NCBI GenBank assembly: GCA_002335605.1
Contig: BEDY01000007.1
Span: forward strand, 124,001 to 188,000
Reading direction: 5' to 3'
Origin: Prillingera fragicola
Taxonomy: Eukaryota > Basidiomycota > Tremellomycetes > Trichosporonales > Trichosporonaceae
Length of the DNA: 64,000 nt
Part shown: piece by piece, positions 1 to 64,000 of the stretch
Position numbering within the stretch: the stretch's first letter is position 1
Layout of the letters: each line of letters opens with the position of its first letter
Notes under the pieces: model-generated
Databases searched by the model: none
The model's input: only the letters and a program-made list of their open reading frames with translations
Told to the model about the DNA's origin: nothing
Position numbers and translations under genes: made by a program

Positions 1-2187
1 GCTTGGCGTGACTCTTACTTGATCACCGGCAACTCGGACTCGTCGTTCCGTCGCTGGGATCTTCCCAGTCCCAGCTCTGCTGGATCAGCGGCCGGCCGTG
101 TTACCATTAAGAGCCGGGCGGTGGTTGAGAAGGTGTCCAAGGGCAAAAAGGGTGGCCACAAGGGAACCATTGTTTGGGGTGTTGGTGTTCTTCCGTGAGT
201 GATACATTTATGGGCAGAACTGACGACCAGTGACGGCACTATTGTGACCTCGGACTCGCTCGGAAGCGTCACTTTCTGGGACGCTGCTACAATGTCGCAG
301 AGGCAAACGTTCCGCAGCCACAAGGCTGACGGCATGTGCATGACCATTGGTCCCGGTGGCCGCTCCGTCTTCACCTCTGGCCCCGACCAGCGTGTTTGCC
401 AGTTTACTGCTGTTCCACAGGCGAACGGCAGCGTCCAATGGGCTATTACCGCTACCAAGCGCATTCACACCCACGACGTCCGCGCTCTGGCCATCTTCCC
501 CACCTATGTTCCCCTTCCCTCATCCCACCCTCTCGCTCCCACACCCCTCAACCCCAACCTCGCGCCTGTCCTCGCCTCGGGTGGCTGGGACATGTCGCTT
601 GCGCTGACCCCCGCTGCGGCACCCGAGCTGCTCGCAGAGAAGCTCCGCAACCCTCTCGGCAAGCTCAAGAGTGGCACCTCGCGCGTCGTCTTTGAGGAGG
701 CTTACCCCCGTCGTCTGGACATGTTTGGCGGTTCGCGCGGTGCGTCTCGCGTCGACTTTGCACGCGGTGCCCGTTTGGTGGTTGGTCGCAAGGACCGCGG
801 TGTTGGTGTTTGGCGCGTGCTCGAGGACGAAAAGGGCTGGGAGAAGGTGCTCGAAATGGACCTCAAGCTTCGCACAAATCTCATCGCCTCGGCTGTCTCC
901 CAGGACGGCCAGTGGCTTGCCGTCTCGGACCTGTACGAGACCAAGCTCTTCCACCTGGCTTCCGGACCTACGTCGGCCCTCAAGCCTATCCGCGTGCGCG
1001 ACTTTGTCTCTGACCTGATCACCTCGCCTGCTCTGGCCTCGCTCAACCTCGGCGGCAAGGGCTGCGGTGCGTCTTCGCTCCTGTTCACCCCCGACTCTGG
1101 CCGTCTTGTGCTCTCGCTCGCTGCCAGTGCACACACTGTCGTCCTCGAGCTTCCCAATGAGGACCGCTCGGGTGTGTCAGTCGCCAAGTGCTTCCCTCCC
1201 CAGCACTCGCTTGTCGCTGGCCGTACTGTCAAGGGCAACCGCCGCCAGCATCAGCGTAAGCGTGCGGCCGCCGCCGAGGTCGACTCGGACGTCGATATGG
1301 AGGCCAACGGCCATGCTGACTCGGACTCGAGTGACGAGGAGGAGTCTGCCCCTGTCACTGCCGGCCACCCGTCATGGATCACGACCCTCGCCGCCTCAGA
1401 CGACGGCCAGTACCTCGCGTCGTCGGACCTCGCCGGCCGGGTGACCATCTTCAACCTGGACCTCCTCTCCACGCACGCCCTCCTCCCCACCCTCCCGCAC
1501 GCACCCGCTGCCCTGGCCTTTGCGCCAACCCACCCTCTCCTCCTTCTCCTCTCCCCCGCCAACTCGGTGTCGTTCTACCATCTCGACGCCCGCCGCCTGC
1601 TGCCCAGCCCCGCTTCGCAGCAGATCCAGATCCTCAACTCGACCCTTCGCGGCCTGCACGCTGGCGTCCTCGGCGCGTCCTTTGAGCCCTCAACCCTCGC
1701 CCCCAAGGCAGCCAAAATTGTCTTCTGGGCGGCCGACTGGCTCGCCACGGCACGTATCGACCTGGACCTCGTCGCAAAGTCGGCAAAGAAGGGTCTGGCC
1801 GGCGCCGCCGCTCCCTCCCCCGCCCCCGCCCCCGGATCGCCAGGCGGCGAGCTGAGCTCCAAGCAGCTCCGCCGCAAACGCGCGCGCGAAGCTCGCGACC
1901 AGCTCGAGGCATCGAGCTACACGCCCTCCCTCGCGTCCTCCGAGGCCGGCGTGCCGCTCTCCCCCGCCAGCCCGAGCGCGTCGCTCGCGCGCGCCCTCCT
2001 CAAGCCCAGCATCCCCAGCAGCGCGAGCGACCCGAGCTTTGTCAAGATTGCAACAGACAAGTTCCGCTGCGTCGTCGCCTGCGGGTGGTTTGGCGAGGGG
2101 GAGATGGCGGTCGTTGAGCGGCCCCAGGGCGACTTTGCAGACGAGGTGCCCGCGGCGTTCTGGACTGGCGGGTACGGAAAGGCCTAA
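1..2187 (+). CDS. UTP4: U3 snoRNP/SSU processome WD40 protein Utp4 (cirhin), 5' end outside window
   Basis: Two exons are visible, 1-194 and 231-2187, separated by a 36-base GT-AG intron. They give 716 residues, open at the left edge. Repeated WD-type blades are present, for example RRWDLP near the edge, GSVTFWD just after the intron, and SGGWDMS. An acidic stretch (DSDVDMEANGHADSDSSDEEE) interrupts the second propeller. The tail is rich in Ser/Ala/Pro and contains a basic KQLRRKRAREARD segment. This matches Utp4/cirhin, a tandem-propeller subunit of the t-UTP/UtpA subcomplex that binds nascent pre-18S rRNA in the nucleolus. The first propeller blade or blades lie outside the window. It is tail-to-tail with the asparaginase gene, 149 bases away. 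Family assignment is by pattern recognition of the WD arrangement; another large WD40 ribosome-biogenesis protein is the main alternative. Confidence 0.8.
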
Positions 2188-2336
2188 CTGATGGGTACGG
2201 TGTAACATTTTCATTTGGATAACATATGCATTGCATTATAGAGAGCTGCTCGCTGCTGCACTGCCCGTACGACACATACATTCTACTTCTATGGAAGAGC
2301 GGCGTCCGATATCTCGGCTCTTGGGTAACACAGGAG

Positions 2337-3737
2337 CTACTGCTGGGTCATCTCACCAGCAATAGGCGTCTGGAGCATTTCCTGCCTCTGCTTAAAATCG
2401 AGGTCATGCCTGCTCACGAGCCATATGAGCTTTGCGAACGCCGCCTCGTGCGTCATGTCGAACCCGGGCAGGACACCGATAGCGAGCAGGCGCCGGCCGA
2501 GCGCGTACAGGGGGTAGATGTTTGGAATGTGGCAGTCTGAGATGACTACCACGAGAATCTCGCGGGCGACGGCCGCGGCGAGGGCTTGGAGCACGCCGGT
2601 CTCCTCCTTTGTTGGGAGGTTGCCCGAGCCAAAGGCGCGGATGAGCACGGCGCGGCAGGTGGGCATGCTGTGGATCTGGGCTGCGAGGATGGCGCCCGTT
2701 ATGCCGGGATACATTGCGCAGCTTAGGACTGCCGGGAAGGATTCGAGAGTCACGAGTGGTGGGGGGCGGGCGTCGCTGCGTTTGAGAATGCTCGGGGAGG
2801 TGGCTGGAGTTAGGTCTTGGATGCTTGGGGGAGGACTTACTGAGCTTGACGTTGAGGCGGATCAGTGGTGGCACCGAGGGAGTTTGGAAGGCCTGGAGAA
2901 GGTCCGGGGAGGCCTTGGTTGCGCTGTGTGGTTAGTGGGGTCCTCCCTGGGATGGAGACTCACCGGCTTCCCTGCAGCCACTCGTGGTGGAACACGACGC
3001 CGACGCCAGAGTACGGCAGCGTGCCGGCGACGACCAGGCTCTCGAGAATGTTGTACCAGCCGTCCGAGCGGGGCTCACGGAGCGGGATCTGTGCGCCGGT
3101 GACAACAATGGGCTTGCCAGCTCCGGCAAACAGGAAGGACAGCACAGACGAGGTGTAGGCGAGGGTGTCGGTGCCGCTCAGCACGATAAATCCGTCGTAC
3201 GCGTCCCAGTGCTCGTGCAGCATCGACGCGATAACGTTCCAGTCTGGCGGTTAGCGTGGCGCCGTGGGAGGTCTTGCTGTGTTGAGTGGGTATCCTCAAG
3301 GACATCCAAGAGGAGGTACACAACCACTCTCAGGCAACTCAGCACTCACCCTTTGGCGTCATCTCCGAGCTGTCCATGTGGTTCTCGAGATCCAGAATCT
3401 CAAACGTCACCGTACTCCCATTCTCATCAAGCGCAGGCGTCCGCAGGGGAGGGTACCGCAAGTGCCTCCCGACACGTGTGACCTCGACGTCGTTGGCAAA
3501 GTCCACGAGCGGCGTGTCACTAAGCTGCGGGTGCTGCCTGATGCGCTTGAAAAAGTGTGCGCGCGCCGACGGCTCAGAAATGGGTGCGTACCCCTCGTGG
3601 GTGGGCTCGGAGGCGATCGTGCCGCCCGTGCCGATAACGAGCACGCGCGAGTGCGGCGCGTTGCCTGGTGCTGGGTGGTCTGGGGTGCGTGCGCCAGACA
3701 TTGTCTCGCTGACGAGGTCGCTGGGTGGGCCGGGCAT
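2337..3737 (-). CDS. L-asparaginase, cytosolic type I-like
   Basis: Four exons on the minus strand (3737-3350, 3243-2964, 2923-2841, 2803-2337) encode 405 residues. It hydrolyses asparagine to aspartate and ammonia. The N-terminal nucleophile motif TGGTIAS lies at about residues 37-43, with the second Thr the expected nucleophile. The second catalytic motif, GTDTLAYT, follows in exon 2, and DSSEMTPKDW between them is typical of the family. The splice junctions restore it exactly, which supports the models. No signal peptide is seen, so it is probably cytosolic like AnsA-type enzymes. The start is the first ATG downstream of the intergenic CACGTG boxes. An in-frame ATG at codon 13 (MSGARTP) is an alternative. 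It is divergent from the glutathione S-transferase gene and shares a promoter of about 0.5 kb with it. Confidence 0.9.
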
Positions 3738-3940
3738 TGTGTCAGTAGTGTGTAGAGAGTAAGTGCAAAGATGTACGAGCTGCGCGCAGTCTTTATCGGG
3801 CTGCCGTGTGCAGGAAATGGGACATCTGGGGCTAGCAATGGGAAATTGTTGACATGTGGGCGGTTGGCTCGTTACGGAGTGTACACATATGGGCGATCCC
3901 CACCCAGGTGCAGAAATGGGAAATAGCCACCGAGACATGC

Positions 3941-3964
3941 CACGTGGGAAAAGAGTCACGTGAC
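3941..3964. promoter_or_regulatory. Paired CACGTG boxes in the asparaginase/GST divergent promoter
   Basis: CACGTG occurs at 3941-3946 and again inside the 10-base palindrome GTCACGTGAC at 3955-3964. Both lie between the two divergent start codons. CACGTG is the known core site of Cbf1/bHLH proteins; use of these copies is inferred. Confidence 0.55.
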
Positions 3965-4250
3965 TGCGCCCTGTGTGCTTCGGTGGCATTTTAGTAACCG
4001 AACCCTGAATTGTATTACATCAGCCTACTCTTATTTCCCGTCATCCGAGCAGGACTCTTCGAGCCGGAGCTTGGCACAGCGACCACCACAGCAGCATTCT
4101 CACAACTGCACACTCGCGGTAAAACAGAAGACAATCATCAACTCGGTACGTGCTGCGCTTCCTGATCTCTCACCAGTCCAAGCAACTTCGAGCTAACAGC
4201 GCTCAGCACCGGCTCCACCTCCACTCCACTCCACACCTGCCCACCTCACC

Positions 4251-4976
4251 ATGTCAAACACCTACACCCTGTACGGCTTCCCCAACACGGCCTCGTCAGG
4301 TATCCACTGGATCCTGACCGAGCTCAAACGCTCCGCCGGCGTAAACTACGAGTTTGTCGACGTCAACCTCCCTCAAAAGGAGCAAAAGCAGGACACCTAC
4401 CTGCGGGTCAACCCAAAGGGCCGCGTCCCCACGCTCGTCGTGGACGGCACACCCGTGACCGAGACAGGCGCCATTGCTCTGCTCCTGTCCGAAGCCCACA
4501 GTGACGCCCTCAACACGCCCAAGACCGGCACAAAGGAGCGGTACGCCTTTCTCGAGACGCACTCGTTTGTCGTCAACTCGATCCTCCCCGCCCTCCGCGA
4601 CTGGATGTACGCTGACCGCGACGGCGTGCCCGAGTTTGCGCACGGGATCCGCGTGCTCACCCTCAAGCGCCTGGAGGAGTTTTACACCCACCTCGACAAG
4701 CAGATTGGCGGGAACGGCGCCGACGCGTGGTTGGTGTCCGGCAAGGGGCCTACTGTCGTCGACTATATCTTTACCGCTACGCTGTCGTGGGACAGGTTTA
4801 TCAACGACTTGAGCGACAAGTTTCCTAACCTTGCCGCGTACAAGAAGCGTATGCGGGGGCTTGAGTCGTGGAAGGCGCTTGATGCCCAGGAGAAGATTGA
4901 AAAGGACCTGCTGGATGACTACAAGCCGTTTGAGGGTCAGTACCTTGATGCGCTCAAGGGTAAGGCGTCGTTGTAG
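4251..4976 (+). CDS. Glutathione S-transferase (Ure2-like/bacterial-type)
   Basis: A single uninterrupted 241-codon exon. The N-terminal thioredoxin-fold half contains YTLYGFPNTASSG, then NPKGRVPTLV with the cis-Pro and TETGAIALLL, the glutathione gamma-Glu-binding Glu-Thr/Ser-type turn. The C-terminal all-helical half carries the N-capping-type segment GPTVVDYIFTATLSWD. It should conjugate glutathione to electrophiles or act as a peroxidase in the cytosol. The start codon sits in a good context (CACCATG). A likely 5' UTR intron runs from GTACGT at 4146 to CAG at 4206. Subclass is uncertain because the catalytic Ser/Cys/Tyr cannot be assigned without alignment. Confidence 0.85.
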   Translation: MSNTYTLYGFPNTASSGIHWILTELKRSAGVNYEFVDVNLPQKEQKQDTYLRVNPKGRVPTLVVDGTPVTETGAIALLLSEAHSDALNTPKTGTKERYAFLETHSFVVNSILPALRDWMYADRDGVPEFAHGIRVLTLKRLEEFYTHLDKQIGGNGADAWLVSGKGPTVVDYIFTATLSWDRFINDLSDKFPNLAAYKKRMRGLESWKALDAQEKIEKDLLDDYKPFEGQYLDALKGKASL

Positions 4977-5241
4977 ATGCAAAGGCGTCCCTGTGTGTCA
5001 TGGGGTTGTGGGAGGCGAATTGAGGCTAGTGGGACAGTGATGGAAGGTGAAGCATGAATTGTCTGAAGAATTAGCACCTGCAATGCCAAGGAGTCAGTCT
5101 CAACAGCGTCGGAACGTCGGAATCTAGTGTATACATGCGAGGCGGCCTAGTCGCTCGCCCCTGGTATGTGTATAGTTGCACAATGTGCTCGGCAGCAGCA
5201 GCAATAGCGCCAGCTCACCCCTCCCCTACCCACGCAGCCGC

Positions 5242-5969
5242 TTACGACTCGTCCATCGCATCCTCGACGACGCCAAACCCGCGGCTCCGCAGCGTCTCCG
5301 CCACGACCTCGTGGACGTCGACGTCGCTCTCGCGGGCGTACTTGTCGTTCTTCAGTGATCGCTTGTACTGCGTGTCGACGGTCGTGAAGAGATCACGCAG
5401 GTTGGCGAGGGCCTTGCGCAGGCAGTCGACCGCGCTGAGGCCGTCGTACATCTGCACCCGGAGGTGGATCTTGGGCTCGGATGGGTGCGGGGCTGAGTAG
5501 CCGCAGTACTCGACGTCGGGGCTGGGCGTCAGCTGAGATCTGCGTGGGACGGGCATAGGCGAGTCGAGGCAGAGCGCTTTGTGATCGTGGGTCGAGATCA
5601 TCGACGCGACCGCTGTTCTCCCTAACCTCGTCCCTGCTGCCATCCCTACAGTCGGACTCACTCCTTCATGATCATCCACCTGAGAGCGTTACCCAGCGTA
5701 TGGTCCTCCTCCCACAGGCAGAACGTGCAGGCAGAGTAGTCTGGCTCGTGACCAGGCAGCTGGGCGCATAAGCTTCTCCCTCCAACACTTCCTCCAAACA
5801 GCCAACAGGGCCGAGCATACACCGCCCGGCGACGGGGGGGACTCACAATGGTGACCTTGTCCGGCACATCGACGCCAGCGCTCATGTGCAGCACGCCGGC
5901 GTTGTCGAGGCGTGCGTGGCGGCGCGAGGCGGCCTCTTCGGCTTTACGCTGGTCTTCGGTGGGGGCCAT
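5242..5969 (-). CDS. RPC19: RNA polymerase I and III subunit AC19 (RPAC2)
   Basis: Three exons (5969-5847, 5759-5662, 5521-5242) give 166 residues. The conserved core is split across junctions and rejoins as DKVTILPG...[42 protein letters not shown]. This is the alpha-like dimerisation domain shared by AC19, Rpb11 and bacterial alpha, and the HTLGN motif is diagnostic. It pairs with AC40 in assembly of Pol I and Pol III in the nucleus. The second intron is 140 bases and the first is 87. Family length is typically 110-150, so an N-terminal extension of about 40 residues is present here. Confidence 0.92.
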
Positions 5970-6341
5970 GTTTGTGCTGTGGATGACGAGCAAGAAAGAT
6001 GCAGGATGGGTGTTGACTGGGTGGAGGTCGACGAGAAATCTTGAAGAATCAAGAGACTGTTGGTGGCGGCGGAGGTAAATTGGCCACGCCAGATTACGTA
6101 AGCCTGGGACGAGCTTGAAAACATGGTGATGCTCAGTCGGCGGCCGTGCTGACGAGCAGTGAGCAACGAGCGGCGAGCAGCGAGCAGCGAGCAAAGCTGC
6201 AGCTGATGGTAGCAGCAGTGATCTGTAAAACGCCGTGAACAAGAAACCAGCAACCCGCAGCCACCCTAGAACAGCAGCGCAGCACGCCCCGACCCAGACA
6301 GCATTATATCCACTTGCATAGTACATCGCCCTCCTCCGCGC

Positions 6342-6920
6342 TCACAACTCGCCCTTGACAGCAACAGGCGCCGCCCTCGGACTGCCACTCCCCAAAGCCC
6401 CCACGGCCCAGATATGCAGCCCCGCGAGCCAGCCGGCGATAGCGTCGCGCCACGCCGCGAGGATATCGATGCTCTCGTCGCCAAAGACATAGTACGCGAA
6501 CCGCTGGGTGATGTACCTAAAGTGTCCTGGGAAATAGTTTATCGCCGAGAAGAGGAACACGCCAGAGATGGGGAGGACGATGAGGGCTGGGGGCGGGTTA
6601 GCTCTGCCTGCGTGGCTCTGCCTGCCATCGCCTGGCGCGTCTGCCATCCGTGCGCACAGACGTGTCGGTCCTGCGGTGCGACGACTCACCGATGATAAGC
6701 GCCTCCCACCACTCGAGCATCGCGAATGTCAGATGCGCATCGACGCGCACGCTAGAAAGGTCAGTGCATGGTCACGCGTTTGTCCAGCGTCGACGTACAG
6801 AAACTTCCAGATGAGCCGCCTGATGCCAAAGGGGCCTGGAGGGGGGCGGCGGTCGTACCGGACTATTCCGCCGAGGCGGTAGCTTGCTGGTGGTGGGGGT
6901 GGTGGGCGGACGCGCTGCAT
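6342..6920 (-). CDS. Small subunit of serine palmitoyltransferase-like protein (ssSPT)
   Basis: Three exons (6920-6799, 6751-6690, 6586-6342) give 142 residues. The N-terminus is Pro-rich (RPPPPPPASY). The core RRLIWKFL...LTFAMLEWWEALII is followed by one hydrophobic segment, ALIVLPISGVFLFSAI, then FPGHFRYITQRFAYYVFG. The spacing of an aromatic/basic start, a MLEPWE-like motif and a single membrane helix matches the short ssSPT family, which activates the Lcb1/Lcb2 serine palmitoyltransferase in the ER. The first intron is 47 bases and begins GTACGT. The next gene on the same strand, ARV1, also acts on ER lipids. Confidence is moderate because the family is short. Confidence 0.72.
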
Positions 6921-7226
6921 TGTGGTTGGAGGGTGGTGGTGTGGGTTGGGTGGTGAGTGGAGAATGTTCAAGTTGAGTAGGCGGGAGGGTGGTACGAGTA
7001 GTGGTGGGCGGTTTGATCCCGAGCGTGTGGCATTCCGAGTGTAGTGGTGCGTTATGGCCCGGCTCGCCGCGTGCGTACAGTGACTATACGTGGACATGCA
7101 TGCATTGGTTCAGGTTGATCTCCAAGTACATTCTAAAGTGCCATGCTTAGTACCGCGCAGAATGCACGGTCACGAGACAATGCAAAGGCAAGGAGCACGG
7201 CTAGGACCACAACTCCAACAGTGGCA

Positions 7227-8347
7227 TTACAATACAACAGTAGCCGGCACGCCCAAAACCGCATCAAACGCATTCCCAGCAGCGACAGCCGCACTCCAGC
7301 CAACGAGCACCACCAACGTCGTCTCCCAAGGCCGGGTAGGCAACAGCACGCGCAGACCGAACCCGGCACTCATCCCGCCCAACAAGCGCGTCCCTGCCCA
7401 GATCCTGTCCGAGCTCGCCCACGTCTCGGCTGCTGCTGCCGCCGCTTCGTCGATGCTCTGCACCGCCGCACGGAGAGTCGGTGTGAGGTGATTTAACACG
7501 TAGGAGGGCAGGAATGTGAGGAGGCTTGGGGGGACGAGCACGGGTGTGGCTTCTGAAGTAGCAGACGGGGCGGCGTACCAGATGCCGAGGACGAGTTGGA
7601 GGAGGAGCGGCAGGAGAGTCGTATACAGCAGCACAAGAGGTACCAGTGCTGGAAGAAAGGACTCTTCGCGCCCATCACGGGCGAGATCGACTTCTGTGCT
7701 CTTTGTACGCGGCGGTCGTGATGGCGGGTACCAGCCGTGGAAGCGAAGCAAGAGCAGTGTGAGGAGTGTGCTGGCGGCCATCTGAGCTGACAGTTCGCAC
7801 ATGACTCGCATAGCTGTTAGGGCAGCGATACGGCGTGCATTATCGAGTGGCAGCGCGGGTACGAGCCGCACGGCGACCTCGGTGATCAACGTCGCGACGA
7901 ATAACCGCGCGACGTCGGTGTGTACCCTCCTGACGCGGTCCGCGGCATGGGTCGTTGCTTCCCTCTCCTGTGCTGCCTTTGACAGAACAATCTTGCCGCT
8001 GGCCTCTAATGGTGGAGCGCCGCGGTTGAAGAGGAGGTGGAGAAAGACGCGTGGTTTGAGGAGGACGAGGTCGAGAACGAGTAGCAGGGGTGGGTTTTCA
8101 ACGAGCGGGTCAATGAATGCGCCGCAGCGTTGCTAATCCCGTTGTTAGTACACTTGCATGACAGCTGAGCTGGACTCACACAGACGCCTAGCCTAATGTT
8201 GGACTCGGAGTAGATTGTGTAGACGTGAGGTGCTGGGTAAGCGCAGCTGGTGCACAGAGGCTGGAATGTTCTGTTTCATGAGCTCTTGTATAGGTCCCAC
8301 TGTCTTTACCGTTGTTCATGCTGGGCTGCAGTATTCCTTGTTGGCAT
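7227..8347 (-). CDS. ARV1: ER lipid-homeostasis protein Arv1
   Basis: Exons 8347-8310, 8270-8180 and 8132-7227 give 344 residues. The Arv1 homology domain is clear: a four-Cys zinc-type motif (C19, C22, C43, C46; LCTSC...GVCQRC) flanks YTIYSESNIRLG and is followed by GAFIDPLVENPPLLLVLDLVLLKPRVFLHLLFN. Several hydrophobic segments follow, expected to span the ER membrane. Arv1 supports sterol distribution, GPI assembly and sphingolipid balance. The first coding exon (12 codons) and its 39-base intron are the least certain part; the start was chosen because it keeps frame into LCTSC. The C-terminus is enriched in Ala/Leu/Val and less conserved. Confidence 0.86.
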
Positions 8348-8542
8348 AACTGGTTGATTGCAGCGTATGGTCTGTAAAATGTCAACAATCTCACAAGGTC
8401 ACACTACGAGGAGACCCATAGTGCGTCATCGGTGTGTATTATATTTCATCCCCCCTGTTTACTCACCCTGGGTGCCCAGCCCGCGCCAAGGGGTCATGTC
8501 GACGAGACCACTGCTTCTGTACTCGTACATTATCCATCAATC

Positions 8543-10087
8543 ATGGCATCCACTCCTCCCCCAGCTCTACGTCCCGCACTCAGACAGTCCATCGCAGCTC
8601 CGAGCGCCCCCCATGTCCAAATATCCCTAGACACCAACATTGGAGGATCAGCCAACCCCTCCCCGGCACCATCACCAACAGTCGGCAACCAGCCCCCGCT
8701 AGTCTCCGTCCTCCAATCCCCTCGTCCGTCCATATCGCACACCTACCCAGGAACCAACAGCGGCACCCACACTCCAGCTTCAAGCAGCGTCGGTCTGCCT
8801 CGCACCAACACTGGCGCATCCGGCGGTGCCGTCGGCGGGGACGCACGATACCGCCGCAAGGTCGGCTTTGAGGCTTTTGATGACGACAAGCCCGACACGC
8901 TGTTCACCTTCACTTGTCAGGTGAGTGCGAATCCAGACCCGGGGGCGTAGATGCGTGGCGACAGTGCCAGATGGGGAGATGCTGGCCAGACGAGGACGGT
9001 GGTGTGTTGGGGGCCCTTGTGGCGTCGAGTGGTGGAGGGACACACCGGACAGGGTCATGTTGAACCGGCCACGCGGCCGATCACGACCCTTTCTGGCGTG
9101 CAGGCCGCACAGCTTTGTGCAACGCCGCATATGTCAGGCTATTGATTGCTGAAGCTATGATCATCGGAGCGATGGATGTCGGACCATGGACCCAACGATA
9201 CGGAGCTGACACGATATAGGCAAAGTCCGAGGGCTACACTCGCTCGCGCAACACCCGCGTGTTCCTCGTTGCCGTCTCGCCCGATGAGAGTGGTGAGGAC
9301 GCCCTCGACTGGCTCATGAGCGAACTCGTCGAGGATGGCGACGAGATTGTGGCCATGCGCGTCATGGACTGGGGAGAGGACGGTGAGTGACAACGCTCCC
9401 CCTGTTGCGGCAGAGAGCATGCTGACGCCCCAGAACGCAGGAAGCCAGACGCCCAGGAGGAACTGCGCGAGGAGGCGCATGAGCTGCTGCAATCCGTGCT
9501 GCGCAAAAACGACGAAGAGGACAGCCGCAAGGTGAGTCTCCCGTCCGCCTTTAGACGAGTGCTAACGTTGCAAAGGTTTCTGTCATTGTCGAGCTAGTCG
9601 TTGGCCACGTCCCCGACATGCTTCTCAAGATGATTGCACTGTACCGCCCTGACTGTAAGTGGCATTGTGTGCGGCCAAACGGTCTGGGCTGTCAGCGCTG
9701 GCAACGTGCTGCGCATGGATCGCTGCCCAGTGCTGGGTCAAGACCATCTCCCGGAAGACTGTGACCCTTCTCGCCGGGCTCATACTGACAACCCCAGCCC
9801 TCGTCGTCGGCACAAAGGGCCAACGCTCCCGCCTCCAGACCTGGGGTAAAGCCCTCGGCGCACCCGGCATGGGCTCCATCTCGCGTTTCGCCGTCTCGCA
9901 CTCACCCGTCCCCGTCGTCGTCGTGCGTCCCGAGCGTAAAGTGAAAAAGACTATACGTCGCCGTGAAGCGGCCGGCAAGCGCGGGCAGTACGCCAAGCTC
10001 GTTGGAAACGACGACATGACGCTGTCTAGGAGCAGGAGTCGCGAGCGGAGCAGGGATCGTCGGAGGAGTGTCGATCTTAGCGAGTAG
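8543..10087 (+). CDS. Universal stress protein (UspA-domain) with N-terminal extension and SR-rich tail
   Basis: Five exons (8543-8920, 9220-9382, 9434-9531, 9576-9654, 9798-10087) encode 335 residues. Residues 1-100 are Ser/Pro/Thr-rich and probably disordered. The Usp fold begins at NTRVFLVAVSPDESGEDALDW, includes VIVELVVGHVPDMLLKMI, and ends with GTKGQ...GSISRFAVSHSPVPVVVVRP, the ATP-binding-type G-x2-G-x9-G-S signature of the family. After it comes a basic segment and a short Arg/Ser dipeptide tail (SRSRSRERSRDRRRS). Such proteins bind nucleotide and respond to stress; the fungal role is unknown. Intron 1 is 299 bases, far longer than the local norm. Confidence 0.85.
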
Positions 10088-10283
10088 CTGCACTGCCAGC
10101 GCTCGCGAGCCCGTATCTGCGCGTGCAGAGTGGGATAGACTTTGATCTCCTACACCTCTCGCACCAGTCGACACTGTCGACCCCTTGTCGTATCTTTGCC
10201 GTGTATACCGTTGTCTTGGATTGTTCGTAGACGTCTTATGGATTCCCTTCTCTGCCCAACTTCTATGCGTTACATGCAGCTAT

Positions 10284-13208
10284 CTAACTCCACCCCCTCA
10301 ACATACCCACAACTCCCCAAACACCCTTCCCCCTCTCCTCCCCGCCCTTGGCCACCCACTCGTCGCGATCCTTGCACTCTGCCGCCTCGCGCCAGCGCTC
10401 CAGGTCGTCCCACTCGACATCCAGCGCCCGCACAGCGTTGCTCAAGTATGCGAGGTCGGAGGCGAGCTGCGCCGCGCCGGGCGTAGTCAGCGCCGCGATG
10501 GCGGGCAGCGTCGTGCGTGTCAAGTGCGAGAGGAGCGAGAGGGCGAGGCTCGAGACCCATGTCGAGAGCACCGCTTCCGCCGTCAGCGGCGTGGGTCCCG
10601 GCGTGGCCGGCAGGGGTACGGGGGCCGGGGAGGCGCCGGCGGGGGAGGGCGAGTTGGCGCCGCTGCCGGTCCCGCTTGCGGCGAGGGCGGCCGCGGCGTC
10701 GCGCTTGGCTTCTTGCGCGTTGCCCTCTGTGAGCTCGCGGAGAAAGTCGACGTCGACAAAGGGGAGGGTTTCTATCGAGAACGCCAAGGCGTCGTCCGCG
10801 GCGTACACCTCAAAGACGCGGAGGAGGTTGAGGAGACCCTCGGCGACGCGCGCGATCGTGTCGGTTGGCGAGAGCGAAAAGCTGGGAATGTGCAGCTCTC
10901 CGCGCTTTGGTGCTTTTTCCGGCGCGGTCCAACATGCCAACGCTGGGTAGCCTGCGAGCTGGGCTTGGAGTGGCGAGAGAATGATGCCCTGCAGGAAGAC
11001 CTGGGAGGTGCGGGTAAAGCTGCTCAGCGCGTCGCGCGCACGCGGCAAGGCGTGTGGCTCGGAGGTGAGGGCGTGGAGAGCTGCGCTGTTGAGCGTGCTC
11101 TGCTGCAGGAGGGTGATGGCGCCGAGAGTCGTGTCCGTGCGCGTCCATGTCGCAGGGTCGCTGGCGGAGACGGCGAGAATGGGGGCAATGTTCTCCACGG
11201 CTTCGCCAAGGCGCTTCTCGAATGCTGCGAGCCGGTCGCGCATACCACGGCATGCGGTCAGGACGTGCAGGCCAAGCTGGAACGCTCCCCAGTCCTCGGT
11301 AGAGTACTCGAGGCCCTCAAAGTCGAGCTCGTCCTCGCGGCCCGAACTACCCTTGGCGGCTGCGCGGGCATTCTCGAGAATCTCAGAGTTGGACGTCAAA
11401 AAGTCATGGATAAAGCCGTTGAGCGCGTCTGCAAGACCGATGGCGGCGTACCCGTGCGTCAGCGCCATGCAACGGTTGATGGCGTCCTCGGCTATGCTGA
11501 ACACGGCCGACGCGCGCTCGTTCAGCGTCCTACTCGGGTCATCCTTGGATACGGGACCGTTGATGGCTGGCTCCGTGGCAAGGAGATGCGAGAGGTAGCG
11601 CTTCTCGAGCGCGGGGTAGTCTGTCTGCAGGTCGAGGAACGGCTCAAACAGCGCGGTCTCCCATGATGATGGTGAGGAAGGGAGCTCAGACGCCAACGAA
11701 AAGTTGCGCGAGAATCGGTGGGAGATGCTCATGCGGCTTTGCGTCGTCGTATGTCCATGTGCCGATGCGCTCGACAGGCGTGACAAGCGCGGGGCATGGC
11801 TGGGCGATGACGGCGAATAGGTGGACGGCGACTGGGCAATGCCACTGTTGCCACTGATGCTCCCTGTGCGGTCTGCGTGGCCGCTCACAAGTCCGCCCTG
11901 GGTGTTGAACGCGAGCTTGTCCATTATGCTCTGCACTGCAACGGCGTTCTCCTCGGTGGTGCGGAAAGCGCGAATAATCTCGGGAAGAGCCTCCGCGCCG
12001 TGATGCTCTGCAACAGACGAGAGGCGGCTGTGGAAGGAAGGCGACAACTCGTCCATCGTGCTCTGGAAGAACGACTCGAGAATCTCGCCAGCGGCCTCGG
12101 TGGGGAAGATGAGAGGAATCTGCGCGCGTTCCGCAGTGAGGGTCGAAATGACAGTGTTGAAGAAGCGGGGGAGGAAGACGGAGAATGTCTCTCCGGCGTT
12201 GGCCTTGGTAGGCGATGCGAGGTCCATCGACGGCCGTGTAGGCGACAAGACCTGCGGGGTAGCCTGACCCTTGCCATCGGCATCCACCAGGTTGGCGCCT
12301 GCCCACTCGTCGACAATAGGTGCCCTCCTCGCGGCAAAGTAGTAGTTTTGGAACTCGTGTCCGCGGTCCATCATACGGAAAATGTCGTGGAACTGCGCAC
12401 AAGCTAGGGTGTCGACACGCGCAATAGCATCCTTGAGCGCAGCCGAGAGCGCCGTCTCGAGCTCATTCTGCAAGCTGACAAGCAACGAGCGTTTCGACTC
12501 GTACTCTCCCTCTGCCGACTGGAAGACCACGAGCGACTTTTGAGCCTCGGCAAGACGCTCACCAGCGCGCGTCCACTGCTTGTCGCTGATGAACGCCGTA
12601 ATCTCGCCCTCGAGCGTGCTCCAGCTTTCGGCCTCGGCGAGAATATCCCTCGCACTCTCCATACGCGTCTTGAGCTTGTCGAGGTGCGCAAGCTTGTCGA
12701 GCGAGCGGTGTGTGCGTGCCTCGTCCGTGTCCGCGCCTGCGCCAAGTTTAGCCCCAGCTGCCTGGCGGGCTACCCTGTCCTGCACTAGCGACAGCGAGCT
12801 TTGCAAGCTCACTGCCGACTCGCGCATGAACTGCAAATCATACGTGAGGCGGGGCACGGTGCGGGAGATGTCGTTGATGGACTGCTCGAGGGCAGAGGAC
12901 GTGTCCTGGCTCAACAGGGAGAGGCGCGTCAGCAGCTCGCTCAGCTGCTTGTCAATTGGTGCGAGGTCGGGTGGGAGCTGTTGAGCTGCTGGAAGAGATG
13001 GAGGGAGGTGTGGGGCGAGGATACTGTTGAGAAAGGCGGGGATATCGTCATAATACGAGTCGAGGCCAGACGCGAGCGAAGAAAGCGAGGACAATGGGTC
13101 GACGGGCTCGTCTACTTCGTTGAGCGAGACTGTTCCTCCAGGGGGCTCGGTAAGATCTATGAAGCCCCCGTCTTTTGTCGCCGCGGCTGCGGCTTGGGTG
13201 TTTGCCAT
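10284..13208 (-). CDS. COG7: Conserved oligomeric Golgi complex subunit 7
   Basis: One uninterrupted 974-residue reading frame. The N-terminal region FLNSILAPHLP, then RTVPRLTYDLQFMRESA, is typical of COG7. Long helical, coiled-coil-like stretches and an AEAESWSTLEGEITAFI block follow, in the pattern of tethering-complex subunits. COG7 belongs to lobe B of the COG complex, which tethers retrograde vesicles at the Golgi. Several Ser/Pro- and Gly/Ala-rich insertions (about residues 440-500 and 870-900) make it longer than animal COG7. It is the largest intronless gene in a window where most genes are spliced. The opposite strand carries a 493-codon shadow frame. Confidence 0.85.
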   Translation of the reverse strand: MANTQAAAAATKDGGFIDLTEPPGGTVSLNEVDEPVDPLSSLSSLASGLDSYYDDIPAFLNSILAPHLPPSLPAAQQLPPDLAPIDKQLSELLTRLSLLSQDTSSALEQSINDISRTVPRLTYDLQFMRESAVSLQSSLSLVQDRVARQAAGAKLGAGADTDEARTHRSLDKLAHLDKLKTRMESARDILAEAESWSTLEGEITAFISDKQWTRAGERLAEAQKSLVVFQSAEGEYESKRSLLVSLQNELETALSAALKDAIARVDTLACAQFHDIFRMMDRGHEFQNYYFAARRAPIVDEWAGANLVDADGKGQATPQVLSPTRPSMDLASPTKANAGETFSVFLPRFFNTVISTLTAERAQIPLIFPTEAAGEILESFFQSTMDELSPSFHSRLSSVAEHHGAEALPEIIRAFRTTEENAVAVQSIMDKLAFNTQGGLVSGHADRTGSISGNSGIAQSPSTYSPSSPSHAPRLSRLSSASAHGHTTTQSRMSISHRFSRNFSLASELPSSPSSWETALFEPFLDLQTDYPALEKRYLSHLLATEPAINGPVSKDDPSRTLNERASAVFSIAEDAINRCMALTHGYAAIGLADALNGFIHDFLTSNSEILENARAAAKGSSGREDELDFEGLEYSTEDWGAFQLGLHVLTACRGMRDRLAAFEKRLGEAVENIAPILAVSASDPATWTRTDTTLGAITLLQQSTLNSAALHALTSEPHALPRARDALSSFTRTSQVFLQGIILSPLQAQLAGYPALACWTAPEKAPKRGELHIPSFSLSPTDTIARVAEGLLNLLRVFEVYAADDALAFSIETLPFVDVDFLRELTEGNAQEAKRDAAAALAASGTGSGANSPSPAGASPAPVPLPATPGPTPLTAEAVLSTWVSSLALSLLSHLTRTTLPAIAALTTPGAAQLASDLAYLSNAVRALDVEWDDLERWREAAECKDRDEWVAKGGEERGKGVWGVVGMLRGWS

Positions 13209-13495
13209 TGGCGTCTATGAGAAGTCTAGTTGTTGGATGAGATGTTGCTGTTGTCGTTGCCAGCGTCGATCATGACAGCGCGGCGCGGAAGCAAATCCCT
13301 CCACCCCGCGTCAAGTTGAGCTTTGCCCATCTTGTGCATCTTGGACGCTGCAATGGCTGGGTCACTGCTGCAGGTAGCACGCTCTGGCGACGCAGCCACG
13401 CACACCCATCTCGATCTAGACAATGCATGTGCCCGAATCTACACAATAACGCCAGCCGCTTAGATACGACCGACACCTCATACCACCAACAAAAT

Positions 13496-14630
13496 CTACT
13501 GCTGCTGAGCCTGGGGGACAAGCTGCAGGCGGCCGGCGAGCTCGACCTGCGACCTGACCAGGTTGGCAAGGTAAGAAACAGTGAGGGTGTCCTGGAGACC
13601 CTCCTTGACACCACCCTCGTCCTCCTTGCCGGCACCAGCCGACCAGCGGCCAACACCCTCGAGAAGGTAGCGGCCGACCTCGACGTCGCCCTTGTCGGCG
13701 CCCGAGTTGACCTTCTGGACGTACGCAAGAGCCTCGTCAATCAGGCCGGAGAGCTGGCCGAGCGAGGTCGAGAGAGCGGGGAGAGGGGGAAGAGCGGGAG
13801 AGGGGTTGGGGTTGGAACCAGTGATGAGGTTGACTGGGGGTCAGCATGTGTTCTCGTGCAAGCCAGCATGTCTGGAATGTCCGGCCATCTGTACGACATG
13901 CTTCACCGGTATGACTACCAGGTGTCAAAGAACACGAAGACACAGTGTCGCACGCGAACGACCAGACACTCAGACATCCAGTCTTCTTCTGCACTCACGG
14001 CCAGCACGCTCCGAGTCGGCGTACTTGATAACAACGGGAACGGGAAGGAAGACGCAGTTCTCGGGCTTGGGGCTGAGGCCAAGGCTGGTCGAGACCCAGC
14101 CCTTGATGCCGAGTCCCTGCTTGCCCGAGGGGTCGAGGTTGGTGTCAATAGTGAGGTGGATGGCCTGGGCCGCGCCGGTCTCCTGCGAGAAGTAGTTCTG
14201 GATGAGAGCCGAGTAGCCGTTGAGGTCGGGGTGGGTGGCGTACCATCCGACAATGCTCTCCTTGATGCCGTTCTTGGCAAGGAGCTCCATCATGCCCTGC
14301 TGGAAGGGCATGTCGAGCGCGACCTGCTCCTCACCCTCCGAGTGGTGGACGGCAAAGCTGCTCCTGACATCAATCTCCTGGCCGTTCTCGCTGCGGGTGC
14401 CGAGCAAAGCGCCAATAACACGGGGCGCGGTGCTCTCCGCTGGCCTGCGCGAGTGGTGGACGAGGATGGACGCGACGACCGAGGGGTGGACGGTGATGAG
14501 CGTCGGGGGGCGGCTGTGTGGGGTGTCAGTGGATGCTTTAAAGTGGGGGCCAGCTGGTGACGAACATTGCCGACGAGCTGCTGGGGGGCAGGTTGAGGTG
14601 GATCGCGGACGAAGGAGCGTCGAGCGACAT
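13496..14630 (-). CDS. Translation initiation factor eIF3 subunit f
   Basis: Exons 14630-14566, 14513-13999 and 13833-13496 give 305 residues. The MPN domain starts at RPPTLITVHPSVVASILVH, with RVIGALLGTRSENGQEID and GWYATHPDLNGYSALIQNYF. The JAMM metal-ligand pattern is not intact, as expected for eIF3f. The C-terminal LSTSLGQLSGLIDEALAYVQKV and a Gln-rich end also fit. It is a core scaffold subunit of the eIF3 octamer that recruits the 40S subunit in the cytoplasm. The first intron begins with the weak donor GTTCGT; the other starts GTGAGT. Three CACGTG boxes lie upstream. Confidence 0.9.
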
Positions 14631-14782
14631 TTTGGAGGAGATGGTTTGTGGTGGTGAGCAGGACCCCTTTGTTCAACGAAAAGTGTGGACGAGGACACAC
14701 GATCTGGGTGGAAGTAGAAGGGGGGATCATTTACAGTACCCTGGGCAGAGGTGATGAGATTTGCTTCCGGTCACACAGTCAT

Positions 14783-14819
14783 CACGTGTCATTACATAAT
14801 TTCACGTGAATTACACGTG
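14783..14819. promoter_or_regulatory. Three CACGTG boxes upstream of eIF3f
   Basis: CACGTG occurs at 14783-14788, 14803-14808 and 14814-14819, about 150-190 bases upstream of the eIF3f start codon and 260 bases from the tRNA gene. The density is visible in the sequence; binding by Cbf1/bHLH factors is inferred. Confidence 0.5.
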
Positions 14820-14885
14820 CAGGAACCTTGTTTGTCCTCTGCGTCCCCGTGCCCCGCATTCAACTTTTATTTAATTTTTCTGAAT

Positions 14886-14906
14886 CACACACACACACAC
14901 ACACAC
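14886..14906. repeat. (CA)n microsatellite
   Basis: An uninterrupted CA dinucleotide run lies between the eIF3f promoter boxes and the tRNA gene. Confidence 0.9.
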
Positions 14907-15079
14907 TGTGTGATCGGCGAGGGGGCGCAGGATCAGCTCTGGCAGTAGATAGCAGATTGGCACCGCCACACTCGACACACACACCATCCGCGACATCTTC
15001 TTCTCCCTCTTTCTTGTAAACGACAAATCCACACCCTTTCGTGGCTACTAGGGCTCCGGAAACTGCCAAAAAGAAGAGC

Positions 15080-15184
15080 TACATTGGCCGGGAATCGAAC
15101 CCGAGGCTAGGGTAGTACTCGAAGCTCATGCTTCGCCATTCCGTGTAATGGGAAACCCTAATGTTACCATTACACCACCAATGT
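15080..15184 (-). tRNA. tRNA-Gly(CCC) with a 34-base intron
   Basis: On the minus strand the 7-bp acceptor stem pairs ACATTGG with CCAATGT. The D arm is GTGT/ACAT around AATGGTA, and the anticodon stem is AGGGT/ACCCT. The T arm is TCGGG/CCCGG around the loop TTCGATT. The loop reads TT-CCC-A before the intron, giving anticodon CCC (Gly). The inserted 34 bases sit one nucleotide 3' of the anticodon, the canonical nuclear tRNA intron position, and contain a GAAGC/GCTTC hairpin. A TTTTT Pol III terminator follows within about 15 bases. Confidence 0.9.
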
Positions 15185-15189
15185 CGCAC

Positions 15190-17289
15190 AGGTTGGCGAA
15201 ATTCTACTCCCATTTTGACTAGGTGCGTAGGAACTGAAACCCACTAAAACACACCATGGAGCCACGGCTGTTTCCAACTGTATTGTCCCCACCTCGCGTG
15301 CAACACAATTGAATGGCTGAGACAAGCCCACCCCTCACACGACTGCACACACGACTTTTTCCGATGGCCGTAATAATGCCGACCAAGTTTCCGCACTCCT
15401 CCTATCGCTTGCTCCTCTTCGAAATGAAAATCTACCCCACGAGGCACGCCCCAGTTCGGCGTCAACTGTCCAACCAAAGTCGTTTGCGGCCTTCAGATTC
15501 GAAAAGCCCCACTTTCGAGGAAATCGAAATTATCCAGCGCTGTTGGCCCAGGACTGCCAAGCAGGTAGTCGTAAGCTGAGCTGAAGCGAGGACGAGTGCC
15601 TGCTGGCCATGCCACCCATGATCGCCGAGATCTTTCGCGCCGGACACAGTTCAGGTGTCAGCCTGGCATCTTTCCAAGTGGAGCTCTCCTGTCCGTGGTG
15701 CTGCTCAGTCGAGACGGCGAGAAGGGCTGGGCAGAATTGGTTGATCGGGTGAGCAGCATGAGCAAGCAGAGGTGCAGTTGTTGGCAAGGTCGCTAGTCGA
15801 GGCATCTCACATTCCACACGCCTTAGCATAATAGTCTAAACCTGCCACGGAAACAGCCACGGCACACTTGAGTCCTGTGGCGTTTCCAGCACATGGGTGG
15901 TCGTATATTCTGTCTCGCATCACTGTCGCGATCGCCACGCTGGTGTGCTTGACAGGTTAAACGACACGTGTGAATGTGGGGTACGCGCTCCTCCGTCTTG
16001 GTCGCGCAGCTCGCAGCTCGCAGATACAGCTCCGTGGCAAGCGGGATTCATGTCTTTTAACCTCCAAGCTGTTAGCGTCGTCGTCCTTGCCAAGAGCGCG
16101 ATTAAAGATCATCCCCAGTTGCCCGCAGCGCACGTCTGTTGGCCGCACCGGATGCACGTCCTGTCGTCATTCTGTGTAGTCGGCATGTTGGCCGCGCTGC
16201 GGACCCACTCTACGGCCAACATGTAGCAGCACAACGACGCAAGCAAGGATCGTAACGGCCCCCATCCAAGCACTGCTGGCGGCTAGCTGGCAGCGGCTAG
16301 CTGGCAGTTAGATGGCAGAACACGTCTGAGAGCATGCATGCACCGAGACAAGCGTAGCATCCCCCTCTATAGCCTGGTAATTGTCTTGGAGAGAAACATG
16401 CCGCCCATTACCGCCATGTACCCCGGTCAATTCAGGTACCGAGCAACACGGGGGCCACGGGGACACTACTGGATATCGCACCGGAAGCAGCAGGAACACG
16501 CCAACCTGCCTGCTGTTGAGGAATGTTGTGCGTAGCCGCAGGAATCCCGCGCACATTCACACAAGCACAGAGCATAAACGCCAACGCGTCAACGAAACCC
16601 ACCCTGTTTTTATCGAATTTCTTCCTCTGCCAAGTGACCGACTTGAGACGCTAGCACTGTTAGCCTCGGTGCCAAGCCAGTGGTACCATGCGACATTGGG
16701 AGAGGTACCTGTCCCCACACATGAGAAGTTCGCTTGTCAGAGGCATCATCCAAATACCAATCCGGGGTCTGCGTCAATGGGAGTCTTGCATTCATGTTTG
16801 CCCACGTCGCACGTCCGGTATCTAGCGGACACATGTTATCGAATCGTGCACGGGGGTGGGTTTGTGCCTGGAGATCCTGGGGAAGTGGCAGGGGCAGTTG
16901 CGGCTCTTGTGTCAATTGAGTTGATCTCGTGGCCCCACCCGGCCCCAGAGCCCCAGTTTGCGGCAACCCACTGCGTTGCCGTGTTTTAATCTCTCTGGTG
17001 GGGATGCCCCGCCTTGCCGATGTTGCTTGCTAGGGCTTTACCCCGCGTTCTATTGTGGTTGTCACCCGGACGTTCTCGCGTTGAGAAACTTGTTGTGCCG
17101 ACAGCGCCGACAAGATATGCCACCGTAACCGCTCAGAATGCCGATGAGTCGTCTTTGACTTGACTGGATAGAAAAGATCCAGAGGGTATAAGACCTACGG
17201 ATGTGGAGACCCAGATATTTTCCTCATCAAGTCGCGGACCCCCGCAAATCCTAGCTTCTCATCTAACACACAACGACAAGCCCTGCACC
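15190..17289. other. Gene-poor interval of about 2.1 kb upstream of the allantoate-family permease
   Basis: No frame here shows a recognisable domain or the C-ending codon bias of neighbouring genes. A 202-codon frame at 16381-16989 looks fortuitous. A 13-base direct repeat (GGCTAGCTGGCAG) occurs at 16281-16293 and 16295-16307. GATA cores lie near 17160-17170, close to the permease start, as would suit a nitrogen-regulated promoter (inference). Confidence 0.5.
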
Positions 17290-18952
17290 ATGACAACTCC
17301 GGTTCTCACCAAAGAAGGTACTCTCGAAAAAGTCCAGGAGGCTCAGATCGATACCGTCTCTATTTCGGAAAAGAAGCCCGGCGTCGACGAGGAGCGTGGA
17401 GTGGAGAGCGGTCGCGCTGGCGACTACTCTGGTTTCAGCCAAAAGACGGACCCAGTGGAGATCAAGCTTGTGCGCAAGCTCGACAGGTATATCATGCCTT
17501 CTCTCTGGGGCATGTACTGGCTCAACTATCTCGACCGCAATGCCATTGCCCTTGCGAAGAGTGAGTCTGTTGTTGGGGTTGTGTGGCACAGCTCTTCAAT
17601 TTAATTTAAAATAAATCTTGTGTCCTCCATGGCTCCAGCTGACACGCACAGTCTCGTCCATTACCAAAGACCTCAACCTTAGCGATGTCCAGTATCAAAC
17701 CTGCGTGTCCATTCTGTTTGTCGGCTACGTCCTCATGGGTGTCGGCTCCAACATGCTCATCACCCGTATCCGCCCCTCAATCTTCCTCGTCTGCGTCATG
17801 ATGACCTGGGCAATCGTGTCCATCTGCACGGCCTTTGCTCAGAACTTCATCGGCCTTCTCCTCACTCGATTTTTCCTTGGCGTTCTCGAAGCACCATACT
17901 ATCCTGGTGCTATTTATCTCTTGTCCCTGTTCTACACGCGTACCGAGATTGCCACGCGTATCGCCATTCTTTACACCGGCAACATCCTCGCTACTGCCTT
18001 TGCTGGTCTCATCGCTGCAGGCATCTTTGAGCTCGACGGCAAGCTCGGCTACGCTGGCTGGCAGTGGCTCTTCATTATTGTCAGTTCCTCTCCTCCACTT
18101 CCTGATCACGGCTGACACCAGCAGCAAGGCTCCCTCACCGGCGTCGTGGCCCTCATCTGCCTGCCCTTCCTTCCCGACACGCCCCTCACGACCCGCTGGC
18201 TGAATGAGGAGGAAAAGCAACTCGCACACAGCCGCCTCCATCGCGACGCCGTTGACCGCAGCGGCGAGTCATCCACCTGGAAGGGTCTCAAGGACGCCTG
18301 CAAGGACCCCCGCGTGTGGCTCTTCTGCCTCATGCAGAACCTGCACCTGTCCGCTAATGGGTTTAAAAACTTTTTCCCCTCGGTGGTGCAGACTCTTGGA
18401 TTCTCGCGCCTTATCACACTCGTGCTTACCTGCCCGCCATACCTGATTGCCGGCTTCTTCTCTATTGCTGTCTCGGTCACGTCTGGACGCTACAATGAGC
18501 GTACGTGGCACATCACCGCGTGCAAGGCCATTGCCATTCTGGGCTTTGCCCTGGCACCAGCAACCACCAACACTGGCGTGCGCTACTTTGCCATGTGCGT
18601 CTTCACCATCGGTACCTACGGTGTCAACTCGATCGTCCTCGGATGGGGCGCGACCGTCTGCTCGCAGACAAAGGAGAAGCGTGCAGTCATGATTGCCATG
18701 GTGAGTTGCCTCCCTCGACTTCTCAAGACAACCACTGACACACAACAGATGACGACAGCAAGCAACGCCTCATTCATCTACACCCCATACCTGTTCCGCG
18801 ACCAGGATCGCCCCCGCTACGGTCTCGCCATGGGGGCCATGGCCGTCTTCTCGGCCATGTGTGCCATGTGCGCCTGGGGGATGCGCATTATTCTCACCCG
18901 CCAGAACCGCGCCATTGCACTTACTGGGGCGCCGACAAAGTACCCTTACTAG
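17290..18952 (+). CDS. MFS transporter, anion:cation symporter (allantoate permease/Dal5-like) family
   Basis: Four exons (17290-17560, 17652-18079, 18125-18700, 18749-18952) encode 492 residues. After a hydrophilic N-terminus the family motif DRYIMPSLWGMYWLNYLDRNAIALAK begins helix 1. It is followed by YQTCVSILFVGYVLMGVGSNM and TRFFLGVLEAPYYPGAIYLLS, the signature of Dal5/Tna1-type permeases of fungi, and about 12 hydrophobic segments are present. Substrates in the family include allantoate, nicotinate and other carboxylates, so the exact one cannot be called. It sits in the plasma membrane. The splice at LAK/ISSITKDL restores the conserved region. Confidence 0.88.
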
Positions 18953-19161
18953 GTGGGCCAGTTGTCCCATTCTAGAAATTAAAAGAGACAAAAAAAGCCT
19001 GCCGAGGTCGAGTTGGACTGGTAGATTTTATGCAGAGTTGTGCTAGACTCGTTCAGTACTTGCTGGAAAATGGCCAAGTTTTTGACAGCAGAGCCAGTGC
19101 AAAAGATGAAAAATGTGTACAGTTCATGTGAAGATGTGTTGTAAGAAATCCTGGCAAACCT

Positions 19162-19808
19162 TCACTTGAAATCATCAGTAGCGCTAGAGGAACTCGCCCC
19201 AAGCCCCGACACGATTGACTCAATCTCAACCTCAGCCTCAGCCCAAATATGTCGCGCAGGATATCCAAGCGCCTTATACTCCATGGCAGTCCTCACTCTC
19301 TCCCTCCTTGCGCGCTCCTCAATTCTCCAACTCTCAACACCCCTGCACTGCACGTCGAGCATTTCCTTGTACCGGAATATCCTGTGGCGGCGCTTAAGCG
19401 AGAGGCGAGCGAGAGAGTGCCTGTACCAGCCCAATGGCAGATGGTCGTCCGCGTCCCCGTCTGCGTCGGAGGCAGCGTCAGCGGTGTCGCCTAAAGGTGG
19501 GCTAGCCGGTAGGGGCGGGAGGCCATGGCGCGGCATGAGCTCGCGGTGCTCAGGCCGCGGGGAGGGGGGAGACACCCATTCGTGGGAGAGGGGCGTGAAG
19601 AGGCTATCGTCGTAGCCTTCCTCTACGGCCGTGTGTGCCGTGGGTACCTCGGGTGAGGTGTTGTTGTCGTCTTGAGCCAAGTTTTGGTCTAAGAGTGTGA
19701 GCGCGGGCTGGCTTGGAGGGGCTTGCCTGCGGTGTCTGTCTCGTCAGTGTCCATTGGGACATGCTTGAGGGATTTGTGGGCCATTCCGTTGATGTGCAGT
19801 CCTGTCAT
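19162..19808 (-). CDS. Unknown protein with a conserved-looking basic helical C-terminal half
   Basis: Two exons (19808-19727, 19688-19162) encode 202 residues. I do not recognise the family. The N-terminal half is acidic and Pro/Ser-rich, probably disordered. Residues from about 110 onward (PLGWYRHSLARLSLKRRHRIF, then KEMLDVQCRGVESWRIEERAR) are strongly charged and helix-prone, ending in a Ser-rich tail. The intron appears to use a GC-AG donor (AG/GCAAGC) of 38 bases, with TAG acceptor and frame kept through DQNLAQDDNN. If the GC donor is wrong, the N-terminus changes. No membrane segment or signal peptide is seen. Confidence 0.55.
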
Positions 19809-20106
19809 GGTGGGAGTGGCGAGTGATTGACGTTAAGCTGCAAATGATAGGCGAGGTAATATACTGTCCCAATGTGTCGAGACATGATGAGTTGCTCTTG
19901 TGAGAGTATTCGGTCTCTATTGATGAACAGTGTGAGTGTGATGCGCAGCGTGAATGTGATGAAGCGTGATGGTAGCAATTGAATCAGACTGTCGCAGACA
20001 TGGGTCTGCCAGCATCAGTGATGAGCAGTCAGCACCAGCCTATCGTATGGTATGCATGCGTCGTGATCGGGACTGGATGTGCCCATCTATTCGTTTTGTC
20101 TCCTTG

Positions 20107-21384
20107 CTACTGACGCTGCCCATTTTCGCCGAGCACGCTCGTTTCGCCCCAGCTCACGGTCCGCTTGTTTCGTCCCTTGCCACTGCCCTCGGGGAGACCG
20201 ATGTCGCCTTCCTCATCGTGCATGGCTCCGCCCTCCTCCTCGAGCTTGCGAATCTCCTCGTCAAAGTCAACCTCGTCGCGGGTCGCGTTGGCCATCTCAT
20301 AGTTGTCAGCCGCGCCCGTAGGCCAGTTGAGCCCGTCGGGGTCCTTGAACTGGTTGGGAAGGGCGATGTAGAAGACCAGAACTGAGAGACAAGCACCTCC
20401 AGCCAAGTCGATGAGATAGTGGTGCGAGAGGTACATGGTGGCCCACCAGAGGATTCCGGTGTAGCACCAGTACAAAGGCGCGTAGGCAGGGAAGAAGTGC
20501 GAGAGGAACAATGCCTCCATGATGGCACATCCCGAGTGGAGCGAAGGGAACGCGCCAAACACGAGCGGTGCGTTGCCAAACGTGTTTGTGTAACCGTTCG
20601 AGTGGAAGACGCGGTCGATACGCAGGAGACCACCAGGCGATCCGGGCATCGAATAGTCGGCGGGGGTGAGGCCGTGGATAATTTCGTACCAAGGCGCGGC
20701 GCAGGGCAGAGCAATCTGCGTCATGACACCAATAATGTTCATCCAGCCAAAGGCCTTGCCCCAGAACTGGGCGCTGTACTTGGGTCCAAAGACCCAGAGC
20801 AGAAGAGCAACAATCACGGGCAGGGCAAAGTGCAAGACGCCATATGAGAGCCATGCCATCACATCAAGAACAGGGTGGGTGAAGCGCGTCTGGAGGTCGG
20901 AAATGTTGGCGCCGTACATGAGACTCTCGAGTGCCGGGAGGAGGGCAACGTGAATACCCGGGCGGCTGTTGGTAGGAATGTACCTTGCCGAGAAGAAGAG
21001 GAGTACCCAAGTAAGGACAGGGGTGGCGGGCCAGAACAGCTGGCTCGTAAACGGGATGAGGACGATCGTGAGCCACCCGAGGGGGATCAAGAGCTTCATG
21101 GGAAACGAAATGTTCCACAGCGCGTATATCCAGATAGAAGCCATACCGGCATACTGAAAGTATTCTGGCACAGTGACCTTGGCCTTGCGGGCCTTGGCAA
21201 TCGTCTTGCGCGGGTCGCGACTCAAGTCGAGGCGTTGGAGTGCGGCGGTCACGGCGAGAATAAGGGGAGTGAGCAGCCCACTTGCGCTGACCTGAAGACC
21301 GGGAGTGGGGAGGGGCATGCTGCGGCGCCGGAAGAAGCGCGTGAAGGGAGCCGCCATCATGCGGGGGACAGACGCGGTGGCCAT
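20107..21384 (-). CDS. AUR1: Inositol phosphorylceramide synthase Aur1
   Basis: A 425-residue intronless frame. It transfers phosphoinositol from phosphatidylinositol to ceramide in the Golgi and is the target of aureobasidin A. Multiple membrane segments occur between residues about 35 and 345. The lipid-phosphatase-like catalytic motifs are visible: FPSLHSG at 279-285 (H283) and HHYLIDLAGG at 321-330 (H322, D326). The upstream YIPTNSRPGIHVALLPALESL is characteristic of fungal Aur1. The C-terminus is hydrophilic and acidic. The start is the ATG giving MATASVPRMM; the upstream part of the frame lies in the divergent promoter shared with THO1. Confidence 0.93.
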   Translation of the reverse strand: MATASVPRMMAAPFTRFFRRRSMPLPTPGLQVSASGLLTPLILAVTAALQRLDLSRDPRKTIAKARKAKVTVPEYFQYAGMASIWIYALWNISFPMKLLIPLGWLTIVLIPFTSQLFWPATPVLTWVLLFFSARYIPTNSRPGIHVALLPALESLMYGANISDLQTRFTHPVLDVMAWLSYGVLHFALPVIVALLLWVFGPKYSAQFWGKAFGWMNIIGVMTQIALPCAAPWYEIIHGLTPADYSMPGSPGGLLRIDRVFHSNGYTNTFGNAPLVFGAFPSLHSGCAIMEALFLSHFFPAYAPLYWCYTGILWWATMYLSHHYLIDLAGGACLSVLVFYIALPNQFKDPDGLNWPTGAADNYEMANATRDEVDFDEEIRKLEEEGGAMHDEEGDIGLPEGSGKGRNKRTVSWGETSVLGENGQRQ

Positions 21385-21665
21385 CTTGGAGCGAGTTGCG
21401 CGTGGGCGTAGTTCTAGATGGAGTGAGCACTTTGTCCGAGGAATAACAGCATCTATACTGACTGCCTGTACGTGCAAGAGGCCCCTGTAGGTTGTGAGAG
21501 TAGAACGGTGATGGGGAACAAGAGCAGATGGACGATGAAGCGATGGATGCTGGCTCGTCGTCGTTTTGGGACCACTCGTGCCTGGATGCCAACACGAGCG
21601 GAACCAAAAACAAACAATGCACAAACGTGGCCGCCAAACCGATGAATTACGTAAAAAAACAATGC

Positions 21666-21671
21666 CACGTG
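21666..21671. promoter_or_regulatory. CACGTG box in the AUR1/THO1 divergent promoter
   Basis: A single CACGTG sits about 110 bases upstream of the THO1 start codon and 280 bases upstream of AUR1. It is the same core found in other housekeeping promoters of this window. Confidence 0.45.
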
Positions 21672-21782
21672 AGACCCACGCTTCACCTGATTTGATTCCG
21701 TCCACTCGAACTGGGTAGAGACGCAGCACCGAGGAAGGTATCATCCATCACTCACAACTACAAACACTTTCCAACAAAAGCC

Positions 21783-24175
21783 ATGGCATCGGCACTCTAC
21801 TCGACGCTCAAGTCGAGTCTGAACAAGGTCGTGGTAAAGGGAGACGCATCCCGAAAATCTGCGCTGGCCAAGCACGCCGGCGCAGGGCCTCTTCCTCCTC
21901 TTGACCCGGCCGAGCTCAAGAAGGTTGTCGGCGCGGCTTGGGATGCAGCATCTGCCAAGGCACCTGCTGGGGCAAGCTCATCGACTAGCCGCGCTGCAGA
22001 AGTGATCAGGTCGACATTGGACCTTGTCGGCCGCGACGTTGCTGTTCGTCCAGTCATTGATTTGAGCGTGAGTTGCGCACAATTGTTGTTTTGGACGGTC
22101 GCTGACGGACGAGCAGTTGCCCGAGCCTGCCGACGATGCCCCGGACGCCGACAAGGCACGATTCCAGACAGCCTTGCAAGATCGTTTGGATATCGTGCTC
22201 ACGCTGTACGAGGTTGCATTTGAGGCCATGCCTGATCTCGCCTATCTCGAGCCTGGAGCAATATTCATTCCCTTGCTCGAAGACTTTGTCGAGTTACTGT
22301 CTGTTGGGACATGGCACGAACTGTTCGGCTACATGGAGACACGCCAGAAGCGGTTTACAAAGAACATGCCGGCGTCGCGAGGCAAGGCTCTCCCACTGCT
22401 GCGCACCATCAACGCCTTCTTGCGATTCCTGTCCCACACGCCAGAGGATCTGCGAATGAAGGGCCGCGTACAGCTCTTCACCTCTTCGGCGATCAGTATT
22501 GCGGATAAGAGTGCAACCAACTTGCGAGGCGAGTACAGCAATATCATGACCACATGGGAGAAGGACGAGCCCACGGCGGAGGCTGAGGAGGAAGTCGACG
22601 GAGACGTCAAGATGGAAGACGAGAAGGATGAGAAAGAGGAGAAAGAGAAGGAACCAGCACAGCCCGACTTTTACTCGACACTCTGGTCATTGCAGCAGTT
22701 CTTTGCCTTTCCACCATCCCTCGATGGTCCGGCAGTCGGCGAGCCACCCCAATCACCTTTCGACGAGTTCAGGACAAAATCCGACTTTGTGCTATCACGA
22801 TTGTACGAGCAGACTCGCAGGGAACGCGTTCTTCTTGGCCGGAATCCCGAGCGCACATCACGGAAACGCCCTCGCGAGACGACAGAAAGCTACCCACGGT
22901 ACCTAACTGCCAAGAGCCTACTCGAGTACGAAATCACAGACACCATGTTCCGCCGACAAGTGCTGGTCCAGTACTTTATCCTCTTCCAGTTTCTTCTCAA
23001 TCTCACCCCTACTACCGCCGACAAGCAGCAGTTCACCGGCGGCATGCCCAAAACCTTTGTCATTGACGGCGACAGCTTGTCGTGGATCAAGACGACTGTC
23101 TCGGCCATTCGTCAGGAGCTGCAGCGCATGTCCCCCGAAGGACCACACTTTGAGAAGACGGTTGTGTCGCTCATGGACCGTGAGAGGCGGTACGCGCAGT
23201 GGAAGAACGACGGCTGCCCCGAGTCCGAGTGGGAGCTGCACACTGTGGACCCCAAGGTCGCAGAGGCTGCTGCCGACAAGTGGCGCCGCCACCAGATGCC
23301 CATGCGCAAGTGGCCTTACCGCTATGGCACAGCAAGTCTGACCAACGTCTGGGACAGGGGATACAAGAGCATGGACAACTTCAAGACTCCTGTCCAGATG
23401 CCCACGGTGTTCGAGTTGGAGGAGAAGCTGCGCAAGATTGAGGAGGAAGAGGAGGATGACAAGGCAATGGGACGCGACCCACCACCCGAGAACGCCGAGG
23501 TGAGTCCACGCCACAGCCATGCTACGGCTACTGACTATATCGCAGATCAAACGCACGATTCAGTGGTGCGCTCTCCGCGAGATTCGTCGAAGCCACCCGC
23601 GCATCTCCCCGATGGTGAACGGCAAGTACGACCTGCACGAGGTGGTCAAGGCGATCAATGGCCTGGAGGCGAAGCGCGCCGCAGCCAAGGCCAAAGCCAG
23701 TGGTCTCGCTGTCGAAGACTCAACCAGCGGCGCCGGAACGCCCGCGCCCGAGGATGCGGGGGAGGATATTGAGGGCATCGAGGCAGCGGCGCAGGCCGAG
23801 GCCGAGGCTGCAGCTGAAGCCGCCGCTGCAGAGGCTGCTGCTGCTGCTGCTGCGGCGGCGGCGAAGACGCCTGAGGGTGCTGCCAAGACTGAGGGAAGTG
23901 CAGAGCCCAACGGCGAGGCCGAGGATGGTGTGAATGGCGCCAGCGATGTGGACATGGACGCGTCCAAGGCAGACGCAGAGGCCGAAGAGGCGACGCCCGC
24001 GACATCGACTTTGCCGTCGCCGGCCAAGTCTGGCGCCGTGGCATCGCCCGCTGCCGAAGAGGCAGCCGAGGAGAATGCCGAGGAACCAGCCGCTCCGGCG
24101 TCACCGCTGTCGCCCTTGTCACCTGGAAGTGCCGAGTTGTCGCCGGCTGCCGCGGCTGAGCTGATGGATGAGTAG
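21783..24175 (+). CDS. THO complex subunit 1 (Hpr1/THOC1-type)
   Basis: Exons 21783-22067, 22117-23499 and 23546-24175 encode 765 residues. The THOC1 core is recognisable: LEPGAIFIPLLEDFVELLSVGTWHELFGYMETRQ, RTINAFLRFLS, then FYSTLWSLQQFFAFP and MPKTFVIDGDSLSWI. The C-terminal 200 residues are low complexity, with long Ala/Glu tracts and Ser-Pro pairs. THO couples transcription elongation to mRNA export in the nucleus. The second exon begins directly after CAG, restoring VRPVIDLS/LPEPADD. Compared with human THOC1, a C-terminal death-domain-like part is not evident; the acidic Ala tract replaces it. Confidence 0.87.
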
Positions 24176-25164
24176 AGGGGAGGGCGAGGAGTAGCATGTA
24201 TTATCTGGGCGACGAGTTGGACTTGGAAAAGGACAGATTGATTTACTCGTGCTGCTGACAAGATGTCTCTGACACTCACAACCTGCGATGCGCGACGTCT
24301 CTTACACTCACCACCTGCCACAGTCTAGTGAGGACCATCGCAAGTAGCAGAGAAGGGGAAGAACAGTGTCACAGAGTCACAGCTCGATACACAGCCAAGT
24401 GCGTGCACGGCTGAACCCTCGGGACACCCGGCCACCACCCCCCAGCCTCTCCAAGCCCGTCGCCCAACCATACGCAGAGGCATCCGACCAACTCCGCCAC
24501 TCCCCGACCGGGCCTCAGTCGCCGCTAACAGACCCCCGAAACGAGTTCAGGATCCCCACGCGAGCCCTATTCCAGTGTCGTTCACGACGAAGCGGTCAAG
24601 CCCGCTTTCGCAGTGGCTGACGGGGGAACAGTCGACGTTCACATCACCGCGCCGAAGACACGAGCCACGAGGAACGGGACTATACTTCCTGGCCCATCAG
24701 CGTGGACGTGGCGGGAGGGTGTGGAAGGCACTACCGCTGCCAACGGCAGTGTGAGTGAATACTGAATACTGGGGTGCGCCGGTTGCGAGTGTGTGTATAG
24801 GTGGGCAGTGCCGGGGACTGTGAGTGAAGGTTTTGGACTCTGTCGCCGTTTGCCATGTGTCGACAAGGCCGCTTTGTGCATCGGTGTTTGAGTGTGCGCT
24901 GACGAGTGGGTGGCGGGTATCTCGCCAAGCTTCATCTCCTCCGCACTCTGCTAGTGGGGCAGCTTCACCTCAATGGCGCTGGACAATGAACCGACAATTG
25001 AGTTCATTACACGAGCTTGGATGGCAAGAAGGGTTTTGCTCTCGCGAACTGTTTGCACGACCTCCCCTATGCATGCATCACATGAAACCACTGCTGGCGC
25101 TGAGAAGCGAGCTGCTAACTCCGCTGTGGAACATCTCTATCCACACATCCGCGTGCACCACCAG

Positions 25165-27574
25165 CTGCGGAGCACGCTGCGGATAAGCCACACCGCCTGC
25201 GGATTGCTGGTGACCTTGCCAGCCGCTTTGCCAACTCGCCTATACCTCACGGGAACGCATGCATGCTGTAGGCGACATGACACCCATATCCACAATCTCC
25301 ACACTAAATGTCGCGATTGCAGCATCATCCCTTCCCGCCTGAAATTTGGGTGCAGAAGGTCTAGAAAACGACCCGCCACCTTCTCGGGGCCGCCAACATC
25401 CGCGTTGCGGTTCTTTTGATTCTTTACGAGAACGCGACTGTCGTACTTCACACGAAGTGGCGTGCCTGGGGTGGGGGTAGTCGTCGCCAGACACGTCTCC
25501 CGCATGCTGAGCAAGAGCCGATGCAAAGCAGTGCGCTGGGACAATACAGTACGCACGCAATCGTTTGTGCACGCAAGCTCGTTGCTGGTCGAGCTGACGG
25601 CATAGTAAGCTGCGGATGGTTTACGCCTAGCTGCGGCTGCCTGCGGATGAGGCGCTCGATACATGACACCTGGTGTTCAAAAGCCGTTCCAGCGACACCT
25701 GGACACTGCAATCGGTGGACGATCGGGCTTGGGCCGCAGTTTGTGAACGTATAGCAGCTGTAGATATGGGAACGAGACTGCACTACTAGTGTTATTGAAA
25801 CGCTGTGGACGTAGTCTTGCTCTGTGGCTTGAGGCGCATGCTGCCCTGTTAATGTCATATCAACTCGGCCTCTGGAGGTCACTGCTCGACATGGAGAACC
25901 AATGGAGCAAACAAAGGTACTGTATGTGCCAACTTCCTCTTGGCATGGAGTGAATCCCGCCCTACCGCAGATGGCGAGCACCGTCCCGAGCAAGAAGCGA
26001 CGGCCTTCGCATCTCATTCTTGTCCACAGCATGTGGTTCCACAATGGCTTGGCAGAGCCTTTATGGCAATGACAAGAGATTCAGTTCAGCGACATTCGGC
26101 CGGCTATGAACATCGCAATGACATAGCCCGTAGTAGTATCAAGGCGCGTCAATGAAGGAAAGAACAGGGTCAGACAGCCATCGCGACAATGGCAGACGGG
26201 GCAGGTGACCCGTTTACCCGCAACAGCGGGGAGGTCTTCCGGCATTATCAATGTCTCGATAACAATGTCGGTGGTCGCGTGGCCAACACGCACAACCAAC
26301 GGGATTGAAAGAATGGTCTGGACTGGACATGACTGCCCACCGCCCTTGCAACTACTCCACTTGCCACGAGTCAGTTACACCCGGCTGGCACGGTCGCGCA
26401 AGCTGTTGGACCTCGCGTGCGCGTTGGTCTGGCATTCTGCTCGGGCAAGGCACAAGGTTTGCCGGCGGAATATGTTGGCAGCGGACACAACCGAAACGTT
26501 AAACTCATGATTTGTATAGCAAGATGTCGAGAGCATGGTCAAGCCACCACAAGACACAGATCATCTCGGCATTGCACAGAGAGTTTGTACGAGGTGTTCC
26601 CCAAGACTGTGCATGCTACTTTGGATCTATTAGGCTCTCCCCCTGCACCCCAACTGGGTGCAAGATGTCCGCCAACCTACTAGAATATGGAGGAATCACC
26701 AGCCGCGTACCAGTGAAACATGCCGTGATAAATGCCGTATGGCCGTTCCCGATACATGTCATTCCATGTCGGATGCTGCTTCTGATCTTTCGAGGATGCA
26801 GCAGGTATTTGTCTACATGCGTTTCAGACTTGTGCTGGGCAGTGCCTTATGACGACTACAAAGCTACGCTTAATCTTAGGCAGAGGCGAGCAATGTTGGG
26901 TCTGCAGAGTATAGGAACCCGCAGTGCAATGTCGGCATGGGAGCAAGGCACTGACCAGCTGGAATTGATCGCCTCGGTGCTGATGCTCATCTGACATGTG
27001 TCAGGATCAAGCTCACGTCAGCACGCCAGCCAGCTGCATGGCTGCCTTGTCGCTGGCCGGGCTGCTGTTAGCCTTGTTGCTCAGCGTTTGTCGGTGTTGT
27101 TGACCCAAAGAGTGCAGTCTCGTTGTAGGAGAGGTCCAGGTTGACCGATCCTCTGCATTTTGGTGCACCAGAACTGGCCATCTTACTTGCAACAGAGCCA
27201 GCGTTTCCAGAACGTACTCCTCTTGCAATTGTCTCGGAGGAAGCTTCTGGAGCTGATCTCAGACCATTGAGCTTCATGCTTGTTGCGATCTGCCCCATCC
27301 AGCCTTCTTGTGCCGACATGGTGGGTGCGCAAGCCATCAGCACGACCACCTGAGTGGACTTGCAGTATGAGGTGTGGGTATTTGTGCCTGCTTGCGTCTC
27401 GGTACAGGAACGTAATGTTGAGTTCCGGCATCGTCGAAATGTAGCTGCCACAGAGGATGTTGCAGTGACGACAATACGTCTGTGCCACACTCTGTTGCAA
27501 AACCATCTGAATGCTCTGCTCGTTGCGCTGCGGATGAGTTGGGCAAGGGTCCTAGGTCCTGCTCCGCTGCGGAT
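25165..27574 (+). repeat. Dispersed CTGCGGAT octamer, six exact same-strand copies
   Basis: Exact CTGCGGAT occurs at 25177-25184, 25197-25204, 25610-25617, 25641-25648, 27528-27535 and 27567-27574. Near copies are CTGCGGAG at 25165-25172 and CTGCGGCT at 25631-25638. The copies come in close pairs spaced 20-39 bases. All precede the His-rich gene and lie on its strand. The CGG core resembles fungal zinc-cluster half-sites. Confidence 0.6.
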
Positions 27575-27856
27575 AGATCGTCTTGCATGCCGACAATGTC
27601 GTGCTTGAGAATCGTTACCCGAGTGGGCATGTGGTTCGTGTCGAAACTGAGATGGAGGGCCATGGCAACCGACACCTGCTGGTCACAAGGTGCTGATACT
27701 GGGTGGGACACGAATAGGGACCCGTTCCCAAGAGATTCTTGGCATGGTGGTCTCAGGACTAGGCCCGCACCTCTGACATACCCTCTGGGAACTGGCGGGA
27801 GTCCACAGGTCCTTCGATACGATCAGCTCGTGGTCGCAATCGCCGTCTCAGAAGAG

Positions 27857-27863
27857 ATATAAA
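27857..27863 (+). promoter_or_regulatory. TATA box of the His-rich precursor gene
   Basis: ATATAAA lies 121 bases upstream of the ATG and is followed by a C/T-rich leader. A clean TATA box is unusual among genes in this window and suggests strong, regulated expression. Confidence 0.6.
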
Positions 27864-27983
27864 CCCCCCCGCCTTGGCACCATCTCGTTCTTCTTCATCC
27901 GACAACTCGCCTCGACTAAGGGAGTTTACTTCGACAACTTGCGACAACCTTCGACACTACTTTACCTCGACGCGTAACACATA

Positions 27984-28709
27984 ATGCGCAGCGCCACACT
28001 CTTCACCGTTGTGGCACTCCTTGCCTCGGGCGTCATCGCTGCCCCCGTCGCAGAGGTCCAGGACCTGTCCGCCCGTGCCCCCGAGGCTGAGGCCCAGCCT
28101 GAGGCCGCCGTCATCGAGGCCCGCGACCCCGAGGCTGAGGCCGAGGCCGAACCTTTCTTCTGGGGACACCGTCATGGCCACGGTCACCACGGAGGTCACC
28201 ACCACGGTCACCACGGTCACCACGGCCACGGCGGCCACCACCACCACCACAAGCGCGATGGCGAGATTGAGGCTCGCGACGCCGAGGCTGAGGCCGAGGC
28301 CGAGCCGTTCTTCTGGGGACACCGTCATGGTCACGGCCACCACGGCGGCCACCACGGAGGTCACCACGGTCACGGTCACCACGGTCACCACGGACACCAC
28401 CACCACCACAAGCGCGATGGCGAGATTGAGGCTCGCGACGCCGAGGCTGAGGCCGAGGCCGAGCCGTTCTTCTGGGGGGGCGGCAGGCACCACCACGGCG
28501 GCCACCACGGTGGTCACCACGGTCACGGTCACCACGGAGGTCACCACGGACACCACCACCACCACAAGCGCGAGGCTGAGGCTGAGGCAGAGGCAGAGGC
28601 CAAGCCGTTCTTCTTCAACTGGTTCCGCAAGCCCGCCCACCACCACGGACACCACCACGGCGGACACCACGGCGGACACCACCACGGTGGGCACCACCAC
28701 CACCACTAG
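27984..28709 (+). CDS. Secreted histidine-rich repetitive precursor with Kex2-type (KR) and Glu-Ala processing sites
   Basis: A 241-residue intronless frame. Residues 1-20 form a signal peptide (hydrophobic LFTVVALLASGVIAA, cleavage predicted after AA20). Four units follow. Each has a run of alternating Glu-Ala, then PFFW (57-60, 108-111, 161-164) or PFFFNWF (208-214), then a Gly-His block ending in His5. Dibasic KR sites are at 90-91, 143-144 and 195-196, directly after poly-His. The last KR is followed by (EA)5, the arrangement trimmed by the Ste13-type dipeptidyl aminopeptidase in alpha-factor precursors. About 70 of 241 residues are His. Release of several secreted metal-binding-type peptides is inferred. 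I know no named family with this combination; it fits the broad class of Kex2-processed repeat proteins. An alternative is an unprocessed cell-wall His-rich protein. Confidence 0.85.
   Translation: MRSATLFTVVALLASGVIAAPVAEVQDLSARAPEAEAQPEAAVIEARDPEAEAEAEPFFWGHRHGHGHHGGHHHGHHGHHGHGGHHHHHKRDGEIEARDAEAEAEAEPFFWGHRHGHGHHGGHHGGHHGHGHHGHHGHHHHHKRDGEIEARDAEAEAEAEPFFWGGGRHHHGGHHGGHHGHGHHGGHHGHHHHHKREAEAEAEAEAKPFFFNWFRKPAHHHGHHHGGHHGGHHHGGHHHHH
28116..28706 (+). repeat. Coding tandem repeat, four units of about 135-160 bases
   Basis: Units correspond to residues 45-91, 92-144, 145-196 and 197-241 (28116-28256, 28257-28415, 28416-28571, 28572-28706). Units 2 and 3 are nearly identical at their starts (DGEIEARDAEAEAEAEPFFWG), which shows recent duplication. 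Unit 4 is divergent. Inner CACCACGG-type repeats make the array prone to copy-number change. Confidence 0.9.
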
Positions 28710-29459
28710 GCGTCTCGCCGGGTGGGCCGCAAGGCAACGGACTTTCGCGTACCCTCTGATAGGGAAGAGCGTGTATATCAACTGAAAGAGAGAAGTTTTA
28801 TTCAGCAGAACACTTTTTTGAGATGCCTGCAGCTTGCGTACTGTATATGCAGCTTGATTATATTCCTTATTAGCAATTAGCACATACAACTAATCGAGTG
28901 TCAGGATTGTCATTCAGCAGGTGGCTGCCACACTTGGCTAATGCGTCAGAATGGCGGAGATGTGACCGAAAGAGGCAATGTCGCTATGTCCATCCGAGCG
29001 CGACCGAGTCAGCAAAGCAGTCGCAATATGCCAAAAGAATCTGTGTCAGCCGCCTGTTCAGTCGAACCATAACCAGAAGCGCAAGAACAATAGAGTGGTG
29101 AGAACAAGGGCAACTGGAGGAAGAGCAAGACACACCTCTGGCAACGAGGTGGGAAAGCGGAGAGATTAGGTGGAGGCAGTTTATTTACTCCCCCACTTAT
29201 TTCCAAAATCCGGAGCATATGTTACCGACTGTGGTGTCGCCCGGCATACCCTTGCCCAAAGGCCAACTGCAGGAGCGGTGGGAGTAGCCCACATGACTGT
29301 AGTCTGGAGACTTGGGCAAGTTAGGCCAAGCCGAGGGCTCTGTCACCAACAGTTCAGCCAGAGTCTATCCAGCCACAGACGCCAGTGTCAGAGCCGCCCA
29401 GTAGTGAGATGAATGTGCAATGCATCATGCGCGTCTTTACCCTTCCTCTCCCTCCTACC
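28710..29459. other. Intergenic interval between His-rich gene and bS18m
   Basis: Tail-to-tail intergenic DNA of about 750 bases. No convincing coding frame or RNA gene was seen; the first 160 bases are AT-rich and probably contain the 3' end of the His-rich transcript. Confidence 0.5.
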
Positions 29460-30698
29460 TCAAAGCTGGTTGTAGTAGTTGTTACGCACGTCCTTGTGAC
29501 CCAATCCCTTGGGACGCGGCATGTTGGACCACCTGGGAATAATGCCCATTGCCCGTGCACGACGGACCATTTTGCCGACGGCACGCTGGCTCTTCCACGT
29601 CAAGCCCGTCTTGGCACGCGACTTGATGTGACCCATGCTGTCCAAAAAGGCCAGGCTCATGAGGGGGTTGGAAGTGTGCTCGAGAGGCGACGACTTGCGA
29701 ATGTAAAACGGGTCGATGCGCCTGGCAATCTTCACGGGCGGGCCGAGGAGGGGCGGGGCGATCCTAAAGCTCCTCGAGGCGGGAAAGAGATTGGGGTGCG
29801 TGTAGGCGTGGGGAGGGGTGACCTGCGGGCGTTAGGTGATATTCACAGATTGCGTGAGCGAGCCAAAGGGAGATTGGAGAGAGGTGGAGGACGATATGCG
29901 GCAGCGCAGGCACCCAGCAACGCTATCACCATCCATGCCCGAGGCTGAGGTGCTGGTCGGCCACAGAGAGTGCCAGATCATGCGCAGATACCAAGGCATC
30001 TAAAGCATGTGAAGCATGGGAAGCCGACATCGTTGCCCTTGCAGCAGCCATGACGCAAACCCCACTCATGGAGCACAAGCCACTGTATGGTCGCGACCAT
30101 TGTGGACAGTAGCCCCTAGGCAGAGGCAAAATGCCAGTCGGCCCACGGGAGGCAGCTTCACAGTGCCCAGAGCATGACAACCAGGCAACTCGACTGAGGC
30201 AGCCAGCGCTCAAGCTCCCAAAGGCCAGCTCTGACTCGCCGGTCTGCACCGTCCACAACGGCAAACATGTCGCCAGACAAGATACCTCCCCGTGAAAGAC
30301 CACCTGCCGGCGACCAATCTGCGTTCCTCTCCTGCCAACCTGGCCCTGCCCCTCAATCCCACACTCTGTCCAACACTTACCTCGTGAGGCACAAACGGCT
30401 TCCTAGGGTCCTTCTCGAGGCCCCAGCTCCCCTTCGATCCAACACTAGCAATCATGCCGCGCGCACCATCGATGACACCGTCGGTGTTGACACCCTCGGT
30501 GGCCGCACCTTCGACGAACTCTCCCGAAGGTGGCGGGGCGTCAGGCCGGCCGCCCTTGGGATGAACATAGGGCCTTTTGGTGAGGCGCGCGAGAAAGTCG
30601 GACGTGATGCTGCGCGCGTCTTCGCGGGCGAGAGCCGAGGTGGCGAAGCCTCGCGCGAGGGGGCGGGTCGGTGCGAGGGATGTGCGGAGGGCGGCCAT
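29460..30698 (-). CDS. Mitochondrial small-subunit ribosomal protein bS18m
   Basis: Two exons (30698-30381 and 29822-29460) encode 226 residues. The N-terminus (MAALRTSLAPTRPLARGFATSALA) is a good mitochondrial presequence, positively charged with few acidic residues. The S18 domain is in exon 2: NPLMSLAFLDSMGHIKSRAKTGLTWKSQRAVGKMVRRARAMGIIP. It binds rRNA in the mitoribosome platform region. The intron is 558 bases, with a good GTAAGT donor and CGCAG acceptor, an order of magnitude longer than most here. Frame is kept (VPHE/VTPPHAY), so exon skipping or an unannotated internal exon is possible but not required. Confidence 0.85.
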
Positions 30699-30998
30699 TG
30701 TGGTGGTATAGGAGTGTTGTTGGATGAGTTGTCGATGTGTTCAAGATGAGTTGGGACTTTTTCGGAGGGAGGAAAGAAATTAGGCATGCGAGATCGACGA
30801 CCCTGCCTGGCAGCGCGCCTAACGCCATCGTCCATCGCCTCGACCTTTACCATGTTCTGGCATGCATAGCGAACCGTGTCAGCAACACAACAAGGCTCGC
30901 AGAGACAGTCGACGCTATGGCTAGATATGCATGCGACAACAGGTGCAAAATGACATCCAAAACAAGCTCAAACCACTGCTCAGGCTTCCAACCTGGGC

Positions 30999-31955
30999 TC
31001 ACTTCTGCAACCCCCAAGTGAACCCAACGTCGCTCCGTCTCCTGCTCGCAGGCGACTCACCCGGAGCCGCAGCCCCAAACCCTATAGACGGTATCCGCGC
31101 AGGCGTGCCCTTGCCGCTACTCGGCGTTCCCTGCGGCTGCGTGCTGGGCGCGGCGCTCGTGTCGCCCGCTGCACCAGAGTCGCTCGAAGTATGCGACGTG
31201 TCGGGGGCCAATATGCCAGTGTTGGTATTCAACTGTTTGGCTGGGGTGTTTCTGCTCAGCTGGGAAGCACTCGAGAAGCTGAGAGGGAGCTGTGTCGGCG
31301 CTGCGGCCGAGGTAGCGGGGCTGACGCGAGCGCCAGAGCTGTCGCTGCCTGTGGCGCGGGCTAGAGCGCTACCAGAAGCGATGGCTGGAGCGATACCCAT
31401 AGGCTGAGAGCCCGGAGGTACCTGGCTCAAGGGGGTGGACTGGAAGGGGTGGAAAGGAGCGCGCGGGGAGGTGTTGGGAGATGGGGAGCGGAGGAAGGCG
31501 TCATAGTCTAGCTGGGCTTGGTCGACGTCGGCGAAAGGTGCTTCGACTGGTGCACCGCCTACTCCGATGTCAAGGGGATTTGCTAGTGCGCGCGGGTCGC
31601 CGAGGCCTACACCAGCGCCGATGGCGACAGGGGAGGGGACGAGGGATGAGGGATAGTCAAAGCTGCCTGGGAGGCCTAGTCCTGATGTGGAGGTGGTCGT
31701 GGTGGTGTTGCCGCCTGTTGTCTGGGAGAGCTGGGGGTGCGGGAGAGCATCCTGGATGCGGAACGACTCTTCGACAATGATCCAGGCGCCGTCATCTCGT
31801 CGCCTACGCTTGTGGGCTGGGACATATTGAGGTTGTTCTGCCGGGACGTGGTCGAGGGAGAAGTGCTCTGCGAGGGCGGGGACGGATGGGAATGCACGCG
31901 TGCAAAAGTCCCACCTGCAAAAGTACAGGCGGGACGAGGACGAGGGCGTTGACAT
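30999..31955 (-). CDS. Unknown protein with one N-terminal C2H2 zinc finger
   Basis: A 318-residue intronless frame. Near the start YFCRWDFCTRAFPSVPALAEHFSLDHV has Cys13, Cys18, His31 and His36, a C-x4-C-x12-H-x4-H finger. A basic patch, HKRRRRDD, follows and may be a nuclear localisation signal. The rest is Ser/Thr/Pro/Gly-rich and probably disordered, ending in SRRRSDVGFTWGLQK, which looks like a short conserved C-terminal motif. A transcription-related or RNA-binding role is possible but not shown. The longer in-frame extension upstream lacks an ATG. It is divergent from VPS25, with 122 bases between start codons. Confidence 0.7.
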   Translation of the reverse strand: MSTPSSSSRLYFCRWDFCTRAFPSVPALAEHFSLDHVPAEQPQYVPAHKRRRRDDGAWIIVEESFRIQDALPHPQLSQTTGGNTTTTTSTSGLGLPGSFDYPSSLVPSPVAIGAGVGLGDPRALANPLDIGVGGAPVEAPFADVDQAQLDYDAFLRSPSPNTSPRAPFHPFQSTPLSQVPPGSQPMGIAPAIASGSALARATGSDSSGARVSPATSAAAPTQLPLSFSSASQLSRNTPAKQLNTNTGILAPDTSHTSSDSGAAGDTSAAPSTQPQGTPSSGKGTPARIPSIGFGAAAPGESPASRRRSDVGFTWGLQK

Positions 31956-32077
31956 TGGATGGGGAGGCAAGATGAAGATGGGATGTAAAGCGAGTGGGTT
32001 GGGTGGAGGAGAGAAATCAGGAGAGCAACAATGACGACTGTTCAAGTCACAACAATCTCCATTCTACACCATTCACC

Positions 32078-32891
32078 ATGAGTCTAGCTGCAACAACAGA
32101 CGAGAATGCAGGTTCATCAGCGACAGCGCAGCCTTCAGGACCATTGAAGCCAACAACCACAGCATCAGGCTTTGTCATCCCCGCCATCTGGTCCTTTCCA
32201 CCGTTCTTCACGTCAGTCCAAGTCCACATCTCGCCCTCTCCCTCGGTCCACTTTCCAAGCAGCACGCGCTAACTCGACAGTATCCAGCCCAATGCAACAA
32301 CCCAATCCCACCAACTTGACCTGTGGTCCGAGCTCATCCTCGGCTGGGCACGGCACGACCGCGTCTTCTCCGTCAACTGCGACTCACCGGACGGCGGCGG
32401 CGAGGTGTTCTGGAACAAGGCGATCAACAGGCGCTTGTTACCGCCAGCTATGAAGACTGTGCTCGTACATATGGCTTTAGAGGGTACGTGCTGACCTGCG
32501 TTGGGTGGTAGGATGTAGCTGATGATTGCAGGACACGCCATCGCCGACCCCCCAAAGCAGACAAGCACCTACCTGCTGTACTGGCGCAAACCCGACGAGT
32601 GGGGCCAGATCATCTACGACTGGGTCAGCGATAACGGCCTCACTGGCACGATCATGACGTTCTACGAGATCACAGATGGCGACTTGTCGTACTCGACTGG
32701 TGAGTTTTGCATTGCGATCGCCGCTCCGTTTGCCAGAAGTGTTGCCGGGTGTGCCAGCGCTGACAAACTCAGAATTCCGTGGACTGTCTGATCAGCTTCT
32801 CAGGAAAGCGCTCGACACGCTCGTCAAGCGTGCCAAGGCCCAGATCCTCAAGAGCGGCGACGGGCAGGGAGACGGTGTGCGTTTCCTGTGA
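32078..32891 (+). CDS. VPS25: ESCRT-II subunit Vps25
   Basis: Four exons (32078-32211, 32281-32483, 32532-32699, 32773-32891) encode 207 residues. The family start FVIPAIWSFPPFFTIQPNATTQSHQLDLWSELIL is restored across intron 1. The first winged helix follows, then STYLLYWRKPDEWGQIIYDWVSDNGLTGTIMTFYEI and EFRGLSDQLLRKALDTLVKRAKAQI, the second winged helix that contacts ESCRT-III Vps20. An N-terminal Thr/Ser-rich extension of about 30 residues precedes the domain. It acts on endosomes in multivesicular-body sorting. Confidence 0.93.
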
Positions 32892-33808
32892 CGTGGGTCA
32901 TGGACCAGGTGCGACGCATGGAGGGGGACGAGTTGTATGTACTGTCACGGGCTTGCATGGGTATACTGGGTACATGAGAACCGGACTGCAGGCTGGGGGT
33001 GCTGACTGGTGGTGCTGATCAGCCGCTGACGACAGGTCTCAACAATATTGACGCGGCGGCGGCCTAGCCCGGATCCACGACTGACCTGCTCCTTGGCGTC
33101 TCCGCGCTGACCTCCACAGACACAAGCATTGCCTCTTCAGCAACGTGCTTTGCATGTACCAAGCCATGACCGTCGTATCCCCACCAGCCCCACCGCCATG
33201 TTTGCCCTACTGGTGATCAGTTGGTGAGTCCTAAGCCGCTCTGCCTAAACGCAGGTCACGAGTTTGGCTGTCCTCTTTCCTTACTTGCACCATTTGCATG
33301 CTCAGAGTGTATGGCACGCTACATGCACAAAGCCGATGGCCGATGGACAGATCAAAGCATGTCGACCACGGCGCGCCGTGTCCGTTCCCGCATGCATGGC
33401 CACCTGACGTGCGCGGCTTGCCACCCACTACACATCGCGCATGTCGGTGCGCACACTCTCACACTCACCGTCACCGGCACCTTTCTAACACATCCATCTC
33501 ACATTGACATGTCAGCAAGACACACGCCCAGTGCAGAGGCCGGAACATGCCCCAACCCCCTCGCAACCCTCTTGGCCACCGCACACAACGGCGGTGCACT
33601 GACAGCAGCAAGATCCGGCCAGGGAGGGGTGCGAGGGTGATGTGGCAGCGTTTGCGTCGTCCAGGTCATGTGTCACACTCTCGAGGCGATGGCTGCAACG
33701 CCAGTGCACAGTATAAACGCCCACCTGCCGACCGACGTGTCGTCTTGCCATTGTTCATCACCAACTACCAACTTCCACTGCGCTCAGTATTCACACTAAC
33801 TCGCCACC
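32892..33808. other. Intergenic interval of about 0.9 kb
   Basis: No convincing gene. It holds the VPS25 3' end and the upstream region of the next gene, where CAGTATAAACG near 33709 is a possible TATA element about 95 bases before that start codon. Confidence 0.45.
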
Positions 33809-34341
33809 ATGAACCGCCTGCAGATCCTCACCCGTGCCCTGGCGAGCAGCAGCCTCCGCCCAGCCAACCTCGGTACATCCCCCACCCACACACGCGTTCC
33901 GCTGACAGCCAGCCTACACCCCAGACCCGCGCGACCTCCCCCGCTCGCCGAGGCTGTATCTCGACACAGCGGTGCTGGCGGGCGAGCCGGCCGTGCTGCA
34001 AGAATGGGTGGCTACGGCCAAACGCCTACGGATCCCAGTCTACGCTACGGCCAGGACCCTCGCCGACTTTAAGAGCACGTATACCGGCGGGGACATGCAG
34101 GGACGTCTCGAGGAGCTCGGCCATGTGGGTGCCTAAAGTGGAGGGCAAGCTGATACGTGTGCAGGATGTTACGTTCCTCCCGGAATCGCCGCACGCGGCC
34201 GCCCGCGCTGGGGCGGGGACGGCGACGTCGCGCGAGCTCGAGGTTCTGCGGCAGATCGAGGAGGCTGTGCCCCGTGGAGAGGTGCAGCATCCCGTGCTCG
34301 TTACTGGGGCTGGGAGTCTGGTGTTTCAGCTTGCGCGGTGA
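33809..34341 (+). CDS. Small unknown protein with probable mitochondrial presequence
   Basis: Three exons (33809-33872, 33925-34124, 34165-34341) give 146 residues. The start MNRLQILTRALASSSLRPANL is basic, Ser/Ala-rich and lacks acids, consistent with mitochondrial import. The body alternates strands and helices: PRLYLDTAVLAGE, RLRIPVYATARTLADFKS, then EAVPRGEVQHPVLVTGAGSLVFQLAR. This arrangement is reminiscent of a PIN/Rossmann-like fold but the acidic active-site set is not certain. I do not recognise the family. The second intron (GTGGGT...GTGCAG, 40 bases) removes an in-frame stop; without it the protein would end after VGA. The intron model is supported by the long open third exon with local codon bias. 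Confidence 0.6.
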
Positions 34342-34478
34342 TGCGGTTTTGTCAGCTGCGTGGTGTTAGTATGAGATGGTGGTGGGGTTTTGCGAGGCTG
34401 CGGTAGTCGCGTCAGCAGCGATCGTTATGGCATGCATTGTCTAATGTTCTATGTGATGCAGCTTGGGCTGCGGTCTGA

Positions 34479-35518
34479 TTATTTCGACTTGACAGACCTG
34501 AGAAAGAGCGCATACATCCTGGTGTCGGGTACCTCGTCTCTGCATTCATAATCCCAAATGCGCGTCAACGCAAAATGATACTTTTCCGGAATAATCCGCC
34601 ATGCCCACAGCGGTAGGAGGTTAGGGTAGAGGGTCCCCTTCAGCTTATATTTCATTTGGACGTAGGATACGTCACTCCTGATCGCTAGACAGCACAGTGC
34701 TGGCATTTCAAGGCGAGAACCGAGATAAAAAACCAACAAGGGGGCAGTCGTGCCCTGCAAGAGTTCGACGGATAACAGCTGGTACAGGGTACTGCAGGCC
34801 TGTTTGCAGTCATACTTGGCGAAAAAACAAAGGAGAGGTTCCAACGACTGCAGCTCGGCTTTGGAGGTCTTCAAACGTTCTGGATAGGTTCGCCTGGAGT
34901 AGGTATCGGGAGTAGAGTCAATCGTCCAGAAGGATTCTTCGGACCTCCTAGAAAAGTTTGAGGCAATGGAGTGGTGAGAGGCGCCTGATGCTTCCGAGGC
35001 GTCAGAGGCGTCCGAAGCGTCCGAGGCGTCCGAGGGGGTGGGCGACGATGAGCGGCTGGATTCCCCGTCGTTTCCTGTTTCTTCGTCTTCTTCACGTTCT
35101 CCTTCCTGTGCCTCTTGTGCCACTTCGTGTTCTTCTTCTGCCCCTGTCTCTGATGGCAGTGATGATGATGAGGGGGTAGGTGGTGTAGGGTAGCGATAAG
35201 TAGATTTGTATCGATGGACGCCTGGGGGCAGCTTGTGGTCGATGATCAGTTCAAGAAAAGTAGTGAGAACTGCCGCAGTTTCGCAGATCGGGTCTTCGAG
35301 GTCCAGGCGCAGCGAGCGCTGGAGATTTGAATCAAGACTCATGGCGTCGCGTAAAACATTGCTGCTATCAGTCACAAAGTGGTGTAGAGTGCTTACCAGT
35401 TGGACAAGAGGTAGAAGGAGGGGACATTGAACTGGATGCCGTCCGAGGAGACAAGCACAAAGTCGCCAGCGTTGGGACCCCAGCGTGTATCGTGTTTGAT
35501 GCAAGCGTTGGATATCAT
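34479..35518 (-). CDS. BTB/POZ-domain protein with Asp-Ala-Ser repeat
   Basis: Exons 35518-35397 and 35364-34479 encode 335 residues. The start reads GDFVLVSSDGIQFNVPSFYLLSNC then SNVLRDAM, the classic BTB beginning in which a substrate-exposed strand is followed by the helix carrying the S-x-V-F/L-R/x-D-M pattern. The domain is interrupted by an acidic, Ser-rich insert (about residues 110-190) with DAS repeats (DASDASDASDASEAS), then resumes with helical segments (SKAELQSLEPLLCFFAKYDCKQACSTLYQLL). Such fungal BTB proteins may be Cul3 adaptors, but none is assigned here. The acceptor is TAG at 35365-35367; using the CAG three bases on would drop one Ser. Confidence 0.72.
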
Positions 35519-35853
35519 GTTGCTCAAAGGTATAATAATTGAGATAGAATGAACAACAAGAAGAGAATGGAGAATGCGCTGTGGAATAAAAACAAAGTCG
35601 AGAGGCTGTGCGACTAGTCTCCGCCAATGTGGCCGAGTGTTATGTCGAGTCGGATCCGGGCATGAGTGGCGAAGGCGATACGGAAGGGAGGGAGACAGAA
35701 TTTGAGTAGTGCTGTGCGTGTGAGCAACAACAACCCTGTGTGCAGTGTCTATGCATGCAATGAGAACAATGATCAAGTCGAAGAAGTCTTCGAGTCAAGA
35801 CATTTGCCACCCAGCACAGCAGCATAGTGAAGCATTTAGCCTGTTTAACAGCC

Positions 35854-35869
35854 CACGTGGCACCACGTG
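35854..35869. promoter_or_regulatory. Tandem CACGTG boxes in the BTB/RPN6 divergent promoter
   Basis: CACGTG at 35854-35859 and 35864-35869, ten bases apart (one helical turn), about 145 bases upstream of RPN6. An AT-rich stretch follows immediately. Confidence 0.55.
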
Positions 35870-36009
35870 GAATATTATTTTATTTTCATTATTTCATATT
35901 TAATCCCATTTCTGGGTGGTTGGGTGACGTCGAGCGCCGCGCGTCGAGCGAGTACTGCTACCTGCATCAGCAACCACAACAACCCACATCGTCCTCTACT
36001 CCTTCCACC

Positions 36010-37458
36010 ATGGCACAGGAACTCATCATGGACACCTCGTCAGGTCTCGAGCAGGCTGATGTCGCACGCAAGAACGACCCCGCAAAGGCGGAGGAGCTCT
36101 ACCGCTCAATCCTGGCCACAAAGGCTGGTACGTCGACTGCTGGACCCTCGGAGGACCAACATGCTGACATGGCAGCCAATGAGTCCATTCTCAAGGACCA
36201 GGAGACGGCTTTGCTCAAGCTGGGAGCACTGTACCGTGACAACGAGTGAGCTCAGATTATTGTGCTAGAGCCGCGGGCAGAGCTGACGACTCGCAGCAAG
36301 ACGCAGGAGCTTGCAAACCTCGTCGTCGAGTCGCGCGAGTTCATGTCCCAGATCGCAAAGGCCAAGACTGCTCGTCTGAGTGAGTAGGACGTCTAATACA
36401 AGCGCTGACAGCCAGTTCGCTCGCTCATCGACTACTTCCCCGCGTCTGCCCGTGAGCTGCAGATGAAGGTGGTCAACGAGAACATTGAGTGGGCGCGCAA
36501 GGAGAAGCGCGTGTTCTTGCGCCAGAGCCTGGAGATCAAGCTCGTCGCCCTGCGCATTGACGACGAAAAGTACCGCGAGGCGCTCGCCATGACCGAGGAA
36601 CTGCTCAAGGAGCTCAAGCAGCTCGACGACAAGATCATCCTCACCGAGGTCTTCCTTCTCGAGTCACGCGCCGCCCACGCCATCCACAACCTCCCCCGCG
36701 CCAAGGCTGCGTTGACATCCGCGCGCACCACCGCCAACTCGGTCTACTGCCCTCCAATTCTCCAGGCCCAGCTCGACCTCCAGGCCGGTGCCCTCAACGC
36801 TGACGAGAAGGACTACAAGACTGCCTACTCGTACTTCTTTGAGGCATTCGAGGGCTTTACCCAGGTCGACGAGAATGACACCCGCTGCCTCAGCTCGCTC
36901 AAGTACATGCTGCTGTGCAAGACGATGATGGGCCAGTCCGAGGACGTTGCGTCGCTACTGCTCATGAAGAGTGCGCTGCGCCACGCCGGCAAGGACCTCG
37001 ACGCGATGAAGGCGATCGCACATGCGCAGAAGGAGCGCAGTCTTGAAATGTTCCAGAAGACTCTCCGGGACTACCAGAAGCGTACGTGATCCTGCAGCCT
37101 TTGGACCAGCTAACACCTCGCAGAGCTCAAGGACGACCCTCTCATCTGCACCCACCTGAGCGCGCTGTACGAGACCCTGCTTGAGAAGAACCTCTTGCGC
37201 GTGATCGAGCCCTACTCGTCGGTCGAGCTATCGTGGATCTCGCACGAGGTCGGGCAGGAGCGGGAAACAGTCGAGAAGAAGCTGTCGCAGATGATTCTCG
37301 ACCAGGTCTTTTTCGGTGTCCTGAACGAGCGCGCGGGCACGCTCGAGGTCTTTGACGGTCAGCAGGAGGAGGGCTTGTTGAGCGGAAGCCTCGAGACGAT
37401 GAAGCAGATGGGCAGCGTTATCAACGCGCTGTACGAAAAGGCGACTAGCCTGGCATAG
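36010..37458 (+). CDS. RPN6: 26S proteasome lid subunit Rpn6
   Basis: Four exons (36010-36245, 36297-36379, 36416-37081, 37124-37458) encode 439 residues. Helical TPR-like repeats fill the N-terminal two thirds (for example QELANLVVESREFMSQIAKAKTARLIRSLIDYFP). The PCI winged helix is at the end: LLRVIEPYSSVELSWISHEVGQERETVEKKLSQMILDQVFFGVLNERAGTLEVFD. Rpn6/PSMD11 clamps the lid to the core particle. Length matches the family (about 420-435). Intron positions give perfect frame and conserved joins. The start codon follows CACC. Confidence 0.95.
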
Positions 37459-37755
37459 ACTGGTTTGGATTCGGATGTAAGTAGTGTACCACACATGCAT
37501 AGGATGATGATCATGCATAGGATGATGATCAGGGAACAGATTTGTGCGGCTGGAGATGGGATCCATTAAGTGGCTGACTGTTGCATGGGGCAATATTCTA
37601 CCCTCCACGGCCACGGTGCGCAAATGGGATGATGCGAGTCCCAAGAAAGAAGAGGTCAGTGGATCACCCTCAAGTGGATCACTTAGGGTGAGGACCTTCA
37701 AGTCTGGGCCCATGAGCTTGACTGCAGCTGTGGAAACCAATCGGCACGTAGACAC

Positions 37756-38669
37756 TCACGTAGGCAGCTCCATCCCCCACTTTTCAGCCTCGAGAACAGC
37801 GTCGGCCCGTCTCCTGGCCTCTGGGAAAGTTGGTTCATATGTCCTTGGAGGGGCCGTCTTGAAGGCCCAGATCCATGCATAGTCGAGAAGGAGCGCTTCG
37901 TAGGCTGCTCTTGCGGTTTCTTTGAGAGAGTCAAGCTCTGGACAAGGCGGCGTGATGTCTAGCCCGTTGTGGCAGACCTCGAGCGCAAGTTGGAATGCCA
38001 GCGTGTCGACATCATTAATGTCGCGCCATGTCGAACGGGCAAGGGGACCCAGTGTGCTTCGCTCCACGGCTCCTCTGAAGATCTTCCAAGACTGGGGAAT
38101 CTGCATTGCCGCTTCGGCGTCGGCAAGACGGTCCAAGTACGCCCCGTAACCTTCTGGGCAACGGTCAGCCCTGTACATAGTCGCAGACTCACTCGCAATG
38201 CCCAAAGCGGCGGCCCTCGGATCCTCGAGCTGGACGAAAGCCCAGCGCGCCTTCTCTGCAACAAGTGCGTGTGGAGCATACAGGTCAATCACCCGACGAA
38301 GCTTTTTCTGGAGCGTCAGGAGGGATTCCCAGTCACGGAGGAGCTTGTCAAAGACACTCCGGAGGTCCTCGCGGTTGACCTAACCTTGTCAGCGACTCTG
38401 GCTGGATGATGCCTGTGGCTCACCGAGCGGGAAACGCCATCGCTGTCAATCCAATGAGACTCGTGAAAGTAGAACCGCCGGCGTGGCCACCAGGAGGTGA
38501 AATCCATGTGCTCTTCGTAGGTGACGGTCGATGTGCGGTGTCGTCGGGACGCCCTGTCGACGTCAGGAGGGGGCTGTTGGTCGTAGAAGTCGTGACGACC
38601 TTGCCAGTCTGGATGTAGGTTCCATTGAGTAGGGCCAGCGGGCAAGATGCTGCTGAAGAACGACGACAT
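37756..38669 (-). CDS. Unknown protein, family X copy 1
   Basis: Three exons (38669-38424, 38379-38193, 38153-37756) give 276 residues. I do not recognise the family. Visible segments are WNLHPDWQGRHDFYDQQPPPD near the start, FYFHESHWIDSDGVSRS, a charged helix, GYGAYLDRLADAE and a helical C-terminus. It aligns by eye with the gene at 56256-57134 along its whole length. Both introns fall at matching positions with matching phases: phase 0 after SRS and phase 1 before GYGAYLDRL. No signal peptide or membrane helix. The stop TGA lies inside an ACGTGAGT donor-like string, so an extra 3' exon is possible. Confidence 0.62.
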
Positions 38670-39123
38670 GAATGGTTTGCGATGATGAGTGGCAAAGATG
38701 AACAAGTGGTCCAGCCGAGGCTCTTGTTGTCGGCCGGCCTGTCGCCTCGTCCTACCATGCCCAGCTAGTGGTTCTTATCCGTATCTCGGGAGGTGATTCT
38801 GTTAAGGTAGCTGTTTAACCTGAGAATCCTGCAGCTGTGAGTTTCTAGGCTTGCTCATCTATCTGGGTACTCTGACGAGCATGGATGGGATGAGAGGACG
38901 GCTAATTTGTGCCAGTCAAGCGCATGAGCTACAGCAGTGAAAGCGGCACCGCATGCAGTGAGTACGTGGTAAGTAACAACTAACCTTTCCGTTAAAAGAG
39001 CTTGGACACATCGATGAGTCTTGTCATAGAGTCCACCAGCAACATTGCCTACCTGCCGGAAAACAGCACGCGGGTATCCAAAATGCCATGCAGTATCCAA
39101 TCTACCTCTAACCTACACCCCTC
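38670..39123. other. Intergenic interval upstream of family X copy 1
   Basis: About 450 bases without a supported gene, separating family X copy 1 from the end of ERO1. Confidence 0.5.
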
Positions 39124-41476
39124 TCACAACTCGCGCTTACCCGCGTCCAGCTCATCGAAGACCTCCTTCCACTCACTCCTGCCCGACTCGAGCACCTCCT
39201 TCCACATATCCAAACACCCCGCACACCCCCTCCGGATAGCCTCAAAGACGGCCGCGAAAATCGCAGTAATCTTGTACCACAGCTGTGCCTTGCGTTGGGC
39301 CTCGAGCCGGTCTTCTTCCGCTTTCAGTGCGCGGGCCACGGCCGCGGCCTTGGCCGTGATCGCGGCTTCGGCTTGGGTCTCGGCGTAGATCCGGCGGAAG
39401 TCTTCGACCGCGGCGAGGGACTCGCTGACGCGGTGAAGGGTGTTGAACAGGGCGACGACTTCGGAGCGCTGCAGAAGGTCGGGATTGATCTTGGGGCTGT
39501 TGCATTAGTACTCGTTCATGCAGGCCAAAGGACGACTTACTCGAGTGCCTTGTCGTCCAGCGCAAACAGAATCTTGAGCGCAGTGCCAATACCGCTGACC
39601 TGCAGCTTTCCCCACAATCGGCACTTGTCGCACCCGACACAGTCCATGATACGCGAGACGTTCCTGAAATGAGACTTGAACTGCTCGCGCAGCACAGGGG
39701 CGTCGGGGCGGGCAAAGAACTCTGTCTCGTCAAACCCATGTGCCACATCAGTACGCTCAGCAAGCTGCAAGATGGTCTCGAGCTTGAGCGACGTGCGCTT
39801 GTCGGTTTCGCGCTGGGCCAGTGTGCAGTCGTTGGGCTTGGCGCCACGGGGAGAGATGGAGACGTCATAGGCCCGGAAGTAGGGTGCCGCGCGCGCGACG
39901 GCGCGCAGCATGAGTACAGCGTTGAAGTAGACATTCGAAAGGCGCTCGGGGTGGGTCGCGAGGCGCGAAATGAAGCAGTCGAGGTTTGGTGCCCACTCGC
40001 CGGTCGTCTGGTCGAGATACTCGGCGCAAATGTGGATGGATATGGAAGCGTGCAACCCCGAGATTACGCGGTAGTAGAGTTTCTTCTCTTCGCACAGGTC
40101 TTCAGCCTTGAGTTTGACCATCTCTGTGCCCCAGCCCTCGTTGAGCTTGGAAAAGCCAAAGCCACCCGTCGCCGGCGTGGAGACTCCGCGCCCAGCCTCG
40201 CCGTTCTTGACACCGCGCGCTGCCTCGAGCGACGCCTCGGACAGTCCAAAGCAGTTCTCCTTGTAAATCGCCCGCCAGACGTCGTGCGCACTGTCACCAG
40301 CATAGCCAGTGAACCGCTCGGGGTTGAGCGACAAGTCGACGTACTGGCCCTCGGGTGTCGCGTCGTCCTCGATGTAGCAAAAGTCGTCGTCGCGGAAGTA
40401 GCAGCTCGACACGCCGTTGTCCTCGACTGCGCCGACGCGGACCTCGCTGAGAGCCTGACGGCGCCACTTTTCCGGAATTTTGGACTGCTGGTCAGCACAG
40501 CTCGTGCGCAAGTTGATGCTGCCGGCCTAAGCCAGGCCGGGCAGGTCAGAGACCTGGCAGGCTGTGAACACCTCGAGCGCCTGCCATCGGCTATCTCATG
40601 ATACCATGAGGCTGTGCGCCCATCGATCACAGCCGCCAGACGCGCCCATCGGCCAATGCACTCCAGCGACAGCCTCCCCAGCGCCGCTCCCTAGTCCCCA
40701 GCCCTTGACTCACCTCATCGGCCTCCTCGACGCCACAAGCGCGATTCATGCAGAACCCATTCTCACGCCAAAAGGGACACTCGCGGAAGAGGTCGACCTT
40801 GTAGTATTTGAAGAATGGCAGGTCCACGAGCTCCTGGACGGCAGGGAAGAGCTCCCGGTTGAGCGACTCGACCGTTTCGTACGCGCAGTGGGTCGATTCG
40901 ATGGGTCCCGAGGGCTGGTGTATCAGCGCGCTGCACTACGGTTGTGGGTGGCGGTGGAGTGCAGACGCCGTCCTTGGTTGATGCGTGTGTGGTGGAAGAG
41001 AAAGACCGACAAGGGCTTTGTGGGCGTGGGCAGCTGTTGTGCCTTCCACGCCTTCTTAAATGGAGCGAGAGGCTTGGAGGACTGGAAAGAGGGTGGTTTG
41101 GAGAGCTTAGAGTGAAGCTGGACGCTCGACGCGTGTGACCCTGCTTGCACTTGCACTTGTGCTTAGACTTGCACTCACAGTGCTGGGGCTACCGGAGCTC
41201 CCAGCCTCGACGCACGCCGCCTGGTCTTGAGCCGCAACGCCGGATATCGCAGAGGTAAGCCGCTTCTCCACCACCAAAGCAGCACTGCCCTTTTCCTACA
41301 GAACGGCGAGAACAACAAATACTCACACTGCAATACCCCTCCGACTTTCCCTCGAGCACGTTCCTCGCGACTTTCGAGTCTGGCTTGCCCGGCCCAGCCA
41401 GGGGTTCGGCCACGACGAGGTGGAGTATCGGCAGGACTGCGAGGGCTGCGCGGCCCCATGCTGCGAGAGCGACCAT
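39124..41476 (-). CDS. ERO1: Endoplasmic reticulum thiol oxidase Ero1
   Basis: Four exons (41476-41327, 40914-40714, 40487-39541, 39496-39124) encode 556 residues. A signal peptide covers about residues 1-24 (ALAVLPILHLVVA). The luminal core has CPFWRENGFCMNRAC (C96, C105, C110; the last two the shuttle pair), GYAGDSAHDVWRAIYKENCF and the FAD-proximal CVGCDKC at 400-406. It reoxidises protein disulfide isomerase and passes electrons to oxygen. Intron 1 is 412 bases and contains an in-frame cassette-like segment with its own splice signals. Exon 3 has a NAGNAG acceptor (cag-cag). The C-terminus has a coiled-coil/amphipathic tail after residue 450, as in yeast Ero1 membrane-association tails. 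Confidence 0.94.
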
Positions 41477-42194
41477 GGTGTGCCGTTGTGAGATGGGAAG
41501 GAGCGTGGATTACACGTAGGGTTGTCTTGATGCTGCTGCTTTGAGGAGTGTTATCACGCTGCGCGTGCGCGATGTTGTGGATGTGAGTTGGTTGGGGGTT
41601 GATGACGAGGCTGAATTTCGTCGAGGTGGAGGTCGTCGAACAGGGAGCGAGTGCTCTGTTATCAATACTGCTGCTGATGCTGCAACAGCAAGAGAAGAGT
41701 AGGTGTGGGCTCTTCTCGCGCTGTACTCTATAGAGGAGGTAGTGAGGGACAGTGCACATGCAAAGAGAGTGATTGTGCTCGATGCTGCATGGACTCGGAC
41801 GCGGGCGGAGACGCGTCGTCATAGCTCGACAATGTTCCACGTCTCATTCATGACAAAGACAATAGCCCATTACCAGAGGGCATTACTGCTCGGCTAATGG
41901 CTGCTTGTAATCCACAAGAGGTAGCATGATTATGCAGCATGTACAGCAATCGACGTGGCATGCATGCATGCTACACGTAGAGACACTCTGCCTACAAAAG
42001 GCGCGACCACCCAAGCCACATGGATCAAGTAAGCCAACTCTCTCTGCCCTGAGCAGCCACGGCAGCGCTCAAATGGCACCAGCTATCGACGACGGATCCG
42101 GCGACTAACTGCGACAATATACATCCAGTACCTCCATCATGTCTGTGATACGCCTCATCCTCATCTACTACTGCTGCTGCTGCTACTGCTGCTG
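41477..42194. other. Intergenic interval between ERO1 and LSM4
   Basis: About 720 bases holding the ERO1 promoter and the LSM4 3' end. A CTG/CTA trinucleotide tract lies at about 42168-42206, overlapping the LSM4 stop. GCATGC palindromes cluster near 41960. No gene is supported. Confidence 0.5.
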
Positions 42195-43378
42195 CTACTG
42201 CTGCTGAGGAGGCTGCCTGGGCCCAGGTCCTCCAGGTCCACCAGGCCCGCCTGGTCCTCCACCACGCGCTCCACGGTGGCCACCAGGTCCACCTCGTCCA
42301 CGGCCTGGCTGGCCGCCACGGGGTGGTCCACCGCGTCCCCTGCCGGGCATACCGCCGCCGCGTCCGCCTGTAGATGTTAGCTATATCTAGCCGATGGAAA
42401 GGGAGGAAGCTGCTGCAGAACATTGCGCAGAGCGCTACCACCTCCACTTGTCACTCACCCCTACCGCCACCACGCTGGCGACCGAGCGCACGCTGCTTCT
42501 CCTGCTCCTCGGCGGCCTGGTCGAGCACCTGGTCGGCAATGCGGAAGTACTTGATCTGAAGAGTTAGTGCGGGCTGCGCGATAACGGCTGGGCAGAGGAG
42601 TGCGGGGATTGAGTCTCGGGCGGCTTTTCATGCCAGCCCCACAGTCGCTCAGGACGACGTCCAGGCCAGCTCAGCAAACGCTGGATAGACGCTTTACCCC
42701 AGCCGACAGAGCGGCGTGCGATGGCCGTCGCGCTGATTTGTTTTGAGACACTTGGCTCGCCGAAAGCAGACAACACGGGCGGCAGCGTATCCACGGGGAG
42801 CAGTAGTGTTTACTAGCGCTGTCCTCGCCACGGCTGCGAGCGCGCAAGCCAGCAGCTTCCTTTCGCCTCCGCAATATCCCAAGCAGACGAAGGCAAGATC
42901 CGACATCACCCTGCTCCTCGAGAACATTCGCATGTACGCAGCCCAAACCCAGCCAAAACCAGCCCAGCACGAGCGGCACTCACCACGTTGCCCTTGATGA
43001 ACATCTCCTTCATCTTCCAAAACCTCTCTCCATCTGCGCTCGTCTGGTATACCTCGCGCAGGGTGACGTTCATAAAGTTGTCGCAGTCGACGAGGTGGCC
43101 GTTGAACGTGACGCCGTTCTTGAGCTCGACGAGCTGGGTGTGCAAAGCAGCAAGCGTAACAATGATGCAGTGCCGGTGTGATGCGTTGCGTGTGAAAAGT
43201 TTTGTCAAGGAGTGGAAGCAGCATGGGCCGAGGAAGAGGACAAGAGCGTGGTCAGCCGTGGCGCAAGCTGTCGAGCAAAGAAACATACCATGGGCTTGCC
43301 CTGGGCGGCATTGAGAAGAGCGAGGGGAAGCTAAACGTCAGCACCATGTTCTCTCCTCTACTATGCTATACTCACCAT
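42195..43378 (-). CDS. LSM4: U6 snRNA-associated Sm-like protein LSm4
   Basis: Five exons (43378-43376, 43330-43289, 43133-42984, 42555-42459, 42367-42195) encode 154 residues. The first coding exon is only the ATG. The protein then reads MLPLALLNAAQGKPMLVELKNG, FNGHLVDCDNFMNVTLREV (Sm1) and MFIKGNVIKYFRIADQV (Sm2). An Arg/Gly/Pro-rich tail, partly Gln, follows. LSm4 belongs to the LSm1-7 decay ring and the LSm2-8 U6 ring, and RGG tails promote P-body localisation. The intron between exons 3 and 4 is about 430 bases. The tiny first exon rests on conservation of the MLPL start, GTGAGT after the ATG and a TTTAG acceptor. Confidence 0.9.
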
Positions 43379-43535
43379 GCTGCCCTCGTATGCTCTTTGA
43401 TGATGAGAAATGGGATGCTACTGGATGACACAAACGAGCAAGATACACAAACGTATCAGACCTCTTGCTGCTCGATGCTGGGCCGGTAGCGTGATTGTAG
43501 AATGATGTGTAAATGATTTGTATGTTTGATAACGC

Positions 43536-43552
43536 CACGTGAGTGTCACGTG
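43536..43552. promoter_or_regulatory. Paired CACGTG boxes in the LSM4/PITH divergent promoter
   Basis: CACGTG at 43536-43541 and 43547-43552, eleven bases apart, between the LSM4 and PITH-protein start codons. Confidence 0.55.
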
Positions 43553-43663
43553 TTCGGTGAGCTTGTCGATCACTGTATGGGTGGAGGTTTCAGTGGTGGT
43601 TTCGCCGCTTGCTCATCGTCCGCCAACAACATTCTACCTCGTCTTGCCACCAAGTTGCCCAGC

Positions 43664-44481
43664 ATGAGCTGCGCAGACGACCTAACAGTAGACGACCTCA
43701 ACAATAACGTCACCACCGAAGTCCTCGAGCGCGTCACTGCCGGTGAGGGTAGTAATGCCAACCTGTGGGCATTCATTGACAAGGACAAGTAAGCCGCGGT
43801 TACAGGACAAGGAACTGACAAGCAGTGTCTCTGGCGTCAACATCGTGGATCCCGAGAGCGCACCCAAGGTGATCAAGACGTGGGACGAGCGGTTGAATGA
43901 GGAGGACTATGTAGAGAGCGGCGTCGACGACGAGGTACGTCTCCCAACTCCTGACGCGCTGACGGAGCAGATGATCTTGCACATCCCCTTCATCGCCTCT
44001 GTCCGCCTCCGCACGCTGCTTCTCAACCTCCCAGCCCCAGGACACCCGCACAGGCCCGGGAGGTTGCGCATTTTCGCCAACCTGCCCAACGCGCCGGACT
44101 TCAGCGATGTCGAGGCCATGAACCCGATCATGGACCTGGACGTGTCTGAGCCACCCGTGCAGCGCCGCGACGCTGGGGGAAGGAGGGAGGTTGATGAGTG
44201 GCCGCTTAAAGTGCAGAAAATGGCCAGTGTGCACAGTGTCACTTTGGTGTTTGTGAGTTTGCGAGTTCGCGGAGAGCGTTCTCTGCGTTGTGCTGACAAC
44301 TCAGTCCGAGGCTGAGACGTCGTTGCGCTCAAAGATCCTCTTTGTGGGATTTAAAGGCGACGCAAAGCAGCTCACCATGGACATGTCCAAGCTCGGTACT
44401 GTCTCGGCCGCAAATGCCGCGGATAAAAAGGTTGACGGGGTGGCGGAGAAGAAGGGCAGCGGGTACACTACTATCAGGTAG
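43664..44481 (+). CDS. PITH-domain protein (PITHD1/TXNL1 C-terminal type)
   Basis: Four exons (43664-43788, 43826-43934, 43971-44252, 44305-44481) encode 230 residues. The PITH (proteasome-interacting thioredoxin) beta-sandwich is recognisable: NLWAFIDKDNVSGVNIVD, VIKTWDERLNEEDYVESGVDDEMILHIPFIASVRLRTLLL, RIFANLPNAPDFSDVEAM and SVTLVFSEAETSLRSKILFVGFKGD. No thioredoxin domain precedes it, so it resembles stand-alone PITHD1. Human TXNL1 uses this domain to bind the 26S proteasome. Two in-frame ATGs upstream are possible starts; the chosen one begins MSCADDLTVDDL. Confidence 0.85.
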
Positions 44482-44548
44482 GCGCGGCGGATCGAGGGGC
44501 TATAGAGGACTGTGTGTTGTATCATGCCTATTCATGTCTATTCTACTA

Positions 44549-46354
44549 CTAAGCGATGCTGTTGACCTCGCCATTGATCTCCCAGATACTGAGGGTCTCG
44601 ACAACGCCGGTACCAACGTCGAGACTGACCCCGCAAGCCTCGGCTGGCGAGTAGACACGGGTAGCGATCGCGAACCGCTCATTGGCAAAGACTTCGACCA
44701 TGTCGTGATCAACAAACACGCGCAGCGTCAGCGCCTCAATCTCATCGCTCGTGCGGAAGAGGGTATGCTTTCCAACCTCAGGCGAGGTCAGCACGCCCTC
44801 GTCGGCCGACGACGCTGTGCGGTCGACGGTAATCGTCTCGGCGGTGGGGGAGAAGGTGATGGTCGTGCGTGTCGTGGCGTCGGGGGTGTGTCGGATGGTG
44901 AGCACGACGTCGCCTGACGTGGGCGTCACTGCGACTGTCGTGGCCAGCTCGTAGCACAGCGGGGCGGAGAGGAGGTGGCCATTTTTGAACGTCGTGGACT
45001 CTGCGTCGTGGAGGGCTGGACCGCGCAGGCCGCTCAGCTCGGCCAGGGGTCGGATACCCAGCGTCGCGATTGTGGCCTCCTCGCCGTGTTTCTCCGCTAC
45101 TTCAAGGCTTCCAATCTCCTCCAACGCCGAGATGAGACCCCCAACAACACCCTTACGGACCTGGAGGAAGACCTCGCGCGGGATGCCGAGGTTTCCCGTC
45201 CACCCGCGCTTGGCGAGGATGGCGTCGTCGAGGTCCTCCTCGATAGCCCATCCCCAGACAACATGGCGGCCGTCAGGGTGCTGGAAAGAGTTGGTAGCAT
45301 AAAGCAGTCCCCAGTCCACGAGGCCCGCCGCACCGATGTTGGTAGCCACAGGCTCGCCAGGGGTGAGGGTGGTGAAGAACCAGTTGGCGTAGCGGACCAG
45401 CCGCCTCGGCTGGGCGGGGTTTGCAGCAGCGTGCGCGGTGATCCATGGCCGCTCCTTGCCGCCCTCCGAGCATGCGATCATGACTTGGCGCTCGATGCCG
45501 TCGGCCGAGAGGGTGAGGAAGTTTGTGCACTCAAAGTTGACACCGAGGTCGCCGCCCCAGTCCCCTCCCGGCGTGGTGTTGGCGGGTACATCGATGAGGG
45601 TGTGCAGGTAGGTCCACTTTGTTAAATCGTTTGGCTTAATGGCGTAGAGGAACAGCCTGGGGCCGACATCGTGAATCCCGCCAGCTACGAGCGCGTACAG
45701 CCCGTTGGTGGTGGCACGGGCGGCGTCCATCGCCGGCCAGGGGGCGACAAAGGGGTCTCGCCAGCCTGTGACGTGCATGTCCTTGGGCTCTTCTTTGAGA
45801 ATAGGATTAGAGGCCAATTTTGTCCCTTGCCGTCAGCTTTGCTCGGCAAACGGTCGCTCACATGTCTTGCCGCCATCACTCGACGTCGCGGCGGCGATAC
45901 CCTCGCTGCCTCGCGTGTAGGGCACGGTCCAGTGGAGAGGCATCGCGTTGACGTTGGTGTAGAATACACTTAATCCCGGCTGGCCTTGCAGGTCGACGGG
46001 CATGAAGCAGCCTGTGAACACGCCTTCAGAATCATACTCTTGGTCTGCTTTCAGGATTGGTGTCTATGCTGTCAGTGCTGAGCTTGGCTGGGTAGCTCAC
46101 ATCAGCTGAACCATGAGTCCAGTTTAGGAGATCTGTGCTCGTTGCGTGTCCCCAGGCGATTTTGTTCCACTGGTGCGAGTACGGTGTCCATTGGTAGGAG
46201 AGGTGGAAGGTGCCGGTAGCGGGGTCGTAGCCTGGCGCACAGGGGTCGTTCATGACTTGACATGTTAGCTGGGCAGAGGATCGACTGGGCGCTTACAGCC
46301 TTGTGGGGCAACGAAGTGATACTTTGGCCGGCCGGTAGACGGGAGGACTGCCAT
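44549..46354 (-). CDS. Glycoside hydrolase family 32 (invertase/fructan hydrolase), intracellular
   Basis: Four exons (46354-46297, 46255-46101, 46063-45862, 45825-44549) encode 563 residues. All three GH32 catalytic motifs are present: FMNDPC near residue 20 (nucleophile D23), GWRDPF (161-163) and NFECTNF (acid/base E237). The C-terminal beta-sandwich ends with LRVFVDHDMVEVFANERFAIATRVY. No signal peptide is seen, so hydrolysis of sucrose or short fructans would be intracellular and need uptake. It is divergent from an MFS sugar transporter 364 bases away, which supplies that. The 37-base intron 2 and unusual AAG acceptors in introns 1 and 3 were inferred from conserved motif restoration. 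Invertase and exo-fructanase cannot be separated by sight. Confidence 0.92.
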
Positions 46355-46718
46355 GATGTCTGGTGTGGCCTGTGAGGGGATATCGAGTGAGGAGAAGAAC
46401 TGGCAGCCGTGCAAGAGTCTCAAGTACCCCAGTCGTCAACATCGAGGCCCTTGCCGGCGGCAACTCGCCCACCTTGCGTCGGGTCGGTCAATTTCCACTT
46501 TTACCCACTCGATCCAGACCCGGACACGGCGAGTAAAAGAAACCACCGGCGCCGCTCTCCGTTTGCCGATGCCCTTTGTTGCTCATCTCGGCTTTGCTCG
46601 CGACAACAACAAGCGACGTCGGCGCACTTGCTTATAATACTGACAATGTTCTAACTCTTGGAGGCTCCACACTCCTCCGGGGCCCTCCTTCATCCCTGAC
46701 TATCGCATCTCAACAGCA
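46355..46718. promoter_or_regulatory. Divergent promoter shared by GH32 and MFS sugar transporter
   Basis: This 364-base interval separates the two start codons. A TATAATA element lies near 46634-46640 on the transporter side. Co-regulation of hydrolase and importer is inferred from the arrangement. Confidence 0.5.
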
Positions 46719-48578
46719 ATGCCCAGCCAAGCGTAAGGTTGTCTTGCTCCACAAAGCTGACAACGAAGAGTAGACTATACGGTCGTCGACCATGCCCAGA
46801 AATGGCGCATTCTCAAGCACCAGTGGCGCTTTGCTGTCTGGTCGCTATGGATCTCTATCGGTACGTGATCCTCAAACAGCAGAAGACTGACGCCAGGCTC
46901 ATTCATGCTCGGGTTTGACTACGTCGCTGGTGGCCAACTCGCGGCCCTCTCCGAGTTTAAAAAACAGTTTGGCGTGCAAGACAGTGTCACTGGCGCGTGG
47001 TATATTCCTGCTCACGTAAGTCTTGCAAGCTCTTCGCGGCCACTGACAGCAGTACCTCTCTGCTTGGAACGCCGTCGGACCTGCCATGGAGTTCCTTGGC
47101 GCGGTTGTCGCCGCCCCATTCTTCGAGCGCTACGGTCGCAAGCCCATGGTGCTTGTGTCGGTTCTCCTGACCACAGTGGGCGTGCTCATGCAGCAGCTGA
47201 GCCGCGAGTGGACCCTCCATCTGGGCGGTCGTCTCATCAACGGTGAGTCAATACCATATGCCTCAACTGACAGCCAGGCTGGGCCATTGGCATCATGTTC
47301 ACCATCTGCCCTCTCTACCTAGGCGAAAACTCTCGCCCCGAGCTGCGCGGCTTCTGCTTGTGCTTCTTCAACACGTCCATTGTCATTGGCCAGTTCCTCA
47401 TCGTCTTGGTCTCCCGCGGCAGCGAGTCCCTCGACAACATCTGGCAGTGGCAAACCGTCATCGTCGTGCAGTACATCTGGCCCTTCCTCCTCCTGGCCGG
47501 GTACTGGTGGTTCCCCGAGTCGCCATACTGGCTTATCCGCGAAGGCCGGCCCGAGGCAGCGCACCGCGCACTCCAAACTCTCTACGGCAAGCACAACCCG
47601 CTGTCCTTCTTCGACACCGAGTACAAGCGTATCGAGACCGACGTAAAGGTCACCCAGAGCTTGACTGGCAGCTTTACCCACCAGACCTTCTGGGGTCTGC
47701 CCATGCCTACGGCCGAAATCGAAGCTTTCCGCGGAAAGAACTTTAAGCGCACACTCACCGCCATCTGGGCCGCGAGCGCACAGCAAATGATCGGAGCGAC
47801 CTTTGTCATCGGTTACGCGACCTACTTTTTCGACGTGAGTTCCTCTTCTCAGCACAACTTGCTGACGTGCAAAGCTCATCGGCTTCAAAAACTACTTTGA
47901 CGCCTCGGTCGTGCTGTACGTCTGCATGGTTCTCTCGACCTGCGCGGCCTTCTACCTCGTCGAAGTGGCCGGCCGACGCACCCTCCTCGTCTGGCCCGGA
48001 TTCATCCTCTGCTTCATCCTGCTCATCATCGGCGTCGCCGGCACCGTTCCGAACAAACAGGCAGGCAGCTGGGCCATCATCGTGTTCACATACCTGTGGG
48101 CAATCCTGTATCAGCTCAGTATCGGCGCTACGGGCTTTGTGCTCGCGTCAGAGGTCGCGACGCTCCGTCTGCGCGCGGCAACCCAGTCCCTCGTGACGGC
48201 TACCAACGCCGTGTGGGGTCTCATCAGTATGTCCCCCTTGCCCCTTCGCAGCTGACAGAGACAGTGCAATTCACCATCCCCTACATGATCAACCCGGACG
48301 CAGGCAACCTGGGCGGCAAGACGGGCTACATCTTTGCCGGCCTCGGCCTCATCGCTTCCATTGGCGGGTACATTCTCTACCCCGAGACCAAAGGTGTGCC
48401 GTTCGAGGTGCTCGACCAGCTGTACCTGGCTGGCGTCAAGCCGAGGGACTTCAAAAAGTTTGCCAGGGATGAGCGCTTCGCGTCCGCTGCTGTCGTTGAG
48501 GCGTCCGAGGTTGGGACGGGAAAGGGCGAAGAGGAGGTGGTGCATGACGAGCACAAGGGGTCTGAGAAGAGTATCTGA
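46719..48578 (+). CDS. MFS sugar transporter (alpha-glucoside/sucrose-type family)
   Basis: Seven exons (46719-46732, 46769-46860, 46897-47015, 47053-47242, 47278-47834, 47875-48226, 48265-48578) encode 545 residues. Sugar-porter signatures are visible: [58 protein letters not shown], then [12 protein letters not shown] and [16 protein letters not shown]. Helix 7 holds [17 protein letters not shown] rather than the QQ-SG-N hexose consensus, as in maltose/sucrose-type carriers. The five-residue first exon is the weakest part of the model and uses an AAG acceptor. The C-terminal tail is acidic. Together with the divergent GH32 it suggests uptake and cleavage of a fructose-containing oligosaccharide. 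Confidence 0.88.
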
Positions 48579-48769
48579 AGAGTGGGTGTGAGAATCGTGA
48601 TCGAGGCTTGGCTACGCGGCTGTTCGAAGAAGGAAGGTTATGTAGTTTTCTATGCAAGAGTTCAGTTGAATCAAATAGGGCCTGAAGCAGTGAGCATGGG
48701 CGTGAGGATCGTCAAGCGTGTAGCAGTCAGTAATCCGGGCAAGCTCTTGAAGGATGCATGATCCTTTGT

Positions 48770-49565
48770 CTACTGGGCGAGAGCAGCAAGAGTCTCAATC
48801 TTGGCCGTGCCCTCGAGACGCTCAGTCTCCCACTCGGGCATGGGCTCGGATCCAATGCGCTTCTCGTAGAACTCGACCGAGGGGGTGTTCCACTGCGTCG
48901 TCAGCAAGCAGTCCCTGCCACGAAACGCAGAGTCAGCACGAAGGAACACACCTTGAGAACACGCCACTCGACACGCTGACATCCCTTGGCGAGGGCGACT
49001 TTGCCAATCTCGCCAAAGAGCTTTTTGCCGAGACCGCCGGCGCGGCACTCGGGGACGACGAACAGGTCCTCAAGCTGTGGGTTAGCATTGCATCACACCC
49101 GCAGCGGCTTACCCAGAGACCGGGGGCGCCTAGCCAGGTCGAAAAGTTGAAGCAGTACTGCCATGTTAGTGCAGTGCATCCGAGTGGTGTCAAGGCTCAC
49201 GATAGCCATTCCGACGGGCTTGCCTGCCTCGTCACGCGCGATAAAGGCGTTGGCGACCTTGTCGTCAAACAGGCACTTCTGGTACTGTGACGTTAGCTAC
49301 GGCCTCGACAAGCAAAAGCAGAGACAGCTCACGTGCGCGGGGGTGGCGACAACAGCGTCAGGCTCCTTCTCGTACACGGCCTGGAGGGTCAGTGGGGGTA
49401 CGCAGTGGTTGGGCGTGTGGAGGATTCGGTGGAGGGCTGTTTCACTTACGAGACCGAGGACGAGGGTGAGGAGGTCGGGCTGGCGGGGTCAGTTTCCTCT
49501 TTTGTTGAACTTGTAATACATACAATGTCGTCCGGGGTAGCGGGCTTGATGGTGTAGTTAGCCAT
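48770..49565 (-). CDS. GNAT acetyltransferase, spermidine/thialysine N-acetyltransferase-like
   Basis: Seven small exons (49565-49524, 49479-49450, 49380-49333, 49284-49201, 49157-49113, 49074-48952, 48892-48770) encode 164 residues, a typical SSAT length. YCFNFSTWLGAPGLWLEDLFVVPECRAGGLGKKLFGEIG contains the acetyl-CoA-binding R/Q-x-x-G-x-G/A-like loop, and VEWRVLKWNTPSVEFYEKRIG is motif B of the family. It would acetylate polyamines or thialysine in the cytosol. All six introns lie between codons (phase 0). Intron 6 uses a GTGTGT donor. The upstream region carries a near-perfect direct repeat. Confidence 0.87.
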
Positions 49566-50655
49566 TTTTGGGATGTGCTGGATGAAGACAAAGTCGAAGA
49601 TGTTGTGCGGCTAGAGTTGATGGGCGGTCATCGATGTGGGGGCCCGCCTATTTGATTCCGCGGGAATGGCCCGATCCACTTTTTTGATTCCGCAGAAATG
49701 GCCCGGCCGACGCCGAGGGTATACTTGCCCTCGAAACAACTCTGTCTCTCTGAGGTTGAGCGTGTTGCAGCTGCTGAGCCGGATACATGCATTCTGAGGG
49801 TGGTGGCTGTGTGAGCGTCGAAGCGTACGAGGGCGTCATGTTGTTGGTCTTCTGATGTGGCATGGTGGCGGGCTACGGCCGAGTTGAACAACAACTATGT
49901 ACTAGTGTCACAGGTTTACCACTTTGTACCATGACATTGACCAGTGTGTGGCTGAGCAAAGCCTAGCCCGTAAGAGTCTGCAATGTACAGAAACTAGTGG
50001 ATAGTGTTGGTAAACATAGTGCCCAGAGACCGTATGCTCGCTAGTCGAACGTGTGGGCCTCGGCGAGGACGATACCTGATCGGCGAGAACAACATGAATT
50101 AATAATTCAAATTAATCGCCATGTTACAGCACATTTCCACCGTTGCCCGTGTCAGCATGAATCTTACCCTTCCTTGGCTTCTGGTGTTGCCCTTGGACTG
50201 GCGATGAAGAGAGACGTATCCAACAGTCTGTACATTCTATGTATACATTTCTCAACCGCTCCCCCCTGTCCTACAAGTGTTACGACTCAACCCGAGGTGC
50301 AGGTCGTAACACTTAGTGCCATCGCGAAGCGCTGCCCAGCCAGCACCGTTCATCCACACGCAGCCTATCAAACGCCTCCCCTCCTCTCTCACAGCAGCCC
50401 CCAGAGCAAAATATCATGTGAAAACATGTCGGATGCTTCCAATGCACCACATGTGGAGGATGAGTTGCCCATCGCGTCGGGCCAGCACTGTGGCTGTGTC
50501 GGCCGTGTACTTGCTCCTCCTCCTCGCTATCGGTCCTATATCTTGCAGCGCATACACTGAATGCATTCACAATCAAATCTAACTTCATCCCCACTACAGC
50601 CTAGAAATTCGTGTTTCTCGGTTTTATCGTGTCATGAAATCTGTTACGAGCTTTC
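49566..50655. other. Intergenic interval of about 1.1 kb upstream of the acetyltransferase
   Basis: No supported gene. Apart from the direct repeat at 49651-49705, no structure stands out. It contains the promoter of the acetyltransferase and the 3' end of the second sugar transporter. Confidence 0.5.
49651..49705. repeat. 23-base near-perfect direct repeat, 32-base period
   Basis: Two copies at 49651-49673 and 49683-49705 begin TTTGATTCCGC and end AATGGCCCG, differing at two bases. They lie 86-140 bases upstream of the acetyltransferase start. A related GATTCCGCGGCATTGG occurs near 54909. Confidence 0.75.
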
Positions 50656-52464
50656 CTACAACTGAACCTTCTCGACCATCTGGGGCTCCTCCTTGACGTC
50701 GTCGCTGGTGGTCTCGAGGTCGACAGTCTGGTGGTGGACAATGGAGCGCTTCTGGAATCCATAGGCACCATTCTCGAACAGAGCGGAAATCTCCTCGAGA
50801 GGCAGGGGTCCGCTGGGTCCACGCGTCTCGATGAGGAAGAAGTAAAAGTAGACGACTTCGCACGCGAGGAAGACACAGAAGACAATGTAGTACTTCCAGT
50901 GGATGGCGTTGAGAGCGATGGGGTTGACATACTGGTTGAAGACGAGAGCGGAGGTGACCGCGAGCTGGTAGACAAAGATACCCTTTGTGCGGAGGCGGTA
51001 GGGAAGAATCTCGAGGGTGTAGGTGGTGCCGACGGGTCCGATACCAATGTTGTACCACAGGCCGTTGAGGAAGATGAATGCAATGACGGCGTGGCCGGCA
51101 GCCTTGTTGGCGTTGAGTGCGACACAGCCCGAGCTGTCACCATTGTTGGCAGCGAGACACTCTGGGTCGAAAATAGTCGACGACTTGGCGTAGAGCGCTG
51201 AGCAAATGGTCCATGCGGTAAAGTTGAGACACATGCCGCTAAAGCTGATGAGGATGAGCTTGCGACGACCGATGCGGTCGACGAGGAAAGCAAAGGTGAT
51301 TCCGACAAGCCAGCTCCAGAGCGAGTTCATGCCGTTGATGAGGGTCTGGTCGTTCTGCGAGGTAATACCGATACCGTTCAGAACCATGCCGAGGTAGTAG
51401 GAAATAACACCAGATCCCGACCACTGTCCGGCAATGGCGAGAGCAAAGTAACAGCGGAAACGACGCCAGTTGGCCGCACCGGTGAACAGCTCCTTGATGC
51501 TCGACGAGGTGGCATTCTCCTTTTCAGCGGTAATAGCCTCCTTGATCTCGGCAAACTCAAACTCGACGAGAGGGTCCTCAAAGTCGCCGTTGCAGTGGTA
51601 GTTGGCAAGGATGGCGCGAGCCTCCTCCTCACGGCCTTTGTCGATGAGCCAGCGGGGCGACTCGGGAACCCAGTAGATGAAGAGGAGCTGAATGACGGCG
51701 GCAACGGCCTGCAGGAGGGAAGGCAGGCGCCAAGCCCAGTTGTTGGTGATGCGGAAGGTGCCGTAAGTGGTCCAGGCGGCAATAATAGAACCGAAACCCC
51801 AACCCGTGTTGAACATGGAGGTGACAGGACCGCGGTGGGTGGGGAAGGCAATCTCAGTGATAAGAATGGGAGCACCCATGCACGCTGAGGTGTCAATCGG
51901 GGTTGCGGTACATACTCTACACGTTGTTGTACTCACCGAAACACAGTCCGAAACCAACAAGAGCGCGCGCACCGATAAACATGCCGACATTGGTCGAAGC
52001 AGTCTGCAGAGCAGTGGCGATGAGCACCAGAATGTTTCCAATAATAATCGGCCACTTGCGGCCAAAACGCTCAGTGACAATGGGGGCAAAGGGGAGACCA
52101 ACGACACCACCGATAGTTTGCGCCGCATTGAAAATGCCAATGAGGGTGCCCTTCTTCTCGGGGTGGTCAAAGTACTCCTTCCAGGTGGTGAGCGACCTGG
52201 GGTCAGCGGCAGCTTTCGGCATGTTGCTCACTGAAGACCGTTCATCATCGATCCATCGTAACCGTTACCACAGTTGGCAAGACAGAGAACGACCTGCTGT
52301 GTTAGGATCCTGTGAGTGGTTGGGCCAAGACGACTTACAATCATAAGGTTGAGCTTCAGGAGGCATCCCTTGTACCACCTGGTGTCGCGGCCAGCGATAA
52401 TGGACATGATGTCACTAGAAATGCCCGCGGCCGGGGCCGACGCGCCTGTGTTGGGGACACCCAT
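50656..52464 (-). CDS. MFS sugar transporter (lactose permease/hexose-type)
   Basis: Four exons (52464-52339, 52293-52232, 52196-51937, 51884-50656) give 558 residues. Twelve membrane segments are expected. The sugar-porter motifs are clear: NCGNGYDGSMMNGLQ in helix 1, ERFGRKWPIIIGN, YWVPESPRWLIDKGREEEAR, LVDRIGRRKLILIS and an ETRG-type end motif (FLIETRGPSGPLPLEEI). The WSGSGVISYYLGMVLNGIGI segment is typical of fungal lactose/cellodextrin-type permeases. Substrate is not determinable. It is not adjacent to a hydrolase gene. The acceptor of exon 2 (CAGCAG) leaves a one-codon ambiguity. Confidence 0.9.
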
Positions 52465-53101
52465 GTTGTTGTTGTTGTCGGTGTGTGTGGTCTGGTTGGT
52501 GGTGAGAGTGACACAAGACCAGGTTTGGCGAGATCGACGTTCCAAGAGCCCAGACGTGCTTATATGAATTCACCAACGCCAAGATTGCGTGGCCAAATGC
52601 GCCGGGCCCCCATGGGCAGCTGACGGGCATGACGGGGGGCCATGGTGCCGGCGTCGTGCCGGAGCTCTCTGCCGATCCTCCGTGGATTGTCCAGGTAGGT
52701 TGCTCATGGGCGACCACAATGTTGTTGTTGAGAGCATTGCCCCGAGTAAACCGCGGCCATGCAGACTCCCATATTCCCATTCCCCCGAATTTGCACCGCT
52801 ACCGGATGGCTCTGCATGGCCACCATTGTTCTCCTCGAAGCGCGGCGGTGGCGCAGTAGTGGTATTTGCCCGACCACGACGCCTGGGTGGCGGCTGACCC
52901 AATCAAATTGACCGAGGGAGCCCTTTCGGAGCATCGGAGGCAGCGATACCCGCTGCACAGCCGTCACTGCCGCTTAGCCTGAAGCACATGGGTGCACATG
53001 ACTCTGTTTATCTTTGGAGTCGCACAACATCTGTCGCCGTGGACATGACCGCTCAGTAGAACCGACACCAGCACGGCGTGTTTTCGCCAGGTCGGTAACC
53101 T

Positions 53102-53150
53102 TTGAATCTCCCATTGAATCTCCCTTTGAATCTCCCATTGAATCTCCCAT
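53102..53150. repeat. Minisatellite of about four 12-base units
   Basis: Units of the form TTGAATCTCCCA repeat head to tail with single-base changes. Confidence 0.85.
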
Positions 53151-53240
53151 AAACCTGCCGCTGTCATCTCTGCTGCAGCTCCGCTGTCATCTCTAGTCGC
53201 GTCCATCTCTAGTTGTCGGGAAAAAAAACGCAAGGCGCCG

Positions 53241-53583
53241 GCCAACACCCCGCTGGCAACACTCATCCCACTTCTCGGCCGGTTGCCGGACATCAAATGG
53301 CCATTGCCATGAGGACGAGCACTTGATCCACCCACAGCGCGCCGCGTTTGTTCCTGCATCTCGCCGTCAAGGCGGACGCGAGGTTCTCGTGACGCCAAAG
53401 GACTACCAAGCCTCCAGCCAACACCCACCCCGCTGGCAAAACTCATTCCATTTCTCGGTATGTTGCCGGTTGTCCGATGGGCATTACGATGAGGACGAGC
53501 ACTGCATCCACCCACAGCGCCGCGTTTGTTCCTGCATCTCTCCGTCAAGGCCAACACGAGTGTCGTGACACCATAGGACTGCC
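53241..53583. repeat. Tandem duplication, two copies of about 167 bases
   Basis: Copy 1 (53241-53407) and copy 2 (53417-53583) start GCCAACACC and share long blocks, including ATGAGGACGAGCAC and GCGTTTGTTCCTGCATCTC, with scattered substitutions and small indels. Neither copy is open in a consistent frame. Confidence 0.85.
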
Positions 53584-54358
53584 GGCTCATTATTCTCGAG
53601 CCGTGCCACCCCCGGCAGTGCCTGGCACCAGCACATTGGCAGTTACTTGTGAGGACCATGTGATTCTCGGACTTTGGATCTCGGACTTTGGATCTCGGGA
53701 AACGTACTTGCCGGCTAACTGGCAACCTAGACGATGTGACGACATGCATGACCCGCCCAGCACTCGCAGCACTCGTTCGTGTCCTTGGCATCCACGGACC
53801 TTTGTCTTCGGCACTCTCTCATATCACAATACTGACTGCAGCTCGGTGCTCCGTGACGTGGGCGCAATGCCTGGGCCGAAGACTATTTCCTTGACCAACC
53901 AACAGCTCGAGACTGCCACTGTGCTGTGGCAACTCTTCCTCCCACACCACCCGCACACGCGACTGCCTTCACCGCTGAACCTGACGATGCCACCCTCCCC
54001 TGGTCTCTCTCAGTGTCGTTGCCTGATTCATGGCGCGGTTCTATGGCGGGGTGACCGTTGATGGCGCCCGTCCTGGGCCGACCTCGTTCCGATGCCCGTC
54101 CGACCTTGGCAATGCAGGCTTGGCTTCTCGTGATCTGTAGAGTTAGGCTACGTACTAATCTATGGACACCGGCCCGATCGCTTCGAGCGGTGGAATTGGT
54201 GGAGCCAGGCAGCCTACACCACCGCGACGCTTTTCTGCTGACTGCACAGATGTCACTACTGATCGAGAGATCTCACAGATCGATGGCTCTGGTCTCTAGC
54301 GTAACCAGGTTTACAGGCGGGGGGTCAACGCCGGCCGCCACTCAGGGATGCATCTGGC

Positions 54359-54378
54359 GGGGGGGGGGGGGGGGGGGG
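54359..54378. repeat. 20-base G homopolymer
   Basis: An uninterrupted run of G. A 10-base C run follows at 54521-54530. Both lie in the gene desert; the exact length could be a sequencing estimate. Confidence 0.8.
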
Positions 54379-56255
54379 CGTGCTAGGATGTGCCGCATGC
54401 TCCGTCCACGTCGTCTTGCTCGTCTACTCGCGCGCATTGCGATCACTTCTTGGCACAATCTCTCTTCTCAATTATATCCATCACGAGTGTTGCGATGCTA
54501 TGGTTCGACAGCTCAGCATGCCCCCCCCCCGGCACCGGCAGCTTGATCGGCACACTGACATGTCGTGCTTGATCACCATTGGGGATGGAAGTGGGAGGTC
54601 GCCGGTTTGGAGATGGTCTTGTGAGCCACCGTGCGAGATTGCTGGATTGAGGGGCTGCCCCCCCGACCTTTCACCCCTTCATCCTCTCAGCTGGAGGCAT
54701 GCTTGAAGACGGAACCCACACCCTCTTCAACCAATGGTACAAGGTTCTTGGCCGGTCGGCCCATGACCACCTTCTTTCTGACATTGGCATTGCACTACAG
54801 AAGTCCCAGGCTTGGGCCTTCCTGTAGATGCTCCTGTAGCTTCTCATGACTGCCACGACAATGTTGTATTACATAATCACTAGTAACTTGTGCAAATGCG
54901 ACCCAATTCGATTCCGCGGCATTGGCTCCGAGGCTGGTGGCATCACCTCAGCCACAGACTGCCGCGGTTAACAAACAACTCCTTCTGCAATGGAAGAAAG
55001 CTTTGGCAAAGACGTGAGGCGTGATGGGGTTAAAGACTGGCCCAGGAGTGGTTTCTTGCATATTTGCAGATTTCTCGTAAACCCCACCGACTTGTTATCC
55101 CATCTTTTCTCACAAGTGTCTTTTCGGCAACCCACACAATCATGACACCCTCACCTCCCGTCCCGACACTGTTGATTTGTAGTTCTAACTGATGGTCGTA
55201 GAGTGACCAAACAAGACCATCACATCACAAGGATCATCGTTAGCCGACGGAAAAGTGGACAATTGCCGCCAGACTTCGGGCACGCTGGATGAGTTTCCGG
55301 CGGCAACGGACTGGTTTCCCTTGGGCAGCATCGCATTAATCGAATTTATGAATGTCAAAGATAGCGTGTCCGCGTGGGCTTGACAGCTTGACAGCTTCGC
55401 ATAAGTCTCGTTTGGCGGCTGGCCGGGCGTTTCATCCCCACAGGCGAATGATCGTCGACGACCCTATGGTAGTGCAGCATTCCGCGAGTTTGAAAGCAGC
55501 ATTCTCTGTATATACAGGCTTGAGATGGGCTTCTATTCTGCTATCCCTAGATGAAAACGGGGTGCTGATTGTGTCGCTGGAATGTGAAGGTCAGGCTGAG
55601 AAGCTTAACACGATAAGTTTTTTCTGCGGCAGAGGGAGGCAACTCCACCCATTCTGCATTAGGAAATCGCTTTTGTGGGAGACTAAGCAGATGCTACTCC
55701 AAAATTTCTTGGTAGTTTGACTGGTTGTTTCGGCATCGTTCTCGGCACGGCGCAGCCATTCACCGACCGACACATCCGAGCCCAGACAGTGAAGAGGCGA
55801 GGATCAGGAGAGAGAAGGTAGCAAACGCCCCACTGAAGCGGCCCCAGCCGACCTGGACTAGTGCAGAGCGTAACTCCCATGACATGTGCAGGGAGCAGCA
55901 GGGGGCAAGGAGGCAGGGAATGTATATCGTCAACTTCAGCTTTTCCTATTAACCGCGGCAAGTGCCACTTTGATGGCGTGGACGATTCCTCACCTCGGCC
56001 GCGTCTTTGATTGTCGCTTTGGACGCGGGAATGGGAGTGGATTCCTCGGACAGCAGTTGCCCTGCAGGATCATGTCGTTTGACTTGTATTGTGAATATTC
56101 GTGAGGCAAGTCAAAGCGAAGTCTCCACAAATGCACAAATACTGGGTACATGTATGTACAACGCTGCAAGAAATTCGCCACTCTCACTCCGCCAACTTCC
56201 CAGCATTGAACTCCTTGTATCACAGCGCAACAGCGCCGCCCCAGTCACGAATGTA

Positions 56256-57134
56256 ATGTCCAACGCCTCACTTCTTCCTCGCCCTGTTCCCCTCCGCGGA
56301 ACCTTCCTCCCGTGGTCGTCTTACCCGACCTGGCCCGGGAGGTACGACTTTGGCGTCTCTCAACCACCAGATAACACGCCTTTACATCGGAGCGACACTA
56401 CCAGCTGGCTGGGTCGCGAGCCCAGCGTGTGGGGCTGGGATAACGTCCAGGCGTACTACTTTACAGCGTTTCACTGGCGCAGCGAAGATGGCGAGGTTCA
56501 AACTGTGAGTCGAGACAAGGCACTGGGCAACAGCAATTAATACAATTAAATACAGGTCACCAGAGACGAAGTCATCCAGACCTGGCTCGCGCTTCTCGAC
56601 AGCTGGGAGATGGCTTCCAGTACTGTGAAATATCTCAAGACGCTGCTCAAAGAGCCACACAAGCGTATCCTCAAACACACCACGGCGTACCAGCAGGCCA
56701 AGACACTCATTCCGCGGCTCGACGACTACACTGAAGTGTTGTTCAAATTGGCCCGTGAGTTACCGTTCCCCCACAAAGACGGTCCACTTGCACACCACAC
56801 AACAGAACTAATCACATCAGTGGGCTACGCTCACCACCTCGACTACCTCTCCGACTGCGAAATGTCCTCGACGGTACCAGCACGGTGGCGGCGGTACGAC
56901 CACCCAGCCGACTTCCCCCACCTCCGCACCCACCCAGACGAGCCGATCCACGCCGCCCAACGCCATGACGGTGACATCAGCGACTACCCCTTCAGGCTTG
57001 CGTCACAGGTCGTAGCGGAGGGCATACCTTCTTTCTCGGAAGTGGAAAAGCTGCTCGACCTGGCGTGTCAGTTGGCGAGTCGGTTGGAGCGACAGCTTGA
57101 TGTCGCGGCGGGCATGCCGATGAGGGAGACGTGA
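56256..57134 (+). CDS. Unknown protein, family X copy 2
   Basis: Three exons (56256-56504, 56556-56754, 56821-57134) give 253 residues. No known domain is recognised. Segments include WSSYPTWPGRYDFGVSQPPDN, YYFTAFHWRSEDGEVQT, VTRDEVIQTWLALLDSW, GYAHHLDYLSDCE and a long C-terminal helix (SFSEVEKLLDLACQLASRLERQL). Order and spacing match copy 1 (37756-38669), with introns at the same places and phases. No signal peptide or membrane helix. As in copy 1, the stop TGA overlaps an ACGTGAGT string. It is tail-to-tail with the zinc-cluster regulator gene. Confidence 0.66.
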
Positions 57135-57619
57135 GTGCCGAGGTGGGGTTGGGGTGGATGAGTGATAGGGAGGACTGTCCTGACGTATGTAGTAACGATT
57201 GTGAACCAGATATTTGCATGCCGGCAGACGAGGGATGGTCGGCCGGTGAGGGTTGTGAGTGAGCAAAGCGACTGTTAGACCGACTGTGGGGAGAGAGCTA
57301 AGCATAAACACTATACCTGTATGCATTGTGAGCGTCACTCAAACAAGTACGCAATTGCTGCTGAGAGAAGGGCAAAGCTTGAGAGGAAAGACCATTGCTC
57401 GTGAGTACATGACATAGTGAATGCAATCTCACTGTCACACCAGCCGCCGCCCGACGAGCGAGTGGCAGCCGCCATTGAAGTGCATCCACTCTGTTACGAC
57501 ACCACTAACTTACAAGACTCTACCAGCTACAATACTCAAACACCCTCAAAGATGCGCAAAAAGTCGTCAGTCCACTGCGCAGCCGACGAGTCGAAAAAGT
57601 TGCTCATCCCACCTGCTCG

Positions 57620-60165
57620 TCAGCATCCAGCTCCCAACAGCGACTCACTATCCCACATGCCCTCCCCGCGCAGCAGATCCGCAAACCCATCGACCTCGGT
57701 CGGCCGAGCCGTGTCCTCGGTGTAATGCGCCCAGCACAGCGCCAGCACGCGCTTTCTGATAAACACCTGCAAGTGCCGGCCGTACACCGCTGCAGTGCCG
57801 AGGCGGTGGGGCGGGGTCGTGCCGACTTGTTCGAGGAGGCGGGCTAGCTGGGCTAGGAGGCCGAGGAGGCGGGCTTTGGAGGCGATCTCGGTCGAGGTAA
57901 AGGTCTGGCTGTTAGCTGCGAGCGAGGATGGGTGCTTACGCGGAGCGCGAGGATGGCTTCAAACGAGAGCATTGGGCCGATGGTGTTGGGGAGTCCCTGC
58001 TGTTAGTGTCCTGTTGGGCAGGCCGGCTTACCCAGAGTTGCCGGGATGTCTGAAGCTGGCCGCATACGAACTCGCAGCTCTCCAGTGCTGCGCCAAAGCA
58101 CGCGTCTTGCAGCGCACCGATATGGCTAGTCCGTGCTGACAGCAACTGCAGTGCAAAGCACAGGCACCACAGGCGCGTATGCCGGTATACGAGCTCCAGA
58201 TATGGCGAGTGGTCTGCGCAGGTCAGCGCTGTTGCGGCAGGTGGCAACTCACGACACTGCCGCCAGTCGGCATGCCAAGACTCGAGCGCCTCGTCGACTT
58301 TGGGCACAACCCAGTCAGACGCCCCTCGACCGCGGATGTCAGCCTCGGAGCGGATCGTATCCGTGACAGCAGCCTGGCGTCAGCCATGCCAACATTCTCA
58401 ACACACCAGCCTCCGCTTGAGCACCACACAGGCTGTCGTCACTGCGTCCTCCCGTGTCGCCACGTCTGAGAAGCACCAGGTCTCGTTTCGGATCAGCTCG
58501 TCCTGCACAAATCGAGTCGCCTGCCCAAAGGCGAGGGAGAGGTTTGAGTCAAACAGGAACAGGTGCAGCCAGGTCCGCTGCCGATTCCGCACAATACGCT
58601 CGACGGCGTTGATATCGCTCAGATCGATACCTTCAACGCAAGGACCCCATGTGGGATTCTGACATCAGCTAGGCAGAGCGTGCGGGACTCACGGAGAGGA
58701 CGACGGACAGGTCTGGGATTGGCTCAGGAAGGCCAATCTCCACTGCCATGTTGAGAGCATACTTTGCCTCGTGCCAGAGTCGTTCCTCTTGAAAGGGCAT
58801 GGATGACGGCAGCCACGATGACCAGACCAGAAACGCCTGCACCACCTCACGCGTCAGCTGAGCTTTCATACACAGACGTACCTCTACAGACGCATAGTCG
58901 CGCGGATTGATCTGAATTGCTAGTCGCTGGGTGTGCAGGCGCAATCGCTTTGTGACCTCTTCGGCGCCACTTGTCATGGACGCTCCGTGTGCGCAGATGG
59001 CGCTGAAGAGGAAGATGGACCTGCGCCGAACGACTGACGTCAGCGCGTCCATGCCAACAACTCACACTCTGGGGTATGCAGACTCGGGTCCAAGATGGAC
59101 AGCAGGGGGTGCAGACGTTGAAAGTACGAGTCAAAGAAGGCCACGACTTCTCGCTCGGTCACGAGTGCAAGCGCTAGGGGACAGAAGGCTCGGTCCGTGT
59201 CCCGCCGAATCTCACGGCGCTGCAGCTTGAAGAACGCTTGATCTTCAGAGCTCAGTGCCGTCCGCGCATCATCAGCAGTCATGGCGAGCAGCCCGTCGGC
59301 GAGATATCCCTCGTCCAGGCTCAGATGGCTGATCCGCGCGTCGACGGCGCCTTCATTGAGCAACGACCGCATAGTCCCAAGCAGCGTATATTGAGGAGGC
59401 AGGTTTGGGTGCGCTTCAGCAGACATGCGCGAGCTGTCATGCTCAGTGTTCCAGGTCTCCTGAGCGGCTTCGGCGAGCAGCGCTACGGGATTGTCGATGC
59501 CTGCTTCAGCCGTCGAGGCGCCCTCGTACCACGACGTCTGTGATTTGGTTGTTGCCGGAGATTCGCCAGCAAGGTTGCTTTGATTTGCTACTGCTGGGTT
59601 CCGATGCATTAGTGATGGGGATATGACAGTTGGGACCGGGGGGTTGTCGATGGGCAGGACCTGCGGGGGATCGGGCAGTTGCTCCAACGGGGCTTCTGGA
59701 TAGGGCACGAGAGCTGGTATCTGCGCCGGGCTGCGAGTTCGCTTTCGTTGTGAGACTCGCCGTGGTGATGAAGATCGACTTTCAGCTTCTGTTGATGTCG
59801 AACTTCGCAGACGGCACTCGCGTTCGATAAGCTTGAACGCACGATCCAAGCTTGACAATGCGCTGAGGTGAGTCTACAGCCATGACGAGGACTCACTTCT
59901 TGCTACCTCGGGGTCGCCCTGCCCGTTGAGCTTCTGGGCGGCGACACTCTTGATCCAACCTCTGACATCGAGAACTGTTCTGTCAGAAACAGAAGACCTC
60001 GGGCATACCCACCAGGTCGAAGTGTCCTGCGGTGTGACGCACCGTACCTTGAGAGTCCGGCACGAGATACTGAGCCATCAGCAGTGTCTCCACCGGCCGA
60101 GCCTACCATGATACGACTTTCGATGGCCCGGCGGGGGAGCTATGGTCTCGCATCGCTACATTCAT
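57620..60165 (-). CDS. Zn2Cys6 zinc-cluster transcription factor with fungal-specific TF domain
   Basis: Eleven exons (60165-60107, 60069-60013, 59974-59897, 59862-59066, 59033-58882, 58836-58693, 58658-58407, 58373-58253, 58213-58032, 57996-57940, 57904-57620) encode 727 residues. The cluster is rebuilt only by splicing: C20, C23, C30, C39, C42, C49, spacing C-x2-C-x6-C-x8-C-x2-C-x6-C. It is followed by an AT-hook-like RAGRPRGSKK. A Ser/Pro-rich linker precedes the regulatory domain, which starts near VVAFFDSYFQRLHPLLSILDP and includes RRSIFLFSAICAHGA and FLVWSSWLP...LWHEAKYALNMAVEIGL. It is a nuclear regulator binding CGG-type sites. It is divergent from GH172, a likely target. Exons 10-11 are the least certain. 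Confidence 0.87.
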
Positions 60166-60592
60166 GTGCAGTGTGAGTGACTTTGCTATGCAACGGGGGT
60201 GTGGGAGGATGAGAGATGGTCGTCGGGGGGTTGTGGATGCCGACCGGACAGTTGATTTATACACCGGCCCGGTTATGGCCGGACGGTGGCGGTGGTGAGG
60301 CTGGGCCGTCGACCCCCTCGACATTGTTGTACATCCATCTCAAGCTGTTCTTGCCGTAGCTTGCCGACATCGGACACGGAGACGGCAGCACAACATATGG
60401 TCCGCCCCCGTGATATCCCAAGATGATGCACCCAAAGTCCTCCGGTCCAGCTCCACCTCCATCGGCCAGGACGCTTATATGAAAGGCATCATGACAGCAG
60501 CAGTCTAATCCTCACCCCAGCCCAGCTCCAAGTGTCCTCATCCTACTCCCTCAACTTGCCCCACCTCTCACTCTCACACTCACACACTCATC
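60166..60592. promoter_or_regulatory. Divergent promoter of the zinc-cluster regulator and GH172
   Basis: The interval is 427 bases. It holds ATTTATA at 60255-60261 (TATA on the minus strand, about 90 bases before the regulator start). It also holds TTATATG near 60474, about 115 bases before the GH172 start. An inverted CCGGCC/GGCCGG pair lies at 60264-60269 and 60277-60282 with a 7-base spacer. Zinc-cluster dimers bind paired CGG triplets, so autoregulation and GH172 control are plausible. Confidence 0.5.
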
Positions 60593-62100
60593 ATGTCTCG
60601 AGCTTCAGGCGGTGACCTCCTCGCAGCAGTCGCGACCAAGAAACACGCGCGCTCCGCCCGCGTCTCGTCATGGGACCACTCGGGCAAGAACGAGGACGCC
60701 TTCATTGTCAAGCCCGGAGAGTCTATCGTGCTCGCCGATATTGAGGGGTAAGCTCCACCTCCTCCGAGTACTTCACTGACGCCAGCCCCGGCGCACTCAC
60801 CCATCTGTGGTTTGTCCAAGCCTGTCGCCGCATCCTCGGACCTGGTCTCGTGCCCTACTCCAAGACGGGTGTGGCCATGATGGAGATTCACCCTGCTCTC
60901 GGAATCGTGTACGAGGACAACGACCCCGACTAGTGAGTCAACTCTTTTTGTACTCGCACTGATGGCAGCTACCGCAAGGTCCTGATCAAGATGTACTGGG
61001 ACGACCAGGAGGAGCCCTCGGTGCTTGCACCCCTGGGTGACTTTTTCTGCATTGGCAACTCTATGCCTGGCAACTTTGAGTCTCTTCCCTTTACGGTGTC
61101 GGCCAAGCCCTCGGAGGAGCGCACGTTTGGCGGCAACTGCGGCGCCAACTGCTACCTGACCATGCCGTTTGGCAAGCGTGCGCGCATCGAGATTGAGAAC
61201 CAGGGCGAGCACGCGTACATCCAGTACTTTTACATCGACTATGAGCTGTACGCCGAGCCCCTGCCCAAGGACACGCTCTACTTTCACTCCATGTGGAAGC
61301 GCGAGAACCCTACGGGCGGGTGGGCTAGGAATGACACGCAGACCAACTCGCTCGAGACGCAGGCTGCCAACCTGACCGGGGACGAAAACTATGTCATCCT
61401 CGAGACTGAGGGTGAAGGCAACTATATCGGGTGCAACCACTCGGTGTACCATTTCCAAGGTACCTGGTGGGGTGAGGGCGATGACATGATGTGAGTCTGC
61501 GGCCAACTTCGCCTCTGCTGACCTTCAGCTTTATCGACGACGACACCTGGCCGCCCTCGATGCACGGGACTGGCGGCGAGGACTACTTCAACCAAGGCTG
61601 GGGTATGCAGAAGAATGCCTACGCGTGAGTCCTCCCGGCTAAGCCCCTCTGACAAAGGCAGCTTCTGCGGCTCCATCATTCACGAAGCCGACGTCCCCAA
61701 CACCCAAGTGTCGTACAAGTGGCACCTGCCCGACCCTGTGCGTTTCCAGAAACGCATCAAGGTTACAATGGAGACCGGCCACGGCAACCACCTCCGTGAC
61801 GACTGGTCCACCACGGCGTACTGGTACCAGACCCTGCCCGGGCCCAAGCTCACCATGCTGCCCGTCGAGCAGCGCCTGCCGCGGCGTCCGGTCATGTCTG
61901 GCGGCGACGTGCCACAGCCCGACACGGGCAAGCTGGACGACAAGCGCAAGACCATGGTCAAGGAGCAGGAGGAGCGGTTTGAGGCCTATCTCAAGGACAG
62001 GCAGGGGTGGGTTGACCGCAGGGCAAAGGACTCGCAAGCTCGGGCTGTGAAGAATGTCGAGATTGCCAAGGAGATTCGTCAGCGCTGGCTTGGTCAGTAG
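60593..62100 (+). CDS. GH172 (DUF2961) glycoside hydrolase, intracellular
   Basis: Five exons (60593-60747, 60786-60932, 60969-61490, 61529-61624, 61662-62100) encode 452 residues. The DUF2961 jelly-roll signature is complete: GPGALTHLWF near 53-62, a GNYIGCNHSVYHFQGTWWGEGDD block (E270) and HGTGGEDYFNQGWGMQ (E292). In the characterised bifidobacterial GH172 enzyme the catalytic pair is, as I recall, E270 and E291, at the same motifs. Known members act on alpha-D-fructofuranosides (difructose dianhydride I) or D-arabinofuranosides. No signal peptide is seen. The C-terminus after VMSGGDVP is a charged helical extension. It is divergent from the zinc-cluster regulator. Confidence 0.88.
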
Positions 62101-62305
62101 TAGAGTTAGTGTGGCCAGGAGATGCGAAGCGACTTTGGTGTGCGTGATTGTAATCCATATCCAAACCCTCCAATCCTACAAGTACTCCCAATGCCAAACA
62201 ATGAGTCTGATTTTCACAACTGCCCTCCACGTCCTGTCAGAGACACCTCTAGCGTGCCTCTGATACTTTTTTTGTTTTCTTGTTGTTGCGCCGTGGTGTT
62301 GGCGT

Positions 62306-64000
62306 TTAGAGGAAGGTGCCGGGAGCAGCGCCGAAGTAGCCCTTCTCGGGCATGGCGAGCAAGGGGCATCCACCGACAGCCTCGCAACCGGTCTCGACCT
62401 CGGCGGCGTTGCCCCACCACTCGAGCGAGAGACCCGGGACCTCCATGGTGAAGAAGATGATGACTGCGGCGACAGCGCATCCAGTGCCGAAGGCGGCGGC
62501 AAGGATATAGTTGTACTTGGCCCAGAAAGCGAGGTAGCGCTTCTTGACAAAGCTCCACGAGATGAAGGTGAGGACAGTTCCGGGCCAGTAGTAGGCAAAG
62601 TTGTAAGGAGCCCACTGGATACCACCGTTGGCGATCATGACGGGGTGGAGAGCGCGGAAGACGCGAGCACGAGGGAACTGCTTCTGGAGACCCCAGCTGA
62701 TGAAGGGAAGAACAAAGCCGATGGGGAAGCCGAGGAGAATCATCGAGTAGCGACCGCCCTTGGCGAAGAGCCTGGTGGGGCCAATGGTACCCCAGAACAC
62801 GGAAGCGGTGAAGAAGGTGTTCTGGCCAGGGCACTTGAACTTGAAGGTGGCGTCGGGGGTGCAGACACCGTCGAGGTCCATCTGGAAGTTGTAGATCGAC
62901 GTGCAAACAATGGACGAGATGAAAGTGGCGACGAGCTGAGCCCAGAAGGTAAACTTGGGGGGGATCTTCGAGTAGTGGGCAAGCTTGAGGTCCTTGCAGA
63001 AGTCGATGGCGTGCTGGGTGGTAATGTAACCGTACATCTTGAAGTAGTTCATCGAGAGGGCCTCTCCGGGGGTGATGATACCACCAATGAACTCGGCAAT
63101 GACGTTGAGGGTGACAGGGGTACCGGTGACAGCCATGACGAGGCCGATGGGGATGACAAAGATGAAGGCAAGGAGGAGACCGTAGAGAGCAATAGCAGGC
63201 GAAGTGTTGGTGGGGTAGGCAGCGAGACCGGCGACACCAGCACCGACAGAGAACAGGAGGACCAGGAGGTACCACCACTCGGGGACCTCGGAGTACTGCT
63301 TCATGAGGCGGTAGTGGATGTCCTCGGCGAGGTGGTCGACGTCCTCCTCTCCCTCGGCGTTGCCGCGGCCCATGTTGCGCTTGAGGTCAGCCCAGAAGCC
63401 ACGGAAGCCCATGGCAAGCTCGTGGCGGTGGAAGAGAGCAGTGTACGAAACGGCTGCGGGTTGTCAGGACTGTGTCGAGAGCTGGGGGTCGGGTTACTCA
63501 CTGGCAGTGTACTGCATGAAGAAGAAGAAGTAGAGCATGATGTTACCGGCGCACATCCAGGGCTCCGAGTACGCCTGGAACTTGGCCATGTCAAAGCCGC
63601 CCTTGTCGTTGAGAATGTTGATGACCTTGTAGCGCTTTCCAGTGTTGGCAAAGGTACCGTTGCTGTTGATGGGGAGGTACGAGGTGTTCCAAGCGTTGCT
63701 GAACCAGACGGCAATGATGAGGAAGAAGCCGATGCACATGCCGAGGAACTGGTTCATGACGGCGAACTGGGGGAGAACAAGAGGAGTAAAGTTGGACATG
63801 TTCCAGTCGAATGTGGGCCAGGGGTTGAGACCGAGGCCACCAATCTGGCCAGTGATAGCGGTGAGGACGACGTTCTCGGGGGCGATCCAAGGAATCCAGT
63901 TGAAGTTGGAGAGAGCCTGGAAGATGAACGAGGGGAACCAGAACCAAACAAACATGGCGGCAAAGGCAATGTAGAAGAGCTTCATGCGCGACCAGGTGTA
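62306..64000 (-). CDS. OPT-family oligopeptide transporter, 5' end outside window
   Basis: Two exons are seen (64000-63502, open at the right edge, and 63453-62306), giving 548 residues of a family usually 750-900 long. Multiple membrane segments are present. Typical OPT pieces are NSFNW-like FNWIPWIAPENVVL with GGLGLNPWPTFDW, NEFLG-like MNQFLGMCIGFF, then EVPEWWYLLVL, IGLVMAVTGTPVTLNVIAEFIGGIITPGEALSMNYFK, and GGIQWAPYNFAYYWPGT near the C-terminus. It imports small peptides or glutathione across the plasma membrane with protons. The missing part is the N-terminal third. It converges on GH172 from the right, with 205 bases between stops. Confidence 0.92.

What the first reader, a model, noticed from the sequence alone, without database searches (positions are those of the whole stretch)
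27984..28709. Alpha-factor-style processed precursor that would release poly-histidine peptides
The sequence shows a signal peptide, four units, KR dibasic sites placed exactly after His5 blocks, and Glu-Ala runs before a conserved aromatic PFFW motif. Kex2/Ste13 processing of KR-(EA)n is established for mating-factor and other repeat precursors. Coupling it to His/Gly-rich, metal-chelating-type products with an aromatic head is not a family I can name. Acidic EA spacers may mask His blocks until trimmed. Inferred roles are zinc/copper/nickel scavenging, antimicrobial action or signalling.
Basis: partly seen in the sequence, partly recalled or inferred. Interest (0 to 1): 0.86.

Follow-up and report, generated by a model that had tools for sequence, protein, structure and literature searches.

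The report
Precursor of processed histidine-rich fungal peptides
A yeast-like fungus carries one gene for a secreted protein that looks built to be cut into four short, histidine-packed peptides that probably grip zinc or copper outside the cell; the cutting scheme is a known fungal one, but we found no description of this kind of product from it.

Summary
Window 27984-28709 (+) is an uninterrupted 241-aa ORF with a signal-peptide-like start, four units, three KR sites each directly after His5, in-phase X-Ala/X-Pro runs and FF[W/F] heads on four 32-34-residue cores (48-56% His). It is single copy in its assembly. It fits a named kind: Kex2-processed repeat proteins (KEPs) with a Ste13 signature, predicted in basidiomycetes (PMC6339444) and shown processed by mass spectrometry in some (PMC9769878). 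So I propose two cuts: IxAR opens a core, KR closes it. The genome holds a Kex2, a DPPIV-type protease with a hydrophobic anchor, and S10 carboxypeptidases. No clear homologue was found. Best reading: linear His/Gly peptides that bind Zn/Cu outside the cell and act as metal-dependent antimicrobial or metal-withholding peptides. Processing is a fair inference; function rests on analogy with shepherin and snake pHpG peptides. New variant of a known kind.

The parts
27858..27863 (+). TATA-box-like TATAAA, starting 126 bp before the ATG
   Evidence: only TATA[AT]A in the 1000 bp upstream, 0.23 expected from shuffles; sequence
27984..28709 (+). whole precursor gene, 241 codons plus stop, uninterrupted
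   Evidence: single copy
27984..28040 (+). signal peptide, residues 1-19 (cleavage place judged by eye)
   Evidence: hydrophobic stretch residues 4-19, mean KD 2.24; no signal-peptide predictor on hand
28041..28124 (+). leader (pro-region) residues 20-47, holding LSAR and ending in IEAR, two candidate single-arginine Kex2 sites
28125..28154 (+). unit 1 dipeptide run DP-EA-EA-EA-EP, in phase from the Arg
28155..28250 (+). core 1, 32 aa, FFWGHRHGHG...HHHHH (18 His, 10 Gly)
28251..28256 (+). KR site 1 directly after His5
28257..28277 (+). unit 2 spacer DGEIEAR, ends in an IxAR candidate Kex2 site
28278..28307 (+). unit 2 dipeptide run DA-EA-EA-EA-EP
28308..28409 (+). core 2, 34 aa (19 His, 11 Gly)
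28410..28415 (+). KR site 2 directly after His5
28416..28436 (+). unit 3 spacer DGEIEAR, ends in an IxAR candidate Kex2 site
28437..28466 (+). unit 3 dipeptide run DA-EA-EA-EA-EP
28467..28565 (+). core 3, 33 aa (17 His, 12 Gly)
28566..28571 (+). KR site 3 directly after His5
28572..28607 (+). unit 4 dipeptide run EA x5 then KP, directly after KR: the only literal KR-(EA)n
28608..28706 (+). core 4, 33 aa, FFFNWFRKPAHHHG...HHHHH (16 His, 7 Gly), at the C-terminus with no KR after it

Best explanation
The gene encodes a secreted Kex2-processed repeat protein. In the secretory pathway the signal peptide is removed; Kex2 cuts after KR (closing cores 1-3 and opening unit 4) and after IxAR (opening units 1-3); a Kex1-like carboxypeptidase removes the trailing KR; a Ste13-like dipeptidyl peptidase removes the Asp/Glu/Lys-Ala/Pro pairs up to FF. 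The products are four linear peptides of 32-34 residues, about half histidine, with a Phe-Phe-Trp or Phe-Phe-Phe head and no acidic residue. Outside the cell they bind Zn(II)/Cu(II)/Ni(II) through their many imidazoles and most likely act as metal-dependent antimicrobial or metal-withholding peptides against neighbours, possibly after assembling on a surface. Shown: the sequence, the sites and their phase, and candidate proteases in the same genome. Inferred: that cleavage happens, that metal is bound, and the role. My weight is about 0.75 on processing into peptides and about 0.35 on an antimicrobial or withholding role. The overall figure is for processed metal-binding peptides acting outside the cell, the role taken loosely; the first three rivals share the processing half, so the figures overlap and do not add to 1.
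For: All four [LI]xAR arginines and one of three KR arginines are followed by 5-6 in-phase X-A/X-P dipeptides; in the four of these five runs that lead a unit the run stops exactly at FF. Of 12 arginines only those four have an aliphatic P4 residue, and the in-core arginines (WGHR, GGGR, NWFR) have neither Lys/Arg at P2 nor aliphatic P4, so the scheme leaves the cores whole. Kex2 is described as taking LxxR with other aliphatic P4 and variable P2 (PMC8528282, passages). Kex2 candidate with S8 domain, P-domain and catalytic-type motifs in three exon pieces; one DPPIV_N/S9 protein with an N-terminal hydrophobic stretch; eight S10 matches at four places. Ste13-signature KEPs in basidiomycetes (PMC6339444, passages and section 9); such peptides seen by mass spectrometry (PMC9769878, passages). 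Function by analogy: shepherin I, a Gly/His peptide, forms fibrils and gains strong anticandidal activity only as its Zn(II) complex (PMC10698721, abstract and Introduction); snake pHpG peptides inhibit a metalloproteinase by disturbing its zinc (PMC12108757, abstract and section 3.1).
Against: No mass spectrometry, expression or orthologue data. Ala is not among the top five alternative P2 residues listed for Kex2 (PMC8528282), so cutting at IEAR may be partial. The phase evidence rests on about three independent sites, as units 2 and 3 are near-identical duplicates. The genome-wide count of KR-(D/E)A3 (1 match) equals its backwards-read control (1). None of the metal- or stress-response motifs tried occurs in the 1000 bp upstream (motif forms recalled, and fewer than about 1.4 of each expected, so a weak test). 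Metal binding does not tell scavenging from killing, buffering or a structural role.
Confidence: 0.55

Rival explanations
1. Processed as above, but the peptides serve the producer's own metal handling: secreted metallophores or buffers that take up or detoxify zinc, copper or nickel.
For: Very high His content in every core (48-56%); Candida albicans secretes a zinc-scavenging protein, Pra1 (PMC12663325, passages). HRXXH occurs literally in cores 1 and 2 (HRHGH).
Against: No Pra1-like domain: 0 Pfam families on the protein. No metal transporter recognised beside it among the ORFs scanned (not all genes were scanned). No metal-response motif tried was found upstream (weak test).
Confidence: 0.25
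2. Processed, and the peptides assemble into a surface coat, gel or fibrils (Rep1-like or like His-rich coacervates), giving hydrophobicity or adhesion.
For: Rep1 of Ustilago maydis is a Kex2-cut repeat protein whose peptides form amyloid-like fibrils (PMC8528282, passages). Zn-shepherin forms fibrils (PMC10698721). Histidine-rich squid beak peptides phase-separate with aromatic stacking (PMC6884462, abstract). The FFW heads could stack.
Against: No hydrophobic repeat beyond the head residues; the squid peptides rely on tyrosine and this protein has none.
Confidence: 0.15
3. Processed signalling peptides with a pheromone-like role.
For: Same precursor plan as ascomycete alpha-pheromones; a KEP with an alpha-pheromone-like core is reported from Trichosporon oleaginosus (PMC6339444).
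Against: The core has no cysteine and is low-complexity; no STE2 receptor match in the genome while STE3 is found in three exon pieces (no control genome rings for STE2, so absence is not proved). The last ten residues of the published peptide have no match here.
Confidence: 0.1
4. Not processed into peptides: an intact secreted His-rich protein whose repeats and KR sites are by-products of repeat expansion.
For: Low-complexity repeats expand easily; other frames are open over the same stretch; another secreted Gly/His-rich protein without such repeats exists in the genome (L002).
Against: Three of three KR sit exactly at unit ends, and the dipeptide phase is kept in the more diverged units 1 and 4. 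In the 18-codon IEAR...FFWG block units 1 and 2 differ by 4 synonymous and 1 non-synonymous codon, the latter Pro to Ala, which keeps the X-A/X-P rule; units 1 and 3 by 5 and 1; units 2 and 3 by 1 and 0. Small numbers.
Confidence: 0.15

Closest known systems
Kex2-processed repeat proteins (KEPs) with Ste13 signature in Basidiomycota (PMC6339444, PMC7329392, PMC9769878; passages and one section seen)
   Same: Signal peptide, repeated cores bounded by KR, X-A/X-P runs before the core; 0 Pfam and 0 NCBIfam families here.
   Different: Cores are 32-34 aa and about half His; entry to three cores is by a single-Arg IxAR site, not a dibasic one. KEPs with a histidine feature in the passages I saw are types G-3 and G-8 (di-His motif), both listed under Ascomycota (PMC7329392).
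Ascomycete alpha-factor / alpha-pheromone precursors
   Same: Processing plan: Kex2, Kex1, Ste13.
   Different: Core without the pheromone features described (no Cys); no STE2 match, STE3 present.
Shepherins of Capsella bursa-pastoris
   Same: Gly/His-rich linear antimicrobial peptides of similar length (shepherin I 28 aa).
   Different: Plant; 28.6% His against about half here; a single Tyr instead of an FFW head; no relation by descent claimed.
Snake-venom poly-His-poly-Gly peptides (pHpG)
   Same: Small secreted His/Gly peptides that act on zinc.
   Different: Animal; a His block followed by a Gly block; their precursor was not examined here.
Ustilago maydis Rep1
   Same: Basidiomycete Kex2-cut repeat precursor.
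   Different: Amyloid-forming peptides of the hyphal surface; not His-rich (composition recalled).

Membership tests
KEP (Kex2-processed repeat protein) | N-terminal secretion signal | tested here: met
   hydrophobic stretch by inspection and KD score; no predictor run
KEP (Kex2-processed repeat protein) | similar repeats separated by Kex2 sites | tested here: met
   four units, three KR at unit ends
KEP (Kex2-processed repeat protein) | peptides actually released | not testable with these tools
   needs peptidomics
Ste13-signature KEP | X-A/X-P dipeptides follow the Kex2 site in phase | tested here: inconclusive
   met after KR in unit 4 only; met after IxAR in units 1-3; after KR in units 2-3 the run is 0
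Ste13-signature KEP | Kex2 and Ste13-like proteases in the genome | tested here: met
   orthology by domain and motif, no tree made
Ascomycete alpha-pheromone | alpha-pheromone core | tested here: not met
   no Cys, low-complexity His/Gly core, 0 Pfam families
Ascomycete alpha-pheromone | STE2 receptor in the genome | tested here: inconclusive
   no match, but no control genome rang either; STE3 found
Dikaritin RiPP (ustiloxin type) | Tyr-bearing core | tested here: not met
   no Tyr in the protein
Dikaritin RiPP (ustiloxin type) | UstYa/DUF3328 enzyme gene | tested here: inconclusive
   no match in the genome, but no control genome rang
Pra1 zincophore | recognisable zincophore domain around HRXXH | tested here: not met
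   0 Pfam families; HRHGH in two cores is a literal but low-complexity match

The most novel reading that the evidence does not exclude
Fungi make gene-encoded, pheromone-style processed metallopeptides: an alpha-factor-type precursor has been turned into a dispenser of His-rich peptides that seize zinc or copper outside the cell and, once metal-loaded, switch on antimicrobial or surface-assembling activity.
Probability: 0.25. Interest if true: 0.72.

Novelty: new variant of a known kind. Interest (0 to 1): 0.5.

Why it matters
Basidiomycete mating pheromones are not made from alpha-type precursors, yet basidiomycetes carry alpha-factor-style precursors of unknown purpose (PMC6339444, PMC9769878, passages). 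Here the product's chemistry is so lopsided (about half histidine, no acid, aromatic head) that it suggests a directly testable function, extracellular metal binding. If true it would give one concrete answer to what these precursors are for and add a metal-dependent peptide class to fungi. It also suggests that surveys that look only for dibasic sites may place core boundaries wrongly where an IxAR site opens the core.

Tried and rejected
Homologue searches. The full protein gave one hit at E <= 0.01, P0002 (source label merc, no name), a Gly/Tyr-rich protein with KR-EAEAEP sites and no His-rich cores (E 1.5e-4, 30% identity over 39%), taken as similar plan or composition rather than orthology. 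Only the 7993 candidates sharing most words were scored, and His words may swamp them. Residues 1-66 gave 312 candidates, none with E <= 1. Control: a GST from the window gave 13 hits, four of them with species names (Apiotrichum porosum 58%, Cutaneotrichosporon spelunceum 48%, Vanrija albida 48%, Vanrija pseudolonga 48%). So the set holds Trichosporonales (order recalled), but the nearest is only 58% identical for an ordinary enzyme, and a fast-evolving low-complexity gene could be missed.

Species identity by the published T. oleaginosus peptide: no exact match to its last ten residues, so the species is left unnamed. The two further DNA matches in the genome lie in other His-rich stretches (L002, L003), not paralogues. 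Pheromone, RiPP and Pra1 readings: see the membership table. A terminal Cu(II) site of the X-X-His type is absent: no fully trimmed core has His at position 3. Structure prediction was not run: a lone low-complexity sequence would give an uninformative model.

Literature (titles and abstract starts of listings, unless said otherwise): 14 of 14 papers listed; 17 of 17; 20 of 30; 20 of 24; 10 of 1,236; 10 of 17; 15 of 93; 6 of 13; 10 of 17. None of the listed titles or abstract starts, nor the passages read, shows a fungal Kex2-processed precursor of strongly His-rich peptides. PMC5293756 reports a His-rich motif in four Rhizophagus secreted proteins, not tied to Kex2 in the passages seen. Supplementary tables of the KEP surveys could not be read, so a listed relative there is possible.

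Full report
What is there. The stated coordinates hold a complete, uninterrupted ORF of 241 codons with ATG and TAG. The protein has 70 His, 43 Gly, 32 Ala and 26 Glu in 241 residues, and no Tyr or Cys. It begins with a hydrophobic signal-like stretch and a short leader, followed by four units. Two other frames are open across the whole stretch and a third across part of it, as often in repeats; this frame is the one with an ATG-led signal-like stretch and the unit logic. A single TATAAA starts 126 bp before the ATG.

Anatomy. Cores: FFWGHRHGHGHHGGHHHGHHGHHGHGGHHHHH (32), FFWGHRHGHGHHGGHHGGHHGHGHHGHHGHHHHH (34), FFWGGGRHHHGGHHGGHHGHGHHGGHHGHHHHH (33), FFFNWFRKPAHHHGHHHGGHHGGHHHGGHHHHH (33). 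None has an acidic residue. Cores 1-3 are closed by KR directly after His5; core 4 ends the protein. HHHHHKR occurs three times; 12 of 20000 shuffles had one and none had more, with the proviso that the units are tandem duplicates.

A correction that matters. Counting X-Ala/X-Pro pairs in phase from each of the 12 arginines shows this only for unit 4 (EA x5, KP, then FFF). In units 2 and 3 KR is followed by DGEIEAR, with no in-phase pair; the run DA-EA-EA-EA-EP begins after the arginine of IEAR and ends exactly at FF. Unit 1 has the like (DP-EA-EA-EA-EP) from the leader's IEAR. A fourth such site, LSAR, lies in the leader and is followed by five in-phase pairs (AP-EA-EA-QP-EA), then AV. These four are the only arginines of 12 with an aliphatic residue at P4. 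The extended Kex2 motif is LxxR, with other aliphatic P4 residues allowed and P2 variable (PMC8528282, passages); [LI]xAR was also among the effector motifs searched for in PMC5293756 (passage). So the simplest reading is one enzyme, Kex2, with two site types: IxAR opening and KR closing. The internal unit looks like a copy of leader tail plus core. Ala at P2 is not among the top five alternatives listed, so IEAR cutting may be slow, or done by another protease. About three sites are independent, so the phase argument is suggestive, not strong.

Machinery in the same genome. One P-domain locus, whose neighbouring exon pieces give an S8 domain with VVDDG, DQHGT and GGTSAAAP motifs (assignment of the triad recalled). 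One DPPIV_N/S9 ORF of 934 residues with a hydrophobic stretch near its N-terminus, judged by eye, a candidate Ste13/Dap2. Eight S10 matches at four places, two of the matches with stop codons inside that may be introns; which is Kex1 was not determined. STE3 matched in three exon pieces and STE2 not at all (no control genome rang for STE2, so absence is not proved). No UstYa match (same proviso).

Copy number and relatives. Protein search of the assembly gives only the gene itself. Patterns for HHHHKR and EAEAEPFF match three times each, all here, control 0. KR followed by three (D/E)A matches once, here, but its backwards-read control also matches once, so that count alone is not above chance. 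In the large protein set there is no clear homologue, only one weak match, P0002. That set holds Trichosporonales: a GST from the window finds Apiotrichum porosum at 58%, Cutaneotrichosporon spelunceum and two Vanrija species among 13 hits. Fast-evolving low-complexity genes are hard to find with exact words, so 'no orthologue' is not shown.

Neighbours. Of 19 other window ORFs scanned with Pfam, the nearest with a match are THO complex subunit 1 upstream and a ribosomal S18-family protein downstream; others include COG7, PAP2, RPN6, ERO1, GH32, sugar transporters, GST, OPT, JAB and DUF2961; four ORFs had no match. Nothing resembling a biosynthetic cluster was recognised, but 24.2-27.9 kb and smaller or spliced genes were not scanned. 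The protein itself has 0 Pfam and 0 NCBIfam families.

Known kind. KEPs are defined by a secretion signal and repeats separated by Kex2 sites. PMC6339444 (passages, section 9) reports Ste13 signatures in basidiomycete KEPs and one KEP from Trichosporon oleaginosus with an alpha-pheromone-like core. PMC9769878 (passages) shows KEP peptides by mass spectrometry in Lentinula and Pleurotus, the Pleurotus ones from Ste13-type precursors, and trimming of a Coprinopsis one in Pichia. PMC7329392 (passages) gives an average of 1.00 KEP per strain in Tremellomycetes and notes a di-histidine motif in types G-3 and G-8, both listed under Ascomycota. So the precursor plan is known; the strongly histidine-rich 32-34-residue cores are what is unusual. 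I did not see the supplementary tables.

Function. No data. Imidazole-rich peptides of this density bind Zn(II), Cu(II), Ni(II) (established chemistry). Nearest tested analogues: shepherin I, 28 residues of Gly/His/Tyr, which on Zn(II) binding forms fibrils and becomes strongly anticandidal (PMC10698721, abstract and Introduction); snake pHpG peptides, which inhibit MMP-1 by disturbing its zinc (PMC12108757, abstract and section 3.1). I rank metal-dependent antimicrobial or withholding action first, self-directed metal handling second, surface assembly third, signalling last. The 1000 bp upstream show none of the metal- or stress-response motifs tried (forms recalled), which neither supports nor excludes regulation by metal in this lineage.

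Another hint. Locus L002 holds a second signal-bearing protein, with a KR at about residue 106 and a C-terminal Gly/His tract (GHGHGHGHGNGHGHG...), not a repeat precursor, and with an upstream TATATAAACCCCC resembling this gene's TATAAACCCCC. It may be a second, differently built, secreted Gly/His product.

Verdict. Real, well-formed and unusual; a new variant of a known kind. Interest 0.5.

Noticed in passing
L002 1350-2050 (- strand), G000:C7 near 967 kb: Second signal-bearing protein with a KR at about residue 106 followed by a long Gly/His tract, four cysteines in all; not a repeat precursor. Its upstream TATATAAACCCCC resembles the TATAAACCCCC of the finding.
   Followed up: partly
L003 1100-2000 (+): Open frame with HHGHHGHHGHHGYHGHHG followed by Lys-Pro-Gly and His-Lys repeats; function unknown.
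   Followed up: no
G000:C5:645596-646532 (L014-L016): STE3-type pheromone receptor in three exon pieces; no STE2 match.
   Followed up: partly
window 62306-63463 (-): ORF piece of an OPT-family oligopeptide transporter, about 34 kb from the finding; no link claimed.
   Followed up: no
P0002: Protein with source label merc and no name, with KR-EAEAEP sites and Gly/Tyr-rich (GYGYRGYG) blocks: a similar plan with a different core chemistry.
   Followed up: no
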